From Histidinibacterium lentulum (GTDB lineage: Bacteria > Pseudomonadota > Alphaproteobacteria > Rhodobacterales > Rhodobacteraceae): DNA of 64,000 bases. This document shows, in pieces, positions 1 through 64,000 of this stretch (positions are counted from its first letter, which is position 1; each line of letters opens with the position of its first letter). A program made the position numbers and the translations under genes. The notes beneath the pieces are model-generated. The model worked only from the letters and a program-made list of their open reading frames with translations, ran no database searches and was not told where the DNA came from. The stretch covers positions 62,001 through 126,000 of the forward strand of contig NZ_ML119084.1 of NCBI RefSeq assembly GCF_003789055.1. Reading direction: 5' to 3'.

Positions 1-990
1 GCTGGCGTAGACGATCATCGCGCCGCCGATCGGGGGCATCAGGACCATGGCCGCGCCGTTGAGGGTCTGGGCCGCGAGGCGAATCGGGATCGAGGGAGTC
101 TCGGGCATGGCGAGGGCCTCGCGGATCCCGGCGCGGAGCTGGGCCTCGGGATCGGGTGGGCGCTGCCGGATGAACTGTCCGTCCGGAGCGCAGAGGCGGT
201 CGGCCAGCGTCTCGGGCGCCTCGAAGATGGAATTGGCGGCGACGCCGTAGCGGCGGCCCTGGGTGTCGTTCAGCTTCGGACGGAGCGGCGTGACGGGCTG
301 AGCGGCGGCGGGCCGCGCGCGCTTCGTGCCGCGGCTGCGGGTCAGCTCGATCCGGGGTTTGCGGGGCGGGGCGCCCGACGTGATCCGGGGGCGGCGGGGC
401 AGCGGAACGGCCTCCGCGGCGGGGAGCACCTCTGCGTCGAGGATGATGGCGTTCTCGGAGCCGGCCCCCATGGCTTGCAGGAACGCCGGCGCCGAATTGG
501 CGGCCAGGAGACCCTGCCGCGCGAAATCGTCCCCGAAGTCGGTGTGGGGCGGGTGGAGGGAATCGAGTACGGCATCGTAGATGTCCTCGTCGAACCCGCC
601 GGAGCGCTCGGTCCGCTGCACGTCGAGACAGGTCTGCCCTTCCTCGATGCGCCGAACGAGGAACTGGCCGAGCTTCTGCCGGTTGCGGGTCGCCTCCTGA
701 TCGAGGTCGAGCGGATGGGTCGTGGTCAGGGCGAGGATCAGGGCGACCGCGCCGTCAGGATGGCCCGGCGCGGGCCAGCCCGGCCGCTCCATGTCGCAGA
801 AACCCACCGAGACGGTGAGCCGGTCCAGGCTGAAGCGGACGAAATCGTCGAACACGCGGCTCCGGCGGAAGCTACCCGCGCTGGATTGCGAGAGCGTCTC
901 CTCGAGGTCGGAGCAGATCTGCGGGAAGACCGGGCGCGCGTCCCGGTCGAGAGCGAGGGTGATGAGCGTGGTCCGGGTCGTCATCTGCAT
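1..990 (-). CDS. conserved hypothetical protein, C-terminus beyond the left edge
   Basis: The minus strand is open from an ATG at 990 down to position 1: 330 codons with no stop, in frame with the window edge, so the gene is partial. The predicted protein begins MQMTTRTTLITLALDRDARP; the second Met (residue 3) is an alternative start. The first 150 residues look like an ordinary soluble domain. Residues about 180-250 are rich in Pro, Arg and Ala (linker-like). The last visible residues turn hydrophobic (LMPPIGGAIMIYYAS), suggesting a membrane helix continuing outside the window. I do not recognise the family. It is read in the same direction as glnA but lies beyond the glnA terminator, so it is probably transcribed separately. 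Function unknown. Confidence 0.7.
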   Translation of the reverse strand, partial: MQMTTRTTLITLALDRDARPVFPQICSDLEETLSQSSAGSFRRSRVFDDFVRFSLDRLTVSVGFCDMERPGWPAPGHPDGAVALILALTTTHPLDLDQEATRNRQKLGQFLVRRIEEGQTCLDVQRTERSGGFDEDIYDAVLDSLHPPHTDFGDDFARQGLLAANSAPAFLQAMGAGSENAIILDAEVLPAAEAVPLPRRPRITSGAPPRKPRIELTRSRGTKRARPAAAQPVTPLRPKLNDTQGRRYGVAANSIFEAPETLADRLCAPDGQFIRQRPPDPEAQLRAGIREALAMPETPSIPIRLAAQTLNGAAMVLMPPIGGAMIVYAS

Positions 991-1203
991 TTCGAGGGTC
1001 CCATGGCAGCAACCGATTTCCGATGTTGTCGGTGTGACAGGCAAGTTCGGCGCTCGAAGGGTCGGACTGGGGCCTTTTTGGAAACGGTTTACCACAGTTT
1101 TGCCCCGGATGACGAAACGGTAGGGCGCGGGTCCGGGGATTGTCCTTGCGTAATCCCTGCGGCGTATGACCTGGCGGAAACAGAAAGGGGGTGGGACCGG
1201 GCG

Positions 1204-1231
1204 CGAAAAAGGGCGCCCTGAGGCGCCCTTT
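1204..1231 (-). terminator. intrinsic terminator of glnA
   Basis: A perfect 10-bp inverted repeat (AAAGGGCGCC at 1208-1217, GGCGCCCTTT at 1222-1231) with a 4-nt loop. Read on the minus strand it is followed by a run of Ts. It lies about 25 nt beyond the glnA stop codon. Confidence 0.85.
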
Positions 1232-1254
1232 CCCGGTGCAACTGCCGCTCGGGA

Positions 1255-2661
1255 TCAGCAGCTGTAGTAAAGCTTGAACTCGATCGGGTGGGGCGTGTGC
1301 TCGTAGGCGTAGATCTCTTCCCACTTGAGATCCATGTAGCCCTGGATCTGGTCCTTGGTGAAGACGTCGCCGGCGAGCAGGAACTCGTGGTCGGCGGCGA
1401 GGCTCTCCATCGCTTCGCGCAGGGAGGCGCAGACGGTGGGGATGCCCTCGAGCTCTTCGGGGGGCAGATCGTAGAGGTCCTTGTCCATCGCGTCGCCGGG
1501 ATTGATCTTGTTCCTGATCCCGTCGATGCCTGCCATCAGCAGCGCCGCGAAGGCGAGGTAGGGGTTCGCGGACGGGTCGGGGAAGCGGGCCTCGACGCGC
1601 TTGGCCTTCGGGCTTTCCGCCCACGGGATCCGGACGCAGCCCGAGCGGTTGCGCGCGGAATAGGCGCGCAGAACCGGGGCCTCGAAGCCCGGAATCAGAC
1701 GCTTGTAGGAGTTCGTCGACGGGTTGGTGAAGGCGTTCAGCGTCTTGGCGTGCTTCAGGATGCCGCCGATGAAGAAGAGCGCCTCGTCCGAGAGATCGGC
1801 GTACTTGTCGCCCGCGAAGAGCGGCTTGCCGTCCTTCCAGATCGACATGTTGACGTGCATGCCGGTGCCGTTGTCGCCGGCGATCGGCTTCGGCATGAAG
1901 GTCGCCGTCTTGCCGTAGGCCTGCGCCACGTTGTGGATGACGTACTTGTACTTCTGCAGCTCGTCGGCCTGCTTGGTGAGCGTGCCGAAGATGAGGCCGA
2001 GTTCGTGCTGGCAGGACGCCACCTCGTGGTGGTGCTTGTCCACCGACATGCCCATCCGCTTCATCGTCGAGAGCATCTCGGAGCGGATGTCCTGGCCGTC
2101 GTCCACGGGCGGGACGGGGAAGTAGCCGCCCTTGATGCCCGGACGGTGACCGGTGTTGCCGACCTCGTACTGGGTGTCGGTGTTCCAGGCGGCGTCGAGG
2201 GCGTCGACCTCGTAGGCCACCTTGTTCATGGCGACCGAGAACCGCACGTCGTCGAAGAGGAAGAATTCCGCCTCCGGGCCGAAATAGGCGCTGTCGCCGA
2301 TCCCGGTGGATTTCAGATAGGCTTCGGCCTTCTCGGCGGTCCCGCGCGGGTCGCGGTCGTAGGGCTCGCCGGTGTCGGGCTCGACGACGGTGCAGTGGAT
2401 GCAGGCGGTCTTCTCGGCATAGAACGGGTCGATGTAGGCCGAGGTCACGTCGGGCATGAGTTTCATGTCGGACTGGTCGATCGATTTCCAGCCCGCGATG
2501 GAGGACCCGTCGAACATGAAGCCCTCGTCGAGGAAGTCCTCGTCGACCTGATCGGCCATCACGGTCACATGCTGCAGTTTCCCGCGAGGATCGGTGAAGC
2601 GAATGTCGACGTATTCGCACTCCTCGTCCTTGATCAGTTTCAGAACGTCAGCCTTGCTCAT
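1255..2661 (-). CDS. glnA: type I glutamine synthetase
   Basis: A 468-residue type I glutamine synthetase, which makes glutamine from glutamate, ammonia and ATP in the cytoplasm and normally forms a dodecamer. The length is nearly that of the E. coli enzyme (469). Family landmarks include the [10 protein letters not shown] segment, the KHHHEVA metal/ATP region, [10 protein letters not shown] and the adenylylation segment [10 protein letters not shown], whose Tyr falls exactly at residue 397, as in the E. coli protein regulated by GlnE. It lies 60 bp downstream of glnB on the same strand, giving the glnB-glnA order common in alphaproteobacteria. The Tyr397 site implies covalent control under nitrogen excess. 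Start chosen at [10 protein letters not shown]. Confidence 0.97.
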
Positions 2662-2721
2662 CGCTATGGGGTCCCCTTGGCTTTGTGGTGTCTTGTGGTT
2701 CTCGTCGGACGCGCCCGCGGA

Positions 2722-4791
<2,070 letters not shown>

Positions 4792-4798
4792 TCTTGGG

Positions 4799-5269
4799 TC
4801 AGGACGGGATGCGGAGCATCAGGTTGCCCGCGTAGATCGTGGAGGGCGCCTCGAACACGGGAATGTGGAGCGTGATCCGGCGCGGCAGATCGCGCGCGAG
4901 GTTGTCGCAGCCCGCGAGCCGCGCCGCGGGAACGAAGGCCGATGCCGCGCCGTACAAGGTCTCGGCGCGCCAGCCCGTCAGCCGCACCAGAGTGCCGGGT
5001 CCGAGAAGGAGGGGCGCGTCGGGCTGGTCATGGCCGAGGGCGCCGGGGGAGAGCCGGACCGGACGGCAGAGCACCGTTTCCATCCGCATTCCGGAAAGGC
5101 GCACCGCGCCATGTTCGCGCGTCACGACGCGGGCGCCCGGGGCGAGGTCGCCTGCCGCACAGAGGCCTGCGAGGGTCAGGACAGGGGTGTCTGCCGAAAG
5201 GCCGGAGGGATCGTCGGAAGCGATAATCGTATCGGCACGGAGGCCGCCCAGGTGAAGCGTGCTGGTCAT
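4799..5269 (-). CDS. small stand-alone Hint-domain protein
   Basis: A 156-residue protein starting MTSTLHLGGL; a longer open frame upstream overlaps the tRNA gene in antisense and is not credible. The region DTPVLTLAGLCAAGDLAPGA followed by RVVTREHG, then RPVRLSPGALG and LLLGPGTLVRL, matches the layout of the bacterial Hint_2 (hedgehog/intein-like) domain common in Rhodobacteraceae surface proteins. The usual N-terminal catalytic Cys and the His of the SPQHR-like motif are not visible, so self-processing is doubtful. No signal peptide or partner domain is present. Family call by motif layout only; function unknown. Confidence 0.6.
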   Translation of the reverse strand: MTSTLHLGGLRADTIIASDDPSGLSADTPVLTLAGLCAAGDLAPGARVVTREHGAVRLSGMRMETVLCRPVRLSPGALGHDQPDAPLLLGPGTLVRLTGWRAETLYGAASAFVPAARLAGCDNLARDLPRRITLHIPVFEAPSTIYAGNLMLRIPS

Positions 5270-5423
5270 GATGTGGTGCCTGTCTGGTCGCCGACTGGTG
5301 CCGGTCTTGCCTTGATCGTAGGTCAAAGCGTGCCGTGTGTCACCAAGTTTGGCATCTGGAGACTTGGGTTGGATCAAGGCCCTCTTGCGTGGATGGCATC
5401 TTCGGGTGAAAGGTCGGCGGCGT

Positions 5424-5508
5424 GCGGGTGTGGCGGAACTGGTAGACGCACCAGATTTAGGTTCTGGCGCCGCGAGGCGTGGGGGTTCGAGTCCCTTCAC
5501 CCGCACCA
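5424..5508 (+). tRNA. tRNA-Leu(UAG), with encoded CCA
   Basis: An 85-nt cloverleaf: acceptor GCGGGTG pairs with CACCCGC at 5498-5504. The anticodon stem CCAGA/TCTGG encloses loop TTTAGGT, giving anticodon UAG. A long variable arm typical of leucine tRNA (GCGCCGCGAGGCGT) follows, then T-loop GTTCGAGTC, discriminator A and genomic CCA. Confidence 0.95.
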
Positions 5509-5528
5509 TCATCTGACAGGGTATGCAT

Positions 5529-5548
5529 GGCCGTCTTCGGGCGGTTTT
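5529..5548 (+). terminator. probable tRNA-Leu terminator
   Basis: A short stem CCGTC/GGCGG (one G-T pair) capped by a TTCG tetraloop at 5531-5544, followed by TTTT. It lies about 20 nt after the tRNA. Confidence 0.55.
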
Positions 5549-5693
5549 GTGGCAGGATCTTGGCGGCACGGACCCGTCCGAGAGGCCTGGAGGCCGGCTG
5601 GGGGGTTGCGCCGCCTACGCCGCGCTTCTAGAACGCCGCGAATTCCGCGCCGACTGGCTCGCGCCGCGGCCCCTTTCCCATGCGAGGACGAGA

Positions 5694-7034
5694 ATGCAGG
5701 TCACCGAAACGATCAATGACGGTCTCAAGCGCGGCTACCAGATCACGGTGACCGCAAGCGAGCTCGATGCCAAGGTCACCGAGAAGCTCAAGGAAGCGCA
5801 GCCGGACATCGCGATGAAGGGCTTCCGAAAGGGCAAGGTGCCGCTGCCGCTCCTGAAGAAGCAGTATGGCCAGCGGCTGCTCGGCGAGGCCATGCAGGAA
5901 GAGATCGACGGCGCGATGTCGGCCCATCTCAAGGAGAGCGGGCATCGGCCTGCCCAGCAGCCGTCGATGAAGATGGCGAACGAGGACTGGAAGGAGGGCG
6001 ACGACGTCACCGTGGAGGTGGAGTACGAGGCGCTGCCCGATGTGCCCGAGCTCGATTTCTCGGAGCTGAAGCTGACGCGGCTCACCGTGACGCCCGACGA
6101 GGCATCGGTCGACGAGGCGCTGAAGAACCTCGCCTCCTCCGCCCAGCGGTTCGAGAACAAGGAGGGCGCGGCCGAGGAGGGTGACCAGGTCGTGATCGAT
6201 TTCGTCGGCAAGAAGGACGGCGAGCCCTTCGAAGGCGGCGCCGCCGACGATTACCCGCTGGTGCTGGGGTCGAACTCGTTCATCCCGGGCTTCGAGGATC
6301 AGTTGAAGGGTGTCGCCGCGGGTGACGAGAAGGTCCTGACCATCACTTTCCCCGAGGATTACGGTGCGCAGCACCTCGCGGGGGCGGAGGTCACGTTCGA
6401 TGTGACCGTGAAGGAGGTGAAGGCGCCGGCCGAGGCCGAGATCGACGATGACCTGGCCAAGCAGTTCGGCGCCGAGGACCTCGAGGCCCTCAAGGGCCAG
6501 ATCCGCGACCGGCTGGCGCAGGAGTACAAGGGCGCGGCCCGGGCGGTGGCCAAGCGGCGGCTCCTCGACGTGCTGGACGAGACGGTGTCCTTCGAGTTGC
6601 CGCAGGGGCTGGTCGATGCCGAGGCGCGGCAGATTGCGCACCAGCTGTGGCACGAGGAAAACCCCGACGTGAAGGGCCATGACCACCCGACGATCGAGCC
6701 CACCGAGGAACATGTGAAACTGGCAGAGCGGCGCGTGAAGCTGGGCCTGTTCCTTGCCGAGGTGGGCACCCGCGCCGAGGTGCAGGTGACCGATGCGGAG
6801 ATGACCCAGGCGGTGATGCAGCAGGCCCGGCAGTATCCGGGGCAGGAGCGGCAGTTCTTCGAGTTTGTCCAGCAGAACGCCGGGATGCGCCAGCAACTGC
6901 AGGCGCCGATTTTCGAGGACAAGGTCGTGGACATGATCTTCGACAAGGCCGACGTGACCGAGACCGAGGTCACGAAGGAGGAACTCCAGGCCGAGGTCGA
7001 GAAGCTGGACGAAGACGAGGCGCCCGCCACCTGA
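5694..7034 (+). CDS. tig: trigger factor, ribosome-associated chaperone
   Basis: A 446-residue trigger factor. The N-terminal ribosome-binding domain carries the signature GFRKGKVP at residues 43-50 that docks on L23. The central FKBP-type peptidyl-prolyl isomerase domain (about 165-245) has [19 protein letters not shown] and [11 protein letters not shown]. The C-terminal helical chaperone domain ends in an acidic tail (DEDEAPAT). The open frame extends to 5523, but homology and the GAGGACGAG ribosome binding site support the ATG at 5694. It follows tRNA-Leu and is closed by a strong hairpin at 7062. Confidence 0.96.
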
Positions 7035-7061
7035 TCGCGGACGGTTTCGAAGGGCCTGTCG

Positions 7062-7099
7062 CGGCCGCGCTTCCAACCGGAGCGCGGCCGTTCTCGTTT
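7062..7099 (+). terminator. terminator of tig
   Basis: Perfect 10-bp stem CGGCCGCGCT (7062-7071) / AGCGCGGCCG (7081-7090) with a 9-nt loop, followed by TTCTCGTTT. Confidence 0.75.
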
Positions 7100-7121
7100 G
7101 CGCGTGAGCGAAAGAAAATCG

Positions 7122-7158
7122 CCTATCGAACGCGCAGTTTTCTCCTATCGAAGGAGAA
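7122..7158. promoter_or_regulatory. direct and inverted repeat before the secreted-protein gene
   Basis: CCTATCGAA occurs at 7122-7130 and 7144-7152, exactly 22 bp apart. The second copy is embedded in a perfect inverted repeat TTCTCCT-ATCGA-AGGAGAA (7140-7158). The element sits 45 bp before the start codon at 7203 and looks like an operator or activator site for that gene. Confidence 0.4.
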
Positions 7159-7202
7159 TTCGCGGCAGTAATCTGTCCTCACGGAAACGAGAGGACGACC
7201 GA

Positions 7203-7697
7203 ATGAAACGTATTCTTGCAGGGTTTGCCGTTGTGCTGGGTCTGGCAGCAGGTGCTGCCCATGCCTGTCCGAGCTTCGCCAATCCCGGCGTGGCGCAGTA
7301 TCAGGCCACAGGGGCGGGGCTGCGCAGCCCGTCCGTTTTCAATGTGGTCGCGGGGGGCGAGAACAACCTCGGCCGCTGCCCGCAGATCTACAACAACCTT
7401 GGCTCTGACCAGCTGGATTATGGTCAGAGCTACTTTACCACCCAGCCCGATTTCAGCTTCTATCTTTCGGGAATGGGGAACGTGCGGCTCGTGGTGTCGG
7501 TCGTCAGCCAGTGCGACGCCGCACTGCTGATCAACACAGGTGCGGTCAACTGGTACTTTGACGATGACGACAACGGGAACCTCGACCCGCGGATCAGCCT
7601 GACACGCCCCTCCGACGGGCGCATGGATATCTGGGTCGGGACCTTCGACGGGCAGTATTGCGACGCGCAGCTGCGGATGGAGACCTTCCCCCGCTGA
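7203..7697 (+). CDS. small secreted (periplasmic) protein
   Basis: A 164-residue protein with a clear Sec signal peptide (MKRILAGFAVVLGLAAGAAHA, cleavage before Cys22). The open frame begins earlier, but the signal peptide and the GAGAGGACGACC upstream sequence place the start at 7203. The mature part has four Cys (CPS, GRCP, SQCDA, QYCDA) that could form disulphides. Its beta-rich pattern FNVVAGGENNL, LVVSVVSQCDAALLIN and WYFDDDDNGNLDPRI resembles pre-peptidase C-terminal-like beta-sandwich domains. Asp-rich DDDDNGNLD could bind calcium. No catalytic motif was found; function unknown. Confidence 0.75.
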   Translation: MKRILAGFAVVLGLAAGAAHACPSFANPGVAQYQATGAGLRSPSVFNVVAGGENNLGRCPQIYNNLGSDQLDYGQSYFTTQPDFSFYLSGMGNVRLVVSVVSQCDAALLINTGAVNWYFDDDDNGNLDPRISLTRPSDGRMDIWVGTFDGQYCDAQLRMETFPR

Positions 7698-7731
7698 GGC
7701 CGTGCGCGAGGCGGGTCCGGTGGGGCCGCGC

Positions 7732-7765
7732 CAGAAAAAAGGGCCGCGCTTGCGAAGCGCGGCCC
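7732..7765 (-). terminator. terminator of the rpsF-rpsR-rplI operon
   Basis: Perfect 10-bp stem GGGCCGCGCT (7741-7750) / AGCGCGGCCC (7756-7765) with a 5-nt loop. On the minus strand it is followed by six Ts and lies about 30 nt past the rplI stop. It may also stop the convergent plus-strand transcript. Confidence 0.85.
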
Positions 7766-7793
7766 CGTTCGTGTCCGGAGAACCGGGAGCGCC

Positions 7794-8426
7794 TCAGCGC
7801 TCGTCGGTGATCGGGTTGCTGTCGTCGTCGCGGGAGGGTGCGGGGCCGCGGGGATCCTCGTCGTCGTACCCGGCGCTGCCGATGTCGTCGAAGAGTTCCT
7901 GGATCTCGAACTCGGCCGCGGCTTCCTCTTCGGCGGCGAGGTCCTGGATCGTCCGGCCCTGGGCCTGAAGCTCCGCCTCCTCGGGGGAGCGGGCGACGTT
8001 GAGGGTGATGCGGGCATCGACCTCGGGATGCAGGTTCACGATGACCTCGTGCATCCCCAGTTCCTTGATCGGTGCGGCGAGGGCGACCTGCTTGCGGTCC
8101 ACCGTGAAGCCGCCAGCGGTCGCGGCTTCGGCCGCGTCACGGGTGGAGACCGAGCCGTAGAGCGCACCGCCGTCGGAGGCGGAGCGAATCACGACGAAGG
8201 TCTGGCCGTCGAGCTTCGCGGCAAAGGCCTCGGCCTCCTTGCGGGTCTCGAGGTTCTGGGCCTCGAGCTGGGCCTTCTGATCCTCGAACTTCGCCTTGTT
8301 GGCCTCGGTGGCGCGCAGCGCCTTGCCGAGCGGCAGAAGGTAGTTGCGGGCGTAGCCCGGCTTCACGCTGACGATCTCGCCCATCTGGCCGAGCTTGGCC
8401 ACGCGTTCCAGTAGAATGACGTCCAT
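7794..8426 (-). CDS. rplI: 50S ribosomal protein L9 with acidic C-terminal extension
   Basis: A 210-residue L9. The N-terminal domain [32 protein letters not shown] is the L9 signature, followed by the long connecting helix ([17 protein letters not shown]) and the C-terminal rRNA-binding domain ending near residue 150. About 60 extra residues follow, rich in Glu, Asp, Ser and Pro ([20 protein letters not shown]). E. coli L9 has 149 residues and lacks such a tail. Last gene of the rpsF-rpsR-rplI operon, 11 bp after rpsR. Confidence 0.97.
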
Positions 8427-8437
8427 CTGTCAGGCCC

Positions 8438-8665
8438 TCACTTCACCGCATAGGGCAGCAGCGCGAGGAACCGGGCGCGCTTGATCGCCTGGGCGAGCTT
8501 GCGCTGGTTCTTGGCGCCGACCGCGGTGATGCGGCTGGGAACGATCTTGCCGCGCTCGGAGATGTAGCGCTGCAGGGTGCGGGTGTCCTTGTAGTCGATC
8601 TTCGGGGCGCCGTCGCCGTCGAAGGGATCGCTCTTGCGGCGGCGGAAAAACGGTTTTGCGGCCAT
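8438..8665 (-). CDS. rpsR: 30S ribosomal protein S18
   Basis: A 75-residue S18, the usual size. It has the basic N-terminus [15 protein letters not shown], the core [27 protein letters not shown], and the conserved [22 protein letters not shown]18 binds next to S6 on the small-subunit platform, which fits its place directly after rpsF. Confidence 0.97.
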
Positions 8666-8685
8666 GTGTCCTTACTCCCTTTCGA

Positions 8686-9042
8686 TCAGGCGCGTTCGCG
8701 GCGGCGGTCGGGGCGCTCGTCGCGCTTCTGCATCTGGATGGACGGGCCTTCCTCGTGCGCGTCGACCTTGATGGTCAGGGTCCGCATGACGTCGTCATGC
8801 AGGCGCATCAGGCGCTCCATCTCCTGCACCGCCTCGGAGGGGGCGTCGGTGCGCAGGAAGGCGTAGTGGCCCTTGCGGTTCTTGTTGATCTTGTAGGCCA
8901 TCGTCTTGACGCCCCAGTATTCGGTGTCGACCACCTTGCCGCCGTTGTCGGTCAGCACCTGGGAGAAATGTTCGATGAGGCCCTCGGCCTGCGCGTTGGA
9001 CAGGTCCTGACGCGCGATGAAGACATGCTCGTAGAGCGGCAT
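8686..9042 (-). CDS. rpsF: 30S ribosomal protein S6
   Basis: A 118-residue S6. Starts MPLYEHVFIARQDLS and contains GGKVVDTEYWGVKTMAYKIN and KGHYAFLRTDAP. The tail is basic and Arg-rich (RPDRRRERA) rather than the poly-Glu tail of E. coli S6. The open frame extends to 9099, but homology and the AAGGACGAG site fix the start at 9042. First gene of the operon; a promoter is seen at 9150-9177. Confidence 0.96.
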   Translation of the reverse strand: MPLYEHVFIARQDLSNAQAEGLIEHFSQVLTDNGGKVVDTEYWGVKTMAYKINKNRKGHYAFLRTDAPSEAVQEMERLMRLHDDVMRTLTIKVDAHEEGPSIQMQKRDERPDRRRERA

Positions 9043-9149
9043 GGCTCGTCCTTGTTGTACGGCGCGCATTTCATAGGACAGGCGATGAACCTTCCGCACC
9101 TGCCCACGAGAGACTGCGCGGATGAACGTGACCGCGGAAGGAATGGGGC

Positions 9150-9177
9150 CTTATACAGAGAGCGGCGGGCCGTGCAA
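9150..9177 (-). promoter_or_regulatory. promoter of the rpsF operon
   Basis: On the minus strand TTGCAC (9177-9172) and TATAAG (9155-9150) are separated by 16 bp, a good sigma-70-type match. This predicts a leader of about 100 nt before rpsF. The rest of the gap 9043-9314 holds only the leader and no convincing gene. Confidence 0.6.
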
Positions 9178-9314
9178 GGGCCGGGAGCCGCCCGATCATG
9201 GCCCGGGCATGGCCCGTGGATGGCCCCGCATGCGCCCCGCTTTCGCCCTCTTGGACGGGAATCATCCCATTCGACAGGAATTGGATGGACCTTTCACACA
9301 AAGGCGACCGACCC

Positions 9315-9884
9315 ATGACGATGGCATTTCTCGACGGCCCCAGCGGCCTGGTGCGGGCCGCTCCGGCGGTGCGGGGAGACCGGGTGACCATCGACGAGAC
9401 GCTGTGGGGCTATGTCGTGCGCGCGGAGGCGCGGCATGCGGGCGCGGCCTGGCTTGCGCGGCGGCTGGCGTTCCTGGTGGCGTCGGCGGCGGTGGTTCTG
9501 ATCGGCTACATGTGGCTCCTGCCGGGCGCGGGCTCGCCGCTCGGAAAGGTGGGGGCGACGGGCCTTCTGACGGGCTTTGCCGGTCTGGCCCTCTGGCTTG
9601 CGGGGCGGGGCTTCGCGCCCGAGACCCATGTCGACCTGCGGCTGAAGGAGGTGCGCGAGGTGCTGCGCGACATCGACGGGCGGACGCGGCTCGTGGGACG
9701 CACGGCTTTCGCCGATATCGGCGGCGTGCACATCGATCGCTTCGGTCAGCCCGCGGGACAGGGACGGCTGGTGCTGCGCTGGCGCAATACCGGCCGGAAG
9801 ATGACCGTCGCCGCAGGGTCCGAAACCGTGCTGGCGGCGTTGCGCGACAGGATCGGGCGGGACCTGCTGCAGGGCAACGTCTGA
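9315..9884 (+). CDS. conserved two-helix membrane protein
   Basis: A 189-residue protein. Two hydrophobic segments lie at about residues 45-68 (LAFLVASAAVVLIGYMWLL) and 76-99 (GATGLLTGFAGLALWLAG), separated by a short turn, with soluble regions on both sides. The C-terminal half (ETHVDLRLKEVREVLRDIDG onward) looks like a small cytoplasmic beta-rich domain. The open frame begins at 9198, but MTMAFLDGPS at 9315 is the more likely start. It precedes fabD by 65 bp on the same strand. Family not recognised; probably a lineage-specific hypothetical protein. Confidence 0.65.
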   Translation: MTMAFLDGPSGLVRAAPAVRGDRVTIDETLWGYVVRAEARHAGAAWLARRLAFLVASAAVVLIGYMWLLPGAGSPLGKVGATGLLTGFAGLALWLAGRGFAPETHVDLRLKEVREVLRDIDGRTRLVGRTAFADIGGVHIDRFGQPAGQGRLVLRWRNTGRKMTVAAGSETVLAALRDRIGRDLLQGNV

Positions 9885-9949
9885 GCCGCTTTGTTGTGCC
9901 CGGCCACGGGGCGCGCTAGACCGGCGCGCAAGAAGGCAGAGGGGGCAGG

Positions 9950-10888
9950 ATGCGCGCATTCGTCTTTCCGGGCCAGGGGGCCCAGACCATCGGCATGGGG
10001 CGGGATCTCGCGGAGGCCTATCCGGCTGCGAGAGCGGTGTTCGAGGAGGTCGACGCGGCGCTGGGTGAGAAACTCTCCGCGTTGATCTGGGAGGGCGACA
10101 CAGAGACGCTGACGCTGACCGCCAATGCCCAGCCCGCGCTGATGGCCACGTCCATGGCGGCGATGGCGGCGCTGGAGGCGGAGGGTGTCGAGGTGACGGC
10201 GGCCGGCTTCGTGGCCGGGCATTCGCTGGGCGAGTATTCCGCGCTCTGTGCGGCGGGCGCGCTGACGCTGACCGACACGGCGCGGCTGCTGCGTATCCGT
10301 GGCCGTGCGATGCAGGAGGCGGTTCCGGTGGGCGAAGGGGCGATGGCCGCGCTGCTGGGACTCGATTTCGCGACCGTCGCCGAAGTGGCCGCTGAGGCGG
10401 CCGAGGGCGAGGTCTGCCAGGCTGCGAACGACAACGATCCGGGCCAGGTGGTGGTCTCGGGCCATGCCGGGGCCGTGGCGCGGGCGGTGGAGATCGCCAA
10501 GGCGAGAGGCGCGAAGCGGGCGGTGATGCTGCCGGTCTCCGCGCCGTTCCATTCGGCGCTGATGGCGCCCGCGGCGGAGGCCATGCGCACGGCGCTGGCG
10601 GAGGCCGACGTGCGGACGCCGAAGGTGCCGCTGGTGGCCAACGTGACGGCGGGCGCGGTGACCGACCCCGACGAGATCCGCGCGCGGCTGGTGGAGCAGG
10701 TCACGGGCTCGGTGCGCTGGCGCGAGAGCGTCCTGTTCATGAGAGCCGAGGGTGTCACGGACTTCTGGGAGATCGGCGCGGGCAAGGCGCTGTCGGGCAT
10801 GGTGCGGCGGATCGACCGGGACGCGGCGTGCCGCGCCCTCGGCTCTGCCGACGAGGTGAAGGCGGCGGCCGAGGCCGCGCGAGGCTGA
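9950..10888 (+). CDS. fabD: malonyl-CoA:acyl carrier protein transacylase
   Basis: A 312-residue FabD, which loads malonate onto ACP to supply the extender unit for fatty acid synthesis. It begins MRAFVFPGQGAQ and has the nucleophile motif GHSLGEYSAL, with the active Ser at residue 92. The arginine segment LLRIRGRAMQ and the catalytic His segment SAPFHSALM follow. Length and motifs are standard. fabG starts 11 bp downstream, so the two are cotranscribed. Confidence 0.97.
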   Translation: MRAFVFPGQGAQTIGMGRDLAEAYPAARAVFEEVDAALGEKLSALIWEGDTETLTLTANAQPALMATSMAAMAALEAEGVEVTAAGFVAGHSLGEYSALCAAGALTLTDTARLLRIRGRAMQEAVPVGEGAMAALLGLDFATVAEVAAEAAEGEVCQAANDNDPGQVVVSGHAGAVARAVEIAKARGAKRAVMLPVSAPFHSALMAPAAEAMRTALAEADVRTPKVPLVANVTAGAVTDPDEIRARLVEQVTGSVRWRESVLFMRAEGVTDFWEIGAGKALSGMVRRIDRDAACRALGSADEVKAAAEAARG

Positions 10889-10899
10889 AGGAGAGGGCG

Positions 10900-11637
10900 A
10901 TGTTCGATCTGACGGGGAAGGCGGCGCTGGTCACGGGCGCGTCGGGCGGCATCGGTGGCGAGATCGCGCGGGCGCTTCATGGCGCGGGGGCGGTCGTGGG
11001 CCTTTCGGGCACGCGGGAGGCGCCGCTCGAGGCGCTGGCGGCGGAACTCGGAGACCGGGCCCATGTGCTGCCCTGCGATCTGGGCGACGCGGAGGCGGTG
11101 GACGCTCTGCCAAAGCGTGCGGCGGAAGCGATGGGGTCTCTCGACATCCTCGTGAACAATGCGGGCATCACGCGCGACGGGCTTTTCATGCGCATGTCGG
11201 ATGCCGACTGGGACGACGTTCTGCGCGTGAACCTGACCGCGGCGATGCGGCTGAGCCGGGGTGCGATGCGCGGCATGATGAAGGCCCGCTGGGGGCGGAT
11301 CGTCAGCATCGGCTCGATCGTGGGGTCCACGGGCAACCCGGGGCAGGCGAATTACGCGGCCGCCAAGGCCGGCCTCGTCGGCATGTCGAAGGCGCTTGCC
11401 TACGAGGTGGCGAGCCGCGGGATCACGGTGAACGTCATCGCGCCGGGCTACATCGGCACGGCGATGACGGAGAAGCTGACCGACGACCAGAAGCAGGGGA
11501 TGCTGGGGCAGATCCCCGTGGGCCGCATGGGCGATCCGAAGGAAATCGGGGCCGCGGCGGTCTATCTGGCCTCCCCGGAAGCGGGCTATGTGACCGGGAC
11601 GGTGCTGCATGTGAACGGCGGGATGGCGATGCTCTAG
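10900..11637 (+). CDS. fabG: 3-oxoacyl-[acyl carrier protein] reductase
   Basis: A 245-residue short-chain dehydrogenase. It shows the NADPH motif TGASGGIGG near residue 14, LVNNAG, catalytic Ser in IVSIGSIVG, and the YAAAK catalytic Tyr/Lys. The C-terminal GYVTGTVLHVNGGMAM is typical of FabG. It reduces 3-oxoacyl-ACP in the elongation cycle. The start at 10900 follows AAGGAGAG; the earlier in-frame start at 10828 would overlap fabD. Followed after 170 bp by acpP with its own promoter. Confidence 0.97.
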   Translation: MFDLTGKAALVTGASGGIGGEIARALHGAGAVVGLSGTREAPLEALAAELGDRAHVLPCDLGDAEAVDALPKRAAEAMGSLDILVNNAGITRDGLFMRMSDADWDDVLRVNLTAAMRLSRGAMRGMMKARWGRIVSIGSIVGSTGNPGQANYAAAKAGLVGMSKALAYEVASRGITVNVIAPGYIGTAMTEKLTDDQKQGMLGQIPVGRMGDPKEIGAAAVYLASPEAGYVTGTVLHVNGGMAML

Positions 11638-11677
11638 GGCTGCCGCAGGGTGCCGGATCGCGTGCTTGTGAAAGCGT

Positions 11678-11705
11678 TTGCCTGCCCCGGAATCTCTGCT
11701 ATAGG
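11678..11705 (+). promoter_or_regulatory. candidate acpP promoter
   Basis: TTGCCT (11678-11683) and TATAGG (11700-11705) with 16-bp spacing in the fabG-acpP gap. This would give acpP, whose product is needed in large amounts, its own transcript with a leader of about 95 nt. Confidence 0.4.
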
Positions 11706-11807
11706 CGGCCCAATCGAGCCGGGGGACGATGCCAGTCGTCCCTTTTTGCCCGCAAAGGGCAGAGATGAAAACGGGCCCCATCGCCCGCGAAGAAGTGAGG
11801 GATAGAC

Positions 11808-12041
11808 ATGAGCGACGTCGCTGATCGCGTGCGCAAGATCGTTGTGGAGCACCTTGGTGTGGACGAGGAGAAGGTGACGGACAACGCCTCCTTCATCGAC
11901 GATCTTGGGGCGGATTCGCTCGATACGGTCGAGCTCGTGATGGCCTTCGAGGAAGAGTTCGGCATCGAGATCCCCGATGATGCGGCGGAGACGATCCAGA
12001 CCTTCGGCGACGCGGTGAAGTTCATCAAGGACGCACAGTAA
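11808..12041 (+). CDS. acpP: acyl carrier protein
   Basis: A 77-residue acidic ACP. The phosphopantetheine attachment motif is [10 protein letters not shown], with the modified Ser at residue 37. Helix II and the acidic [10 protein letters not shown] are canonical. It carries growing acyl chains for FabD, FabG and FabF, encoded on either side. The start follows GAGGGATAG; a strong terminator follows at 12075. Confidence 0.98.
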
Positions 12042-12074
12042 CGCCCCGCGGGCATAGGGCCGGTCAGGCCACGG

Positions 12075-12104
12075 ACGGCGCCCGTTGGGCGCCGTTGTCG
12101 TTTT
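12075..12104 (+). terminator. terminator of acpP
   Basis: Perfect 9-bp stem ACGGCGCCC (12075-12083) / GGGCGCCGT (12087-12095) with a 3-nt loop, followed by TGTCGTTTT. Confidence 0.8.
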
Positions 12105-12107
12105 CCC

Positions 12108-12971
12108 TCAGGCGCTTGCCCGTCTGCCGTCGGGTCGCGGGCCGGTCGCGCGACGGGTGAGGGCGACGACGTCCCCGGGCGGGAGGCGCCGGTCGAAGAC
12201 GAGGCCCGCGGTATCGGCCTTGCGCCAGACGATGCGGGCCGGGCGGGACGCTGCGCCGAGAGCGAGGGTCACGGTGTCGCCGGCCGCGGCGGAGGTCTCC
12301 GTCAGGCTGACCTGGGCACCGAGGCGGCTGAGGTTGGTGACGCGGACGGCGCAGGCCGTACCGTCCGCCGCCCAGAGACGCGCGTCGAGCGCGACGATGT
12401 AACGGCGGCGGTCCTCGTCGTGGCGTGTGCGCAGGGCCTGAAGCGTCCAGAGCAGGGAGGCGACCGAGAGCACGGCACCGACCGCCCAGACTGCGCCGCG
12501 CGCGCCGTCGGCCATGACGGGCGCGGGGCCGCCCCTGAGGAGGCCGTCGTCAAGCCGCCCGGTGGCGCAGTCGAAACCCTCCATCAGCCGGGCGAGGTCG
12601 GCGGGCAGCGTAGCGGTGGCGGGATCCCGGAGCAGGTCGCGCAGCTGGTCGGCGGACCCGTCGGAGACCACCCGGTCGAGCCGGGCCGCAGCCTCAAGAT
12701 GGTCGCGCACGAGGTCCTGGCGTCCCTCGAGGTGCGTGCCGGCGAGCATCCGCGGCAGATCCATGCGCGCCAGTGCCGCCCGTTCGTTGCGCAGCACAGC
12801 CATTTCGACCCCGCGGGGGCGCAGGTCGCCGGCGGCGCCTGCCTCGATCACCGCGGTCTGCGCGCGGGCGAGGCGGGTCAGACCCTCCGCCAGATCGCAG
12901 GCCGGCGCGGCGGCGGGGGCCGGCGCCGAGAGGACGAGGACCAGGAGGCTCGAGGGAATCAGCTGTCGCAT
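12108..12971 (-). CDS. membrane-anchored PilZ-domain protein
   Basis: A 287-residue protein. It has an N-terminal signal-like segment (about 1-22, SSLLVLVLSAPAPAAAPA), an alpha-helical, probably periplasmic, region to about residue 150, one membrane helix (GAVWAVGAVLSVASLLWTL, about 158-178) and a C-terminal PilZ-like domain (about 188-270). The PilZ motif NLSRLGAQV (N-x-S-x-x-G) is clear. The RxxxR c-di-GMP motif is not well formed in RRRYIVALDARL, so nucleotide binding is uncertain. It is the only minus-strand gene within the fatty acid block, between the acpP terminator and the fabF promoter. A role in linking an envelope signal to a PilZ output is inference. Confidence 0.7.
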   Translation of the reverse strand: MRQLIPSSLLVLVLSAPAPAAAPACDLAEGLTRLARAQTAVIEAGAAGDLRPRGVEMAVLRNERAALARMDLPRMLAGTHLEGRQDLVRDHLEAAARLDRVVSDGSADQLRDLLRDPATATLPADLARLMEGFDCATGRLDDGLLRGGPAPVMADGARGAVWAVGAVLSVASLLWTLQALRTRHDEDRRRYIVALDARLWAADGTACAVRVTNLSRLGAQVSLTETSAAAGDTVTLALGAASRPARIVWRKADTAGLVFDRRLPPGDVVALTRRATGPRPDGRRASA

Positions 12972-13066
12972 GGGCGCCCCCTTGGCAGGAAGTCTCGGTC
13001 CGGCCTATCGGGGCCGCTCTCAAGATCCGGTTAAGGCGGTCGCTTGCCGCTCCCGGAGCCCCGCTC

Positions 13067-13096
13067 TTGCCCCCGCTTCGGTGGTGAGGCTATCAG
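13067..13096 (+). promoter_or_regulatory. candidate fabF-mltG promoter
   Basis: TTGCCC (13067-13072) and TATCAG (13091-13096) with 18-bp spacing, about 35 bp before the fabF start, in the divergent gap with the PilZ gene. Confidence 0.35.
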
Positions 13097-13131
13097 GACC
13101 TGAACAACCGGCGGATATGCGGGGGCGGAGC

Positions 13132-14388
13132 ATGAGGCGAGTGGTCGTGACGGGTCTGGGTCTGGTGACCCCGCTGGCCGATGGCGTGGAGCCGTCCTGG
13201 GCGGCGATCCTCGAGGGCAAATCGGGTGCCGGGCCGATCACGCGGTTCGACACGTCGGGCGTCGTCACCACCTATGCCTGCGAAGTGCCCTATGGCGACG
13301 GAACGAACGGGACGTTCGACCCCGATGCCTACATGGAGCCGAAGGAGCGGCGGAAGGTGGATACCTTCATCGTCTTCGCCATGGCCGCGGCGCAGCAGGC
13401 GGTTCAGGATGCGGGCTGGTTGCCAGAGGACGACAGGGGGCGGTTGCGCACGGGCGTGCTCACGGGGTCGGGCATCGGCGGGCTGCAGTCGATCGCGGAG
13501 ACGGCCCTGATGATGAAGGAGAAGGGGCCGCGGCGCGTCTCTCCGTTCTTCGTGCCGGGGGCGCTGATCAACCTGATCTCCGGGCAGATCGCGATCCGCT
13601 ATGGCTTCAGGGGGCCGAACCACGCGGTCGTGACCGCCTGTTCCACCGGCGCCCATGCCATCGGGGACGCGGCGCAGCTGATCAAGCTCGGCAAGGCCGA
13701 CGTGATGATCGCGGGCGGCGCCGAGGCCGCGATCTGCGAAATCGGAATCGCCGGTTTCAACGCCTGCAAGGCGCTCTCCACGAAGCGTGCCAATGCGCCT
13801 GAGACCGCGAGCCGGCCCTATGATGTCGACCGCGACGGGTTCGTCATGGGTGAGGGTGCGGGCATGGTCGTGCTCGAGGACTACGAGCACGCCAAGGCCC
13901 GCGGCGCGAAGATCTACGCCGAGGTGAAGGGCTATGGCCTTTCGGGCGACGCCTATCACATCACCGCGCCCAGCGAGGACGGCGAGGGCGGCGAGCGGTC
14001 CATGCGGATGGCGCTGGAGGAAGCCGGGTTGCAGCCCGAGGATATCGACTACATCAACGCGCATGGCACCTCGACCATGGCGGACGTGATCGAACTGGCG
14101 GCCGTGGAGCGACTGATGGGCGACCATGCGGGCAAGGTCACCATGTCGTCGACCAAGTCGATGACGGGGCATCTGCTGGGGGCCGCAGGCGCGATCGAGG
14201 CGATCTTCTCTATCCTCGCCGTCCGCGACCAGGTGGCGCCGCCCACGATCAACCTCGACAACCCGGCTGTCGAAACGTCGGTGGACCTTGCGGCGAACGG
14301 CAAGCGCGAGCGGGAGATCGAATTCGCGCTCTCGAACAGCTTCGGGTTCGGCGGGACCAACGCGAGCGTGCTCTTCGGGAGGGTTTGA
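13132..14388 (+). CDS. fabF: 3-oxoacyl-[acyl carrier protein] synthase II
   Basis: A 418-residue beta-ketoacyl-ACP synthase that elongates acyl-ACP with malonyl-ACP. The Cys-His-His triad is visible: ACSTGAHAIG (Cys at residue 170), INAHGTST and STKSMTGHLLGAAGA. The C-terminal SFGFGGTNAS is canonical. The ATG at 13132 follows GGCGGAG; an in-frame ATG at 13117 (MRGRSM) is the alternative. mltG begins 4 bp after its stop. Confidence 0.96.
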   Translation: MRRVVVTGLGLVTPLADGVEPSWAAILEGKSGAGPITRFDTSGVVTTYACEVPYGDGTNGTFDPDAYMEPKERRKVDTFIVFAMAAAQQAVQDAGWLPEDDRGRLRTGVLTGSGIGGLQSIAETALMMKEKGPRRVSPFFVPGALINLISGQIAIRYGFRGPNHAVVTACSTGAHAIGDAAQLIKLGKADVMIAGGAEAAICEIGIAGFNACKALSTKRANAPETASRPYDVDRDGFVMGEGAGMVVLEDYEHAKARGAKIYAEVKGYGLSGDAYHITAPSEDGEGGERSMRMALEEAGLQPEDIDYINAHGTSTMADVIELAAVERLMGDHAGKVTMSSTKSMTGHLLGAAGAIEAIFSILAVRDQVAPPTINLDNPAVETSVDLAANGKREREIEFALSNSFGFGGTNASVLFGRV

Positions 14389-14392
14389 GCCG

Positions 14393-15556
14393 ATGTGGCG
14401 CTCCATCGCCTCCAATGCGCTGACGGTCTTCGTTGTCGGGCTGTTCCTGCTTGCGGGCGTCGTGATCTGGGGGACGGAGAGCTACGAGGCGGAGGGACCT
14501 CTGGAGCAGGCCGTCTGCCTGCAGGTGCCGCGCGGCGCCTCGATGTGGAGCGTGAGCGAGAACCTCGGCCAGAAGGGGGCCGTGGTGTCGCCGACGCTGT
14601 TCCGGATGGGGGTGCAGTATGCCGACCTCGGAGACGACCTGAAGGCAGGGAGCTTCCTGATCCCGGAGCGGGCCTCGATGGCCCAGATCGCGGCGCTGGT
14701 GACGGGCGACGGGGTGTCGACCTGCGGCACGGAGGTGATCTACCGCGTGGGCGTCAATTCGGCCCGGGTGGAGGTGCGGGAACTCGATCCGGCGACGGGG
14801 GAATATGTCGAGCTTGTCCGGTTCGATCCGGTGGAGGAGGCCGCGCCCGACGCCTATATCGCGGTCAAGCAGGAAGCGGATACGCAGTATCGCGTGGCGC
14901 TGGCCGAAGGGGTCACGAGCTGGTCCATCGTTCAGGCTCTGAACGCGATCGACACGCTGGAGGGCGCGGTGGAGGAGATCCCCGAGGAGGGGTGGCTTGC
15001 CCCCGACAGCTATGCCTTTGCGCCGGGGGATTCGGTCGCGGGGATGCTGGGGCAGATGCGCGCACGGCAGGAGCGCATCCTCGCCGAGGAATGGGCCGCG
15101 CGTGCGGACGACCTGCCCTACGAGACCCCGGAGGAGGCGCTGATCATGGCCTCCATCGTGGAGAAGGAAACCGGCGAGGCGGAGGAGCGGCCGCAGGTGG
15201 CGAGCGTTTTCGTCAACCGGCTGCGGCAGGGCTGGCGGCTGCAGACCGACCCGACGGTCATCTATGGGGTGACAGAGGGGCGGGGTGTGCTGGGGCGCGG
15301 GCTGCGGCAGAGCGAGCTTGACGCAGAGACGCCGTGGAACACCTACCGGATCGACGGGCTGCCGCCCACGCCCATCGCCAATCCGGGCCGGGCCGCGATC
15401 CGGGCGGCGCTCAATCCGGACACCACGGAGTACTTCTTCTTCGTGGCGGACGGGACGGGCGGCCATGCGTTCTCGCAGACGCTCGAGGAGCACAACCGCA
15501 ACGTCGCGCGCTGGCGCGAGATCGAGGCGCAGCAGGAGGCCGCAAACGGCGGCTGA
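14393..15556 (+). CDS. mltG: endolytic murein transglycosylase
   Basis: A 387-residue MltG/YceG-family protein. It has one N-terminal membrane helix (about 8-27, ALTVFVVGLFLLAGVVIWG), a LysM-like region, and the catalytic domain with IVEKETGEAEER, whose first Glu is the family catalytic residue. LQTDPTVIYG and PWNTYRIDGLPPTPIANPG are also conserved. It cleaves nascent peptidoglycan strands at the membrane. The fabF-mltG pairing is common in proteobacteria. A cysteine pair (about residues 41 and 109) may form a disulphide in the periplasm. Confidence 0.95.
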   Translation: MWRSIASNALTVFVVGLFLLAGVVIWGTESYEAEGPLEQAVCLQVPRGASMWSVSENLGQKGAVVSPTLFRMGVQYADLGDDLKAGSFLIPERASMAQIAALVTGDGVSTCGTEVIYRVGVNSARVEVRELDPATGEYVELVRFDPVEEAAPDAYIAVKQEADTQYRVALAEGVTSWSIVQALNAIDTLEGAVEEIPEEGWLAPDSYAFAPGDSVAGMLGQMRARQERILAEEWAARADDLPYETPEEALIMASIVEKETGEAEERPQVASVFVNRLRQGWRLQTDPTVIYGVTEGRGVLGRGLRQSELDAETPWNTYRIDGLPPTPIANPGRAAIRAALNPDTTEYFFFVADGTGGHAFSQTLEEHNRNVARWREIEAQQEAANGG

Positions 15557-15851
15557 GCCCGGCGAAGCATTCGGGACCTGTCCCAAAGGACAGTCGTTGC
15601 CTCGCTTCGGGAGCGACGGAGCGGTTTTCGCCCGGGTCCGGGACTGGCCGGTATTTCAGGGGCTTGTCCGTGGGACCGGCCCAAATCCACATGAAGATGC
15701 AACGCCAATAATCTGAAATCATGTATTTTTCAGCTGCTCTGGGCTATGGTGTCCATCTTGCTGGACAGCTCTCTCGGCGAGCGCGCGTGACGCCTGCGCC
15801 GTGACGGCCGATCCATCATCGGATGAACCAACTGGCATTGGCTTGGATCGC
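15557..15851 (+). promoter_or_regulatory. leader region of the GTA cluster
   Basis: About 295 nt without a gene. It holds two overlapping, mutually exclusive small hairpins: GGGAC-CT-GTCCC (15573-15584) and CTGTCC-CAAA-GGACAG (15578-15593). An AT-rich patch at about 15712-15735 (TGAAATCATGTATTTTTCAG) stands out from the GC-rich surroundings and is the likeliest place for the GTA promoter. No clear -35/-10 pair was found. Confidence 0.35.
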
Positions 15852-16199
15852 ATGGCTCAGACAGATGACCCGGATTCGGACACTCCCTGGAAGGACTATG
15901 CAAGCGACGTGCGCAAGGCCGAGGTGTCTTTGCATGCGCTGACGAATGTTCTCACCGATCTTGTCGACGAGACGACGAAGGATCGCGGGAAGCAGGCGGC
16001 GAAACTGCCGGCGCAGGCGGCGGAGCTGGCGATCGCCCTGCGCCGCGCGGTGGAGATCGAGGAGAAGTACCATGCATGGATCGCCCATCGGCGGAAGACC
16101 CTTCAGGCCGGGGATTACGACTTCGACGCGGCCCTTGCCGAAATCCGACGCCGCCTGGATCAGCTCCGAGCCCTCGTTGATTCAGGACCTGCTGCTTGA
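15852..16199 (+). CDS. GTA g1, small terminase-like protein
   Basis: A 115-residue, charged, mostly helical protein starting MAQTDDPDSDTPWKDYASDV. It is the first gene before the large terminase, where R. capsulatus GTA g1 (TerS) lies, and is close to it in size. A GTG at 15801 is an in-frame alternative start adding 17 residues. The sequence AEVSLHALTNVLTDLV plus ELAIALRRAVEIEEKYHAWI suggests coiled or helical pairing, as expected for a small terminase. The assignment rests mainly on position. Confidence 0.7.
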   Translation: MAQTDDPDSDTPWKDYASDVRKAEVSLHALTNVLTDLVDETTKDRGKQAAKLPAQAAELAIALRRAVEIEEKYHAWIAHRRKTLQAGDYDFDAALAEIRRRLDQLRALVDSGPAA

Positions 16200-17475
16200 G
16201 GATCTGAGCGTTCACGACACCTGCGCGCTCCCCTGGCTGTGGGAGTTCTGGGCGATGGAGCACCAGCGCCCGCCGCCGGGGGACTGGCGGGCATGGGTGG
16301 TCCTTGGGGGCAGGGGCGCGGGCAAGACGCGGGCCGGCGCGGAATGGGTGCGCAGCATGGCGGAGGGCTCGCGCACCCTCGATCCCGGGCGGGCGCGGCG
16401 GATCGCGCTGGTGGGCGAGACCATCGACCAGGCGCGGGAAGTCATGGTGATGGGAGACAGCGGCCTGCTGGCCTGCTGTCCGCCCGACCGCAAGCCCGAC
16501 TGGATCGCAGGGCGGAACGTCGTGCGTTGGTCGAACGGTGCGGAGGCGCAGCTCTTTTCAGCCCACTCGCCCGAGACCCTGAGGGGGCCGCAGTTCGATG
16601 CGGCCTGGGCGGACGAGCTGGCGAAATGGCCGAAGGCGGCGGAGACCTGGGACATGCTGGGCTTTGCCCTGCGGCTGGGGCGCGATCCCAAGGTCTGCGT
16701 GACCACGACGCCGAGGGCCTCGCGCGTGCTGCAGGAGCTGCTCGAGCGGGAGAGTACGGTCTGCACCCATGCGCCGACCGAGGCCAATGCCGCGAACCTC
16801 GCGCCCGGGTTCATCGCGGAGATGCGTGCGCGGCACGGGCGGGGACGGCTGGCGCGGCAGGAGCTCGATGGGCTTTTCCTCGACGATATCGAGGGAGCGC
16901 TCTGGCCGCAGGGGGTGCTGGCGGACTGCCTGAGGGGGGCGGCGCCGCCGCTCGACCGGGTGGTGGTGGCGGTGGACCCGTCGGTTTCGGCGGGCCGGGG
17001 CGCGGACGAGGTCGGGATCATCGTGGCGGGGGTCGAGGCGAGGGGGCCGCGGCAGGACTGGCGCGGCTGGGTGATCGAGGATGCCACGGTCTCGGGATGC
17101 AGCCCGGCGGTGTGGATGGAGCGGGCGGTGGACGCCTACCGGCGCCACGGCGCGAACCGGCTCGTGGCGGAGGTGAACCAGGGCGGCGAGCTGGTGCGGG
17201 AGGTTCTGGCGCAGATCGATCCGGGGGTGGCGTTCAAGCCGCTCCATGCGGTGAGGGACAAGAGCGTGAGGGCCGAGCCCGTGGCCGTGCTCTACGAGCA
17301 GGGACGGGTGTTCCACGTGGGCGGATTTCCGAAGCTGGAGGACCAGATGGCGGAGATGAGCGCCACGGGCTTTCGCGGGCGCGGATCGCCGGACCGGGTC
17401 GACGCGCTTGTCTGGGCGCTGACGGAGCTGATGCTGGGGCCGGGGTCGGGGCCGCCGCGGGCGAGGATGCTCTGA
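16177..17475 (+). CDS. GTA g2, terminase large subunit
   Basis: About 432 residues. The packaging ATPase has Walker A GGRGAGKTRAG and Walker-B-like FDAAWADELAKW. The C-terminal RNase-H-like nuclease has VVVAVDPSVSAG and DRVDALVWALTEL with conserved acidic residues. It fills GTA heads with fragments of host DNA. No ATG precedes the conserved WLWEFWAMEHQ region, so a TTG at 16177 overlapping g1 by 23 nt is proposed; the ATG at 16255 would cut conserved residues. Downstream, a 181-nt gap precedes the portal gene. Confidence 0.92.
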   Translation: MIQDLLLEDLSVHDTCALPWLWEFWAMEHQRPPPGDWRAWVVLGGRGAGKTRAGAEWVRSMAEGSRTLDPGRARRIALVGETIDQAREVMVMGDSGLLACCPPDRKPDWIAGRNVVRWSNGAEAQLFSAHSPETLRGPQFDAAWADELAKWPKAAETWDMLGFALRLGRDPKVCVTTTPRASRVLQELLERESTVCTHAPTEANAANLAPGFIAEMRARHGRGRLARQELDGLFLDDIEGALWPQGVLADCLRGAAPPLDRVVVAVDPSVSAGRGADEVGIIVAGVEARGPRQDWRGWVIEDATVSGCSPAVWMERAVDAYRRHGANRLVAEVNQGGELVREVLAQIDPGVAFKPLHAVRDKSVRAEPVAVLYEQGRVFHVGGFPKLEDQMAEMSATGFRGRGSPDRVDALVWALTELMLGPGSGPPRARML

Positions 17476-17500
17476 ATTCATCTCGATTCGTCATTTCTGA

Positions 17501-17530
17501 CGGCCTCGCCCCCCCAGGGCGGGGCCGTTT
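17501..17530 (+). repeat. hairpin between terminase and portal genes
   Basis: Inverted repeat CGGCCTCGCC (17501-17510) / GGCGGGGCCG (17518-17527) with one G-T pair, followed by TTT. It resembles a weak terminator or RNA-processing hairpin inside the GTA cluster. Confidence 0.4.
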
Positions 17531-17656
17531 CGCATCGGACCTGCGCCCTGGCGGACCCGCGCAACGGGGCGCGCGCGGTGGGTGCGCGAGGCCTTAAGGC
17601 TTGGGCGCCATAACGCTCTCCACGACGCGGCAAGGCCCACGACCGAGGAGTGAAGC

Positions 17657-18826
17657 ATGTTCGACTTTCTGAAGCGGGCGCAGGGCGAGGCCCCCGAGGC
17701 CAAGGCGTCTGCCACGGGTCCGGTCATCGCGATGACGACCTCGGGCCGGGTGGCCTGGTCGCCGCGCGACACCGCTTCGCTGACGAAATCGGGTTTCGCA
17801 GGGAACCCGGTGGGGTTCCGTTCGGTGCGGATGATCGCCGAAGCCGCGGCGGCGGTGCCCGTCGTCGTGCAGGATGCGGGCGCGCGCTATGCCGAGCATC
17901 CGCTGCTGGCGCTGATCGAGCGGCCGAATGGCGGGCAGGGCCGGGCGGAGTTCCTCGAGGCGCTGATCGGTCAGTTGCTGCTGACCGGGAACGGCTATGT
18001 GGAGGCGGCGGGCGCGGGCGAGGGTTTGCCGGCGGAGCTTCATGTGCTGCGCTCGGACCGGATGAGCCTCGTGCCGGGGGGCGACGGCTGGCCGGTGGCC
18101 TATGACTACACGGTCGGCGGGCGGACGCATCGCTTTGCGATGGGCGAGGGCGCGAGCCCGGTGTGCCATATCAAGAGCTTTCATCCGCAGGACGACCATT
18201 ACGGTCTTTCGGCGCTGCAGGCGGCAGCGACGGCGCTCGATGTGCACAACGCCGCGTCGCGCTGGTCGAAGGCGCTGCTCGACAATGCGGCGCGGCCTTC
18301 GGGTGCCATCGTCTACAAGGGCGCGGACGGCTACGGGCATCTGGCGCCCGAGCAGTTCGAACGGCTGCGCGACGAGATGGAGAGCCAGCACCAGGGCGCG
18401 CGCAACGCGGGACGGCCGATGCTGCTCGAGGGCGGGCTCGACTGGAAACCCATGGGCTTCTCGCCGTCGGACATGGAGTTCCAGAAGACCAAGGATGCCG
18501 CGGCGCGGGAGATCGCCATGGCCTTCGGCATTCCGCCGATGCTGCTGGGGATCCCGGGCGATGCGACCTACGCGAATTATCAGGAGGCGAACCGCGCCTT
18601 CTATCGTCTTACGGTGCTGCCGGTGCTGCAGAAGGTGACGGCCGCGCTGGGGGCCTGGCTGGCGGATCACTCCGGCGCGTCGGTGCGGCTGTCTCCGGAC
18701 CTCGACCAGATCCCGGCGCTGTCGGCCGAGCGCGAGGCGCAATGGCGTCGCATCGGGCAGGCGGATTTCCTGTCGGACGACGAGAAGCGGCGCCTTCTGG
18801 GCCTGCCGGTGGAGGGGGACTCATGA
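17657..18826 (+). CDS. GTA g3, portal protein (HK97 type)
   Basis: A 389-residue HK97-family portal protein, the dodecameric DNA channel at the head vertex. Landmarks: GFAGNPVGFRSVRMIAEAAA near the N-terminus, IGQLLLTGNGYVE, ELHVLRSDRM, CHIKSFHPQDDHYGLSAL and the C-terminal AMAFGIPPMLLGIPGDATYANYQEA. Length fits the GTA homologue. The next gene starts in an ATGA overlap with the portal stop codon, so translation is coupled. Confidence 0.95.
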   Translation: MFDFLKRAQGEAPEAKASATGPVIAMTTSGRVAWSPRDTASLTKSGFAGNPVGFRSVRMIAEAAAAVPVVVQDAGARYAEHPLLALIERPNGGQGRAEFLEALIGQLLLTGNGYVEAAGAGEGLPAELHVLRSDRMSLVPGGDGWPVAYDYTVGGRTHRFAMGEGASPVCHIKSFHPQDDHYGLSALQAAATALDVHNAASRWSKALLDNAARPSGAIVYKGADGYGHLAPEQFERLRDEMESQHQGARNAGRPMLLEGGLDWKPMGFSPSDMEFQKTKDAAAREIAMAFGIPPMLLGIPGDATYANYQEANRAFYRLTVLPVLQKVTAALGAWLADHSGASVRLSPDLDQIPALSAEREAQWRRIGQADFLSDDEKRRLLGLPVEGDS

Positions 18827-19035
18827 GCGATCGGGTGGTGGAACTGGGAGAACGGCGCGCACGGGGACCGGGGCATGATTTCTGGTTCGCGCAGGTCGAT
18901 CTGAGGCTGACGCGCATCGAGACCATGGTGGCGCGGCTGGAGAAGACGCTGTGGCTGGCGGGCTACGGCGCGGGGACACTGCTGGCGCTCGTGGCGCTGG
19001 CGGCGCTGATCGGGTGGGGATCGGGGGGCAGGTGA
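18823..19035 (+). CDS. GTA g3.5, small head-formation protein
   Basis: A 70-residue protein beginning MSDRVVELGERRARGPGHDFWFA, with a helical region (LRLTRIETMVARLEKTLW) and a C-terminal hydrophobic segment (GAGTLLALVALAALIGW). It overlaps the portal stop by 4 nt and its own stop overlaps the protease start. The position between portal and protease matches the small GTA head-formation gene of R. capsulatus (rcc01685). Its exact role is unclear. Confidence 0.8.
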   Translation: MSDRVVELGERRARGPGHDFWFAQVDLRLTRIETMVARLEKTLWLAGYGAGTLLALVALAALIGWGSGGR

Positions 19036-19580
19036 TGGAGCTCGAGCACAAGTTCGTCCGGATCGGCGGGGAAGTCGCGCTGCGCGAGGGTCATGTGATC
19101 GAGGGTTATGCCTCGCTCTTCGGCCTGCCGGACCAAGGCGGGGACACGGTGCTGGCGGGGGCCTACGGCGCCTCTCTGAGGGCGCTCTCGGCGAAGGGCG
19201 GCAAGGTCAAGATGCTCTGGCAGCATGACCCCGCCCAGCCCATCGGCGTCTGGGACGAGGTGCGCGAGGACGGGCGGGGCCTCTGGGTCAAGGGGCGGCT
19301 TCTGCCGGAGGTGGCGCGGGCGCGGGAGGCCGCGGCGCTGATCGGGGCGGGGGCCATCGACGGGCTGTCGATCGGCTACCGCACGAAGAAGGCGCAAGGC
19401 GGCAAGGGCGGGCGGCTGCTGTCGGAACTGGAGCTCTGGGAGGTGTCGCTGGTCACCTTTCCGATGCTGCCCGAGGCCCGGGTGGGCCGGAAGGCCGAGC
19501 GGGACACGGACGGGGACGCGCTGATGCGCGACCTGGCCGCGGCCTTCGAGGGTGCCCGCGGGGCACTGACCGGGGCGTGA
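19035..19580 (+). CDS. GTA g4, prohead protease
   Basis: A 181-residue HK97-type (S78) prohead serine protease starting MELEHKFVRIG. The catalytic His is in KMLWQHDPAQP and the Ser in DGLSIGYRTKK; the family pattern GYASLFGLPDQGGDTV is clear. It matures the capsid by removing the scaffold-like N-terminus of the major capsid protein encoded next. The start overlaps the g3.5 stop. Confidence 0.94.
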   Translation: MELEHKFVRIGGEVALREGHVIEGYASLFGLPDQGGDTVLAGAYGASLRALSAKGGKVKMLWQHDPAQPIGVWDEVREDGRGLWVKGRLLPEVARAREAAALIGAGAIDGLSIGYRTKKAQGGKGGRLLSELELWEVSLVTFPMLPEARVGRKAERDTDGDALMRDLAAAFEGARGALTGA

Positions 19581-19602
19581 GCCTCAAGCGAAAGGACACG
19601 GG

Positions 19603-20781
19603 ATGCAGGACATGACCGGGACCGGGGCGGGCACGGGTCGCTCTCCGGGCGAGGAGCTGAAGGCCGCGCTGGCGGGGTTCGCTCAGGATTTCAGGACGTT
19701 TTCGACCGATATTCACACGAAGCTTCAAGAGCAGGACACGCGCATGAGCAAGCTTTCCGCGAAGATGATCCAGCGTCCCGCCCTGGCGGCGGCCGCCGAG
19801 ACCGAGACGCCGCACCAGAAGGCCTTCGAGGCATATGTGCGGTCGGGCGACGACGACGGCCTGCGCGGTCTCGCGCTCGAGGGTAAGGCGCTGTCGATGC
19901 AGGTCAATTCCGACGGCGGCTATCTCGTCGATCCGGAGACGGCGGCTGCAGTGCGCTCCACGCTTCTTGCCACGGCGAGCCTGCGGAAGATCGCTCAGGT
20001 GGTGCAGGTCAATGCCACGGCCTATGACGTGCTGATCGACCATTCCGAGGCGGGCGCGGCCTGGGCCACGGAGACGGGCGCCGTCACCGAGAGCGGCACG
20101 CCTCTGATCGACCGCATCTCGATTCCGCTCTTCGAACTGAGCGCCATGCCGAAGGCCAGCCAGCGGCTGCTCGACGACAGCGCCTTCGACATCGAGGGCT
20201 GGCTCGCGGGGCGGATCGCCGCGAAGTTCGCCCGGGCGGAGGCGGAGGCCTTCATCAACGGGGACGGCAGCGACAAGCCTCGGGGTATCCTCGACTATCC
20301 GACTGTCGACAATGCCGCCTGGGCCTGGGACGCGCTGGGCACAGTGAGGACCGGTTCCGACGGGGGATTCCACCCCTCGGCGCCGGCGTCGGCACTGATC
20401 GACCTCGTCTACGCGCTGCCGGCGGAATACCGGGCCAATGCGCATTTCGTGATGAATTCGCGCACGGCGAGCGCCATCCGCAAGATCAAGGACGGCGAAG
20501 GCCGATTCCTGTGGTCGGACAGCTATGCCGAGGGCGAGCCCTCGCGGCTGCTGGGTCATGCGGTGCTGATCGCCGAGGACATGCCCGACATCGCGCCGGG
20601 TGCGACCGCGGTGGCCTTCGGCGATTTCGCCCAAGGCTACACCATCGCGGAGAGGCCGGACCTGCGCATCCTGCGCGATCCGTTCTCGGCGAAGCCGCAT
20701 GTCCTCTTCTACGCGACGAAGCGCGTGGGCGGCGGCGTGTCGGATTTCCAGGCGATCAAGCTGCTCGACTTCTCGGCCTGA
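19603..20781 (+). CDS. GTA g5, major capsid protein
   Basis: A 392-residue HK97-fold major capsid protein. The N-terminal helical delta-like region (about 1-100, LKAALAGFAQDFRTFSTDIH and QEQDTRMSKLSAKM) should be cut off by the g4 protease. The mature part contains NSDGGYLVDPETAAAV, AWATETGAVTESGTPLID, MPKASQRLLDDSAFDIEGW and the C-terminal RDPFSAKPHVLFYATKRVGGGV. It is followed by the largest gap in the cluster (168 nt), which holds two hairpins. Confidence 0.96.
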   Translation: MQDMTGTGAGTGRSPGEELKAALAGFAQDFRTFSTDIHTKLQEQDTRMSKLSAKMIQRPALAAAAETETPHQKAFEAYVRSGDDDGLRGLALEGKALSMQVNSDGGYLVDPETAAAVRSTLLATASLRKIAQVVQVNATAYDVLIDHSEAGAAWATETGAVTESGTPLIDRISIPLFELSAMPKASQRLLDDSAFDIEGWLAGRIAAKFARAEAEAFINGDGSDKPRGILDYPTVDNAAWAWDALGTVRTGSDGGFHPSAPASALIDLVYALPAEYRANAHFVMNSRTASAIRKIKDGEGRFLWSDSYAEGEPSRLLGHAVLIAEDMPDIAPGATAVAFGDFAQGYTIAERPDLRILRDPFSAKPHVLFYATKRVGGGVSDFQAIKLLDFSA

Positions 20782-20782
20782 C

Positions 20783-20914
20783 GGGCCGTGCAGGGGTCCG
20801 GCCCTTCTGCCTGACGGCGGGGGCGGGTCCGGCCGGGCGCACCGTTCGACCCCTTGCGGCACGCCGCGTTCCGCCCCGTCCGGGCGGCAGGGGGAGGTGC
20901 GTCCGGACGGGCGG
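20783..20914 (+). repeat. two intercistronic hairpins after the capsid gene
   Basis: Stem 1: GGGCCG (20783-20788) / CGGCCC (20799-20804). Stem 2: CCGCCCCGTCCGG (20871-20883) / CCGGACGGGCGG (20903-20914), 12 paired bases with one bulge. Neither is followed by a clear T-run. They lie between capsid g5 and connector g6 and may stabilise the capsid mRNA or lower downstream expression. Confidence 0.5.
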
Positions 20915-20949
20915 ACGGAGGACCGGGACAGGATGACGAGGACGCTGTC

Positions 20950-21552
20950 ATGATGCTGATCGAAGAGACCACCGTGCCGCGCGAGGCGCTTCCGGTCGCG
21001 GAGTTCCGGGACCACCTGCGGCTGGGCACGTGCTTCGGCGAGGACGGGTTGCAGGACACGGTGCTGGAAAGCTACCTGCGCGCGGCGATGGCGGCGATCG
21101 AGGCGCGCACGGGCAAGATCCTGCTGGAACGCAGTTTCTCGTGGAGCGTGACCTACTGGCGCGATACCTCCGGACAGGATCTTCCGGTGGCGCCGGTGAG
21201 CGCGGTCGAGGATTTCGCGCTCATGGATCGCGACGGCACCGATCGGAGCGGAGGTGTGGGCGACGTGCAGCTCCATCCCGATGCCCAGCGACCGCGGCTG
21301 ACCGGCGGCGGGGGGCGGTCCCTGCCGGGGATCCCGGCGGGGGGGCTGGCGCAGGTGACGTTTCTGGCGGGCTTCGGCCCGGAGTGGAACGATCTGCCCG
21401 CCGATCTTGCCCATGCAGTGATGCTGCTGGCCGCGCATTACTACGAGTACCGCCATGAGGCGGGGCTGGCCGGGGGCGCCTTGCCCTACAGCGTGAACGC
21501 CCTGGTGGAGCGGCACCGGATCGTGCGCGCAGGCTTCGGGGGGGCGGCATGA
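20950..21552 (+). CDS. GTA g6, head-tail connector (adaptor)
   Basis: A 200-residue protein starting MMLIEETTVPREALPVAEF. It has the gp6-like connector pattern: FRDHLRLGT, a helix with YLRAAMAAIEARTGKILLERSF, and the C-terminal helix LPADLAHAVMLLAAHYYEYR. It forms the ring below the portal. The frame is open from 20854, but homology-like sequence begins at 20950. It overlaps g7 by 4 nt. Confidence 0.88.
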   Translation: MMLIEETTVPREALPVAEFRDHLRLGTCFGEDGLQDTVLESYLRAAMAAIEARTGKILLERSFSWSVTYWRDTSGQDLPVAPVSAVEDFALMDRDGTDRSGGVGDVQLHPDAQRPRLTGGGGRSLPGIPAGGLAQVTFLAGFGPEWNDLPADLAHAVMLLAAHYYEYRHEAGLAGGALPYSVNALVERHRIVRAGFGGAA

Positions 21553-21887
21553 GCGCGCCGCGCCTGACGCGGTGGCTGACGCTCGAGGACCGGCAGCGCG
21601 TGCCGGACGGGGCGGGCGGCTATGTCGAAGCGTGGGTTCCGCTGGGCACGCTCTGGGCGGCGGTGGACGCGCGCTCTGGCCGTGGCGTGGCGGGGCCCGC
21701 GGGGGCGCAGGCCCGGCTGGGGCTGAGGATCACGGTGCGAGCGGCTGCGGAGGGGTCTCCGGCGCGGCCCGTTCCGGGGCAGCGGCTGCGCGACGGCGGG
21801 CGGGTCTTTGCCGTTCATGCCGTGGGCGAGAGCCATGCGGGCGCGCTTTATCTCGACCTCCATGCCGAAGAGGAGCGGGTGCGATGA
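21549..21887 (+). CDS. GTA g7, head closure / head-tail adaptor
   Basis: A 112-residue small beta-barrel protein of the phage head-tail joining family. It shows LTLEDRQRVPDGAGGYVEAWVPLGTLWAAVDA, then LRITVRAA and the C-terminal LYLDLHAEEERVR. It overlaps the g6 stop and g8 start by 4 nt each, so the head-completion genes are translationally coupled. Confidence 0.88.
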   Translation: MSAPRLTRWLTLEDRQRVPDGAGGYVEAWVPLGTLWAAVDARSGRGVAGPAGAQARLGLRITVRAAAEGSPARPVPGQRLRDGGRVFAVHAVGESHAGALYLDLHAEEERVR

Positions 21888-22294
21888 GCTATGGCTGTGC
21901 GGCCGCCCTGCAGGAGGCGGTCTTCGCGGCGCTGGCGGGCGATGCGGCGCTGGCGGCGGAGGTGGGCGGAGCGGTGCATGACGCCGTGCCCCCGGGACCC
22001 GCGCCCGATCTCTATGTGGCGCTGGGACCCGAGGAGGCGGAGGGCCGCGGCGACGCAACAGGGCGCGGCGCGCTCCACCGGTTCACCGTCTCGGTGATCT
22101 CCGGCCAGCCCGGATTCGCGGGCGCGAAGCGGGCGGCGGCGGCGGTGTCCGATGCGCTCGACGGGGCGGATCTGACCCTCTCGCGCGGGCATCTCGTGGC
22201 GCTGCGGCTGGAACGGGTGCGCGCGCGGCGCACCGATGGCGCTGCCTTGCGCCGGATCGACCTGCGCTTTGCCGCGCGGATCGAGGACGACTGA
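21884..22294 (+). CDS. GTA g8, tail terminator-like protein (DUF3168)
   Basis: A 136-residue protein of the DUF3168 type: N-terminal helix AALQEAVFAALAGDAALAAEV, then VHDAVPPGPAPDLYVALGPEE and RFTVSVISGQPGFAGAKRAAAAV. Members sit at the head-tail interface and end tail-tube assembly. Starts in an ATGA overlap with g7; g9 follows after 23 bp. Confidence 0.88.
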   Translation: MSYGCAAALQEAVFAALAGDAALAAEVGGAVHDAVPPGPAPDLYVALGPEEAEGRGDATGRGALHRFTVSVISGQPGFAGAKRAAAAVSDALDGADLTLSRGHLVALRLERVRARRTDGAALRRIDLRFAARIEDD

Positions 22295-22317
22295 CATTCC
22301 TTTCGGGAGACGACGCC

Positions 22318-22734
22318 ATGGTGGCCCAGAACGGCAAGGACCTCCTGGTGAAGGTCGACATGACCGGCACCGGCAATTTCGAGACCGCGGCGGGGCTGCG
22401 TGCCAGTCGCCTCGCCTTCAACGCGGAGACGCTGGACGTGACCTCGCTCGAGTCGGGGGGCTGGCGCGAGCTGCTGACCGGGGCGGGGGTGAAATCGGCG
22501 AGCATCTCGGGCTCGGGCGTTTTCAAGGACGCGGCCACCGACGAGCGGGTGCGGCAGATCTTCTGGGACGGGGAGACGCCGGCATTCCAGGTGGTGATCC
22601 CGGATTTCGGCATCGTCGAAGGCCCGTTCCTGATCACCTCGATCGAATATGCGGGCACCCATGACGGCGAGGCGACCTTCGAGATGGCGCTCGCCTCGGC
22701 GGGGGTGCTGAGCTTCTCGCCGGATCAGCCGTGA
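22318..22734 (+). CDS. GTA g9, major tail tube protein
   Basis: A 138-residue tail tube protein starting MVAQNGKDLLVKVDMTGTG. It has the family pattern FETAAGLRASRLAFNAETLDVTSLES, GWRELLTGAGVKSASISGSGVF and the C-terminal GEATFEMALASAGVLSF. It forms hexameric rings of the tail tube. The stop codon overlaps the GTG start of g10. Confidence 0.92.
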   Translation: MVAQNGKDLLVKVDMTGTGNFETAAGLRASRLAFNAETLDVTSLESGGWRELLTGAGVKSASISGSGVFKDAATDERVRQIFWDGETPAFQVVIPDFGIVEGPFLITSIEYAGTHDGEATFEMALASAGVLSFSPDQP

Positions 22735-23045
22735 ACCCCTGGGCGGGCGAGGTGACGCTGGTCGTCGACGGCGAGGCTAGGGTGCTGAAGCTGACGCTGG
22801 GCGCGCTGGCCGAGCTCGAGGCGGCGTTGAAGGCGGAGACGCTGGTGGAACTGGTGGAGCGGTTCGAGGCGGGGCGCTTTTCCACGCGCGACGTCATGGC
22901 GCTGATCGTGGCCGGTCTGCGGGGCGGCGGCTGGCGGGTGACGGCGGCCGATCTGCTGGCGGCCGAGATCGCGGGCGGGCCGGTGGCTGCGGCGCAGGCG
23001 GCGGGTCAGGCGCTGGCCCGGGCCTTCGCCCTGCCGGAGGGCTGA
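22731..23045 (+). CDS. GTA g10, tail assembly chaperone-like protein
   Basis: A 104-residue protein with GTG start, beginning MNPWAGEVTLVVDGEARVLK. It has the GTA gp10 pattern LTLGALAELEAALKAETLVELVERFEAG, then helices AADLLAAEIAGGPVAAAQAAG. Its place between the tube gene and the tape measure is where phages encode tail assembly chaperones (often frameshifted). Here g10 and g10.1 are separate small genes with no evident slippery site. Confidence 0.85.
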   Translation: MNPWAGEVTLVVDGEARVLKLTLGALAELEAALKAETLVELVERFEAGRFSTRDVMALIVAGLRGGGWRVTAADLLAAEIAGGPVAAAQAAGQALARAFALPEG

Positions 23046-23048
23046 GGG

Positions 23049-23252
23049 GTGGCGCGGCTCGACTGGGCGGGGCTGATGCGCGCGGGGCTCCGGGGGCTCG
23101 GCCTGCGGCCGGCCGAGTTCTGGGCGCTGACGCCGGTCGAGCTCGCGCTGATGCTGGGGGCGGAGGCGGGAGCGCCTGCGCCGATGATGCGGGCGCGGCT
23201 GGAGGAGCTGGCGGCGCGCTATCCGGACAAGCCGGGGGAGCCACAAAGATGA
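23049..23252 (+). CDS. GTA g10.1, small tail chaperone-like protein
   Basis: A 67-residue protein with GTG start 4 bp after the g10 stop. The sequence LRAGLRGLGLRPAEFWALTP followed by VELALMLGAEAG matches the small phage tail assembly chaperones (rcc01693-like) found just before the GTA tape measure. It overlaps the g11 start by 4 nt. Confidence 0.82.
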   Translation: MARLDWAGLMRAGLRGLGLRPAEFWALTPVELALMLGAEAGAPAPMMRARLEELAARYPDKPGEPQR

Positions 23253-23902
23253 GCGAGATCGAGGCGTTCGAGGACGACATGGAGGCGCTGGGCCGCGCGA
23301 TGGGCGCGACAGGGCGGCTGACGGAGGCCTTTACCCAGGAACTGGGGCGCGCGCAGGGCTCCCTTCAGGGCGTCGCGCGGGACCTGGGCCGGGTGGAGCG
23401 CGGCTTTTCCGGCGGGCTGAGGCGCGCGTTCGACGATCTCGTCTTCGACGGGGTGACGTTGAAGGACGCGCTGAGGGGTCTCGGGCGGAGCATGGCGGAT
23501 ACCGCCTATTCGGCGGCGCTCACCCCGGTGACGGATCATCTGGGCGGGCTGCTGACTCAGGGAATGCAGTCGGTGGTGTCCTCGCTGATGCCCTTTGCGA
23601 GGGGGGGCGGCTTTGCCGGGGGGCGCGTCATGCCGTTCGCGCAGGGGGGCGTCGTGAGCCGGGCCACTGCCTTTCCGATGCGGGGCGGCACCGGGCTCAT
23701 GGGCGAGGCGGGACCGGAGGCGATCCTGCCGCTCCGGCGCGGCGCGGACGGGCGGCTGGGCGTGGCCGCGGGCGGCGGCGGGCAGCCGGTGCAGGTGACC
23801 ATGCATGTGACGACCCCCGACGCGCGGGGGTTCGAGAAGAGCCGCGGGCAGATCGCGGCGCAGCTCGGACGGGCCATCGCCCGGGGCCAGCGCAACCGCT
23901 GA
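23249..23902 (+). CDS. GTA g11, tail tape measure protein
   Basis: A 217-residue, very short tape measure protein, close in size to that of R. capsulatus GTA and consistent with a short tail. The N-terminal half is helical (LTEAFTQELGRAQGSLQGVA). A Gly-rich region follows (ARGGGFAGGRVMPFAQGGVV), then MGEAGPEAILPLRRGADGRL, a motif common at the end of lambda-type tape measures. Confidence 0.9.
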   Translation: MSEIEAFEDDMEALGRAMGATGRLTEAFTQELGRAQGSLQGVARDLGRVERGFSGGLRRAFDDLVFDGVTLKDALRGLGRSMADTAYSAALTPVTDHLGGLLTQGMQSVVSSLMPFARGGGFAGGRVMPFAQGGVVSRATAFPMRGGTGLMGEAGPEAILPLRRGADGRLGVAAGGGGQPVQVTMHVTTPDARGFEKSRGQIAAQLGRAIARGQRNR

Positions 23903-23914
23903 GAGGAGCAAGCG

Positions 23915-24547
23915 ATGTCGTTTCACGAGGTCCGCTTTCCGGCGGCACTGTCCTTTGGCGCCCTTGGCGGTCCGGAGCGGCGGACGGAGATCGTCACGCT
24001 GGCCAACGGCGCCGAGGAGCGGAACAGCCCTTGGGCCCATTCCCGCAGGCGCTATGATGCGGGGCTCGGGCTGCGCTCGCTCGACGATCTGGAGGAGGTG
24101 GTGGCCTTCTTCGAGGCGCGGCGGGGGCAGCTCCATGGGTTTCGCTGGAAGGACTGGGGGGACTACAAGTCCTGTCGCCCGTCGGGGGAGCTGACGGTCT
24201 TGGACCAGTTCCTGGGCGAGGGGGACGAGGAGCGGCGGGTGTTCCAGCTGGTGAAGCGCTACGGTCAGGGCGCGGGGGCCTATGACCGGCCCATCGCGAA
24301 GCCCGTGGCGGGGACGCTGATCGTGGCGCTAGACGGGCTGCTGCGCCTGCCGGGGGAGCATTACAGCCTCGACGAGACCACGGGAGAGGTGAGTTTCGTG
24401 CATCCGCCGGATGCGGGGGTCAGGGTCACGGCGGGGTTCGAGTTCGACGTGCCGGTGCGGTTCGATACCGACCGGATCGCAACCTCGGTGGAGAGTTTCC
24501 GCGCCGGGGAGGCACCCGATCTACCGGTCATCGAGGTGCGGATATGA
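23915..24547 (+). CDS. GTA g12, distal tail protein (DUF2460)
   Basis: A 210-residue DUF2460 protein. Signature: FPAALSFGALGGPERRTEIVTLANGAEER, RRRYDAGLGLRSLDDLEEVVAFFEARRG and FRWKDWGDYKSCRPSG. It forms the ring linking the tail tube to the baseplate hub. Followed by g13 in an ATGA overlap. Confidence 0.93.
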   Translation: MSFHEVRFPAALSFGALGGPERRTEIVTLANGAEERNSPWAHSRRRYDAGLGLRSLDDLEEVVAFFEARRGQLHGFRWKDWGDYKSCRPSGELTVLDQFLGEGDEERRVFQLVKRYGQGAGAYDRPIAKPVAGTLIVALDGLLRLPGEHYSLDETTGEVSFVHPPDAGVRVTAGFEFDVPVRFDTDRIATSVESFRAGEAPDLPVIEVRI

Positions 24548-25419
24548 GCGGGCCTCTGGCGGTTCATCTGGCGACGGGTGCGACCACGGTCTGTCGGTGC
24601 TGGCGGATCGACCGCGCGGACGGGGTGCGGCTGGGGTTCACCGATCATGACCGGGATCTGATCTTCGAGGACGTGGTGTTTCGCGCGGATACCGGCATGA
24701 CCGCGCGGAGTCTGAGCCAGTCCACCGGGCTTTCGGTCGACAATACCGAGGCGCTGGGCATCCTGTCGGATGCTGCGGTGACCGAGGCCGATATCGCCGC
24801 GGGGCGCTATGACGGGGCCGAGGTTCGGTCCTGGCTGGTGAACTGGGCGCGGCCCGGGGAGCGGGAGCTGCGCTTTCGCGGCACGCTGGGCGAGATCGTG
24901 CGCGGCGGTGGGGCCTTTCATGCGGAGCTGCGGGGTCTGGCCGAGGCGCTGAACCAGCCGGTGGGGCGGGCCTATCAGCCGGTCTGCGATGCGGTGCTGG
25001 GGGACGCGGCCTGCCGGTTCGACCTGACCGCGCCGGGGTTCCGGCTGGAGGCGGATGTGGCCAAGGTCGAGGGCGCGGTCGTGAGCGTGCCCGACATGGA
25101 CCGGGTGCGGGGCTTCTTTCGCCACGGGCGGCTCGAGGTTCTGGGCGGAGCCGCGGCGGGGCTGTCGGAGATGGTGCGCGAGGATGGTGCGCGGGGCGGG
25201 CTGCGACATCTGACGCTGTGGCAGGCGCTGCGGGCCGACCTGAAGCCGGGCGACCGCGTGCGGCTGACCGCGGGATGCGACGGGCAGGCCGCGACCTGCC
25301 GGGGGAAGTTCGGCAATTTCCTAAACTTCCGGGGATTTCCGCATGTTCCGGGGGAGGACTGGCTGGCCGCCGTGCCGCGCTCGGGCGAGGTGAACGACGG
25401 GGGGCGCCGCGATGGCTGA
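24544..25419 (+). CDS. GTA g13, baseplate hub protein (DUF2163), four-Cys cluster
   Basis: A 291-residue DUF2163 protein: GFTDHDRDLIFEDVVFRADTG, TGLSVDNTEALGILSDAAV and RGLAEALNQPVGRAYQPVCDAVLGDAACRFDL. Four Cys stand in two pairs, CDAVLGDAAC and CDGQAATC; such a set is reported to hold an iron-sulfur cluster in the R. capsulatus hub, and the same residues are kept here. The C-terminus has FLNFRGFPHVPGEDWL. It overlaps the g14 start by 8 nt. Confidence 0.92.
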   Translation: MSGPLAVHLATGATTVCRCWRIDRADGVRLGFTDHDRDLIFEDVVFRADTGMTARSLSQSTGLSVDNTEALGILSDAAVTEADIAAGRYDGAEVRSWLVNWARPGERELRFRGTLGEIVRGGGAFHAELRGLAEALNQPVGRAYQPVCDAVLGDAACRFDLTAPGFRLEADVAKVEGAVVSVPDMDRVRGFFRHGRLEVLGGAAAGLSEMVREDGARGGLRHLTLWQALRADLKPGDRVRLTAGCDGQAATCRGKFGNFLNFRGFPHVPGEDWLAAVPRSGEVNDGGRRDG

Positions 25420-25858
25420 TCCGGTCGCGATCGCGCGGGAGTGGCTGGGGACGCCCTACCGGCACCAGGGCAGCGTCCGGGGCGCGGGCTGCGATTGCCT
25501 CGGGCTGATCCGGGGCGTGTGGCGCGCGCTTTACGGCGCGGAGGCGGAGGCCGTGCCGGCCTACAGCGCCGACTGGGCGGAGCCCGCGCGGGACGAGGTG
25601 CTGTGGCGCGCGGCGCTCCGGCATCTGGAGCCGCGACCGCTCGAGGTGGCGGCGGCGGGCGACGTGATCCTGTTCCGGATGCGGGAGGGCGCGGTCGCCA
25701 AGCACCTCGGCCTGCAATCCGAGGTCGCGCCGGTGCCCCGCTTCATCCATGCCTATGACGGCCATGGCGTCGTCGAGAGCACCCTGTCCGAACCCTGGGC
25801 GCGCCGGATCGTGGCGCGCTTCGCGTTCCGGGCGCCTGCCGACCTTACCGGGAGCTGA
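25412..25858 (+). CDS. GTA g14, NlpC/P60 cell-wall peptidase
   Basis: A 148-residue NlpC/P60 cysteine peptidase. The catalytic Cys is in RGAGCDCLGLIRGVW; the His is in VAKHLGLQS, with a further polar residue in HAYDGHGVVES. It probably opens the recipient peptidoglycan during DNA delivery. Start overlaps g13; only 3 bp separate it from g15. Confidence 0.93.
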   Translation: MADPVAIAREWLGTPYRHQGSVRGAGCDCLGLIRGVWRALYGAEAEAVPAYSADWAEPARDEVLWRAALRHLEPRPLEVAAAGDVILFRMREGAVAKHLGLQSEVAPVPRFIHAYDGHGVVESTLSEPWARRIVARFAFRAPADLTGS

Positions 25859-25861
25859 GCC

Positions 25862-28800
25862 ATGGCGACGATCGTTCTGGGAGCCGCCGGCATGGCGCTG
25901 GGCAATGCGGTGGGCGGCAGCTTTCTCGGCCTGCATGCGAGTGTCATCGGCCGGGCGGCGGGGGCCACTCTGGGGCGGGTGATCGACGCGCGGCTGATGG
26001 GGCAGGGCTCCGAGCCCGTGGAGACCGGGCGAGTGGACCGCTTTCGCCTGACGGGCGCCTCGGAGGGCGCGCCGGTGGGGCGCGTCCACGGGCGGATGCG
26101 CGTGCCGGGACAGGTGATCTGGGCCTCGGCCTTTCGCGAGGAGGAGACGCGCTCGGGCGGGGGCGGCGGCAAGGGGCGCGCGGCGCGGCCCGCAAGCCCC
26201 GAGGTGGTCGAGTTCAGCTATTCGGTGAGCCTTGCGGTGGCGCTCTGTGAGGGCGAGGTGACGGCGGTGGGCCGCATCTGGGCGGACGGGCGGGAGGTTC
26301 CGGCCCATACGCTGAACATGCGGCTTTACCCCGGTTCCGAGCATCAGCTGCCCGATCCGAAGATCGAGGCGGTGGAGGGCGCAGGGCTGGCCCCGGCCTA
26401 TCGCGGGGTGGCCTATGTGCTCTTCGAGGACCTGGCGCTCGCGCCGTTCGGCAACCGGGTGCCGTCGTTCTCCTTCGAGGTGATCCGCCCCGGAGCGCCG
26501 CTGGCACTGGGCGCGGACGGCTATACCCGGCCCGACGTGGCCCGGGCCGTGCGGGCGGTCGCGCTGATGCCGGGATCGGGGGAATACGCGCTTGCGACAG
26601 AGCCCGTCACGCAGGAGGCGGGCTGGGGCGAGACGCGGCTGATCAACGTCAACACGCCGGACGGGCGGGCGGATGCGATGGTGGCGCTCGACCAGCTTCG
26701 GGCGGAGCTGCCGCGGAGTGAGGCGGTCTCGCTCATCGTGTCGTGGTTCGGGGACGATCTGAGGGCCGATGTCTGCACGCTGCGCCCCAAGGTGGAGCAT
26801 CACGATGCGGACGGGGATCTGGCCTGGACCTGTTCGGGGCTCAGCCGGGGCGATGCCGCGCCCGTGCCGCACGCGGAGGGCGGGCCGGTCTACGGGGGCA
26901 CGCCCACGGACCAGTCGGTGGTGCAGATGCTGCGCGAGCTGAAGGCGCGGGGGCAGCATGTAACCTTCTACCCGTTCATCCTGATGGACCAGATGCCGGG
27001 CAACACGCTGCCCGATCCCTATACCGGGCAGGCGGGCCAGCCGCATCTGCCCTGGCGCGGGCGGATCACGACCTCGTTGGCCTGGGGGCGGGCAGGCTCG
27101 CCCCAGGAGACCGCGGCGGCGGATGCGGAGGTAGCGGCCTTCATGGGGACCTGCGCGCCCGGGCATTTCGTGCAGGGCGAGGGGACCGTGGGCTATGCCG
27201 GGCCGGAGGAATGGTCCTACCGGCGGTTCATCCTGCATTACGCCCATCTCTGCGCGGTGGCGGGGGGCGTCGATGCCTTCTGCATCGGCTCGGAGATGCG
27301 GGAGCTCACCACGATCCGGGGGCAGGGCGGCGGCTATCCTGCCGTGGCGGCGCTGCGCCAGCTCGCCGCCGAGGTGCGGGCGATCCTGACCGGCGCGAAG
27401 ATCGGCTATGCCGCGGACTGGTCGGAATATCACGGCCACCAGCCCGAGGGGACGGGCGACAAGCATTTCCACCTCGATCCGCTCTGGGCCGATCCGGCGA
27501 TCGATTTCATCGGCATCGACAACTACATGCCGCTGTCGGACTGGCGCGATGGCGAGGACCATGCGGATGCGGTCTGGGGCTCGATCCACAACCTTGCCTA
27601 CCTGCGCGCCAACGTGGCGGGGGGCGAGGGCTACGACTGGTATTATGCCTCGGACGCCGACCGGGCGGCGCAGCTGCGCACACCGATTTCCGATCACCTG
27701 GGCGAGCCCTGGCTTTGGCGCTACAAGGACCTGCCGGGCTGGTGGAGCCATTACCACCACGACCGGGTGAACGGGCAGAGGGCGGCGGTGCCCACGGCCT
27801 GGACGCCGGGCATGAAGCCGATCTGGTTCACCGAGTTCGGCTGCGCCGCCATCGACAAGGGCACCAACCAGCCCAACAAGTTTCTCGATCCGAAGTCGTC
27901 GGAATCGACCATTCCCCATTTCTCCGACGGTCGCCGGGACGAGCTGATCCAGCTGCAATATGTCCGCGCGATGATGTCCTACTGGGAGAACCCGGCGAAC
28001 AACCCGGTCTCGCCCTTCTCCGGTCTCAGGATGCTCGACATGGGACGGGCCCATTACTGGGCCTGGGACGCGCGGCCCTGGCCGGCCTTTCCGGGACGGG
28101 CGGATGTCTGGTCCGATGGCGCCAATTGGGAGCGGGGGCACTGGATCACCGGGCGCACGGGCCTTCGGCCGCTGTCGGACGTGCTGCGGGAGGTGGCGCG
28201 GCGGAGCGGGCTTGTCGGGCCGCTCGACACCGCGGACGCCCATGGGCTGGTGCGTGGCTATGCCTTGCCCGATGTGACGACGGGACGGGCGGCGCTGCAG
28301 CCGCTGATGCTGGCCCATGGCGTCGATGCGATCGAGCGGGACGGGCGTCTGGTGTTCCGGAGCCGCAACGGGACTGTCGCGGGAGAGGTGGGTCCTGACG
28401 CGCTGGCGCTGTCGGACCGGCAGGAGGAGGATGTCCGCCGCACCCGCGCCGCGGAGGCGGAGGTCGCGGGACGGGTCCGGCTGGGCTTCGTGTCGGAGGG
28501 GGGCGACTTTGAGGCCGCCTCGGTGGAGGTGGGCCATCCGGGAGATGCCAGCCGCGCCGTCAGTCGAAGCGACCTGCCCATGGCGCTGACCCGCGGAGAG
28601 GCGGAGGCCATCGCGCGGCGCTGGCTTTCCGAGTCGCGTGCGGCGCGGGACAGCGTTTCTTTCGCACTGCCGCCATCGGCGAGCGGGCTGGGGGCCGGAG
28701 ACGTCGTGGCGCTCGACGATGGCGAGGGGCGGGGGCTCTACCGGATCGACCGGGCGGAGACCGGGCTCGAGCGCCATGTGGAGGCGACGCGGGTGGATGG

Positions 28801-29800
28801 TGCGGCGCGCGCGGTCGCGTTCGATGACGGCAGGCTGGACGTGCGCGCTTCCGCCGGATCGGGCGGGTTGCCGACGGAGGGGCTGTTCCTCGACCTGCCG
28901 GTCCTGACCGGCGATGAGGTGCCTCACGCGCCGTGGTTCGCCGCGGTGGCGAAGCCCTGGGGCGGGCCGGTGGCGCTCTACGAGTCGACGGCCGATCACG
29001 GGTTCGCGCTGAACCTCGTGCAGGCGAGGGGGGCAGTGGCGGGGCTCACCGAGACGCCGCTCGTCGCCGCCCCGCCGGGGCGCTGGGACAGGGGACGGCC
29101 GCTCAGGGTGCGGATGCTTGGCGGCGTCCTGGCTTCGGTGACGGAGGCGGACCTGCTGGCGGGGGCGAACCTCGCGGCGGTCGGGGATGGCACGCCCGAC
29201 GGATGGGAAGTGATCCAGTTCGCCCGCGCCGAACTGGTCGCGCCCGGAATCTATGACCTGAGCCTGCGGCTTCGGGGCCAGGCGGGCAGCGACGGGGGGA
29301 TGCCCCCGGTCTGGCCCGCGGGGTCGATCTTCATCCGGCTCGACGGGCGGATCGGGCAGATGGCCCTGCCCGCCGCCGCGCGGGGTCTGGCGCGGCACCT
29401 GCGCTGGGGGCCTGCGGAACGGGCCCATGATCACCGCAGCTACCGCGGTGCGGTCCACGCGTTCCGCGGAAACGGGTTGCGGCCCTGGGCGGTCGCCCAC
29501 CTCCGGGCCTCGGTCGAGGGCGGCGATCTTGCCGCGCGCTGGACGCGGCGCACGCGGATCGGCGGCGACGGCTGGGACGGACCGGAGGTGCCGCTCGGCG
29601 AGGAGCGCGAGCTTTACCGCATCGAGCTGTCACAGGGCGGCACGCTGCTGCGGACGCTCGATCTGGACGGGCCGTCCTGTCTCTATACCGCGGCCCAGAG
29701 GTCGGCGGACGGAGGCGCAACAGGCCCGGTGACGCTTCGGGTGGCACAGGTCTCTGTCGTCTATGGCCCGGGGCCGGCGCGGGCCGTCACGGTCGGATGA
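25862..29800 (+). CDS. GTA g15, tail-tip megatron / host-specificity protein
   Basis: A 1312-residue tail-tip protein. The N-terminal 100 residues hold a Gly/Ala-rich, likely membrane-active segment (AAGMALGNAVGGSFLGLHAS). A TIM-barrel glycosidase-like domain follows (about 400-720), with Glu478 in CIGSEMREL and Glu658 in IWFTEFGCAAID as candidate catalytic residues. Then comes a phage-tail-like domain (about 730-1000), and the C-terminus has beta-rich receptor-proximal sequence. It closes the tail tip and should contact or digest the recipient envelope. A 1620-codon open frame on the opposite strand over this gene is a codon-bias shadow. Confidence 0.92.
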   Translation: MATIVLGAAGMALGNAVGGSFLGLHASVIGRAAGATLGRVIDARLMGQGSEPVETGRVDRFRLTGASEGAPVGRVHGRMRVPGQVIWASAFREEETRSGGGGGKGRAARPASPEVVEFSYSVSLAVALCEGEVTAVGRIWADGREVPAHTLNMRLYPGSEHQLPDPKIEAVEGAGLAPAYRGVAYVLFEDLALAPFGNRVPSFSFEVIRPGAPLALGADGYTRPDVARAVRAVALMPGSGEYALATEPVTQEAGWGETRLINVNTPDGRADAMVALDQLRAELPRSEAVSLIVSWFGDDLRADVCTLRPKVEHHDADGDLAWTCSGLSRGDAAPVPHAEGGPVYGGTPTDQSVVQMLRELKARGQHVTFYPFILMDQMPGNTLPDPYTGQAGQPHLPWRGRITTSLAWGRAGSPQETAAADAEVAAFMGTCAPGHFVQGEGTVGYAGPEEWSYRRFILHYAHLCAVAGGVDAFCIGSEMRELTTIRGQGGGYPAVAALRQLAAEVRAILTGAKIGYAADWSEYHGHQPEGTGDKHFHLDPLWADPAIDFIGIDNYMPLSDWRDGEDHADAVWGSIHNLAYLRANVAGGEGYDWYYASDADRAAQLRTPISDHLGEPWLWRYKDLPGWWSHYHHDRVNGQRAAVPTAWTPGMKPIWFTEFGCAAIDKGTNQPNKFLDPKSSESTIPHFSDGRRDELIQLQYVRAMMSYWENPANNPVSPFSGLRMLDMGRAHYWAWDARPWPAFPGRADVWSDGANWERGHWITGRTGLRPLSDVLREVARRSGLVGPLDTADAHGLVRGYALPDVTTGRAALQPLMLAHGVDAIERDGRLVFRSRNGTVAGEVGPDALALSDRQEEDVRRTRAAEAEVAGRVRLGFVSEGGDFEAASVEVGHPGDASRAVSRSDLPMALTRGEAEAIARRWLSESRAARDSVSFALPPSASGLGAGDVVALDDGEGRGLYRIDRAETGLERHVEATRVDGAARAVAFDDGRLDVRASAGSGGLPTEGLFLDLPVLTGDEVPHAPWFAAVAKPWGGPVALYESTADHGFALNLVQARGAVAGLTETPLVAAPPGRWDRGRPLRVRMLGGVLASVTEADLLAGANLAAVGDGTPDGWEVIQFARAELVAPGIYDLSLRLRGQAGSDGGMPPVWPAGSIFIRLDGRIGQMALPAAARGLARHLRWGPAERAHDHRSYRGAVHAFRGNGLRPWAVAHLRASVEGGDLAARWTRRTRIGGDGWDGPEVPLGEERELYRIELSQGGTLLRTLDLDGPSCLYTAAQRSADGGATGPVTLRVAQVSVVYGPGPARAVTVG

Positions 29801-29822
29801 CCCTCCAGGGCCCTTTTTTCTT
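29801..29822 (+). terminator. weak terminator of the GTA operon
   Basis: CCCT-CC-AGGG at 29801-29810, then CCC and six Ts (29814-29819), starting just after the g15 stop codon. The stem is short, so read-through into cysE is possible. Confidence 0.4.
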
Positions 29823-29871
29823 CCCAAGGCGCGCCTAGCTTCGGTAAGGAGCGCTGAAGGAGGGCCCCGCG

Positions 29872-30687
29872 ATGTTCGACCCCAAACCGAAAGTCAGCCC
29901 GCTCGACCCGGTCTGGGACCGGATCACCGAGGAAGCCACCCGCGCCGTCGCGGACGAACCGCTGATGGGCGGGCTGATCCATGCGACGATCCTGCACCAC
30001 GGCAGTTTCGACTGCGCCCTCGCGTACCGGCTGGCGATGAAGCTCGCCAGCCCCGAGATGTCCGAGCAGATCCTGCGCGAGATCGCGGACGAGGCCTATG
30101 ACGCCAAGCCCGATCTGACGGCGGCGGCGCGCGCCGACCTCGTCGCGGTCTACGAACGCGATCCCGCCTGCCACCGGTTCATGCAGCCGCTTCTCTATTT
30201 CAAGGGCTTTCAGGCGGTGCAGGCCTATCGCCTCGGCCACTGGCTCTATACCGAGGGGCGCACGGACCTGGCCTATTTCGTCCAGATGCGGGTGAGCGAG
30301 ATCTTCGGCGTGGACATCCACCCCGGCGCGCGGATCGGGCGGGGCATCATGATCGACCACGCCCATTCCATCGTGATCGGCGAGACGGCGGTGGTGGGCG
30401 ACAACGTCTCCATGCTGCATTCGGTGACGCTGGGCGGCACCGGCAAGGAGGACGACGACCGCCATCCCAAGATCGGCGATCACGTCCTGATCGGCGCGGG
30501 GGCGAAGGTGCTAGGCAACATCAGGGTCGGCGCCTGCAGCCGCATCGCCGCGGGCTCGGTCGTGCTGTCGGACGTGCCCCCCTGCAAGACCGTGGCGGGG
30601 GTTCCCGCGAAGATCGTGGGCGAGGCGGGCTGCACCCAGCCGTCGCTGTCGATGAACCAGATCCTGCAGACGACACCGAGGTCCTGA
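29872..30687 (+). CDS. cysE: serine O-acetyltransferase
   Basis: A 271-residue CysE, which makes O-acetylserine for cysteine synthesis. An N-terminal helical SAT domain (about 1-145, ILHHGSFDCALAYRLAMKLAS) precedes a left-handed beta-helix of hexapeptide repeats (about 150-240). Conserved segments are FGVDIHPGARIGRGIMIDHAH, TLGGTGKEDDDRHPKIGD and VAGVPAKIVG. The tail ending SMNQILQTTPRS resembles the C-terminal peptide that docks in cysteine synthase. Preceded by AAGGAGGG. cysE directly after g15 is also the R. capsulatus arrangement. Confidence 0.96.
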   Translation: MFDPKPKVSPLDPVWDRITEEATRAVADEPLMGGLIHATILHHGSFDCALAYRLAMKLASPEMSEQILREIADEAYDAKPDLTAAARADLVAVYERDPACHRFMQPLLYFKGFQAVQAYRLGHWLYTEGRTDLAYFVQMRVSEIFGVDIHPGARIGRGIMIDHAHSIVIGETAVVGDNVSMLHSVTLGGTGKEDDDRHPKIGDHVLIGAGAKVLGNIRVGACSRIAAGSVVLSDVPPCKTVAGVPAKIVGEAGCTQPSLSMNQILQTTPRS

Positions 30688-30736
30688 CCCCGCGGCGGCT
30701 CTCGCCTTGGGCGGAGGCCCGGGATAGTCGGAGCGG

Positions 30737-31738
30737 ATGTCCCTGCCACCTCTCTTCGCGCGCATGACGCCGCTCGGGTCCGGGGTCCTGCTGGCGGGCC
30801 TTATCGCCTTGGCCGCCTGGTTCGTCGCGGCGCATTACGGCGCGCCGGCCATGCTTCTGGCACTGCTGTTCGGGCTGGCCCTGAACTTCCTCGGCGAGGG
30901 GAGGTCGCGGACGGCGCCGGGTCTGGCCTTCGCGGGACGTCATGTGCTGCGGCTGGGCGTGGCCCTACTGGGCCTCCGGATCACGACGGACATGGTGGCT
31001 GCCCTGGGCGCGGGGACCCTGGTGCTGGTGGTGGGTGGCGTTCTGGCGACCCTCGGATTCGGGATGCTTCTCGCGCGGATCACCGGGATGCGTCAGCGGT
31101 TCGCGGTGCTCTCGGCGGGGGCGGTGGCGATCTGCGGGGCCTCGGCGGCCATGGCCATCGCCGCGGCGCTGCCGCAGGAGGGCCGGCACCGGCAGGAGCT
31201 TGCCTTCACCGTGGTGGGGGTCACGCTGCTGTCGACCGTGGCGATGGTGCTCTATCCGGTGCTGGCGCAGGCACTGGCCTTCGACGATCACACGGCGGGG
31301 GTCTATCTCGGGGCCACCATCCATGACGTGGCGCAGGTGGTGGGCGCCGGGTTCTCCGTCTCGCCCGAGGCGGGAGAGACGGCGACGCTGGTGAAGCTGA
31401 TCCGGGTGGCGATGCTGGCGCCGGTGGTGCTGGCGGTCGCTTCCATGACCCGCCGCATGGCGGCGACGGGGGCCGAACGCCCGCCGATCCTGCCGGGCTT
31501 CGTCCTGGCCTTCGTTGCGCTCGCGGCGCTCAACTCCTCGGGTCTGGTGCCGGCCCGGGTCTCCGATCTCGCCGGCGCGCTGTCCCGCGGCTGCCTGCTC
31601 ATGGCGATCGCGGCGGTGGGGGCCACGACGAGCCTGCGCGACGTCCTGCGGATCGGCCCGGCGGCCATGGGAATGCTTCTGGCGGAAACGCTCTTTCTCG
31701 CCGGGTTCATCGCCCTCGGTCTTGCGCTTCTCGGCTGA
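30737..31738 (+). CDS. YeiH-family putative sulfate/anion exporter
   Basis: A 333-residue membrane protein with about ten hydrophobic segments and the UPF0324/YeiH pattern: ALLFGLALNFLGEG, GRHVLRLGVALLGLRIT, AICGASAAMAIAAALPQ and YLGATIHDVAQVVGAG. The family is annotated as putative sulfate exporters on limited evidence. Its place 49 bp after cysE is consistent with a link to sulfur metabolism, but no transported substrate is shown. The last 32 nt overlap the GNAT reading frame from the other strand. Confidence 0.85.
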   Translation: MSLPPLFARMTPLGSGVLLAGLIALAAWFVAAHYGAPAMLLALLFGLALNFLGEGRSRTAPGLAFAGRHVLRLGVALLGLRITTDMVAALGAGTLVLVVGGVLATLGFGMLLARITGMRQRFAVLSAGAVAICGASAAMAIAAALPQEGRHRQELAFTVVGVTLLSTVAMVLYPVLAQALAFDDHTAGVYLGATIHDVAQVVGAGFSVSPEAGETATLVKLIRVAMLAPVVLAVASMTRRMAATGAERPPILPGFVLAFVALAALNSSGLVPARVSDLAGALSRGCLLMAIAAVGATTSLRDVLRIGPAAMGMLLAETLFLAGFIALGLALLG

Positions 31739-32480
31739 CCGGTCGCGCCTCGCCCCCCACTTTTCTGGCCTGAAATATCCCCCAGGGGGTCCGGGGGACG
31801 GGACGTCCCCCGGCGGGGGGGCGGGGCGGGGCCCGCGGCGCCCCCCAGGCCCCCCGCAGCCACGGGGGGTGGGGGGGGGGCCCCCGGGGGGGGCCCCGCG
31901 GGGCGCCCCCCCCCCCGGCGGCCCCCCCCGCCGGGGGGCGCTGCCCCCCGGACCCCCCGGAATATCTCCGGCCAGAAAAATGGGGGGGTGGGGCGATGAG
32001 CGGACCGGGCACCTTCGGGGACGCGTGGCCGGGTCCGGGGAGGCCCGGGCTTTCGAGGCGGATGTCGGGAAGCCGTTCCGCGTTGTCCGCGCCATCGGTG
32101 CGCGCGGTCTCGGTGAGGCCGTGGCGGCGGTAGAAGGCCAGTGCAGGCTCGTTGGCCTGAAAGCACCAGAGCGAGAGCGGCCCCCGGGCCTGAGCCTGCT
32201 GAAGCAGCGAAGAGCCCAGTCCGCAGCCGCGCGCGGGGGCGGCGACGTAGAGGCAGGAGAGCCACCGGTCGCGCAGGATGGAGAATCCCGCGACGGTGGC
32301 GTTCAGAAGCGCGACGGTGGCGCCGCCCGTCGCGACCTCGCCGCCGATGAAGCCGAGGTCCTCCTCGCGGGTATGGAGGCGCGGCATCCAGGGTGTCCCG
32401 TCGATCCAGTCCGAGAGGATCGCCGCGATGGCGGGGGCGTCGGCGGGGATGGCGGCGCGCAGGGCACGGGCGGCGGTCAC
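31707..32480 (-). CDS. GNAT-family acetyltransferase with repeat-encoded tail
   Basis: GTG start at 32480, overlapping the stop of the upstream GTPase gene (GTGA). Residues 1 to about 145 form a GNAT N-acetyltransferase domain: RAAIPADAPAIAAILSDWI, the acetyl-CoA loop APARGCGLGSSLLQQA, and ALAFYRRHGLTETARTDG. The expected end is near PDIRLESPG, but no stop codon occurs there. The frame runs on for about 110 residues through a GC-rich palindromic repeat (Gly/Pro/Arg only) and stops inside the end of the convergent transporter gene. The tail is probably an artefact of repeat insertion at the 3' end. Substrate unknown. Confidence 0.7.
   Translation of the reverse strand: MTAARALRAAIPADAPAIAAILSDWIDGTPWMPRLHTREEDLGFIGGEVATGGATVALLNATVAGFSILRDRWLSCLYVAAPARGCGLGSSLLQQAQARGPLSLWCFQANEPALAFYRRHGLTETARTDGADNAERLPDIRLESPGLPGPGHASPKVPGPLIAPPPHFSGRRYSGGSGGQRPPAGGAAGGGGAPRGPPRGPPPHPPWLRGAWGAPRAPPRPPAGGRPVPRTPWGIFQARKVGGEARPVSREAQDRGR
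31757..31985. repeat. GC-rich inverted repeat element, copy 1
   Basis: A long inverted repeat with arms TTTTCTGGCCTGAAATATCC (31761-31780) and GGAATATCTCCGGCCAGAAAA (31959-31979, read as the reverse complement with a few changes). The inside is almost only G and C, with long homopolymer runs. The same 20-nt arm recurs exactly at 41736-41755. It lies between convergent genes and could act as a bidirectional terminator. Confidence 0.8.
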
Positions 32481-33889
32481 AGCCGGTCCCCGATCAGGAA
32501 GTCCGCAGCGCGGTCGAGGCGGATGTGCGGCGGTCCCTCGCCGGGCTGCAGCGTCAGGCGCGCGGGGGCGAAGATCATGGCGCCGTAATCGGCGTCGAGC
32601 CAGCGCTCCGCCCCCTGACGGGCGGGCGAAAGCAGGTGGGACGGGTCGCCGGGCAGGTCCCCGGGATGGAAGGCGGCCTCGCGCCCGGTCGCAAGGAGGC
32701 GGCCGCGGACCACGCCCAGGGTGCGGCCCTCGTGCTGCATCTCCGTCTCGGTCGTGGTGCGGAGGGAGGCGATGGACATGGCCTTCGTCTTCGCGCCCGC
32801 GAAATCCGCACGGTCGCGGGCGTCGCGCAGGAGCGCCTCGGCGATGGCCGTGAGTTCGCCGTGCTGGGAATGGTGCAGGTGGTCGGCCTTGGTGGCGGCG
32901 AAGAGGATGCGCTCCACCCTGCGGCCGCCGAAGACGCGGTTGAGAAAGGAATTCCGTCCCGGCTGGAAGGCGCCGAGGATATCGGCGAGCGCCTGGCGCA
33001 TGTCCTCGACCGCGCGCGGCCCGCCGTGGATCGCGCCGAGCACGTCGACCAGCACCACCTGCCGGTCGATCCGCGCGAAATGGGAGCGGAAGAAGGGCCG
33101 CACCACGTTGCGCTTGTAACTCTCGTAGCGGCGCTCGAACTCGCGCCAGAGGGACCGGCGGCCGGGATTTGCGGGCTTCGTCAGGGGCGCGAAGGTCAGC
33201 ACGGGCGAGCCCGCCAGATCGCCGGGCAACAGGAACCGGCCGGGCGTGCAGTCGGACCAGCCTTCCGCGCGGGCCTCGGCCAGATAGGCGGTATAGGTCT
33301 GCGCCAGCGCCTTTGCCTCCACCTCGTCGAGATCGGCGGTGCCGTCGGCGGCGGCGAGCTGCGCCACCCGGTCCGCCGCGCCCCGGGCCTCGATCCGGCC
33401 GAGCGTGTCGGCCGACCAGGTGGCATAGTCCTTGTCCAGCAGGGCGAGGTCGAGAAGCCATTCGCCCGGGTAGTCGACGATATCGAGATGCACCGTCCGC
33501 GGCCCGGTGAGGCCGGCGAGAAGGCCCGTGGGCTGCACCCGGAGCGACAGGCGCAGTTCGGAGATGTGGCGCGTGCCCTCCGGCCAGCTGGGCTCGGGGG
33601 CGGTCAGCCGCGCGATATGGTCCTCGTAGTCGAAGCGCGGGATGGTGTCGTCGGGCTGGGGCTGCAGATAGGCGGTGCGGATCGCGCCCTGGGCCGCCGC
33701 GCGGAACTGCGGCATCCGCCCCCGGTCCATCAGGTTCGCCACCAGCGAGGTGATGAACACGGTCTTGCCCGCCCGGCTGAGACCGGTGACGCCGAGCCGG
33801 ATCACCGGGTCGGAAAAGGGCGCCGACGCAAGGCTTGCGGCGCGTTCCACCCCGCGGGTGATGCCGTCCGCGATCGCCGTGATGACCAA
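32477..33889 (-). CDS. YcjX-family GTP-binding protein
   Basis: About 470 residues (E. coli YcjX has 465). The P-loop is GVTGLSRAGKTVFITSLV; further motifs are HLDIVDYPGEWLLDL (switch-like DxxG), VVLVDVLGAIHGG and LFAATKADHLHH (NKxD-like). Members are cytoplasmic, stress-linked P-loop GTPases of poorly known role. The start is chosen as TTG at 33889 because AAGGGG lies just upstream and the length fits; ATG 33922 is the alternative. The stop overlaps the GNAT start, so the two are coupled. Confidence 0.88.
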   Translation of the reverse strand: MVITAIADGITRGVERAASLASAPFSDPVIRLGVTGLSRAGKTVFITSLVANLMDRGRMPQFRAAAQGAIRTAYLQPQPDDTIPRFDYEDHIARLTAPEPSWPEGTRHISELRLSLRVQPTGLLAGLTGPRTVHLDIVDYPGEWLLDLALLDKDYATWSADTLGRIEARGAADRVAQLAAADGTADLDEVEAKALAQTYTAYLAEARAEGWSDCTPGRFLLPGDLAGSPVLTFAPLTKPANPGRRSLWREFERRYESYKRNVVRPFFRSHFARIDRQVVLVDVLGAIHGGPRAVEDMRQALADILGAFQPGRNSFLNRVFGGRRVERILFAATKADHLHHSQHGELTAIAEALLRDARDRADFAGAKTKAMSIASLRTTTETEMQHEGRTLGVVRGRLLATGREAAFHPGDLPGDPSHLLSPARQGAERWLDADYGAMIFAPARLTLQPGEGPPHIRLDRAADFLIGDRL

Positions 33890-34003
33890 CTGCCTGCCCC
33901 TTACCTTTCGCGCCCCGAACATAGGGACGGCCCGCGCCGATGCAATCCGCGGCGCCGCCGGACGCCGGCGGCGGATATGCGCTGAGCCTTTGCCGTGGCC
34001 CCC

Positions 34004-35165
<1,162 letters not shown>

Positions 35166-35216
35166 TCTTTCCGCCCGCCCGCGCTATAGAGGGCCTCAAC
35201 CGGTGGAGATGGCGCC

Positions 35217-36164
35217 TTGGCCAGGGACCGACAACAGACCGACTACGCGGGCCCGCTCCGCCGGCTGCTGGTGGCGGTTCTGGTCCTTGCGCTCTTCGCC
35301 GTGTTCCTCGTCTGGCGGATCGACAGCCCGCGGGTCGAGAGGTTCCGCGCGGCGGTGATCGACACCGTGGTGCCGCCCATGGACTGGGCGATGGCGCCGG
35401 TGACGGGGCTCGTGAACCTCGCCAAGGATTTCCGCTCCTACCAGCGGCTGGCCGAGCAGAACGACGACCTGCGCCGCGAACTGCAGACCATGAAGGCCTG
35501 GCGCGAGGCCGCTCTCCAGCTCGAGCAGGAGAACGCCAAGCTGCGCGATCTCAACAACCTGCGGGTGGACCCTCAGCTGACCTGGGTCACCGGCGTGGTG
35601 CTGGCCGACTCGGGATCGCCCTTCCGGCAGTCGGTGCTGCTGAACGTGGGCGCGAGCGACGGGGTGCTCGACGGCTGGCCGGTGATGGACGGGATCGGCC
35701 TTGTGGGGCGCATCTCGGGCGTGGGACGCGAATCGAGCCGGGTGATCCTCCTCACCGACACGTCGAGCCGCATCCCCGTGACGATTCAGCCCTCGGGCCA
35801 GCGCGCCATCCTCGCGGGGGACAATTCGATGAACCCGCCGATCCTGTTCCTGGAGAACGACGACCTCGTGCGGCCCGGCGACCGCGTCGTCTCCTCGGGG
35901 GACGGCGGCGTCTTTCCCGCCGATCTGCTGGTCGGGCAGGTGGCGCTGGGGACCGACCGGCGCCTGCGGGTGCGGCTTGCCGCGGATTACGAGCGGCTGG
36001 AGTTCCTGCGCGTGATGCGCAGCCAGCCCGCCGAGCGGATCACCGATCCGGGCGCGCTGATCGCGCCGGTCGAGCCGCCGGTCTACGTCGACCCAGACAC
36101 CCTGCGCCCCGCCCCCCTGACCCGGCCGGAGGAGCTGGCCCGGACGGAGGGCGCCGATGGCTGA
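35217..36164 (+). CDS. mreC: rod shape-determining protein MreC
   Basis: A 315-residue bitopic protein with TTG start. It has a cytoplasmic N-terminus, one membrane helix (about 17-34, LLVAVLVLALFAVFLVW), a periplasmic coiled coil (about 68-110, LAEQNDDLRRELQTMKAW) and a beta domain with VTGVVLADSGSPFRQSVLLNVG and DGWPVMDGIGLVGRISGVG. It links MreB to PBP2 in the periplasm. A GGAG site precedes the TTG. It overlaps mreD by 8 nt. Confidence 0.95.
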   Translation: MARDRQQTDYAGPLRRLLVAVLVLALFAVFLVWRIDSPRVERFRAAVIDTVVPPMDWAMAPVTGLVNLAKDFRSYQRLAEQNDDLRRELQTMKAWREAALQLEQENAKLRDLNNLRVDPQLTWVTGVVLADSGSPFRQSVLLNVGASDGVLDGWPVMDGIGLVGRISGVGRESSRVILLTDTSSRIPVTIQPSGQRAILAGDNSMNPPILFLENDDLVRPGDRVVSSGDGGVFPADLLVGQVALGTDRRLRVRLAADYERLEFLRVMRSQPAERITDPGALIAPVEPPVYVDPDTLRPAPLTRPEELARTEGADG

Positions 36165-36699
36165 GCGCTCTCCCGCCGCGGAAATCCTGATCGGGCGGGC
36201 GGTCTTCGTCGCGGCCGTGGCGCTGACGGTGTTTGTCTCGCTCCTGCCGCTGGGCAGCCAGCCGCGCGGCTGGGCGCCGCCGGACCTGATCCTCGCCTTC
36301 ACCCTCGCCTGGGTGGCACGGCGGCCGGATTTCGTGCCCGTGGCGCTGATCGCGGCGGTCTTCCTGATGCTGGACCTTCTCTACCAGCGCCCGCCGGGGC
36401 TCTGGGCCGGGATTGTCGTGGTGGTGACCGAGATCCTGCGTCGTCGCTCCGGCGACCTGCGCGCGGTGCCGTTCAGCGTGGAATGGGCCACCGCGGCGCT
36501 CGCAATCGTGGCGATCTGCCTTGGCTACCGGGCCATGCTCGCGGTGGCCTTCGTGCCGGCGCCACCCCTGTCCCTGTCGATGATCGAAATGGTGCTGACC
36601 GTGCTCGTCTATCCCGTCGCCGCCTTCGTGTCCTGGATCGTCTTCGGCGTCCGCCGCCCCGCACCGGGCGAGGTCGACAGCCTGGGGCACCGGCTATGA
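36157..36699 (+). CDS. mreD: rod shape-determining protein MreD
   Basis: A 180-residue inner-membrane protein with five or six hydrophobic segments, such as AVFVAAVALTVFVSLLPLG and VPVALIAAVFLMLDLLYQRP. It retains the PPGLWAGIVVVVTEILRR segment typical of alphaproteobacterial MreD. It overlaps mreC by 8 nt and mrdA by 4 nt, in the standard elongasome order. Confidence 0.93.
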   Translation: MAERSPAAEILIGRAVFVAAVALTVFVSLLPLGSQPRGWAPPDLILAFTLAWVARRPDFVPVALIAAVFLMLDLLYQRPPGLWAGIVVVVTEILRRRSGDLRAVPFSVEWATAALAIVAICLGYRAMLAVAFVPAPPLSLSMIEMVLTVLVYPVAAFVSWIVFGVRRPAPGEVDSLGHRL

Positions 36700-38651
36700 G
36701 GCGTCCCGAGAAGGAACTCGAGCGCGCCAGCCGCATCGTCACCCGCCGCGGGCTGGTGATGGGTGGGCTGCAGCTGGGCCTCGTCGGCGTACTGGGCTGG
36801 CGGATGCAGTCGATGCAGGTGGGCCAGGCGGAGGAATTCCGACTGCTCGCGGAAGAGAACCGCATCAACCTGCGGCTGCTGCCGCCCGACCGCGGCCTGA
36901 TCTTCGACCGCAACGGCGTGAAGCTCGCCGAGAACGCGCAGAACTACCGCATCGTCATCATCCGCGAGGACGCGGGCGACGTGGACGAGACCCTGGCCGC
37001 CCTCGCCCGGCTGATCCCCGTCGATCCCGCGGCGATCGAGCGCGCCAAGGAGGAGATGGCGCGCCGCTCGGCCTTTGCCCCGGTGCCGATCATGGAGCGG
37101 GTGCCGTGGGAGCATGTGGCGCGGGTCACCGTGAACACGCCGTCGCTGCCCGGCATCCATGCCGAGGTGGGGCTTTCCCGGCTCTATCCGCGCGGTCAGG
37201 ACATGGCCCATGTGGTGGGCTATGTCGGCCCGGTGTCGGATTTCGACATGACCCGCGGCTATCTCGCCGAGGATGACGATCCGCTCCTGCGCGAGATCCC
37301 CCGGTTCCAGGTCGGCAAGACCGGCGTCGAGGCCCGGCTCGAGCACACGCTCCGCGGCTCGGCCGGCACCGCCCGCATCGAGATCAACGCCGCCGGGCGC
37401 GTCATGCGCGAGCTGGGCCGGGACGAGGGCGTGCCGGGCCGCGACCTGCAGCTGACCGTCGACAGCGACCTGCAGCGCTACCTCCAGATCCGCCTCGAGG
37501 GCGAAAGCGCCAGCTGCGTGGTGATGGACCTCGAGGACGGCGACATCCGGGCCATCGGCTCGGCGCCGAGCTTCGATCCCAACCTCTTCGTGCGCGGCAT
37601 CTCGGTGGCGGACTGGCGGATGCTGGCCGACGACAAGTACCGCCCGCTCGCCTCGAAGGCGGTTCAGGACGCCTATCCGCCGGGATCGACCTTCAAGATG
37701 ATCACCGCGCTCGCCGCGCTCGAGGCGGGCGAGATCGACAGCGAGGAGACGGTCTACTGCCCGGGCCATCTCGACGTTGCGGACCTGCGGTTCCACTGCT
37801 GGCGCCGGGGCGGGCACGGCAACATGAACCTGCACGACAGCATGACTCAGTCCTGCGACATCTACTATTACGACATCGGCCAGCGCGTCGGCATCGATGC
37901 GATCGGCGCCATGGCGCGCAGGCTGGGCCTCGGCGTGCAGCATGACGTGCCGCTCTCGGCCGTGTCCGACGGCATCGCGCCCGACCGCGAATGGAAGCGT
38001 CGGACCCGGGGCGAGGACTGGCGCATCGGCGACACGGTCAATGCCTCCATCGGGCAGGGCTATGTCCTCGCCTCGCCGCTGCAGCTGGCGGTGATGACGG
38101 CACGGATCGCCACCGGGCTCGAGATCAAGCCCCGGCTCGTGCGCTCCATCGACGGGATCCCGCAGCCCTCGGGCCGCGGCGAGAGCCTCGGGCTCAACGA
38201 GAACCACCTGCGACGCATCCGCGACTCGATGTTCGCCGTGTCCAACCACAGCCGCGGCACGGCCTACGGCAGCCGCATCGACGCCCCCGAAATGCGCATG
38301 TCCGGCAAGACCGGTACCTCCCAGGTGCGCCGGATCACCCCCGAGGAGCGCCGCGCCGGCGTCGTCAGCAACGAGGACCTGCCCTGGGAACGGCGCGATC
38401 ACGCGCTCTTCGTGGGCTATGCCCCCTACGACAACCCGCGCTACGCGATCTCGGTGGTCGTCCAGCACGGCGGCGGAGGATCGGCCGCGGCCGCGCCGAT
38501 CGCGCGCGACATCCTGCTGCAGGCGCTCTACGGCGGCACCCCGCCGCTCGACGCCTACCCCTCGGCCCACCGGGGCCGCATCCAGACCCAGCAGCAGGAG
38601 ATGGAGCAGCGCGCCGCCGCAAGGGCCGCCAGCATGCGGGACCGCGCCTGA
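36696..38651 (+). CDS. mrdA: penicillin-binding protein 2 (elongasome transpeptidase)
   Basis: A 651-residue class B PBP. It has an N-terminal membrane helix (about 22-38), the pedestal domain with LLPPDRGLIFDRNG, and the transpeptidase domain with catalytic Ser331 in YPPGSTFKMI (E. coli PBP2 Ser330). MTQSCDIYYYDIG supplies the SxN-type motif as S-C-D, and SGKTGTSQV (Lys538) is the KTG motif. It cross-links lateral wall peptidoglycan with RodA. A Gln/Arg/Ala-rich tail ends the protein. The start overlaps the mreD stop. Confidence 0.96.
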   Translation: MRRPEKELERASRIVTRRGLVMGGLQLGLVGVLGWRMQSMQVGQAEEFRLLAEENRINLRLLPPDRGLIFDRNGVKLAENAQNYRIVIIREDAGDVDETLAALARLIPVDPAAIERAKEEMARRSAFAPVPIMERVPWEHVARVTVNTPSLPGIHAEVGLSRLYPRGQDMAHVVGYVGPVSDFDMTRGYLAEDDDPLLREIPRFQVGKTGVEARLEHTLRGSAGTARIEINAAGRVMRELGRDEGVPGRDLQLTVDSDLQRYLQIRLEGESASCVVMDLEDGDIRAIGSAPSFDPNLFVRGISVADWRMLADDKYRPLASKAVQDAYPPGSTFKMITALAALEAGEIDSEETVYCPGHLDVADLRFHCWRRGGHGNMNLHDSMTQSCDIYYYDIGQRVGIDAIGAMARRLGLGVQHDVPLSAVSDGIAPDREWKRRTRGEDWRIGDTVNASIGQGYVLASPLQLAVMTARIATGLEIKPRLVRSIDGIPQPSGRGESLGLNENHLRRIRDSMFAVSNHSRGTAYGSRIDAPEMRMSGKTGTSQVRRITPEERRAGVVSNEDLPWERRDHALFVGYAPYDNPRYAISVVVQHGGGGSAAAAPIARDILLQALYGGTPPLDAYPSAHRGRIQTQQQEMEQRAAARAASMRDRA

Positions 38652-39790
38652 TGTCCTATCTCGAGTATCAGGTCAAGTACGTCCCCTCGGGCCTGCGCAA
38701 GGTGCTCTACCTGCACTGGCCGCTGATCCTCCTCGTGACGGCGGTGGCCGCCATCGGCGTGCTGATGCTGACCTCCGTGGCCGGCGGCGACATGTCCCGC
38801 TGGGCGGAGCCGCAGATGGTCCGCTTCGGCCTCGGCTTCACGCTGATGATCGCCGCGGCGATGATCCCGCTCTGGTTCTGGCGCAACATGGCCGGCGTCG
38901 CCTATGCCGTCGCGCTGGTCCTGCTGATCCTCGTCGAGTTCTTCGGCGTCGCGGGCAAGGGCGCGGTGCGCTGGATCGACATCGGCTTCATGCAGCTGCA
39001 ACCCTCCGAGCTGATGAAGATCGCCATCGTGATGGTGCTCGCCGCCTATTACGACTGGTTGCCGCTCGACCGGACCTCGCGCCCGCTCTGGCTCATCCCG
39101 CCGCTGGTGCTGATCCTCGTGCCGGTGGCGCTGGTGCTGCGCCAGCCCGACCTCGGCACCGCGCTGCTGCTGCTGACGGGCGGCGGCGCGATGATGTTCC
39201 TCGCCGGCGTGCACTGGGCCTATTTCGCCACGCTGATCGGCGGCGGCGTGGCCGCGGTCGTCGCCGTCTTCGAGAGCCGCGGCACGCCCTGGCAGCTGCT
39301 GCAGGACTACCAGTACCGCCGCATCGACACCTTCCTGAACCCCGAGAACGATCCGCTCGGCGCGGGCTATCACATCACCCAGGCCAAGATCGCCCTGGGC
39401 TCGGGCGGGGTGACCGGCAAGGGCTTCATGCAGGGCACCCAGTCGCGGCTGAACTTCCTGCCGGAAAAGCACACCGATTTCATCTTCAACACGCTCGCCG
39501 AGGAATTCGGCTTTCTTGGCGGCATCACCCTGCTGATCCTCTACGGGCTCATCATCTTCTTCTGCATCGTCACGGCGCTGCGGCAATCGGCGCGCTTCGC
39601 GCAGCTGATGATCCTCGGCGTGGCGATGACCTTCTTCCTCTACTTCGCCATCAACATGGCGATGGTGATGGGCCTTGCGCCCGTCGTCGGCGTGCCGCTG
39701 CCGCTCGTGAGCTACGGCGGCTCCGCGATGCTCGTTCTGCTCATGGCCTTCGGGCTGGTGCAGTCCGCCCATGTCCACCGCCCGAGGTAA
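38651..39790 (+). CDS. rodA: RodA, SEDS-family peptidoglycan polymerase
   Basis: A 379-residue polytopic SEDS glycosyltransferase with about ten membrane helices. Signature segments are RWIDIGFMQLQPSELMKIAI, VLRQPDLGTALLL, the loop LNFLPEKHTDFIFNTLAEEFGFLG and GVPLPLVSYGGSAMLVLL. The WxxxR-Asp loop typical of SEDS enzymes lies in DYQYRRIDTFLNPENDPLGAGYHI. Its start overlaps the mrdA stop by one base; it pairs with PBP2 as polymerase. Confidence 0.96.
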   Translation: MSYLEYQVKYVPSGLRKVLYLHWPLILLVTAVAAIGVLMLTSVAGGDMSRWAEPQMVRFGLGFTLMIAAAMIPLWFWRNMAGVAYAVALVLLILVEFFGVAGKGAVRWIDIGFMQLQPSELMKIAIVMVLAAYYDWLPLDRTSRPLWLIPPLVLILVPVALVLRQPDLGTALLLLTGGGAMMFLAGVHWAYFATLIGGGVAAVVAVFESRGTPWQLLQDYQYRRIDTFLNPENDPLGAGYHITQAKIALGSGGVTGKGFMQGTQSRLNFLPEKHTDFIFNTLAEEFGFLGGITLLILYGLIIFFCIVTALRQSARFAQLMILGVAMTFFLYFAINMAMVMGLAPVVGVPLPLVSYGGSAMLVLLMAFGLVQSAHVHRPR

Positions 39791-39794
39791 GCCC

Positions 39795-40727
39795 ATGCCC
39801 CGCATCCTCTTCATGGCGGGCCACCGCTGGCCCGACTACGCGACCGTCCTGCCCCGCGCCCTCGAGGAGGCCGGCGTCGCGGCCGAGGTCTCCCCCGACC
39901 TCGCGCCGGACGCGGTGGACTACATCGTCTACGGCCCGGCCGGAGACCCCGCCGCGAGCGATTTCTCGGTCTTCCCGCGCCTTCGCGCGGTGCTCAGCCT
40001 CTGGGCCGGCGTGGAGACCATCGTCGCGAACCCGAGCCTCACCGTGCCGCTGACGCGCATGGTCGATCCGGGCCTGACCGCGGGCATGGTGGAATACGTC
40101 ACCGGCCACGTCCTGCGCCACCACCTCGGGATGGACGCCCATATCGTGAATCCCGAGCACCACTGGGCCAACCGCGCGCCGCCGCTCGCCTCCGAGCGCC
40201 CGGTGGCGGTGCTGGGCCTCGGCGCGCTGGGCGCGGCCTGCGCCACGGCGCTGGTCTCGCTCGGCTTTCCCGTCCGGGGCTGGAGCCGCACCCTGCGCGA
40301 CGTGCCGGGCGTGGCCTGCCACCACGGTCCCGAGGGGCTGGAGGCGGCCCTTGGCGGCGCCCGCATCGCCGTGCTGCTGCTGCCGCTGACACCCGGAACG
40401 GAGAACGTGATGGACGCGCGCCGTCTGGCCCGGCTCGCCCCCGGCGCGGTGCTCCTGAACCCGGGCCGCGGACCCCTCGTGGACGACACCGCCCTGCTCG
40501 CGGCGCTCGACAGCGGAGCGCTCGGCCACGCCACCCTCGACACCTTCCGGACGGAACCCCTGCCGCGGGAGCATCCCTTCTGGTCCCATCCGAAGGTCAC
40601 CGTGACGCCGCACATCGCCTCGGAGACCCGCCCCGCCACCGCCTCCCGCGCCATCGCCGAGAACATCGCCCGCGCCGAGGCCGGCCAGCCGCTCCTCCAC
40701 CTCGTGGACCCCGAGCGGGGGTACTGA
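39795..40727 (+). CDS. D-2-hydroxyacid dehydrogenase (glyoxylate/hydroxypyruvate reductase type)
   Basis: A 310-residue NAD(P)-dependent reductase. The Rossmann motif is VAVLGLGALGAACATAL (about 140-156). The catalytic Arg lies in LNPGRGPLVDD, with the Glu/His in VTPHIASETRP. The N-terminal catalytic half has LWAGVETIVANPSL, as in GhrA-type enzymes. The start at 39795 follows GAGGTAAG overlapping the rodA stop; ATG 39771 would overlap rodA more. Likely cotranscribed with rodA, with no evident functional link. Substrate preference (glyoxylate or hydroxypyruvate) is inference. Confidence 0.9.
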   Translation: MPRILFMAGHRWPDYATVLPRALEEAGVAAEVSPDLAPDAVDYIVYGPAGDPAASDFSVFPRLRAVLSLWAGVETIVANPSLTVPLTRMVDPGLTAGMVEYVTGHVLRHHLGMDAHIVNPEHHWANRAPPLASERPVAVLGLGALGAACATALVSLGFPVRGWSRTLRDVPGVACHHGPEGLEAALGGARIAVLLLPLTPGTENVMDARRLARLAPGAVLLNPGRGPLVDDTALLAALDSGALGHATLDTFRTEPLPREHPFWSHPKVTVTPHIASETRPATASRAIAENIARAEAGQPLLHLVDPERGY

Positions 40728-40742
40728 GACCGCGCCCGGGCT

Positions 40743-41669
40743 TCAGCCCCAGGGAGCGGCGCCGCCCGGCAGGTCCTGACCGAAGACATTCTCTCGGTGC
40801 CATCTGAGGTTGTCCGGATGGGGTCTGTCCCGGGCGTCCCTTGGCATCAGGAGCCTGCCGTCCGGCGGAAGGAGCCGGTCCACGACATCGCCAAGGACCT
40901 TGTTGCGCGAAACAAGAATCGTTTGATGGTCCTCCGCGATCGAGACAAGGCCGCGGTCGAACATCCAGTGCAGGGTACCGGAGAGCGCGAGGCCATTCCG
41001 GACCGAGTCGCTGCCGCCATGTGCCACAGGTCTTATATGCGCGGCCTGCACCTCCGGGCGACCTCCGCCGTTCCGCAACTGCAGGCCGGACATGGCGCAG
41101 CGGTAGCCATAGGCCTCACGGACCCGCCTCCGGAATGCGACGTCCCGGTACGCTCTGCGGGTCAGACGCTCGAGGACAGGCCGGTCGAAGACTTCGACCC
41201 GCTCAGAGAGATCGGGCGCTGCGCGATCATAGCGGCTGGCCTCCTGGGCCTCTAGGTCCGCCGGCAGGCCGAGGTTCACTATGCGCGCAAAATCCGCCTC
41301 CGGCAGCCGGCGCACGGCGAGTTGGACAGCGCCGCCCGACCTCGGGGACCCGTCCGCCCCGGCCAAGGCGGTCTCGAGCGGTCTGCCGTCGATGAGCCGA
41401 GGGACATCGCGATCGAAGCGCAGGAAGCTGCCGTGTGCGATCCTGGCAAGGTAGCGTCCCTCGACACCGGGCTTGGGCGTGACCTCAGCGATCCGCGCCA
41501 CGGCGAAGTAACCGCGTGGACCGGCCTTGACCGGCTCGTAGTAGACGATCCAGTCCCCGATCCCTTCCTCGATGGCCTTCAGGTAGGTGCGGGGAAAGTC
41601 GTAGACCACATCAGGTTCGTCCTCGTAGATCGAGTCCGTCTTGTGCAGAAGAACGAGTTTCACCATCAC
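40743..41669 (-). CDS. HNH endonuclease with possible PUA/EVE-like N-terminal domain
   Basis: A 308-residue protein. The C-terminal HNH nuclease (about 190-255) has YRCAMSGLQLRNGGGRPEVQAAHIRPVAHGGSD shared over two halves, then RNGLALSGTLHWMFDRGLVSI; His, Asn and His metal/catalytic positions are visible in AAHIRP, RNGLAL and LHWMFD. The N-terminal about 120 residues (DWIVYYEPVKAGPRGYFAVARIAEV) look like a beta-barrel of the PUA/EVE sort that may read modified bases. This suggests a modification-dependent restriction enzyme, but that is inference. No methylase or partner gene adjoins it. Convergent with the dehydrogenase, 15 bp apart. Confidence 0.75.
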   Translation of the reverse strand: MMVKLVLLHKTDSIYEDEPDVVYDFPRTYLKAIEEGIGDWIVYYEPVKAGPRGYFAVARIAEVTPKPGVEGRYLARIAHGSFLRFDRDVPRLIDGRPLETALAGADGSPRSGGAVQLAVRRLPEADFARIVNLGLPADLEAQEASRYDRAAPDLSERVEVFDRPVLERLTRRAYRDVAFRRRVREAYGYRCAMSGLQLRNGGGRPEVQAAHIRPVAHGGSDSVRNGLALSGTLHWMFDRGLVSIAEDHQTILVSRNKVLGDVVDRLLPPDGRLLMPRDARDRPHPDNLRWHRENVFGQDLPGGAAPWG

Positions 41670-41721
41670 GCCATGGAAGTCTCAGGCCGTCCGAAAGGCA
41701 AGACCGACCCTCTCCCCGCAG

Positions 41722-41793
41722 GCCCCGCCCCCGCATTTTCTGGCCTGAAATATCCCGGGGGGCCGGCCGCAGGCCGGCGGGGGCAGCGCCCCC
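41722..41793. repeat. GC-rich repeat element, copy 2 (single arm)
   Basis: Carries the exact 20-nt arm TTTTCTGGCCTGAAATATCC (41736-41755) of copy 1, followed by G-rich sequence and small inverted repeats GCCGGCC-GCA-GGCCGGC (41762-41778) and GGGGGC-AGC-GCCCCC-like at about 41779-41793. It lies between the HNH gene and the end of the SseB gene on the same strand. Confidence 0.75.
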
Positions 41794-41800
41794 TCCGCGT

Positions 41801-42577
41801 TCAGCGCAGGCGCGGCGGACGGTCGGGGTCGCTGCCGGGGGCGAGCGGGATCAGCCCCTCCTCGCGCTCGGGCAGGTCGATCCGGAGCCCGTGGCGGGCG
41901 AGGGCGGCGGCCACCGGCGAGGCCGCCGCGAAGAAGGCCACGTCGAGGGCACCTGCCTCGATCCCCGAGAACACGAGCGCCTCCCGCACCGCCCCGGCCA
42001 GCGCCGCCTCGGCCCCCGGCCGGGCATCGACGAAGGCGAGAAGCGAGCCACGGCTGCCGTCCGCATAATGCGCGGTCACCAGCCAGGCGGTCCGGGCAAG
42101 ACCCGCCGCGCCGCGCAGCTTGGCGTCGAGCCCCTCGAGGAGCGCGGGCGGCAGCGGCCCGGGCGGGCGCACCTCCCCGATCCGCGCCTCGGCCTCGGCG
42201 GGACCCTCGCCCAGGGTCGCGGCGAGCCAGGCCACGGCCTCGGGCGGCAGCAGCATGGACGAGGGCGCGACCTCGAGGTTGAGCCCGAGGCCCAGCCCCT
42301 CGCCCGCCAGCAGACCCGCCAGCGCCCGGCCCGAAAGCGTGGCAGAGGCGCTGATCTCCCCGGTGAAATCCGTCAGCCGTTCGGGCAGGTCGAAGGCGAG
42401 CACATAGCCCGCCCCCTCCACCTCGAAGACGCGGGGCGCCACGCGATCCCCCTCCGCCTCGCGTTCGAGCAGCACGGTCAGTTCGGCATCGGCCACCCGC
42501 TCGTAGAAGCGCAGGCGCGCGGCATCGTCCCCGGGGGTGGCCTCCATGGCGGCGTGGGCCTCGTCGAGCGCGGTCAT
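41801..42577 (-). CDS. SseB-family protein
   Basis: A 258-residue protein starting MTALDEAHAAMEATPGDDAA. The N-terminal half follows the SseB pattern: RLRFYERVADAELTVLLE, VFEVEGAGYVLAFDLPERLTDF and LAGLLAGEGLGLGLNLEVAPSSMLLPPE. The C-terminal half has LVTAHYADGSRGSLLAFVDA. SseB proteins are of unclear function (enhanced serine sensitivity). Its start overlaps the uracil-DNA glycosylase stop by 4 nt, so they form an operon; the gene ends beside the GC-rich repeat. Confidence 0.8.
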   Translation of the reverse strand: MTALDEAHAAMEATPGDDAARLRFYERVADAELTVLLEREAEGDRVAPRVFEVEGAGYVLAFDLPERLTDFTGEISASATLSGRALAGLLAGEGLGLGLNLEVAPSSMLLPPEAVAWLAATLGEGPAEAEARIGEVRPPGPLPPALLEGLDAKLRGAAGLARTAWLVTAHYADGSRGSLLAFVDARPGAEAALAGAVREALVFSGIEAGALDVAFFAAASPVAAALARHGLRIDLPEREEGLIPLAPGSDPDRPPRLR

Positions 42578-43167
42578 TCCAGAACCTCCCGGACCCTCGT
42601 CCGGAGCGCGGGCACCAGCTCCGCCTCGAACCAGGGATTGCGTCTGAGCCAGGCGGTATTGCGCCACGAGGGATGGGGCAAGGGAAAGACCCCGGGCGCA
42701 TGGTCGCGCCAGCCGGCCACGGTCTGCGTGACCCCCGCCCGGGTCGCCAGGTGCCAGCGGTGGGCATGCCCGCCCACCAGCACCTTCAGGCGCACGGAGG
42801 ACAGCGCCGCCATGACCGCGCCATGCCAGGTCTCGGCGCAGATCCGCGGCGGCGGCAGGTCGGAGCCTCTGGCGTCATAGCCCGGGAAACAGAAGGCCAT
42901 GGGCACCACGGCCACCCGGCCCGTGTCCCAGAAGGTCGCCTCGTCCATCCCCAGCCAGTCCCGCAGGCGCGCGCCCGAGGCGTCGTCGAAGGGCCGGCCC
43001 GAACGGTGCACCCGCAGGCCCGGCGCCTGGCCAGCGATCAGCACCCGCGCGCCGGGACGGAACCAAGGCACCGGGCGCGGCGCATGGCGCGTTGCGGTCG
43101 CCGCAAAGCGGTCCGCGCAGAGCCGGCAGGCCGCGATCCGGTCGGTCAGGGGAATGTCGTCGGCCAT
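42574..43167 (-). CDS. uracil-DNA glycosylase family protein
   Basis: A 197-residue protein starting MADDIPLTDRIAACRLC. It has the UDG-fold motifs VLIAGQAPGLRVHRSGRPF (motif 1) and LPHPSWRNTAWLRRNPWF (C-terminal motif with His), with VVPMAFCFPGYDARGSDLPPP between. A CxxC pair lies near the N-terminus; whether it binds metal or an Fe-S cluster is unclear, as only one CxxC is seen. It probably removes deaminated or damaged bases. The frame is open far upstream, but homology-like sequence begins here. Confidence 0.85.
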   Translation of the reverse strand: MADDIPLTDRIAACRLCADRFAATATRHAPRPVPWFRPGARVLIAGQAPGLRVHRSGRPFDDASGARLRDWLGMDEATFWDTGRVAVVPMAFCFPGYDARGSDLPPPRICAETWHGAVMAALSSVRLKVLVGGHAHRWHLATRAGVTQTVAGWRDHAPGVFPLPHPSWRNTAWLRRNPWFEAELVPALRTRVREVLE

Positions 43168-43202
43168 CGGGTGCCCGAATCTCCGCGACTGGTCGCGCGC
43201 CC

Positions 43203-43796
43203 TCAATGGGGCAGGGCATCCGCGCCGTACTTCAGGATGACCGGCACCACGAGCTCCTCCTCGTCGGTCAGGTGCCGCTCGAGAAAGCCCGAGAGCCGGC
43301 CGACCCGACCATGGAACGCCCCCGCCGCGTCGCGCACGGGCTTGCCCGCAGCGAGCGCCTTCAGCGCGCCGTTGGCATCCTCCACGAAGGCGTTGAGATG
43401 CCCGTCGATCGCGTGGTGGTCGAGGTCCAGAATGTCGAAGCCCCGCGCCACACGGGAGTCCTGCCGCTGCAGGACCGGAAAATAATGCGTGTCCTCGATG
43501 GTGTGATGGCCGTGCAGCTCGTTCACGAACATGCCGCCGAACCGGCCCAGCCGCTGGCCCCAGGCCTGGGGCGCCATCCTGCCGTCGATCAGCGCCTCGG
43601 CATCCTCGCGCAGCATCTCGGTAAGCTTGCGGAACATCATGTGCCGCTCGAGCCAGAACTGCACCATGCCCTGGAAGTTGGCGTGCGCCGCCCAGCCCTC
43701 GCGCGGGTAGTCCGCGAGGAGCACGCGCAAGGGTTCGGGCAGGCCGTCGCGGGTCTCGAGAGGCCAGTCGGCCGGAAGGGTGTCGAATGTCGCCAT
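43203..43796 (-). CDS. hemerythrin-like protein
   Basis: A 197-residue four-helix protein starting MATFDTLPADWPL. Candidate metal ligands are the His/Glu residues in ELHGHHTIEDTHYFPVLQ, ILDLDHHAIDGHLNAF and LERHLTDEEELVVPVILKYG, the pattern of HHE/hemerythrin-like di-iron domains. A role in O2, NO or iron handling is typical of the family but not shown. 35 bp upstream of the UDG-family gene on the same strand, and divergent from oppA. Confidence 0.85.
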   Translation of the reverse strand: MATFDTLPADWPLETRDGLPEPLRVLLADYPREGWAAHANFQGMVQFWLERHMMFRKLTEMLREDAEALIDGRMAPQAWGQRLGRFGGMFVNELHGHHTIEDTHYFPVLQRQDSRVARGFDILDLDHHAIDGHLNAFVEDANGALKALAAGKPVRDAAGAFHGRVGRLSGFLERHLTDEEELVVPVILKYGADALPH

Positions 43797-44095
43797 GCCG
43801 CGCATCTAGCCTGCCGCGCGGCCCTTCGCCAGCGCGCCGGTGCAGGGCTTCGGCGCGCGCCCGCGCAGGTTCTGCGCGTGCGACATCTCCTTGCGCGGAC
43901 CCTGCCGTGCGCGCAGCAAACAGTCGCGAATCGGCCTCCTGACGCAGTGTCGCCGGGTCACGGCATCGTCGGGCTTGCACTTTGCAGACGCCTTCCAGAC
44001 ACTTTCGCGCATTCACGGCGCGCGCCCCGCGCCAGCGTCCCCGGCTTGCCGGGCCGCCCCGCCGGGCGCGGCCACCGATACAGGGAGAACACATC
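43797..44095. other. divergent gap between the hemerythrin-like gene and oppA
   Basis: About 300 nt without a supported gene. A 68-codon minus-strand frame here lacks a spaced ribosome binding site and recognisable sequence. The oppA promoter must lie here; TTGCAC at about 43975 is a possible -35 but no good -10 follows. Confidence 0.4.
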
Positions 44096-45739
44096 ATGAA
44101 GATGACGACGCTGCTCAAGGCCTCCACGGCCGCGCTCCTCGTCACCGCCGGCGGCGCCGCCCTCGCGCAGGACGCGATGACCGGCCCGAACGGAGAGGCG
44201 CTGGCCGAGGAACAGGTCTTCGTCTACCGCGTCCTCGACGAGCATTCCTCGGTCGATCCGGGAATCGTGGAAGACGTCTCGGGCTCCGAGATCGTGCGCG
44301 ACCTCTTCGAGGGCCTCTACAACGATTCGAAGACCGGCGAGACGCTGGAGCCGGGCGTCGCGCTCAGCCACACCGTTTCCGACGACGGCCTCGTCTACAC
44401 CTTCACCCTGCGCGAGGACGCCATGTGGTCCGACGGCACGCCGGTCACCGCCGGCGATTTCGTCTTCGCCTGGCGCCGCGCCGCCTCGCCCGAACTCGCC
44501 TCGCCCTACGCCTGGTACATGGAGCTGATGGCGCTCGAGAACGTGGCCGAGGTGATCGCGGGCGACATGCCGCTCGACGCGCTCGGCGTGACCGCCGTCG
44601 ACGACCGCACTCTCGAGGTGCGCCTGACCGAGCCGCTGCCCTACTTCCCGCAGATGCTGACCCACGCCACCACCTTCCCGGTGCCCCAGGCGGTGGTCGA
44701 GGAGCACGGCGACGCCTGGACCCGGCCCGGGAACATCGTCTCGAACGGCGCCTACATCCTCGAGGAGCATATCCCGCAGGAGCGCAGCGTGCGCGTGAAG
44801 AACGACATGTACTGGGATGCCGAAAACACCATCGTCGAGCGCGTCACCGCCCTCGTCATCAACGACGAGAACCAGGCGCTGACCCGGTTCCTCGCCGGCG
44901 AGCTGGACCGGACCGAGGTGCCGGCAGGCCAGTTCCCGCGCCTTTCCGAGGAATACCCCGAGCAGACGATCAGCTTCCCGCGGCTCTGCAACTACTACTA
45001 CACGTTCAACCTGCGCGAGGACGGTCCCGAGGCCTTCAAGGACGTCCGCGTCCGCCAGGCCCTCGCTCTCGCCGTCGACCGCCAGGTGATCACCGAGAAC
45101 GTGCTCGCGGGCGGCCAGCCCGAAGCCTATACCTTCACCCCCGCCGCGACCGCGAATTTCGAGGTCCCCGAGGTCGAGATGGCCTCGATGACCCAGGAAG
45201 AGCGCAACGCCCGCGCGCAGGAGCTGATGGCAGAGGCCGGTTACGGCCCCGACAACCCGCTGCAGTTCGAGATGGTCTACAACACCTCCGACGCGCACCG
45301 CTCCATCGCCGTGGCGATGAGCCAGATGTGGGCCCAGACGCTGGGCGTCGAGGCGACGCTGGCGAACCAGGAGTGGCAGACCTTCCTCGACGCCCGCAAC
45401 AGCGGCGATTTCGAGCTGGCGCGCGGCGCTTGGTGCGGCGACTACAACGAGGCCTCCACCTTCCTCGACCTTCTCGACACGGGCTCGGGCTACAACGACG
45501 CGAAATACTCCAACCCCGAGGTCGACGACCTGCTCCAGCAGGCCAAGACCGCCGAGGACCCGAATCCGCTCTACACGCGGATCGAGGAGATCATCGCCGA
45601 GGACATGCCGGTGATCCCGATCTACTTCTACGCCGGGAACTACATGATGGACGATCAGCTGATCCCGTCCTGGCCGGTGGAGAACGTGCAGCAGAACTGG
45701 TACTCGAAGGACCTCTATTTCGTCGCCGAAGGCGAATAA
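44096..45739 (+). CDS. oppA: oligopeptide ABC transporter substrate-binding protein
   Basis: A 547-residue periplasmic binding protein (SBP family 5). It has a Sec signal (about 1-23, cleavage after AALA). The mature part contains [10 protein letters not shown]-like [17 protein letters not shown], the [27 protein letters not shown] signature, and the C-terminal [18 protein letters not shown]. The start follows AGGGAG. A 12-bp perfect hairpin separates it from oppB, which fits its need for excess over the permease. Confidence 0.95.
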
Positions 45740-45757
45740 CGGCCCTTTCGCCCGCTC

Positions 45758-45790
45758 GCCCGCGCCCCCTGCGATCCGGGGGGCGCGGGC
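45758..45790 (+). repeat. strong hairpin between oppA and oppB
   Basis: Perfect 12-bp stem GCCCGCGCCCCC (45758-45769) / GGGGGCGCGGGC (45779-45790), 9-nt loop, followed by ACGTCTTTTC. It could protect the oppA mRNA end or act as a partial terminator. Confidence 0.7.
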
Positions 45791-45823
45791 ACGTCTTTTC
45801 AGAGTGCCCGCCGGGAGACCCCG

Positions 45824-46810
45824 ATGTATGTCTACATCCTGCGCCGCCTCGCGGTCGCCATACCCACCATCCTGCTTCTGGTGATCTTCAGCTTCGCGCT
45901 GATGTATTCCGCCCCCGGCGGTCCCTTCAATTCCGAGCGCCCGTTGCCCGCGCAGGTCATGGCCAATATCGAGGCGAAGTACGGGCTCGACCGGCCGGTG
46001 ATGGTGCAGATGGCAGATTACGTCTGGGGCGTGGTCACCCGGTTCGATTTCGGCCCGTCCTTCCAGTACACCGACCGGACGGTGAACGACGTCATCGCCC
46101 AGGGTTTCCCCGTGACGCTGACCTACGGGTTCTGGTCCGCCGTCGTCGCGGTGATCGTCGGCGTCTCCCTCGGCATCGCCGCGGCCTTGCGCCACAATTC
46201 CTGGCTCGACTACCTCGCCGTGGGCGTGACCATCGGCGCGCAGGCGCTCCCGAACTTCGTCATGGCGCCGATCCTCGTGCTCCTCTTCACGCTCTGGCTG
46301 GGCTGGCTGCCGGGCGGCGGCTGGGCCGGGGGCATCGTCGTGAACGCCTGCGATCCGCGCGATTCGCTCTGCTGGAGCGCCTTCGGCGGGGCGATCCGGC
46401 TCGATTACGTCATCATGCCGGTGATCGCGCTCTCCACCTCCTACATGGCATCCATCGCCCGGATCACCCGGTCCTCGATGCTCGAGGTGATGAACTCGAA
46501 TTTCATCCGCACCGCCCGCGCCAAGGGCCTGCCCATGCGCCGGGTGATCTGGCGCCATGCGCTGAAGCCGACGCTGCTGCCCGTGATCTCCTACCTCGGC
46601 CCGGCCTTCGTGGGCATGATCACCGGCTCGGTCGTGGTGGACATCGCCTTCTCCACGGGCGGGATCGGGCAGTTCTTCGTCAACTCGGCGTTCAACCGGG
46701 ACTATTCGGTGATCATGGGCATCACGATCCTCGTGGGAATGCTGACCATCGGCTTCAACCTTCTGGTCGACATCCTCTACGCCTGGATCGACCCGAAGAT
46801 CCGGTACTGA
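45824..46810 (+). CDS. oppB: oligopeptide ABC transporter permease OppB
   Basis: A 328-residue inner-membrane permease (E. coli OppB 306). It starts [20 protein letters not shown] and has six hydrophobic segments and the EAA loop [22 protein letters not shown], which contacts the ATPases. An extra periplasmic loop with two Cys ([11 protein letters not shown]) lies before [12 protein letters not shown] and may form a disulphide. oppC follows after 12 bp. Confidence 0.95.
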
Positions 46811-46822
46811 GGGGACAGGGCC

Positions 46823-47749
46823 ATGAAACTCGCCCAAAGAGACGCCGTCCTGCTCGAGGAGACCATGGGACTGGCCGAGATCCGCGGCCGGTCGCTCTGG
46901 GCCGACGCCCGCGGTCGCTTCATCCGCAACAAGGCCGCGGTGGCGGGCCTCGTCGTGCTGGTCCTCGTCGCGCTCTTCGCCTTCTTCGGCCAGGTCCTCG
47001 CGCAATACGAGCCGCAGCACGTCGATTTCTCGCTGATGGGGGCCAATGCCTGGCGCGGGGTGCCGAGCCTCGAGACCGGGCACTATTTCGGCGTCGACAG
47101 CGACGGGCGCGATCTCTTCGCGCGCACGGTGCAGGGCACGCGCATCTCGCTCCTCGTGGGCATCGTGGGCGCGCTGGTGGCGGTGGTCGTCGGCACGCTC
47201 TACGGGGCGGTGGCAGGCTATGTCGGCGGGCGCACCGACCAGGTGATGATGCGCACCGTGGACATCCTGATGTCGATTCCCTTCATGTTCGTGCTGATCC
47301 TGATGCTGGTCATCTTCGGCCGGTCGATCTTCATGCTGTTTCTCGGGATCGGCCTCATCTCCTGGCTCGACATGAGCCGGATCGCCCGCGGCCAGACGCT
47401 CTCGATCAAGAACAAGGAATTCGTCGAGGCCGCCGTCGCCACCGGCGTAAGGCCCTTCACCATCATCCTGCGCCATGTCGTGCCGAACCTTGCGGGCATC
47501 GTGATCGTCTACTCCACGCTCCTGGTGCCGCAGATGATCATCTTCGAGAGCTTCATCTCCTATCTCGGCCTCGGGGTGCAGGAACCCATGACCTCGCTCG
47601 GCGCGCTCATCAACCAGGGGGCCAGCCAGATGAACAACGGCACGCTCTGGATGATGGGCTTTCCGCTCTTCTTCTTTCTCATAACGCTCTTCGCCTTCTT
47701 CTTCGTCGGAGACGGCCTGCGCGACGCGCTCGATCCCAAGGACCGCTGA
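46823..47749 (+). CDS. oppC: oligopeptide ABC transporter permease OppC
   Basis: A 308-residue permease: N-terminal cytoplasmic stretch [21 protein letters not shown], first helix [14 protein letters not shown], then [21 protein letters not shown] and the EAA loop [22 protein letters not shown]. Typical of OppC/DppC. Its stop overlaps the oppD start (TGATG). Confidence 0.95.
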
Positions 47750-48719
47750 TGACCCTTCTCGAAGTCGACGACCTGTCGGTGAGCTTCACCACCGGCGACG
47801 GCGAGGTGAACGCCGTCAACGACGTCTCCTTCACCCTCGCAGAACGCGACACGCTCGCCATCGTCGGCGAAAGCGGCTCGGGCAAGTCCCAGACCGCCTT
47901 CGCCATCATGGGCCTTCTCGCGCGCAACGGCCGCGCCTCGGGCGCCGTGCGCTTCGAGGGCACGGACCTGCTGAAGCTCTCCGAGCGGGAGCTGAACCGC
48001 GTGCGGTCGAACCAGATCGCGATGATCTTCCAGGACCCGATGACCTCGCTCAATCCCTACATGCGGGTCAGCGAACAGATGGCCGAGGTGCTGGAGCTGC
48101 ACCGGGGCATGAGCCGCCGGGAGGCGGTGGCCGAGGCCGCGCGAATGCTCGACGCCGTGCGCATCCCCGACGCACGGGCGCGCATCACCATGTATCCCCA
48201 CGAATTCTCGGGCGGCATGCGCCAGCGCATCATGATCGCCATGGCGCTCCTGTGCCGCCCGCGCCTCCTGATCGCGGACGAGCCCACGACCGCGCTCGAC
48301 GTGACCGTCCAGGCGCAGATCATGGCGCTCCTGGCGGAGATCCGGGCCGAGTTCGGCACCGCGATCATCCTGATCACCCACGACCTCGGCATCGTCGCGG
48401 ATGCCTGCGAGCGGACGCTGGTGATGTACGGCGGGCAGATCATGGAGCAGGCCTCGACCGAGGCGCTCTTCGCCCGGCCCACCCATCCCTACACCAAGGG
48501 CCTCCTCGAGGCCGTGCCCCGCCTCGACCGCGACGACGACGTTCTCCGGACCATCGCCGGAGAGCCGCCCGACATGTCGCGCCTGCCGCCCGGCTGCCCG
48601 TTCAGCCCGCGCTGCGGCTTCGTCCGCGATCATTGCAGCCAGATCAAGCCGGGCCTTGTCGAGGCCGAACCCGGCCGCTGGCGCAGCTGCCACGCCCCCG
48701 TCCCGGAGGTCGCCGCCTG

Positions 48720-48720
<1 letters not shown>
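47749..48720 (+). CDS. oppD: oligopeptide ABC transporter ATPase OppD
   Basis: A 323-residue ABC ATPase. Walker [11 protein letters not shown]-loop [14 protein letters not shown], signature FSGGMRQR, Walker [14 protein letters not shown]-loop ITHDLG. The C-terminal oligopeptide-transporter domain has [17 protein letters not shown] with clustered Cys that may bind an iron-sulfur cluster, as in related DppD. Overlaps oppC and oppF by one base each. Confidence 0.96.
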
Positions 48721-49721
<1,001 letters not shown>

Positions 49722-49775
49722 CCGTCCGCTCTCCCGCCCTGCCGAGACCGCCCGCGAGGACGAACGAGGTCGGCG

Positions 49776-49804
49776 TTGGCGCGGTCGCGGACACGCTCTA
49801 TATT
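49776..49804 (+). promoter_or_regulatory. clpS promoter
   Basis: TTGGCG (49776-49781) and TATATT (49799-49804) with 17-bp spacing, a good sigma-70-type match. The start of transcription would be about 25 nt before the clpS ATG. Confidence 0.6.
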
Positions 49805-49837
49805 GCGCGCTCGTGAGGCCCTGCCCCGGATCAGCCG

Positions 49838-50143
49838 ATGCCCGACACCGACCTGCTCCCCAAGACCCGCGCGAAACCGAAGACCGAGAAGCCGAGACTC
49901 TGGAAGGTCATCCTCCTCAACGACGACTTCACCCCGCGCGACTTCGTCACCGCGGTGCTGATGCGCGTCTTCCGGATGACCGAAGGAGAGGCGCTGGGCG
50001 TGATGATGACCGCCCACCGCAAGGGCGCCTGCGTCGTCGCCGTCTACACGAAGGAGATCGCCGAGACGAAGGCCCGGCTCGGCACCGACGCGGGCGCGGC
50101 GCGCGGCTATCCCCTCACCTTCACCACCGAGCGCGAGGAGTGA
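49838..50143 (+). CDS. clpS: ClpS, N-degron adaptor of ClpAP
   Basis: A 101-residue ClpS. The core KVILLNDDFTPRDFVTAVLMRVF, then EALGVMMTAHRKGACVVAVYTKEIAETK, shows the N-end-rule pocket residues (NDDFT, MMTAHRKG). The basic, unstructured N-terminus (PKTRAKPKTEKPR) contacts ClpA. clpA is not adjacent within this window. Confidence 0.96.
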   Translation: MPDTDLLPKTRAKPKTEKPRLWKVILLNDDFTPRDFVTAVLMRVFRMTEGEALGVMMTAHRKGACVVAVYTKEIAETKARLGTDAGAARGYPLTFTTEREE

Positions 50144-50170
50144 GCGCCCGTCCCGGCGCCCGCTGAAGCC

Positions 50171-50881
50171 ATGCCGCTCCGCCTCGTCAGCTACAACATC
50201 CGCAAGGCCGTGGGCAGCGACATGCGCCGCGCGCCGCACCGCATCCTCGACCTCATCGCCCGGCTCGAGGCGGACATCGTGGTGCTGCAGGAGGCCGACA
50301 AGCGCCTCGGCCCCCGGCCCACGGCCCTGCCCCATGCGCTGATCGAGCGCGAGACCGATTTCGGCGTGGTGCCGCTCGCGGAAACCGAGGTCAGCCTCGG
50401 CTGGCACGGGAACGCCATCCTCGCCCGCAAGGGCATCTCCGTCCGGGGGACGGAGCGGCTGCCGCTGCCGGGGCTGGAGCCGCGGGGCGCCGTGCTCGCC
50501 GATCTCGACACGCCCGAGGGGCCGCTTCTGGTGGTGGGCGCGCATCTGGGGCTGCTGCGGGGCTGGCGCAGGCGGCAGCAGCGCGCGATCCTCGACCACC
50601 TCGACGACCTGCGCCCGGGCGGCGGCGCCACCAGCGTGATCGCCGGGGATTTCAACGAATGGTCCTGGAGCCGGGGGCTCGAGACCCTCGCCGAAAGCCA
50701 CAGCGTCGTGATCCCGGGCCGGTCCTTTCCCGCCGGGCGTCCCGTGGCGCCGCTCGACCGCATCGCCCATGGCGAGGCGATCGAGGTGCTGGCCTCGGGC
50801 GTCGACACCTCCCCCGCCGCCCGCCACGGGTCCGATCACCTGCCGGTCTGGGCCGACCTCCGCATAAGGCCCGCCCCGTAG
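50171..50881 (+). CDS. endonuclease/exonuclease/phosphatase (EEP) family protein
   Basis: A 236-residue EEP-fold hydrolase. Motifs: LRLVSYNIRKAVG (Asn), ADIVVLQEADK (metal Glu), VVGAHLGL (His), VIAGDFNEWSW (Asp/Asn) and RHGSDHLPVWADLRI (SDHxP catalytic His). These are all the metal-dependent phosphodiesterase residues of the family. The small size and lack of signal peptide suggest a cytoplasmic enzyme; substrate unknown. It lies 27 bp after clpS and may be cotranscribed. Confidence 0.88.
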   Translation: MPLRLVSYNIRKAVGSDMRRAPHRILDLIARLEADIVVLQEADKRLGPRPTALPHALIERETDFGVVPLAETEVSLGWHGNAILARKGISVRGTERLPLPGLEPRGAVLADLDTPEGPLLVVGAHLGLLRGWRRRQQRAILDHLDDLRPGGGATSVIAGDFNEWSWSRGLETLAESHSVVIPGRSFPAGRPVAPLDRIAHGEAIEVLASGVDTSPAARHGSDHLPVWADLRIRPAP

Positions 50882-50958
50882 GGTGGGTTTCCAACCCACC
50901 TGCCGCCCCCGCGCCCCGGCCTCACACGCACAGCCGTAGGATGGGTTTGCAACCCATC
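50878..50958. repeat. pair of related short inverted repeats
   Basis: Two hairpins 58 bp apart: GGTGGGTT-TCC-AACCCACC (50882-50900) and GATGGGTT-TGC-AACCCATC (50940-50958), each preceded by GTAGG-like sequence. One base pair differs between them and is changed on both sides, so pairing is kept. They fill the gap between two convergent genes. Confidence 0.7.
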
Positions 50959-50987
50959 TCCTCGTCCCGGCCAGGGCGCCCCGGTCC

Positions 50988-51425
50988 CTATTCCACGGTG
51001 ATCGTCACCACCTCGCTCAGCACCGGCGGATCGTGGGGCACATGGAGCCAGTCGCCCAGCAACAGCTGAAGCGTGTGGGTCCCCGCGGGCAGCTCCTTCG
51101 TCACCTGGGTCTGGCCGCCGCCGAAATGGACGATCTGGTCCGTGGCGGGCAGGCCCTGCTCCATGTCCAGCGTCGCGGGATCGGTGTTGATCAGCAGGTG
51201 ATGATGGCCCGTGCCGTCCTGCTCGACATTGGCGGGGGCGATGCCCATGCCCTCGAGACCGAAGACGATGGTCACGGGATTGCTCACCGTGGCGCCGTTC
51301 TCCGGCAGCACGATCCAGGCCCGCGCCCCTTCGGGCGCGGCGCTGCGGTGGCCGTCGGCGACGGCCGCCGAGGCGAAAAGGGCCGCGAGCGCACAGGCGG
51401 CCGCGGCGATCCGGTCATGTTTCAT
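50988..51425 (-). CDS. periplasmic DUF4399 protein
   Basis: A 145-residue protein with a Sec signal (MKHDRIAAAACALAALFASAAVA, cleavage near 23). The mature part, SAAPEGARAWIVLPENGATVSNPVTIVFGLEGMGI, then GTGHHHLLINTD and LPAGTHTLQLLLGDWLHVPH, is typical of DUF4399. The HHH and the other His could bind metal, but no function is established. Divergent from phnC; shares its upstream region with the Pho-box-like repeats. Confidence 0.85.
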   Translation of the reverse strand: MKHDRIAAAACALAALFASAAVADGHRSAAPEGARAWIVLPENGATVSNPVTIVFGLEGMGIAPANVEQDGTGHHHLLINTDPATLDMEQGLPATDQIVHFGGGQTQVTKELPAGTHTLQLLLGDWLHVPHDPPVLSEVVTITVE

Positions 51426-51515
51426 GATGTCCTCCCCTGCGCCGCTTCCTCCCCGGCGCCGATGCTTGAAATAGGGTGACGCAGCGTCCTGACCACCGGT
51501 GCCGGTTTCGCGTTT

Positions 51516-51544
51516 CCGTTACATGCCTGTCGCATTCCGGTAAC
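51516..51544 (+). promoter_or_regulatory. Pho-box-like triple repeat before phnC
   Basis: Three heptamers at exact 11-bp spacing: CCGTTAC (51516-51522), CTGTCGC (51527-51533) and CGGTAAC (51538-51544), separated by 4-nt spacers ATGC and ATTC. This is the layout of PhoB boxes (CTGTCAT-N4 repeats). It lies about 40 bp before phnC. Confidence 0.5.
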
Positions 51545-51585
51545 CGGGCCCCTGTAGCCCTCCCGCGTGATGTGACGGGGGATGC

Positions 51586-52422
51586 ATGCTTCGTATCGAG
51601 AAGCTGACAAAGACGTTCGGCCCGGCGACCGCCGTGAACAACGTCGCCATCGAGGTCCCGAAACCGATGATGGTCGGCGTGATCGGCGCCTCCGGCGCCG
51701 GCAAGTCGACCCTCCTGCGGATGCTCAACCTGCTCGAGCGCCCGACCTCGGGGAGCATCAGTTTCGAGGGGCGGGAGATCACCGCGCTCACCGGGCGCGA
51801 CGCGCGCGGCTGGCAGGCCGATTGCGCCATGATCTTCCAGCAGTTCAACCTCGTGCCCCGGATGGACGTGGTGTCGAACGTGCTGCATGGCACGCTCTTC
51901 CGCACCGGCACTCTCCGCGCCCTGACCGCGCTCTGGTCCGAGGCCGACATCCGTCGCGCCATCGCCATCCTCGAGCGGCTGGGGATCGCCGATCACGCCG
52001 GCAAGCGCGCCGAAGCCCTCTCGGGCGGCCAGCAGCAGCGCGTCGCCATCGCGCGGGCGCTGATGCAGGACCCCAAGATGATCCTCGCGGACGAGCCCAT
52101 CGCCTCGCTCGACCCGATGAACGCGCAGATCGTGATGGACGCCCTCCGCCGCATCCACGACGAGGACGGCCGCACGGTGATCTGCAACCTGCACACGCTC
52201 GACACCGCGCGGCGCTACTGCGACCGGATCATCGGGATGCGCCTCGGCCGCGTCGTCTTCGACGGCACGCCCGCGCAGCTGACCACCGCCATGGCGCGCG
52301 AGATCTACGGCGCGGACGCGAGCTTCTCCGAGGCCGCGACCTCCACCGAGATCCGCGACGCCGACGGCTCCCGCCCCGCCGCCATGGCGGCCCTCGCCCG
52401 GGAGGCGGAGGCCCGCATCTGA
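51586..52422 (+). CDS. phnC: phosphonate ABC transporter ATPase
   Basis: A 278-residue ABC ATPase that powers phosphonate/phosphate-ester import. Walker [15 protein letters not shown]-loop [20 protein letters not shown] (typical PhnC), signature [15 protein letters not shown], Walker [15 protein letters not shown]-loop NLHTLDTA. First gene of the phnCDE1E2 uptake operon, downstream of a Pho-box-like array. Confidence 0.96.
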
Positions 52423-52484
52423 CCGTTCCCCGCGTCCGGACCGCGGGACAGCGGACGGCGCCCCTACCCGAAGGAGTATCCGAC

Positions 52485-53399
52485 GTGACCTTCAAGACCC
52501 TGACCCTGGCGGCCCTCGCCACCACCGCCCTGTCGACCGCCGGCCTCGCCCAGAGCATCGACCAGTTCAACATCGGCGTGCTCGGCGGCGAGAACGCCCA
52601 GGACCGCATGACCGCGAACCAGTGCCTCGCCGACTATGCCTCCGAGGCGCTGGGCGGCGTGCAGGTGAACATCTTCACCCCCGCCGACTACAACGGCGTG
52701 ATCCAGGGCCTGCTCGGCGGCACCATCGACATGGCCTGGCTCGGCGCCTCGGCCTATGCCGCCGTCTACACCCAGGACGAGACCGCGGTGGAGCCGATCC
52801 TCGTGAAGACCAACCTCGACGGCTCGTTCTCCTACCACTCCATCGGCTTCGCCCGCGCCGATTCGGGCATCACCTCGCTCGAGGACATGCAGGGCAAGGT
52901 CTTCGGCTTCGGCGACCCGAACTCCACCTCGGGCTACCTGATCCCCTCCGTGGAAATCCCGCAGATCACCGGCGCCACGATGGAAGACGGCGACTATTTC
53001 GCCGAGGTCGTCTTCACCGGCGGCCATGAGCAGACCATCGTCGCGGTGGCCAACGGCGACGTGGATGCGGGCGTGACCTGGGCCGATGGACTGGGCGACT
53101 GGGAAGACGGCTACAACTCGGGCGCCCTGCGCCGCGCCTCGGACGCCGGCATCGTCGACATGAACGACCTCGTCGAGATCTGGCGCTCGAAGCCGATCCC
53201 GGAAGGCCCGATCGTGCTGCGCTCGGCCCTGCCCGACGACGTGAAGGCCACCATGACCGAACTCGTCGCCAACCTGCACGAGACCGACCAGGACTGCGCC
53301 TACGGCGTCGCCGCCGGCGAGACCGCGGGCTTCGAGCCCATCGGCCACGACGCCTACGAGACGATCATCGCCGTCCGCCTCGCCGAGATCGGCGGCTGA
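52485..53399 (+). CDS. phnD: phosphonate-binding periplasmic protein
   Basis: A 304-residue binding protein with GTG start after AAGGAG. Sec signal about 1-22 (cleavage after GLA). The mature protein has FNIGVLGGENAQDRMTANQ, TPADYNGVIQGLLGGTIDMAWLG, SYHSIGFARADSGITSLEDM and FGFGDPNSTSGYLIPS, the PhnD ligand-binding motifs. It is followed by two strong hairpins before phnE1. Confidence 0.96.
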   Translation: MTFKTLTLAALATTALSTAGLAQSIDQFNIGVLGGENAQDRMTANQCLADYASEALGGVQVNIFTPADYNGVIQGLLGGTIDMAWLGASAYAAVYTQDETAVEPILVKTNLDGSFSYHSIGFARADSGITSLEDMQGKVFGFGDPNSTSGYLIPSVEIPQITGATMEDGDYFAEVVFTGGHEQTIVAVANGDVDAGVTWADGLGDWEDGYNSGALRRASDAGIVDMNDLVEIWRSKPIPEGPIVLRSALPDDVKATMTELVANLHETDQDCAYGVAAGETAGFEPIGHDAYETIIAVRLAEIGG

Positions 53400-53405
53400 G
53401 CCGCC

Positions 53406-53461
53406 CCGGCGCCCCTGCGGCGCCGGACCCGAGACACCGGGCGGGCCGGAGCGGCCCGCCC
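53406..53461 (+). repeat. twin hairpins between phnD and phnE1
   Basis: CCGGCGCC-CCTGC-GGCGCCGG (53406-53426) and GGGCGGGCC-GGAGC-GGCCCGCCC (53439-53461), both perfect and both with 5-nt loops. No T-run follows. They may stabilise phnD mRNA relative to the permease genes. Confidence 0.75.
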
Positions 53462-53478
53462 CACCCTGCGGGACAGCC

Positions 53479-54351
53479 ATGGCCGACATTCCCCTCTCCC
53501 CCGCGGCCCGGACCGCCGATCCGGCCGAGGGCTATCTCGAGCTGGTGCGCACGCGCCGGCTCTGGAACGGCGTGGGCGTGCTTCTCTTCGCCATCTTCAT
53601 GGTCTCGGCCTTCCTCACCGCCAACGGCCGCAATGCGGGCGGATTCTGGAACGGCCTGCCGAACGTCTTCGACTTTCCCGCCGACGTGGTGAGCGAGGCC
53701 TGGGACAAGGCCGCCCTCCTTCCCGGCCTCCTCTGGCAGTTCCTGCCCTCGCTGATCGAGACGGTGAACATCGCCGCTGCCGCCACGCTGATCGGCGCGC
53801 TCGTCGGCGCGGTGCTGGCGCTGCTCGTCACCCGCGGCCTTGCCCCCGCGCCCCGGGCCGTGGGCGTCATCCGCCGCCTCCTCGACATCCTGCGCGCGGT
53901 CCCCGACGTGGTGATCGCGCTCGTCCTGATCTTCGTGATCGGCGGCGGCCCGGTGCCCGCGATGATCGCCATCGCGCTCCACACCGTGGGCGCCATGGGC
54001 AAGCTCTTCTCCGAGGTGGCCGAGAACGCCTCGCTCGGCCCGGTGGAGGGCCTGCGCTCCGTGGGCGCGACCTGGAGCCAGCGCATGATCCTCGGCGTGA
54101 TCCCGCAGGTCGCCCCGAACTGGGTCAGCTACGGCCTCCTGCGGTTCGAGATCAACATCCGCGCCTCCGCGATCCTCGGCTTCGTCGGCGCGGGCGGCAT
54201 CGGCTATGACCTCCGGAACGCCATGTCCTGGGGGCCGGGCCGGTTCGACGAGGCGGCGGCGATCTTCCTGCTGCTCTTCGCGACCATCGTGACCGTCGAC
54301 CAGATCGGCGGCGCGATCCGCCAGCGTCTGACGAGGGGGGCCGCCCTGTGA
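53479..54351 (+). CDS. phnE: phosphonate ABC transporter permease 1
   Basis: A 290-residue permease. It has an N-terminal helix (about 31-48), then LPSLIETVNIAAAATLIGALVGAVLALL and further helices. The permease loop carries GKLFSEVAENASLGPVEGLRSVGATW, and the end FVGAGGIGYDLRNAMSW is typical of PhnE. It overlaps the second permease gene by 4 nt; the two likely form a heterodimer. Confidence 0.95.
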   Translation: MADIPLSPAARTADPAEGYLELVRTRRLWNGVGVLLFAIFMVSAFLTANGRNAGGFWNGLPNVFDFPADVVSEAWDKAALLPGLLWQFLPSLIETVNIAAAATLIGALVGAVLALLVTRGLAPAPRAVGVIRRLLDILRAVPDVVIALVLIFVIGGGPVPAMIAIALHTVGAMGKLFSEVAENASLGPVEGLRSVGATWSQRMILGVIPQVAPNWVSYGLLRFEINIRASAILGFVGAGGIGYDLRNAMSWGPGRFDEAAAIFLLLFATIVTVDQIGGAIRQRLTRGAAL

Positions 54352-55664
54352 CCGACGCTGCCCTCGCCCCCGCCCGCGATCCCGCCGCCGAGACGCTGCG
54401 CCGCTTCGCGCGCCTGCGCCTCTGGATCTTCGGCATCCCCGCGCTCATTCTCGCCTATCTCGTTTACGTCTTCTTCGCCTTCGAGGGCCCGCGCCTCATC
54501 GCCGAGGCCGATGGCGAGAACGGCCGCATCCTCCTGGCCGACATGGTCAGCTACAAGGTCCATGTCACCCGCGACCACCGCGACGGCAGCGTCGAGATCG
54601 CCATGGAGGGGGAGCGCAAGGGCCGCTACCCCGAGGGAGAGGCACCCGACTGGGTCAGCCTTTCGCCGGGCGAGACCGTGGTGCAGCTGCGCGACGGCCA
54701 TGTCGTCACCCTGATCGGCGAGGCCGAGACCCGGTTCGAGGTTCCGGGCTACGGCACGATCACCGCCATCGCCAGCCGCTCGGGCGGGGTGGAGACTACC
54801 TATCCCGAAGGCCCCCTGCCCGACTGGATCAACGCGTCGGGCAACCGCGTGTCGATCACCACCGACGCAGGCCGCCTGATCATCACCCGCTCTGCCACAA
54901 CGGTGATGCGCTATTTCCCGGGCTGGGAGCTCTTCTTCTTCACCCTCGACAGCCCCTATCAAGGCCTCGGGCCCGGGGAGCTTCTGTCCCGCGCCGCCGG
55001 CGGAGAGGCCGCAGCGATCTGGCAGGGTTTCTGGCGCAACGACATGTGGCGCCATCGCGAGGTCGCCTGGGCGATCTTCGAGACCATCTTGATGGCCTTC
55101 ATCGGCACCTTCGGCGCGGCGCTGATCGCCCTCGTCACCGCCTTCTTCGCCGCGCGCACCTTCACCCGGTTCGCGCTGGTTCGGCAGGTGTTCCGCCGGC
55201 TGCACGATTTCCTGCGCGGGGTGGACGGGCTGATCTGGACCGTGGTCCTGTCCCGCGCCTACGGGCCGGGGCCGCTGACCGGCGCGCTCGCCATGATGCT
55301 CACCGAGATCGGCACCTTCGGCAAACTCTTCTCCGAGACGCTGGAAAACGTGGACCAGAAGCAGATCGAGGGTGTCCGCTCGACCGGAGCCGGGGCGCTG
55401 ACCCGCGCGCGCTTCGGCGTGATCCCGCAGGTCATGCCGGTCTTTCTCAGCCAGATCCTCTATTCCTTCGAATCGAACACCCGGTCGGCCACGGTGATCG
55501 GCGCCATCACCGGCGGCGGCATCGGCCTCCTGCTGACCCAGGCGATCATCACCCAGAAGGACTGGGAGGAGGTGACCTATTACATCATCCTCACCGTCCT
55601 CATGGTCTTCGCCATGGACGCCCTCTCGGGCTGGGCGCGGCGGAAGCTGATCAAGGGGTCATAG
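54348..55664 (+). CDS. phnE: phosphonate ABC transporter permease 2 with periplasmic insert
   Basis: A 438-residue permease with GTG start. After the first helix (about 24-45, WIFGIPALILAYLVYVFFAF) comes a polar, presumably periplasmic, region of about 140 residues (EGPRLIAEADGENGRILLAD to LPDWINASGNRVSITTDAG). The conserved PhnE core then begins near residue 240, with GKLFSETLENVDQKQIEGVRSTGA and ITGGGIGLLLTQAI. The insert makes it about 150 residues longer than phnE1. Last gene of the uptake operon; three hairpins follow at 55678-55765. Confidence 0.93.
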   Translation: MTDAALAPARDPAAETLRRFARLRLWIFGIPALILAYLVYVFFAFEGPRLIAEADGENGRILLADMVSYKVHVTRDHRDGSVEIAMEGERKGRYPEGEAPDWVSLSPGETVVQLRDGHVVTLIGEAETRFEVPGYGTITAIASRSGGVETTYPEGPLPDWINASGNRVSITTDAGRLIITRSATTVMRYFPGWELFFFTLDSPYQGLGPGELLSRAAGGEAAAIWQGFWRNDMWRHREVAWAIFETILMAFIGTFGAALIALVTAFFAARTFTRFALVRQVFRRLHDFLRGVDGLIWTVVLSRAYGPGPLTGALAMMLTEIGTFGKLFSETLENVDQKQIEGVRSTGAGALTRARFGVIPQVMPVFLSQILYSFESNTRSATVIGAITGGGIGLLLTQAIITQKDWEEVTYYIILTVLMVFAMDALSGWARRKLIKGS

Positions 55665-55677
55665 GATGGCGGGGACC

Positions 55678-55765
55678 GACCGGGCAGTCCGCACGGAGCG
55701 GAACCGCCCGGTCAGCGAGTGGCCGCCGGACGCAAGGACCGGCGGCCGGACCCGTCGGGGACGGG
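55678..55765. terminator. hairpin cluster between phnE2 and the EF-hand gene
   Basis: Successive inverted repeats: GACCGGGC/GCCCGGTC (55678-55685 / 55706-55713), GGCCGCCGG/CCGGCGGCC (55721-55729 / 55739-55747) and CCCGTC-GG-GGACGGG just after. They lie between convergent genes. No T-run is present, so termination may be RNA-processing or Rho aided. Confidence 0.5.
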
Positions 55766-55779
55766 CGACTGGCCTGAAC

Positions 55780-56316
55780 TCAGGACTCGTCGTCTTCGGA
55801 GCTGTCGTCATCCGACATGCCGTCGCCGGAGGTGTCATCCCCGGACATGCCGTCTCCGGTCATCCCGGTGTCGGAGCCGTCGCCGGACATGGCGGCGTCG
55901 TCCATCATCTGGCGATCCGCCTCGTAGGACGCGAATTCGTCCGCGGTCAGATCACCGCTCTGGTCCGCGTCGTAGATGAGGAAGATGACGGCGGCCAGTT
56001 CATCGAGGCTCAGATCGCCGCTCTGGTCGGTGTCCGCGGTGGCGAAGTCCTGATCGCTCCAGGCGGGGTTGGCGGTGGCGCTCGAGGCGCGCGACATGCC
56101 GGAGGTGAATTCTTCCTCGCTCACAGTGCCGCTCATGTCCTGGTCCCAGTCGGACATGCCGCCGCCGGTGCCGTAGCCGGTCGTGAACTCCTCCTGGCTG
56201 ACGGCGGAATCCTGGTCGGTGTCCATGTCGCTCATGCCCTGGGCATGGGCCGGGGCTGCGGCGAGGGCGGCAAGCAGCGCGGTGGTGCCGGCGAGTTTCG
56301 CAAGGTCGTAGGTCAT
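55780..56316 (-). CDS. secreted EF-hand protein with acidic repeat tail
   Basis: A 178-residue protein. The Sec signal is about residues 1-26 (AHAQ cleavage). Four EF-hand-like loops follow: [39 protein letters not shown] and [13 protein letters not shown], with the expected Asp/Ser/Glu calcium positions. The C-terminal 40 residues repeat Gly-Met-Ser/Thr-Gly-Asp units and end in an acidic run. It probably binds calcium in the periplasm or outside the cell. GGAGAG supports the start at 56316 over 56334. A link to phosphonate use is not evident. Confidence 0.85.
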
Positions 56317-56535
56317 GTGTCTCTCCAAGAACAAGCATGCGCGGCAGCGGTGCCGCTTCGGGGAATGGCGCGGATGCCATGGTCTGTTCCGGGCCGGCGC
56401 GGCCTTCCCGAGAGGAATGCGCCAAACTCCGCCACCCCCCGGCCGTCCCCCGCCCCGCCAGGACGGTCCGGCGCCGGCGCCCCCGTCCCCTCCCCCGAGA
56501 CGGGCGGAAACCCGGAACTCACGAATTATTCCACC

Positions 56536-56553
56536 TTTTCATAAACATGACCC
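56536..56553 (+). promoter_or_regulatory. weak Pho-box-like site before the acetyltransferase
   Basis: TTTTCATAAACATGACCC matches 11 of 18 positions of the E. coli Pho-box consensus and lies 28 bp before the start at 56582. It is in an AT-rich island of an otherwise GC-rich, gene-free stretch (56317-56581). Confidence 0.3.
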
Positions 56554-56581
56554 CCGGTCCCAACCCGAGACCCGTTCCCCG

Positions 56582-57199
56582 ATGCCCAGACTGAGCCCCG
56601 AAACCCCCTTCCTGCACCCGGACTGCGAGATCACGCCCGACAGCACCTTCGGGCGCTATGTCGAGATCGGCCGAGGCTCCCGCATCGCCCACAGCCATAT
56701 CGGCGACTATTCCTACTGCGACCGCTTCGCCGACATCGCCAACGCCCGGATCGGCCTCTTCTCGAACATCGCCGCCCATGCCCGCATCGGCGCCACGGAC
56801 CACCCGATGGACAAGGCCTCGCTCCACCATTTCCACTACCGCAGCGACGACTACTGGGACGACGCCGGCCCCGACCACACCTGGTTCGCCCACCGCCGCG
56901 GCCGCCTCGCCCATATCGGCCACGATACCTGGATCGGCGCGCAGGCCATGGTCATGCCCGAGGTCACCCTCGGCCACGGCGCCGTCGCCGCCGCCGGCGC
57001 GGTGGTCACCAAGGACGTGCCGCCCTACTGGATCGTCGCCGGCGTGCCCGCGCGGCCCGTCCGCCCCCGCCTGCCCGAAGCGACCGCCGAGCGGCTGATG
57101 CGGCTCGAATGGTGGCTCTGGGATCACGAGACGCTCCGCCTCCGCCTCGACGATTTCCGCAGCCTCTCCGCCGAGGACTTCCTCGACCGCTACGAATGA
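56582..57199 (+). CDS. phosphonate-locus hexapeptide acetyltransferase
   Basis: A 205-residue left-handed beta-helix transferase. Hexapeptide-type repeats run through [24 protein letters not shown], then [19 protein letters not shown] and the catalytic-region [13 protein letters not shown]. The later coils are [53 protein letters not shown] in shared form. It is the DapD/xenobiotic-type transferase often found in phn loci. It may acetylate an aminophosphonate, as PhnO does, but it is unrelated in fold. Its 3' end overlaps phnF by 10 bp on the other strand. Confidence 0.88.
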
Positions 57200-57900
57200 T
57201 CGAGCGTCAGCGCGATCCGCTCGCCTGCAAACCGCGTGAACCCGAGTTCCACAGGAACACCTTCCGGCGTTGCGTTCACCGCTTCCGACAGCAGCAGCGG
57301 TGCGCCCGGCGCGACCTTCAGATGCCCCGCCTCCACGGGCGAGGCGAGCACCGCCGAGATCCGCGTCGAGACCCGGACGTAATCCGGAACCCCGCAGGCC
57401 ATGAGCGCCCGGGTTACCGACCCATGCTCCGCCAGCGCCTTCGGCAGGCCCGGAAGACGGCCCAGCGGATAGACCGCATGAAAGAGCGCCATGGGTGCGC
57501 CATCGGCCAGCGCGATCCCGTCCGTGACATGGACCGTCTCGCCCGGCGACAGCCGCAGGACCCGCGCCTCGCCCTCGCTCGCGGGGCGGCTTTCGCTGGC
57601 GAGGATGCGCTTGCCCGGCACCCGGCCCGCGGCCTCCATGGATTGACGGAACCGCACCCGCGCCCCGATCGGGTATTCCGCCCGCGCGGGCGCCACGAAC
57701 ACCCCCGCCCCGCGCCGGGCATGGACCAGACCCTCTTCGGCCAGCGCCGCCAGCGCCCGCCGCACCGTGTGCCGGTTCACGCCGAACCGCGCCGAGAGCT
57801 GCGCCTCGGTCGGCAGCCGGTCGCCCGTGCCCCGCACCCCCCCCGCGATCTCGGCGCGAAGGGTCCCGGCGATGCTTTGCCAGAGCGTCTGGTCCGTCAT
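57190..57900 (-). CDS. phnF: PhnF, GntR-family regulator of phosphonate genes
   Basis: A 236-residue HutC-subfamily GntR regulator. The N-terminal winged helix has [25 protein letters not shown], then [13 protein letters not shown]. The C-terminal UTRA effector domain has [29 protein letters not shown]. PhnF-type proteins repress phn genes. A TTG at 57918 is an alternative start. It is divergent from phnG with only 71 bp between, where a 15-bp direct repeat lies. Confidence 0.93.
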
Positions 57901-57929
57901 CGAAGTTTCACTGGCCAATCCATGAAGAC

Positions 57930-57967
57930 TTGTCTAGTTGTCGAGTTAAGATTTGTCTAGTTGTCGA
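57930..57967. promoter_or_regulatory. candidate PhnF operator, two 15-bp direct repeats
   Basis: TTGTCTAGTTGTCGA occurs exactly at 57930-57944 and 57953-57967, 23 bp apart, in the phnF-phnG gap. A TAAGAT hexamer (57947-57952) between the copies may be the phnG -10 element. The second copy ends 4 bp before the phnG ATG. Confidence 0.65.
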
Positions 57968-57971
57968 AAAC

Positions 57972-58400
57972 ATGATCCGCGCGGACTGGATTGGCCTCCT
58001 GGCCCGAAGCATACCCGAGGCGCTCGAGGCCCGGCTCGACGGGCTGGAGCTGCCGCCCCATGACTGGCTGCGCGCGCCTGAGACCGGAACGGTGATGGTG
58101 CGCGGCCGCACGGGCGGCACCGGCGCGCCGTTCAACCTCGGCGAGGTCACCGCCACGCGCTGCACGCTGAGGCTCGGGGACGGGACCGAGGGCCATGCCT
58201 TCGTGCAGGGGCGCGACGCGGCCCATGCGACGCGCGCGGCGCTGGTGGATGCGCTGATGCAGGGTCCCCGCGCCGCCGAGATGCGCGCAGGCGTGCTGGA
58301 CCCGCTCGCCGCCGAGGAGGCCGCTCGCCGGGCCGAACGCGCGGGCAAGGCCGAGGCCACGCGGGTGGAGTTCGAGACCATGGTGAGGGGGGACGACTGA
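57972..58400 (+). CDS. phnG: C-P lyase subunit PhnG
   Basis: A 142-residue PhnG (E. coli 150), part of the PhnGHIJ core complex that attaches phosphonate to ribose and breaks the C-P bond. It starts MIRADWIGLLARSIPEAL and has the typical PETGTVMVRGRTGGTGAPFNLGEVT and GHAFVQGRDAAHATRAALVDALMQ. No Shine-Dalgarno sequence precedes the ATG. It overlaps phnH by one base. Confidence 0.95.
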   Translation: MIRADWIGLLARSIPEALEARLDGLELPPHDWLRAPETGTVMVRGRTGGTGAPFNLGEVTATRCTLRLGDGTEGHAFVQGRDAAHATRAALVDALMQGPRAAEMRAGVLDPLAAEEAARRAERAGKAEATRVEFETMVRGDD

Positions 58401-58948
58401 TGCGCGCGCCGGGCTTCGCCGATCCGCCCCGAGACAGCGCCCGCGTCTTTCGCGCGGCGATGGAGGCCATGGCCCGCCCCGGCACGGCATATGCGGTGAC
58501 AGGGCCGGAGGTACCCGGCCTTTCGCCCGCCGCGGCGGTGCTGCTCCTGACGCTGACGGACCCGTCGACGCCGGTCTACCTCGGCCGAGCGGCCGCCCGC
58601 GCACGCGACTGGCTGACATTCCACACCGGCGCGCCCGCGGCGGAAAAGAGCGCCGCCATGTTCGCCCTGGGCGCCTGGGAGGACCTCGCCCCGCTCGACC
58701 CCTACCCCGTCGGGACGCCCGATTACCCCGACCGCTCCGCCACGCTGATCGTCGAGACGTCGGCCCTGAGAGGCGGCGACGCGCGGCTCACCGGCCCGGG
58801 AATCGAGACGGAGGCGCGGTTGCCCCTGCCCGACCGCGCGGCCTTCGCCCGGAACGCCGGGCTCTATCCGCTGGGTCTCGACTTCTACTTCACCTGCGGC
58901 AGCGCCCTTGCGGCCCTGCCCCGCTCCACCGCCGTGGAGGCGCGCTGA
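58400..58948 (+). CDS. phnH: C-P lyase subunit PhnH
   Basis: A 182-residue PhnH (E. coli 194). It has SARVFRAAMEAMARPGTAY, LLLTLTDPSTPVYLG, WLTFHTGAP and the C-terminal PLGLDFYFTCGSALAALPRSTAVE, all characteristic. It forms part of the PhnGHIJ core. Both ends overlap neighbours by a single base, giving tight coupling. Confidence 0.95.
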   Translation: MRAPGFADPPRDSARVFRAAMEAMARPGTAYAVTGPEVPGLSPAAAVLLLTLTDPSTPVYLGRAAARARDWLTFHTGAPAAEKSAAMFALGAWEDLAPLDPYPVGTPDYPDRSATLIVETSALRGGDARLTGPGIETEARLPLPDRAAFARNAGLYPLGLDFYFTCGSALAALPRSTAVEAR

Positions 58949-60030
58949 TGTACGTGGCGGCCAAGGGCGGGGAGCAGGCGATCGCGGCGGCCCACGCCTG
59001 GCTCGCCGAGGAACGGCGCGGCGACCGGCGCGACCCTGCCCTGTCTCTTCGCCAGATCGCCTCGCAACTGGCGCTCGCCACGGCGCGGGTGATGGCCGAA
59101 GGCTCTCTCTACGACGAGGCTCTGGCGGCGCTGGCGGTGCAGCAGTCGCGCGGCGATCTGGTCGAGGCGGTGTTCCTCCTGCGCGCCTACCGCACCACGC
59201 TGCCCCGCCTCGCCGCCTCGCGGCCGCTGGACACCGGGCGCATGGTCGTGGAGCGGCGGGTGTCGGCCACCTTCAAGGACATCCCCGGCGGGCAGATCCT
59301 GGGACCCACCTTCGACTATACACACCGCCTGCTCGATTTCGCCCTCGAGGCAGGGGACGAGGCCGCCGCCGCCCGCATCGCCGCCGCCCCCGCGCCGACG
59401 CGCCCCCGGGTGTCCGAGGTGCTGGGCCGCGAGGGCCTCCTGCGGGACGAGCCGCGCCAAAACGCCGAGCCGACCGACCTCACGCGGACCCCGCTGGAGC
59501 TGCCCGCGGACCGGCCCCTGCGCCTTCAGGCGCTGGCGCGGGCCGACGAGGGCTTCCTGCTGAGCCTCGCCTATTCGACCCAGCGCGGCTACGGTCGCAC
59601 CCATGCGTTCGTGGGCGAACTCCGGATCGGCGCGGTGGAGGTGGAGGTGGAGATCCCGGAGCTGGGCCTGTCCGTCGCCTTCGCCGAGATTGTCGTGACC
59701 GAATGCGAGACCGTGAACCAGTTCACCGGATCGCGGCGCGAGCCGCCGCAGTTCACCCGGGGCTACGGGCTGACGCTGGGCCGCTGCGAGAGAAAGGCGA
59801 TTTCCATGTCGCTGGTGGACCGCGCGCTGCAATGGCGCGAGCTGGGCGAGGATTATGCGGGCGCCCCCGCCCAGGACGAGGAATTCGTGCTCATGCATTG
59901 CGACAACGTGCAGGCGACCGGCTTTCTCGAGCACATCAAGCTGCCGCATTACGTCGACTTCCAGGCCGAGCTGGAGCTGATCCGCCGCCTGCGCCGCGAG
60001 GCGGGCGGCGCGGGGGAGGCCGCCGAATGA
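58948..60030 (+). CDS. phnI: C-P lyase subunit PhnI
   Basis: A 360-residue PhnI (E. coli 354), the nucleosidase that, with PhnG, H and L, swaps the adenine of ATP for phosphonate. Conserved segments: MYVAAKGGEQAIAAAHAWLAEERRGD, YNEALAALA-like YDEALAALAVQQSRGDLVEAVFLLRAYR, QLALATARVMAEGSLYDEAL and FVLMHCDNVQATGFLEHIKLPHYVDFQAEL. It overlaps the phnJ start by 4 nt. Confidence 0.96.
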   Translation: MYVAAKGGEQAIAAAHAWLAEERRGDRRDPALSLRQIASQLALATARVMAEGSLYDEALAALAVQQSRGDLVEAVFLLRAYRTTLPRLAASRPLDTGRMVVERRVSATFKDIPGGQILGPTFDYTHRLLDFALEAGDEAAAARIAAAPAPTRPRVSEVLGREGLLRDEPRQNAEPTDLTRTPLELPADRPLRLQALARADEGFLLSLAYSTQRGYGRTHAFVGELRIGAVEVEVEIPELGLSVAFAEIVVTECETVNQFTGSRREPPQFTRGYGLTLGRCERKAISMSLVDRALQWRELGEDYAGAPAQDEEFVLMHCDNVQATGFLEHIKLPHYVDFQAELELIRRLRREAGGAGEAAE

Positions 60031-60857
60031 GCGGCTACAATTTCGCCTATCTCGACGAGCCCACGAAGAAGATGATCCGCCGCGCGATCCTCAAGGGCCT
60101 TGCGATCCCCGGCTACCAGGTGCCCTTCGCCAGCCGCGAGATGCCCATGCCCTATGGCTGGGGCACGGGCGGCGTGCAGGTCACCGCCGCCGTCCTGACG
60201 CCCGAGGACCGGCTGAAGGTCATCGACCAGGGCGCCGACGACACCACCAACGCGGTCTCGATCCGGTCGTTCTTCCGCAAAGTGGCCGGCGTCGCCACCA
60301 CCACGCGGACACGGGAGGCGACGATCATCCAGACACGCCACCGCATCCCCGAGACGCCCCTGACAGAGGGCCAGATCCTCGTCTACCAGGTGCCGATCCC
60401 CGAGCCGTTGCGGTTCCTTGAGCCGCGCGAGACCGAGACCCGGCGGATGCACGCGCTCGAAGAGTACGGGCTGATGCACGTCAAGCTCTACGAGGACATC
60501 GCGCGGCACGGCGCCATCGCGACCTCCTATGCCTATCCCGCGCTGGTGAACGGACGCCATGTCTTCGATCCCTCGCCGATCCCGCGCTTCGACAACCCGA
60601 AGCTCGAAAGCCCCGCGATCCAGCTCTTCGGCGCGGGGCGGGAACAGCGCATCTACGCGCTGCCGCCCTACACCCGCGTGCAGAGCCTCGATTTCGACGA
60701 TCACCCCTTCGAGGCGTCGAAGGCGGAGGGCGCCTGCGCGCTCTGCGGAGCGACCGAGAGCTACCTCGACGAGATCGTGGCCGACGACCGGGGCACCCGG
60801 CGGTTCCAGTGTTCCGACACGGATTTCTGCGCCGAACGGCGGGCGGGGGCCGCATGA
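60027..60857 (+). CDS. phnJ: C-P lyase catalytic subunit PhnJ
   Basis: A 276-residue radical SAM C-P lyase. The cluster cysteines Cys237, Cys240 and Cys262, and Cys268, keep the spacing of E. coli Cys241/244/266 and the radical-site Cys272 (segments CALCGATESYL and FQCSDTDFC). The glycyl-radical Gly29 lies in AIPGYQVPF (E. coli Gly32). The body, for example YGWGTGGVQVTAAV and NAVSIRSFFRKVAGV, is strongly conserved. It cuts the C-P bond to release alkane plus 5-phosphoribosyl 1,2-cyclic phosphate. The next gene is an unexpected alpha/beta hydrolase. Confidence 0.97.
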   Translation: MSGYNFAYLDEPTKKMIRRAILKGLAIPGYQVPFASREMPMPYGWGTGGVQVTAAVLTPEDRLKVIDQGADDTTNAVSIRSFFRKVAGVATTTRTREATIIQTRHRIPETPLTEGQILVYQVPIPEPLRFLEPRETETRRMHALEEYGLMHVKLYEDIARHGAIATSYAYPALVNGRHVFDPSPIPRFDNPKLESPAIQLFGAGREQRIYALPPYTRVQSLDFDDHPFEASKAEGACALCGATESYLDEIVADDRGTRRFQCSDTDFCAERRAGAA

Positions 60858-61525
60858 GCGCTGTCGTCTGCCTGCATGGTGCGGCGCTGGCTTCGCTCCG
60901 GTGGGGTCCGTTCGACGAGGCGCTCTGGCCGGTCCTGCCGGGCCATCTCGACGCGCCACGCACCACACCCAGCGTCGCGGCCTATGCGGACGCGATCCTG
61001 CCCGGGCTTCCGGACCGGGTCGCGCTCGCCGGCCATTCGCTGGGCGGCATGGTGGCGCTCGTCCTCGCCGCGCGACTGAGGGAGCGGTGCCGCGCGCTGA
61101 TCCTGCTCGATACCCCGCTGAGCTTGCCGCGCTGGCTCCTGCCGCGCGCGGGCACGCGCACGGTTCCGGTCCTCGTGCGGGTGCCCGGACCCCCGATCCT
61201 CGCCCGCATCGTCGCGCACAGGACAGAAAACCGGGAGATGCGCCCGGCCGTGGTCGCCTCGATTTCCGCGACCCGGCCCGCGGGACTGTCGGATGCGCTC
61301 ATCGCCTGCACCCGCTTCGACGGCAGGCCGCTTCTGAACCGGCTGACCGCGCCCGTGCTCTGCCTTCTAGGGCGACGGAGCCTTCTGACCGGGCGACGGG
61401 AGACGGAGGCCTTCGGACGGATCGGGGCCGAGACGCGAACCTTCGACACCGGCCACATGCTGCCCTTCGATGCCCCGGACGAGGTAAACCCCCTCATGCG
61501 CGCCTTCCTGGAGAGCCACCCATGA
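60854..61525 (+). CDS. alpha/beta hydrolase inserted in the C-P lyase operon
   Basis: A 223-residue alpha/beta-hydrolase-fold protein. The nucleophile elbow is ALAGHSLGGMVAL (Ser near residue 71), a His stands in FDTGHMLPFDAP near the C-terminus, and the N-terminal LHGAALASLRWGPF is oxyanion-like. The usual acid in the strand before the His region reads GRRSLLTG, so the triad Asp is uncertain. It overlaps phnJ and phnK by 4 nt each, so it is translated as part of the operon. No E. coli phn counterpart exists. A role such as ester hydrolysis of phosphonate substrates or products is inference. Confidence 0.88.
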   Translation: MSAVVCLHGAALASLRWGPFDEALWPVLPGHLDAPRTTPSVAAYADAILPGLPDRVALAGHSLGGMVALVLAARLRERCRALILLDTPLSLPRWLLPRAGTRTVPVLVRVPGPPILARIVAHRTENREMRPAVVASISATRPAGLSDALIACTRFDGRPLLNRLTAPVLCLLGRRSLLTGRRETEAFGRIGAETRTFDTGHMLPFDAPDEVNPLMRAFLESHP

Positions 61526-62277
61526 GCCCGCTCCTGTCGGTCCGTGGCCTCACCCGGCGCTACGGCGCCCGCATCGGCTGCGAGGCCGTGGACCTCGACC
61601 TCTGGCCCGGCGAGGTGCTGGGCATCGTCGGCGAAAGCGGGTCGGGCAAGTCCACGCTGCTGGCCTGCCTCGCCGGGCATCTCGCGGCGGACGAAGGCCG
61701 CGTGCTCTATGACGGCCGCGACGTGCTGACCCTGCCGGAGCCGGAGCGGCGCCGGCTGATGCGCGGCGACTGGGCCTTCGTCCACCAGCACGCCCGCGAC
61801 GGGCTGCGGATGAACGTCAGCGCGGGCGGCAACGTGGGCGAAAGGCTCATGGGCCGGGGGGTGCGCCATTACGGAAAGATCCGCGCCGAGGCCGCGGCCT
61901 GGCTCGCGAAGGTGGAGATCGACCCCGCCCGGTTAGACGAGCGGCCCAGCGCCTTTTCGGGGGGCATGCAACAGCGCCTCCAGATCGCGCGCGGGCTGGT
62001 CACGCAGCCGCGGATCGTGCTGATGGACGAGCCCACGGGCGGGCTCGACGTCAGCGTGCAGGCGCGGCTTCTGGACCTTCTGCGCGGGCTCGTGCGGGAA
62101 ATGGGTCTCGCCGTGGTGCTCGTCACCCATGACATCGGCGTGGTGCGGCTGCTGGCGGACCGGCTCATGGTGATGCGTCATGGCCGGGTGGTGGAGGCAG
62201 GCCTGACGGACAGGGTGCTGGACGATCCGCAGGCGCCCTATACCCAGCTTCTCGTCAGCTCGGTGCTGCCCGCGTGA
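61522..62277 (+). CDS. phnK: C-P lyase ATPase-like subunit PhnK
   Basis: A 251-residue ABC-type ATPase without membrane partner (E. coli 252). Walker [39 protein letters not shown], signature [15 protein letters not shown], Walker [13 protein letters not shown] and H-loop VTHDIG. PhnK binds the PhnJ face of the core complex. Overlaps its neighbours by 4 nt. Confidence 0.96.
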
Positions 62278-62963
62278 CCGTTCTCGTCTCCCTCTCGGAT
62301 GTCGACAAGGACTTCACGCTCCACGCCCAAAACGGTGTCGTGATCCCCGTGCTCGAGCGGGCCGGGCTGGTGGTCCATGCGGGCGAATGCGTGGCGCTCA
62401 CCGGGGCGTCGGGCTCGGGCAAGTCCACGCTGCTGCGGCTGATCCAGGGCAATTACCTCGCCCGCGGCGGTCGGATCGAGGTGGCGGGGCTCGACCTCGT
62501 GACCGCCTCCCCGCGCGAGATCGCCGCCCTGCGCCGCGACCGGCTGGGTTATGTCAGCCAGTTCCTGCGCGTCGTCCCCCGGGTGCCCGCGCTCGAGGTG
62601 GTGGCCGAACCCCTGCGCGCCCTCGGCGTGCCCGCGGCGGAGGCACGGGCCCGCGCCGCCGCCCTGCTGACCCGGCTCAACCTGCCCGAACGGCTCTGGC
62701 CGCTCTCCCCGACCACCTTCTCGGGCGGCGAGCAGCAGCGCGTGAACATCGCGCGCGGCTTCGTGCATCCCTACCCGGTGCTCCTGCTGGACGAGCCGAC
62801 CGCCTCGCTCGACGCCGCCAACCGTACCGTGGTGATCGGTCTGATCCTGGAGGCCAAGGCGCGCGGCGCGGCCCTCGTGGGCATCTTCCACGATGCCGAG
62901 GCCCGCGTCGCCGTGGCCGACCGGGAGGTCGACGTCTCGGACTTCGCCCCGGAGGCGCCATGA
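62274..62963 (+). CDS. phnL: C-P lyase subunit PhnL
   Basis: A 229-residue ABC-type ATPase with GTG start (E. coli 226). Walker [26 protein letters not shown] in part, signature [15 protein letters not shown], Walker [15 protein letters not shown]-loop [33 protein letters not shown] is a PhnL feature. It works with PhnGHI in making the ribosylated phosphonate. Overlaps phnN by 4 nt. Confidence 0.96.
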
Positions 62964-63502
62964 CCGGCCGGCTGATCGCCGTCGTCGGCCCCTCGGGCGT
63001 GGGCAAGGACAGCCTGATCGCGGCCCTCTGCGTCGCACGTCCCGGCCTCGTCCGCGCGCGGCGGGTCATCACCCGCCCGCCCGCGGCCTCAGAGCCCTTC
63101 GAGGCGGTGAGCGAGGCCGAGTTCGAGCGGAGGCGCGCTGCGGGCGGCTTTGCCCTCCACTGGCGCGCCCACGGCCTCGGCTACGGCATCCCCCGGCAGA
63201 CGCTGGCGGAGGTCCGGGAGGGCGCCGAGGTGATCGCGAACCTGTCCCGCGGCGTGCTGACCGAGGCGGCCCGGGGCTATCCCGCCGTCCTCATCCTGTC
63301 GGTCACCGCCCCCGCCGAGGTGCTTGCCCACCGTCTGGGCGCGCGCGGCCGGGAGGCGGCCGCGGAGATCGCCCGCCGGCTCGCCCGGCCCGCACCGCCC
63401 CTTCCGCCCGGCGTCCGCGCCGCGCCGGTCGACAACGGGGGACGGATCGAGGACGCCGTCGCTCAGGCGCTCGCGGCCCTGTCGCCGGAGGCCGCATCAT
63501 GA
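62960..63502 (+). CDS. phnN: ribose 1,5-bisphosphate phosphokinase PhnN
   Basis: A 180-residue kinase (E. coli 185). P-loop [13 protein letters not shown], then [21 protein letters not shown] and [15 protein letters not shown], as in PhnN and guanylate kinases. It converts ribose 1,5-bisphosphate to PRPP, the last step of the pathway. Its 3' end overlaps the DUF1045 gene on the other strand by 40 bp. phnM is not found in this window. Confidence 0.94.
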
Positions 63503-64000
63503 CCGAGCGGCAGGTCCTCGATCACGCGAAAGAGCCCGTCCTCCCCCTCACCTACCAGCGAGACATGGGTGAGTCGGGTTTCCCCGCCAAGGAAGTGGCT
63601 GAAATGCGCCTCGACCTGCGCTTGAAGATTGTCCGTTGCACCGGGGCCCGAGAGCGTCAGATGGGCCTGGAACTCGTCGAAGACATAAGGATATCCCCAC
63701 CGCTCCAGAAGCTGCTCCTGGCGCCCGGTCAGCCCCCCGGCCCGGCGCCTCTCTTCCTCTGCCTCGGACAGCGGCGCGCGGGCGAACTCCATCCGGTCGA
63801 CGAAGGCGTCCGCAACCTCGCCGATCCCCTCCGTCACCTCTGGCAGCAGTGCCAGGAAGGTTCCCAGCCGCGCGACCCTCAGCCGCCCAAGCGAGACCGG
63901 CGCGAGGTCGTCCGCCACGCGCCGCGCGAGACCCCTTGCCTCCGACTCCCCGACGCCCTCGAGCAGGCGGAACGGGGCCCTCAGCGTGGCGTGAAAGCCG
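63463..64000 (-). CDS. DUF1045 phosphonate-locus protein (2H phosphoesterase fold), N-terminus beyond the right edge
   Basis: The minus-strand frame is open from the window edge (63999) to a stop at 63463; 178 codons are visible. Two HxT motifs typical of 2H phosphoesterases are present: GFHATLRAPFRLLEG near the edge and DEFQAHLTLSGPG. A GTG at 63918 lies inside the conserved domain and is not the start. DUF1045 proteins are regularly found in phn loci. The 2H fold opens cyclic phosphates, so it may replace PhnP, which opens the 1,2-cyclic phosphate left by PhnJ; this is inference. Confidence 0.85.
   Translation of the reverse strand, partial: GFHATLRAPFRLLEGVGESEARGLARRVADDLAPVSLGRLRVARLGTFLALLPEVTEGIGEVADAFVDRMEFARAPLSEAEEERRRAGGLTGRQEQLLERWGYPYVFDEFQAHLTLSGPGATDNLQAQVEAHFSHFLGGETRLTHVSLVGEGEDGLFRVIEDLPLGHDAASGDRAASA

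What the first reader, a model, noticed from the sequence alone, without database searches (positions are those of the whole stretch)
60854..61525. Alpha/beta hydrolase translationally coupled inside the C-P lyase operon
Between phnJ and phnK, genes that are adjacent in the classical operon, sits a 223-residue alpha/beta hydrolase (GHSLGG nucleophile, C-terminal His). It overlaps both neighbours by 4 nt. Such coupling implies a matched dose with the lyase complex and hence a role in the pathway, for example ester hydrolysis of phosphonate esters or handling of a released product. The triad acid position looks altered (GRRSLLTG).
Basis: partly seen in the sequence, partly recalled or inferred. 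Interest (0 to 1): 0.7.

Follow-up and report, generated by a model that had tools for sequence, protein, structure and literature searches.

The report
Esterase-like gene inside phosphonate-cleavage operon
A small, probably working esterase-type enzyme sits inside the gene set that bacteria use to break down phosphonates; related bacteria seem to have put such an enzyme in the same spot more than once, which hints at an optional helper role whose substrate is still unknown.

Summary
A 223-aa alpha/beta hydrolase (ABH) lies between phnJ and phnK with 4-nt overlaps on both sides. Its triad acid is probably not lost: in the 26 rows I assigned to the family, the position after strand 7 is S/N/T and a D/E stands at the end of strand 6, the known 'group B' arrangement (PMC7034887, passages). 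The model is a confident minimal ABH (pLDDT 92.9), closest to carboxylesterases.

The placement recurs but is uncommon: 6 of 202 phnJ-bearing genomes of the family, each of another genus; 0 of 49 readable operons of other alphaproteobacterial families. The six ABHs are not one clade (AU p 1.3e-6), so several entries, replacements or exits at one joint are likely. Two further homologues stand beside or near phnM. The joint also holds other small enzymes.

'Matched dose with the lyase' is not supported: every phnG-phnN junction overlaps, and the ABH is far less conserved than PhnJ/PhnK. Best reading: an optional cytosolic serine esterase or lactonase for anionic substrates that extends phosphonate use. 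The substrate is untested.

The parts
60854..61525 (+). alpha/beta hydrolase, 223 aa, group B triad Ser62-Asp86-His201 (triad inferred)
60854..60857 (+). ATGA overlap of the phnJ stop and the ABH start
61522..61525 (+). ATGA overlap of the ABH stop and the phnK start
60027..60857 (+). phnJ (C-P lyase radical subunit)
   Evidence: Pfam PF06007 5e-142
61522..62277 (+). phnK (ABC-type ATPase of C-P lyase)
   Evidence: TIGR02323 377.3 bits
62274..62963 (+). phnL (GTG start)
   Evidence: TIGR02324 311 bits; start read
62960..63502 (+). phnN (ribose 1,5-bisphosphokinase)
   Evidence: TIGR02322 166.5 bits for 62963-63502; ATG at 62960 read
58948..60030 (+). phnI
   Evidence: PF05861 1.9e-156
58400..58948 (+). 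phnH
   Evidence: PF05845; TIGR03292
57930..58400 (+). phnG (start codon uncertain)
   Evidence: PF06754; TIGR03293
63463..64000 (-). DUF1045 / 2H-phosphoesterase-like gene (part, runs off the window), candidate PhnP replacement
   Evidence: PF06299 2.9e-39; 2_5_RNA_ligase2 4.6e-4, below that model's cut-off; role as proposed in passages of PMC3840354 and PMC10574752; that DUF1045 is the 'RcsF' of those papers is my inference

Best explanation
An optional accessory enzyme of the C-P lyase pathway: a cytosolic serine hydrolase with a group B triad (Ser62 nucleophile, His201 base, Asp86 acid at the end of beta6) and a short, basic helical cap. It most likely hydrolyses a carboxyl ester, thioester or lactone bond in a small anionic molecule tied to phosphonate use. 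For example it could remove an acyl or alkyl mask from an imported phosphonate so that PhnI can accept it, or open an ester made from a released product. It is made together with the lyase because it has been slotted into a permissive joint between phnJ and phnK, not because it is a subunit. Shown: fold class, conserved residues, recurrent placement, non-single clade, copies at or near phnM. Inferred: catalytic activity, acid role of Asp86, cytosolic location, anionic substrate, co-expression. Not shown: the substrate.
For: Same joint in 6 genera with Ser, His and beta6 acid kept in 6 of 6 although identity is only 29-50%. These six are rejected as one clade (AU p 1.3e-6), and starred branches force at least 3 changes of the label, so the enzyme class seems to have entered or been replaced there more than once. 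Of the 11 homologues outside the joint, one directly precedes phnM (Shimia ponticola, 30 nt between the ORFs; phnM by NF011990) and one lies 1.8 kb from phnM with DUF1045 between (Rhodobacteraceae MAG). Chance of two such cases about 5e-4 under an assumed 0.3% per locus, judged after seeing them. Model pLDDT 92.9, pTM 0.92; best PDB folds are carboxylesterases, a feruloyl esterase, PcaD lactonase and BioH. Beta7 acid absent and beta6 acid present in 26 of 26 family rows, against beta7 Asp in 74 of 86 wider ABHs; of those 86, the 10 without any beta7 acid have a beta6 acid in 10 of 10, which fits one acid standing in for the other. Cap net charge mean +6.2 in 26 family rows against +1.0 in 84 wider rows and +2.6 in 20 alphaproteobacterial ones (p 3.5e-4 for the last; rows are not independent). 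GC3 of the gene is within 0.06 of its neighbours in all six operons.
Against: In 196 of 202 phnJ-bearing genomes no homologue was found at this place, and the phnJ-bearing congener G396 has none. 9 of the 17 homologues at E<=1e-10 have no phn gene in the stretches fetched around them (about 10 kb each side or to the contig end), including the 47%-identical one of G366, a genome without a phnJ match. 5 of the 16 genomes with a homologue have no phnJ match, among them G125 with the phnM-near copy (read). The basic cap is no stronger in phn-linked than in other members (8 against 7 rows, p 0.63). The joint also accepts unrelated small genes, so position alone may say little about chemistry. 2 of the 17 homologues (L021, L023) lack the group B pattern. 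No substrate evidence.
Confidence: 0.5

Rival explanations
1. Hitch-hiker in a phosphate-starvation operon: the phnJ-phnK joint is simply a permissive place in a regulated operon, and the hydrolase serves a general task under phosphate starvation (for example lipid or ester turnover) without acting on any phosphonate or pathway intermediate.
For: 15 of 153 opened operons carry a gene at this joint, and the genes are of five unrelated kinds; 9 of 17 homologues have no phn gene nearby.
Against: ABH is the commonest kind at the joint (6 of 15 operons; but five of those six loci were fetched because they carried it) and also turns up beside or near phnM twice, which a merely permissive joint does not explain.
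Confidence: 0.27
2. Neutral or selfish leftover: gene inserted without benefit and not yet lost.
For: Sparse distribution (6 of 202) and absence from the phnJ-bearing congener G396.
Against: Catalytic residues kept in 6 of 6 in spite of 29-50% identity; GC3 like its neighbours; the same enzyme class at the same joint from more than one clade.
Confidence: 0.1
3. Non-catalytic partner or subunit of the C-P lyase core complex, made in matched amounts.
For: Tight overlaps with phnJ and phnK in the window and mostly in the other five operons (4 nt with phnJ in 5 of 6, with phnK in 4 of 6); PhnK and PhnL bind the PhnGHIJ core (PMC10574752, passages).
Against: Pairwise identity 29-50% against 78-86% for PhnJ and 71-88% for PhnK across the same six operons; not one clade; not found in 196 of 202 phnJ-bearing genomes at this place; triad residues kept.
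Confidence: 0.05
4. Enzyme for the product end of the pathway (for example replacing PhnP, or acting on a ribosyl intermediate).
For: Homologues beside or near phnM, whose product acts on the ribosyl-phosphonate triphosphate (step as in PMC10574752, passages); basic cap.
Against: A serine ABH is not a known phosphodiesterase (recalled). The window operon already has a DUF1045 gene, the likely PhnP analogue, and phnN. The ABH does not track DUF1045: by coordinates, three of the six ABH operons (window, G063, G302) have DUF1045 between phnN and phnM and three (G313, G139, G342) do not.
Confidence: 0.08

Closest known systems
Thermogutta terrifontis esterase (PDB 4uhc, 4uhh)
   Same: Best solved relative by sequence (1.4e-11; profile 6e-27) and by fold (TMq 0.84); ABH
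   Different: Has the canonical acid after beta7 (GQFD) where this protein has GRRS (alignment); longer chain (273-278 residues); 26% identity
PcaD 3-oxoadipate enol-lactonase and BioH pimeloyl-ACP methyl esterase
   Same: Fold and overall size class; act on carboxyl ester or lactone of acidic substrates (recalled)
   Different: Scores far below the curated cut-offs (BioH 54.9 of 206.95 bits; PcaD 41.7 of 255.85)
Group B ABHs (acid at the end of beta6), e.g. zearalenone lactonases ZenA and ZHD101
   Same: Acid after beta6 instead of beta7 (PMC7034887 and PMC10913051, passages read)
   Different: Sequences were not compared here; substrates unrelated as far as known
PhnO and other optional accessory genes of phn operons
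   Same: Works like: optional gene inside a C-P lyase operon that widens or detoxifies substrates (PMC10574752, passages)
   Different: PhnO is an N-acetyltransferase; this is a hydrolase at another place
Extra genes in marine Rhodobacterales C-P lyase clusters (Martinez 2013, PMC3840354)
   Same: Same kind of operon with embedded extra genes (GNAT, hexapeptide transferase, second phnM, second phnE, RcsF)
   Different: No ABH is named in the 12 passages read

Membership tests
alpha/beta hydrolase superfamily (Pfam Abhydrolase_6) | profile match above curated cut-off | tested here: met
   52.7 bits against 26.3
alpha/beta hydrolase superfamily (Pfam Abhydrolase_6) | nucleophile elbow GxSxG after beta5 and His near the C-terminus | tested here: met
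   Ser62 and His201 invariant in 15 of 15; helix starts right after Ser62 in the model
group B ABH (acid at end of beta6) | no acid after beta7, acidic residue at the end of beta6 | tested here: met
   26 of 26 rows assigned to the family from the tree; strand 79-85 ends just before D86 in the model. L021 and L023, two of the weakest homologues, do not show it
group B ABH (acid at end of beta6) | hydrogen bond of that acid to the catalytic His | not testable with these tools
BioH / PcaD equivalogs | score above NCBIfam cut-off | tested here: not met
   54.9 of 206.95 and 41.7 of 255.85 bits
C-P lyase core component | present in most C-P lyase operons and conserved like PhnJ | tested here: not met
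   6 of 202 phnJ genomes; 29-50% identity against 78-86%
optional phn accessory gene | recurrent location in phn operons of different genera | tested here: met
   6 genera at the joint; one beside and one near phnM
optional phn accessory gene | needed for growth on some phosphonate | not testable with these tools
   needs a mutant

The most novel reading that the evidence does not exclude
The phnJ-phnK joint of Rhodobacteraceae C-P lyase operons is an exchange site for one-gene accessory functions (ABH, histidine phosphatase, VOC, GNAT, NIPSNAP). A group B serine hydrolase with a basic cap has been recruited there several times to unmask ester-bearing phosphonates, a substrate class that no phn gene in the papers I saw is assigned to.
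Probability: 0.28. Interest if true: 0.62.

Novelty: new variant of a known kind. Interest (0 to 1): 0.45.

Why it matters
C-P lyase is a route to methane in oxygenated seawater (abstracts of PMC3840354 and PMC5649143). Which phosphonates a strain can use is only partly explained by the core genes. A recurrently recruited hydrolase at a fixed joint is a concrete, testable candidate for a substrate-range determinant, and the joint itself points to more such genes.

Tried and rejected
Considered and rejected: chance ORF (conserved homologues at the same joint); dead enzyme (acid probably moved to beta6); recent foreign insert (GC3 like its neighbours); core subunit; PhnP substitute (DUF1045 present, no tracking). 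Tried without result: charge difference between phn-linked and other members (p 0.63); mutual exclusion of ABH with the phnI-phnJ HAD gene (0 of 6 ABH operons have it against 36 of 147 others: too few to say); plasmid search (2 Phaeobacter records, no phn genes listed around the one opened); three same-genus searches, each of which held only one genome; 21 class-wide ABH loci with 1.5-kb flanks gave no phnG-L relative and only one weak phnM-like match 1.3 kb from the ABH of L253.

Limits: the genome search scores only the best candidates of a loose first look (at most 7 per genome), so divergent homologues can be missed. The family sample is 394 genomes drawn from a larger group. Of 202 phnJ-bearing genomes in the family sample, the joint was opened in 152 (plus G396, 153 loci); 50 were not opened. 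Among the opened, L037-L041 were fetched because they carried the ABH, so frequencies of joint contents are biased upwards for the ABH. Of 57 phnJ-bearing genomes of other families, 50 were fetched and 49 reach phnK. The tree used 15 of the 17 rows (L021 and L023 left out) and 15 of the 80 genome-contig loci. The 26 family rows are those 15 plus 11 of the latter, picked by me from the tree; L165, left in the wider set, also looks like family, and two of 86 wider rows were dropped by cap length. The AU test cannot tell repeated entry from repeated exit. The 0.3% chance figure is my assumption. That the unnamed family f1 is Rhodobacteraceae is inferred from contigs of equal length in named records (G230 = L153, G125 = L161). 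The name PhnM for NF011990 is recalled; the tool shows it as PRK15446.2-6.

Full report
What is there. Window 60854-61525 (+) is a complete 223-aa ORF with ATGA overlaps to phnJ upstream and phnK downstream. The neighbours are clear: phnG, phnH, phnI, phnJ, [ABH], phnK, phnL, phnN by Pfam/NCBIfam, then a DUF1045 gene on the minus strand that runs off the window, with phnM just past the window end at G000:C4:126179-127318. The seven junctions from phnG to phnN overlap by 1 or 4 nt, so tight coupling is a habit of this operon and says little about this gene in particular.

The protein. It matches Abhydrolase_6 at 1.2e-13, falls far below the cut-offs of the named ABH equivalogs it matches (BioH, PcaD and others), and its nearest solved relatives are esterases. 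An AlphaFold2 model from 15 homologues has mean pLDDT 92.9 and pTM 0.92; Foldseek puts Thermogutta esterase, a feruloyl esterase, PcaD lactonase and BioH on top. It has no N-terminal extension before the first strand (residues 3-7), so it is probably cytosolic (inference).

The altered triad. This is a family trait. In 26 of 26 rows that I assigned to the family the position after beta7 is S, N or T, and residue 86, at the end of beta6, is Asp (5) or Glu (21). In 86 wider ABHs with aligned Ser and His, beta7 is Asp in 74 (and Glu in 2) and beta6 is acidic in 36. The 10 wider rows without a beta7 acid have a beta6 acid in 10 of 10. Two of the 17 homologues, L021 and L023, do not show the pattern and were left out of the 26. 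Acid at the end of beta6 is the known group B arrangement (PMC7034887, passages), described as functionally equivalent and found in zearalenone lactonases (PMC10913051, passages). Activity through Ser62-Asp86-His201 is therefore expected, though not shown.

How often it occurs at this place. In 394 genomes of the same family, P0001 relatives at E<=1e-10 occur in 16 genomes at 17 places, and phnJ occurs in 202. Six of the 17 places are phnJ-ABH-phnK: the window, G313, G139, G342, G063 and G302, each of a different genus. The other nine have no phn gene in the stretch fetched. Five of the 16 genomes have no phnJ match. In the window's own genus, 2 of 5 genomes have phnJ, and the other one, G396, has phnJ directly followed by phnK. 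In 49 operons of other alphaproteobacterial families the phnJ-phnK gap is at most 203 nt (50 loci fetched of 57 phnJ genomes, one cut by the contig end).

One gain or several. On a 30-row maximum-likelihood tree the six joint ABHs need 5 changes, at least 3 of them forced by starred branches. Label clustering of the six is no better than shuffled (159 of 500 shuffles as low). Holding the six together is rejected (p-AU 1.3e-6), as is holding the eight phn-linked ones (9.6e-7) or five without G302 (1.5e-4). The G302 copy sits in a clade otherwise made of non-phn proteins. Repeated entry, in-place replacement, or repeated exit of copies are all possible; the tree is unrooted and cannot decide.

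Core part or passenger. Across the six operons PhnJ pairs are 78-86% identical, PhnK 71-88%, the ABH 29-50% (15 pairs). That speaks against a subunit fitted to the complex. GC3 of the ABH is within 0.06 of that of its neighbours in all six, so these do not look like fresh arrivals. The overlap with phnJ is 4 nt in 5 of 6 and that with phnK 4 nt in 4 of 6; G063 has a NIPSNAP gene between ABH and phnK.

The joint itself. Of 153 opened operons in the family, 138 have a phnJ-phnK gap of 250 nt or less and 15 hold a gene: ABH 6 (one of them with NIPSNAP after it), histidine phosphatase 4, VOC/glyoxalase 2, GNAT 2, NIPSNAP alone 1 (Pfam names for representatives; five of the ABH loci were fetched because they had it). 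A HAD-family hydrolase sits between phnI and phnJ in 36 of 153. The joint is therefore an accepted place for small accessory genes, which tempers any inference from position alone.

Hints at the substrate. The cap region is basic: mean net charge +6.2 in 26 family rows against +1.0 in 84 wider rows and +2.6 in 20 alphaproteobacterial controls (p 3.5e-4 against the last; related rows, so only indicative). It is equally basic in phn-linked and other members (p 0.63). An anionic ester, thioester or lactone fits. Marine phosphonates do occur as esters on polysaccharides, but the authors who studied their use postulate alkaline-phosphatase-like enzymes for that P-O bond (PMC5649143, passages), and an ABH is not expected to cleave it (recalled).

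Literature. Six searches listed no paper that I saw to describe an ABH in a phn operon. The three papers that hold all four terms ('C-P lyase', 'beta hydrolase', 'phosphonate', 'gene cluster') mention the ABH in other contexts in the passages shown: beside a flavodoxin gene in PMC3610870, as a positively selected Devosia gene in PMC6981132, and as the cholinesterase superfamily in PMC7916636. I read only passages of PMC3840354, PMC5649143, PMC10574752, PMC9947105, PMC7034887, PMC10913051, PMC3610870, PMC6981132 and PMC7916636; a find in PMC8774927 returned nothing; the rest were seen in listings only. The library lacks most subscription journals, so this is weak evidence of absence.

Verdict. 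Real gene, real and recurrent association, altered triad explained as group B, strong form of the dose argument not borne out. Most likely an optional serine esterase or lactonase of phosphonate utilisation (0.5), with hitch-hiking as the main rival (0.27).

Noticed in passing
phnI-phnJ gap of 36 of 153 family operons, e.g. L150:2494-3087 (operon orientation): A HAD-superfamily hydrolase of about 200 aa is commonly inserted between phnI and phnJ; one operon (L132) has a histidine phosphatase there instead, which suggests interchangeable phosphatase roles.
   Followed up: partly
phnJ-phnK gap of L078, L108, L138, L323; L116, L126; L067, L321; L072, L040: The same joint holds histidine phosphatase, VOC, GNAT or NIPSNAP genes in other genera; L040 has ABH followed by NIPSNAP.
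   Followed up: partly
L154:5888-6472 and 7833-8684 (Roseobacter sp. MH60115): A relative of the joint-type histidine phosphatase (51% to L078) lies about 1.5 kb from a free-standing ABH of the same family, with no phn gene found within 8 kb. Unexplained.
   Followed up: no
L027:8026-9204 and 9235-9948 (Shimia ponticola): ABH-phnM pair away from the main phn operon, with an FAD-oxidoreductase-like gene and a TetR-like regulator nearby (names by eye).
   Followed up: partly
L040, L042, L054, L067, L071, L075, L088, L134, phnI-phnJ gap: DUF559-like (Vsr-like, named by eye) ORFs stand between phnI and phnJ in eight operons, including the congener G396, where repeated GC-rich stretches precede the ORF.
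   Followed up: no
L028:9025-9756 and 9753-10625: In G035, a genome without a phnJ match, the ABH overlaps an Amidohydro_2 gene by 4 nt (Pfam 1e-38), a different operon partner.
   Followed up: no
window 55780-56334 (-): EF-hand-like Asp-rich small protein (by eye) lies between phnE and the acyltransferase-like gene of the phn region.
   Followed up: no
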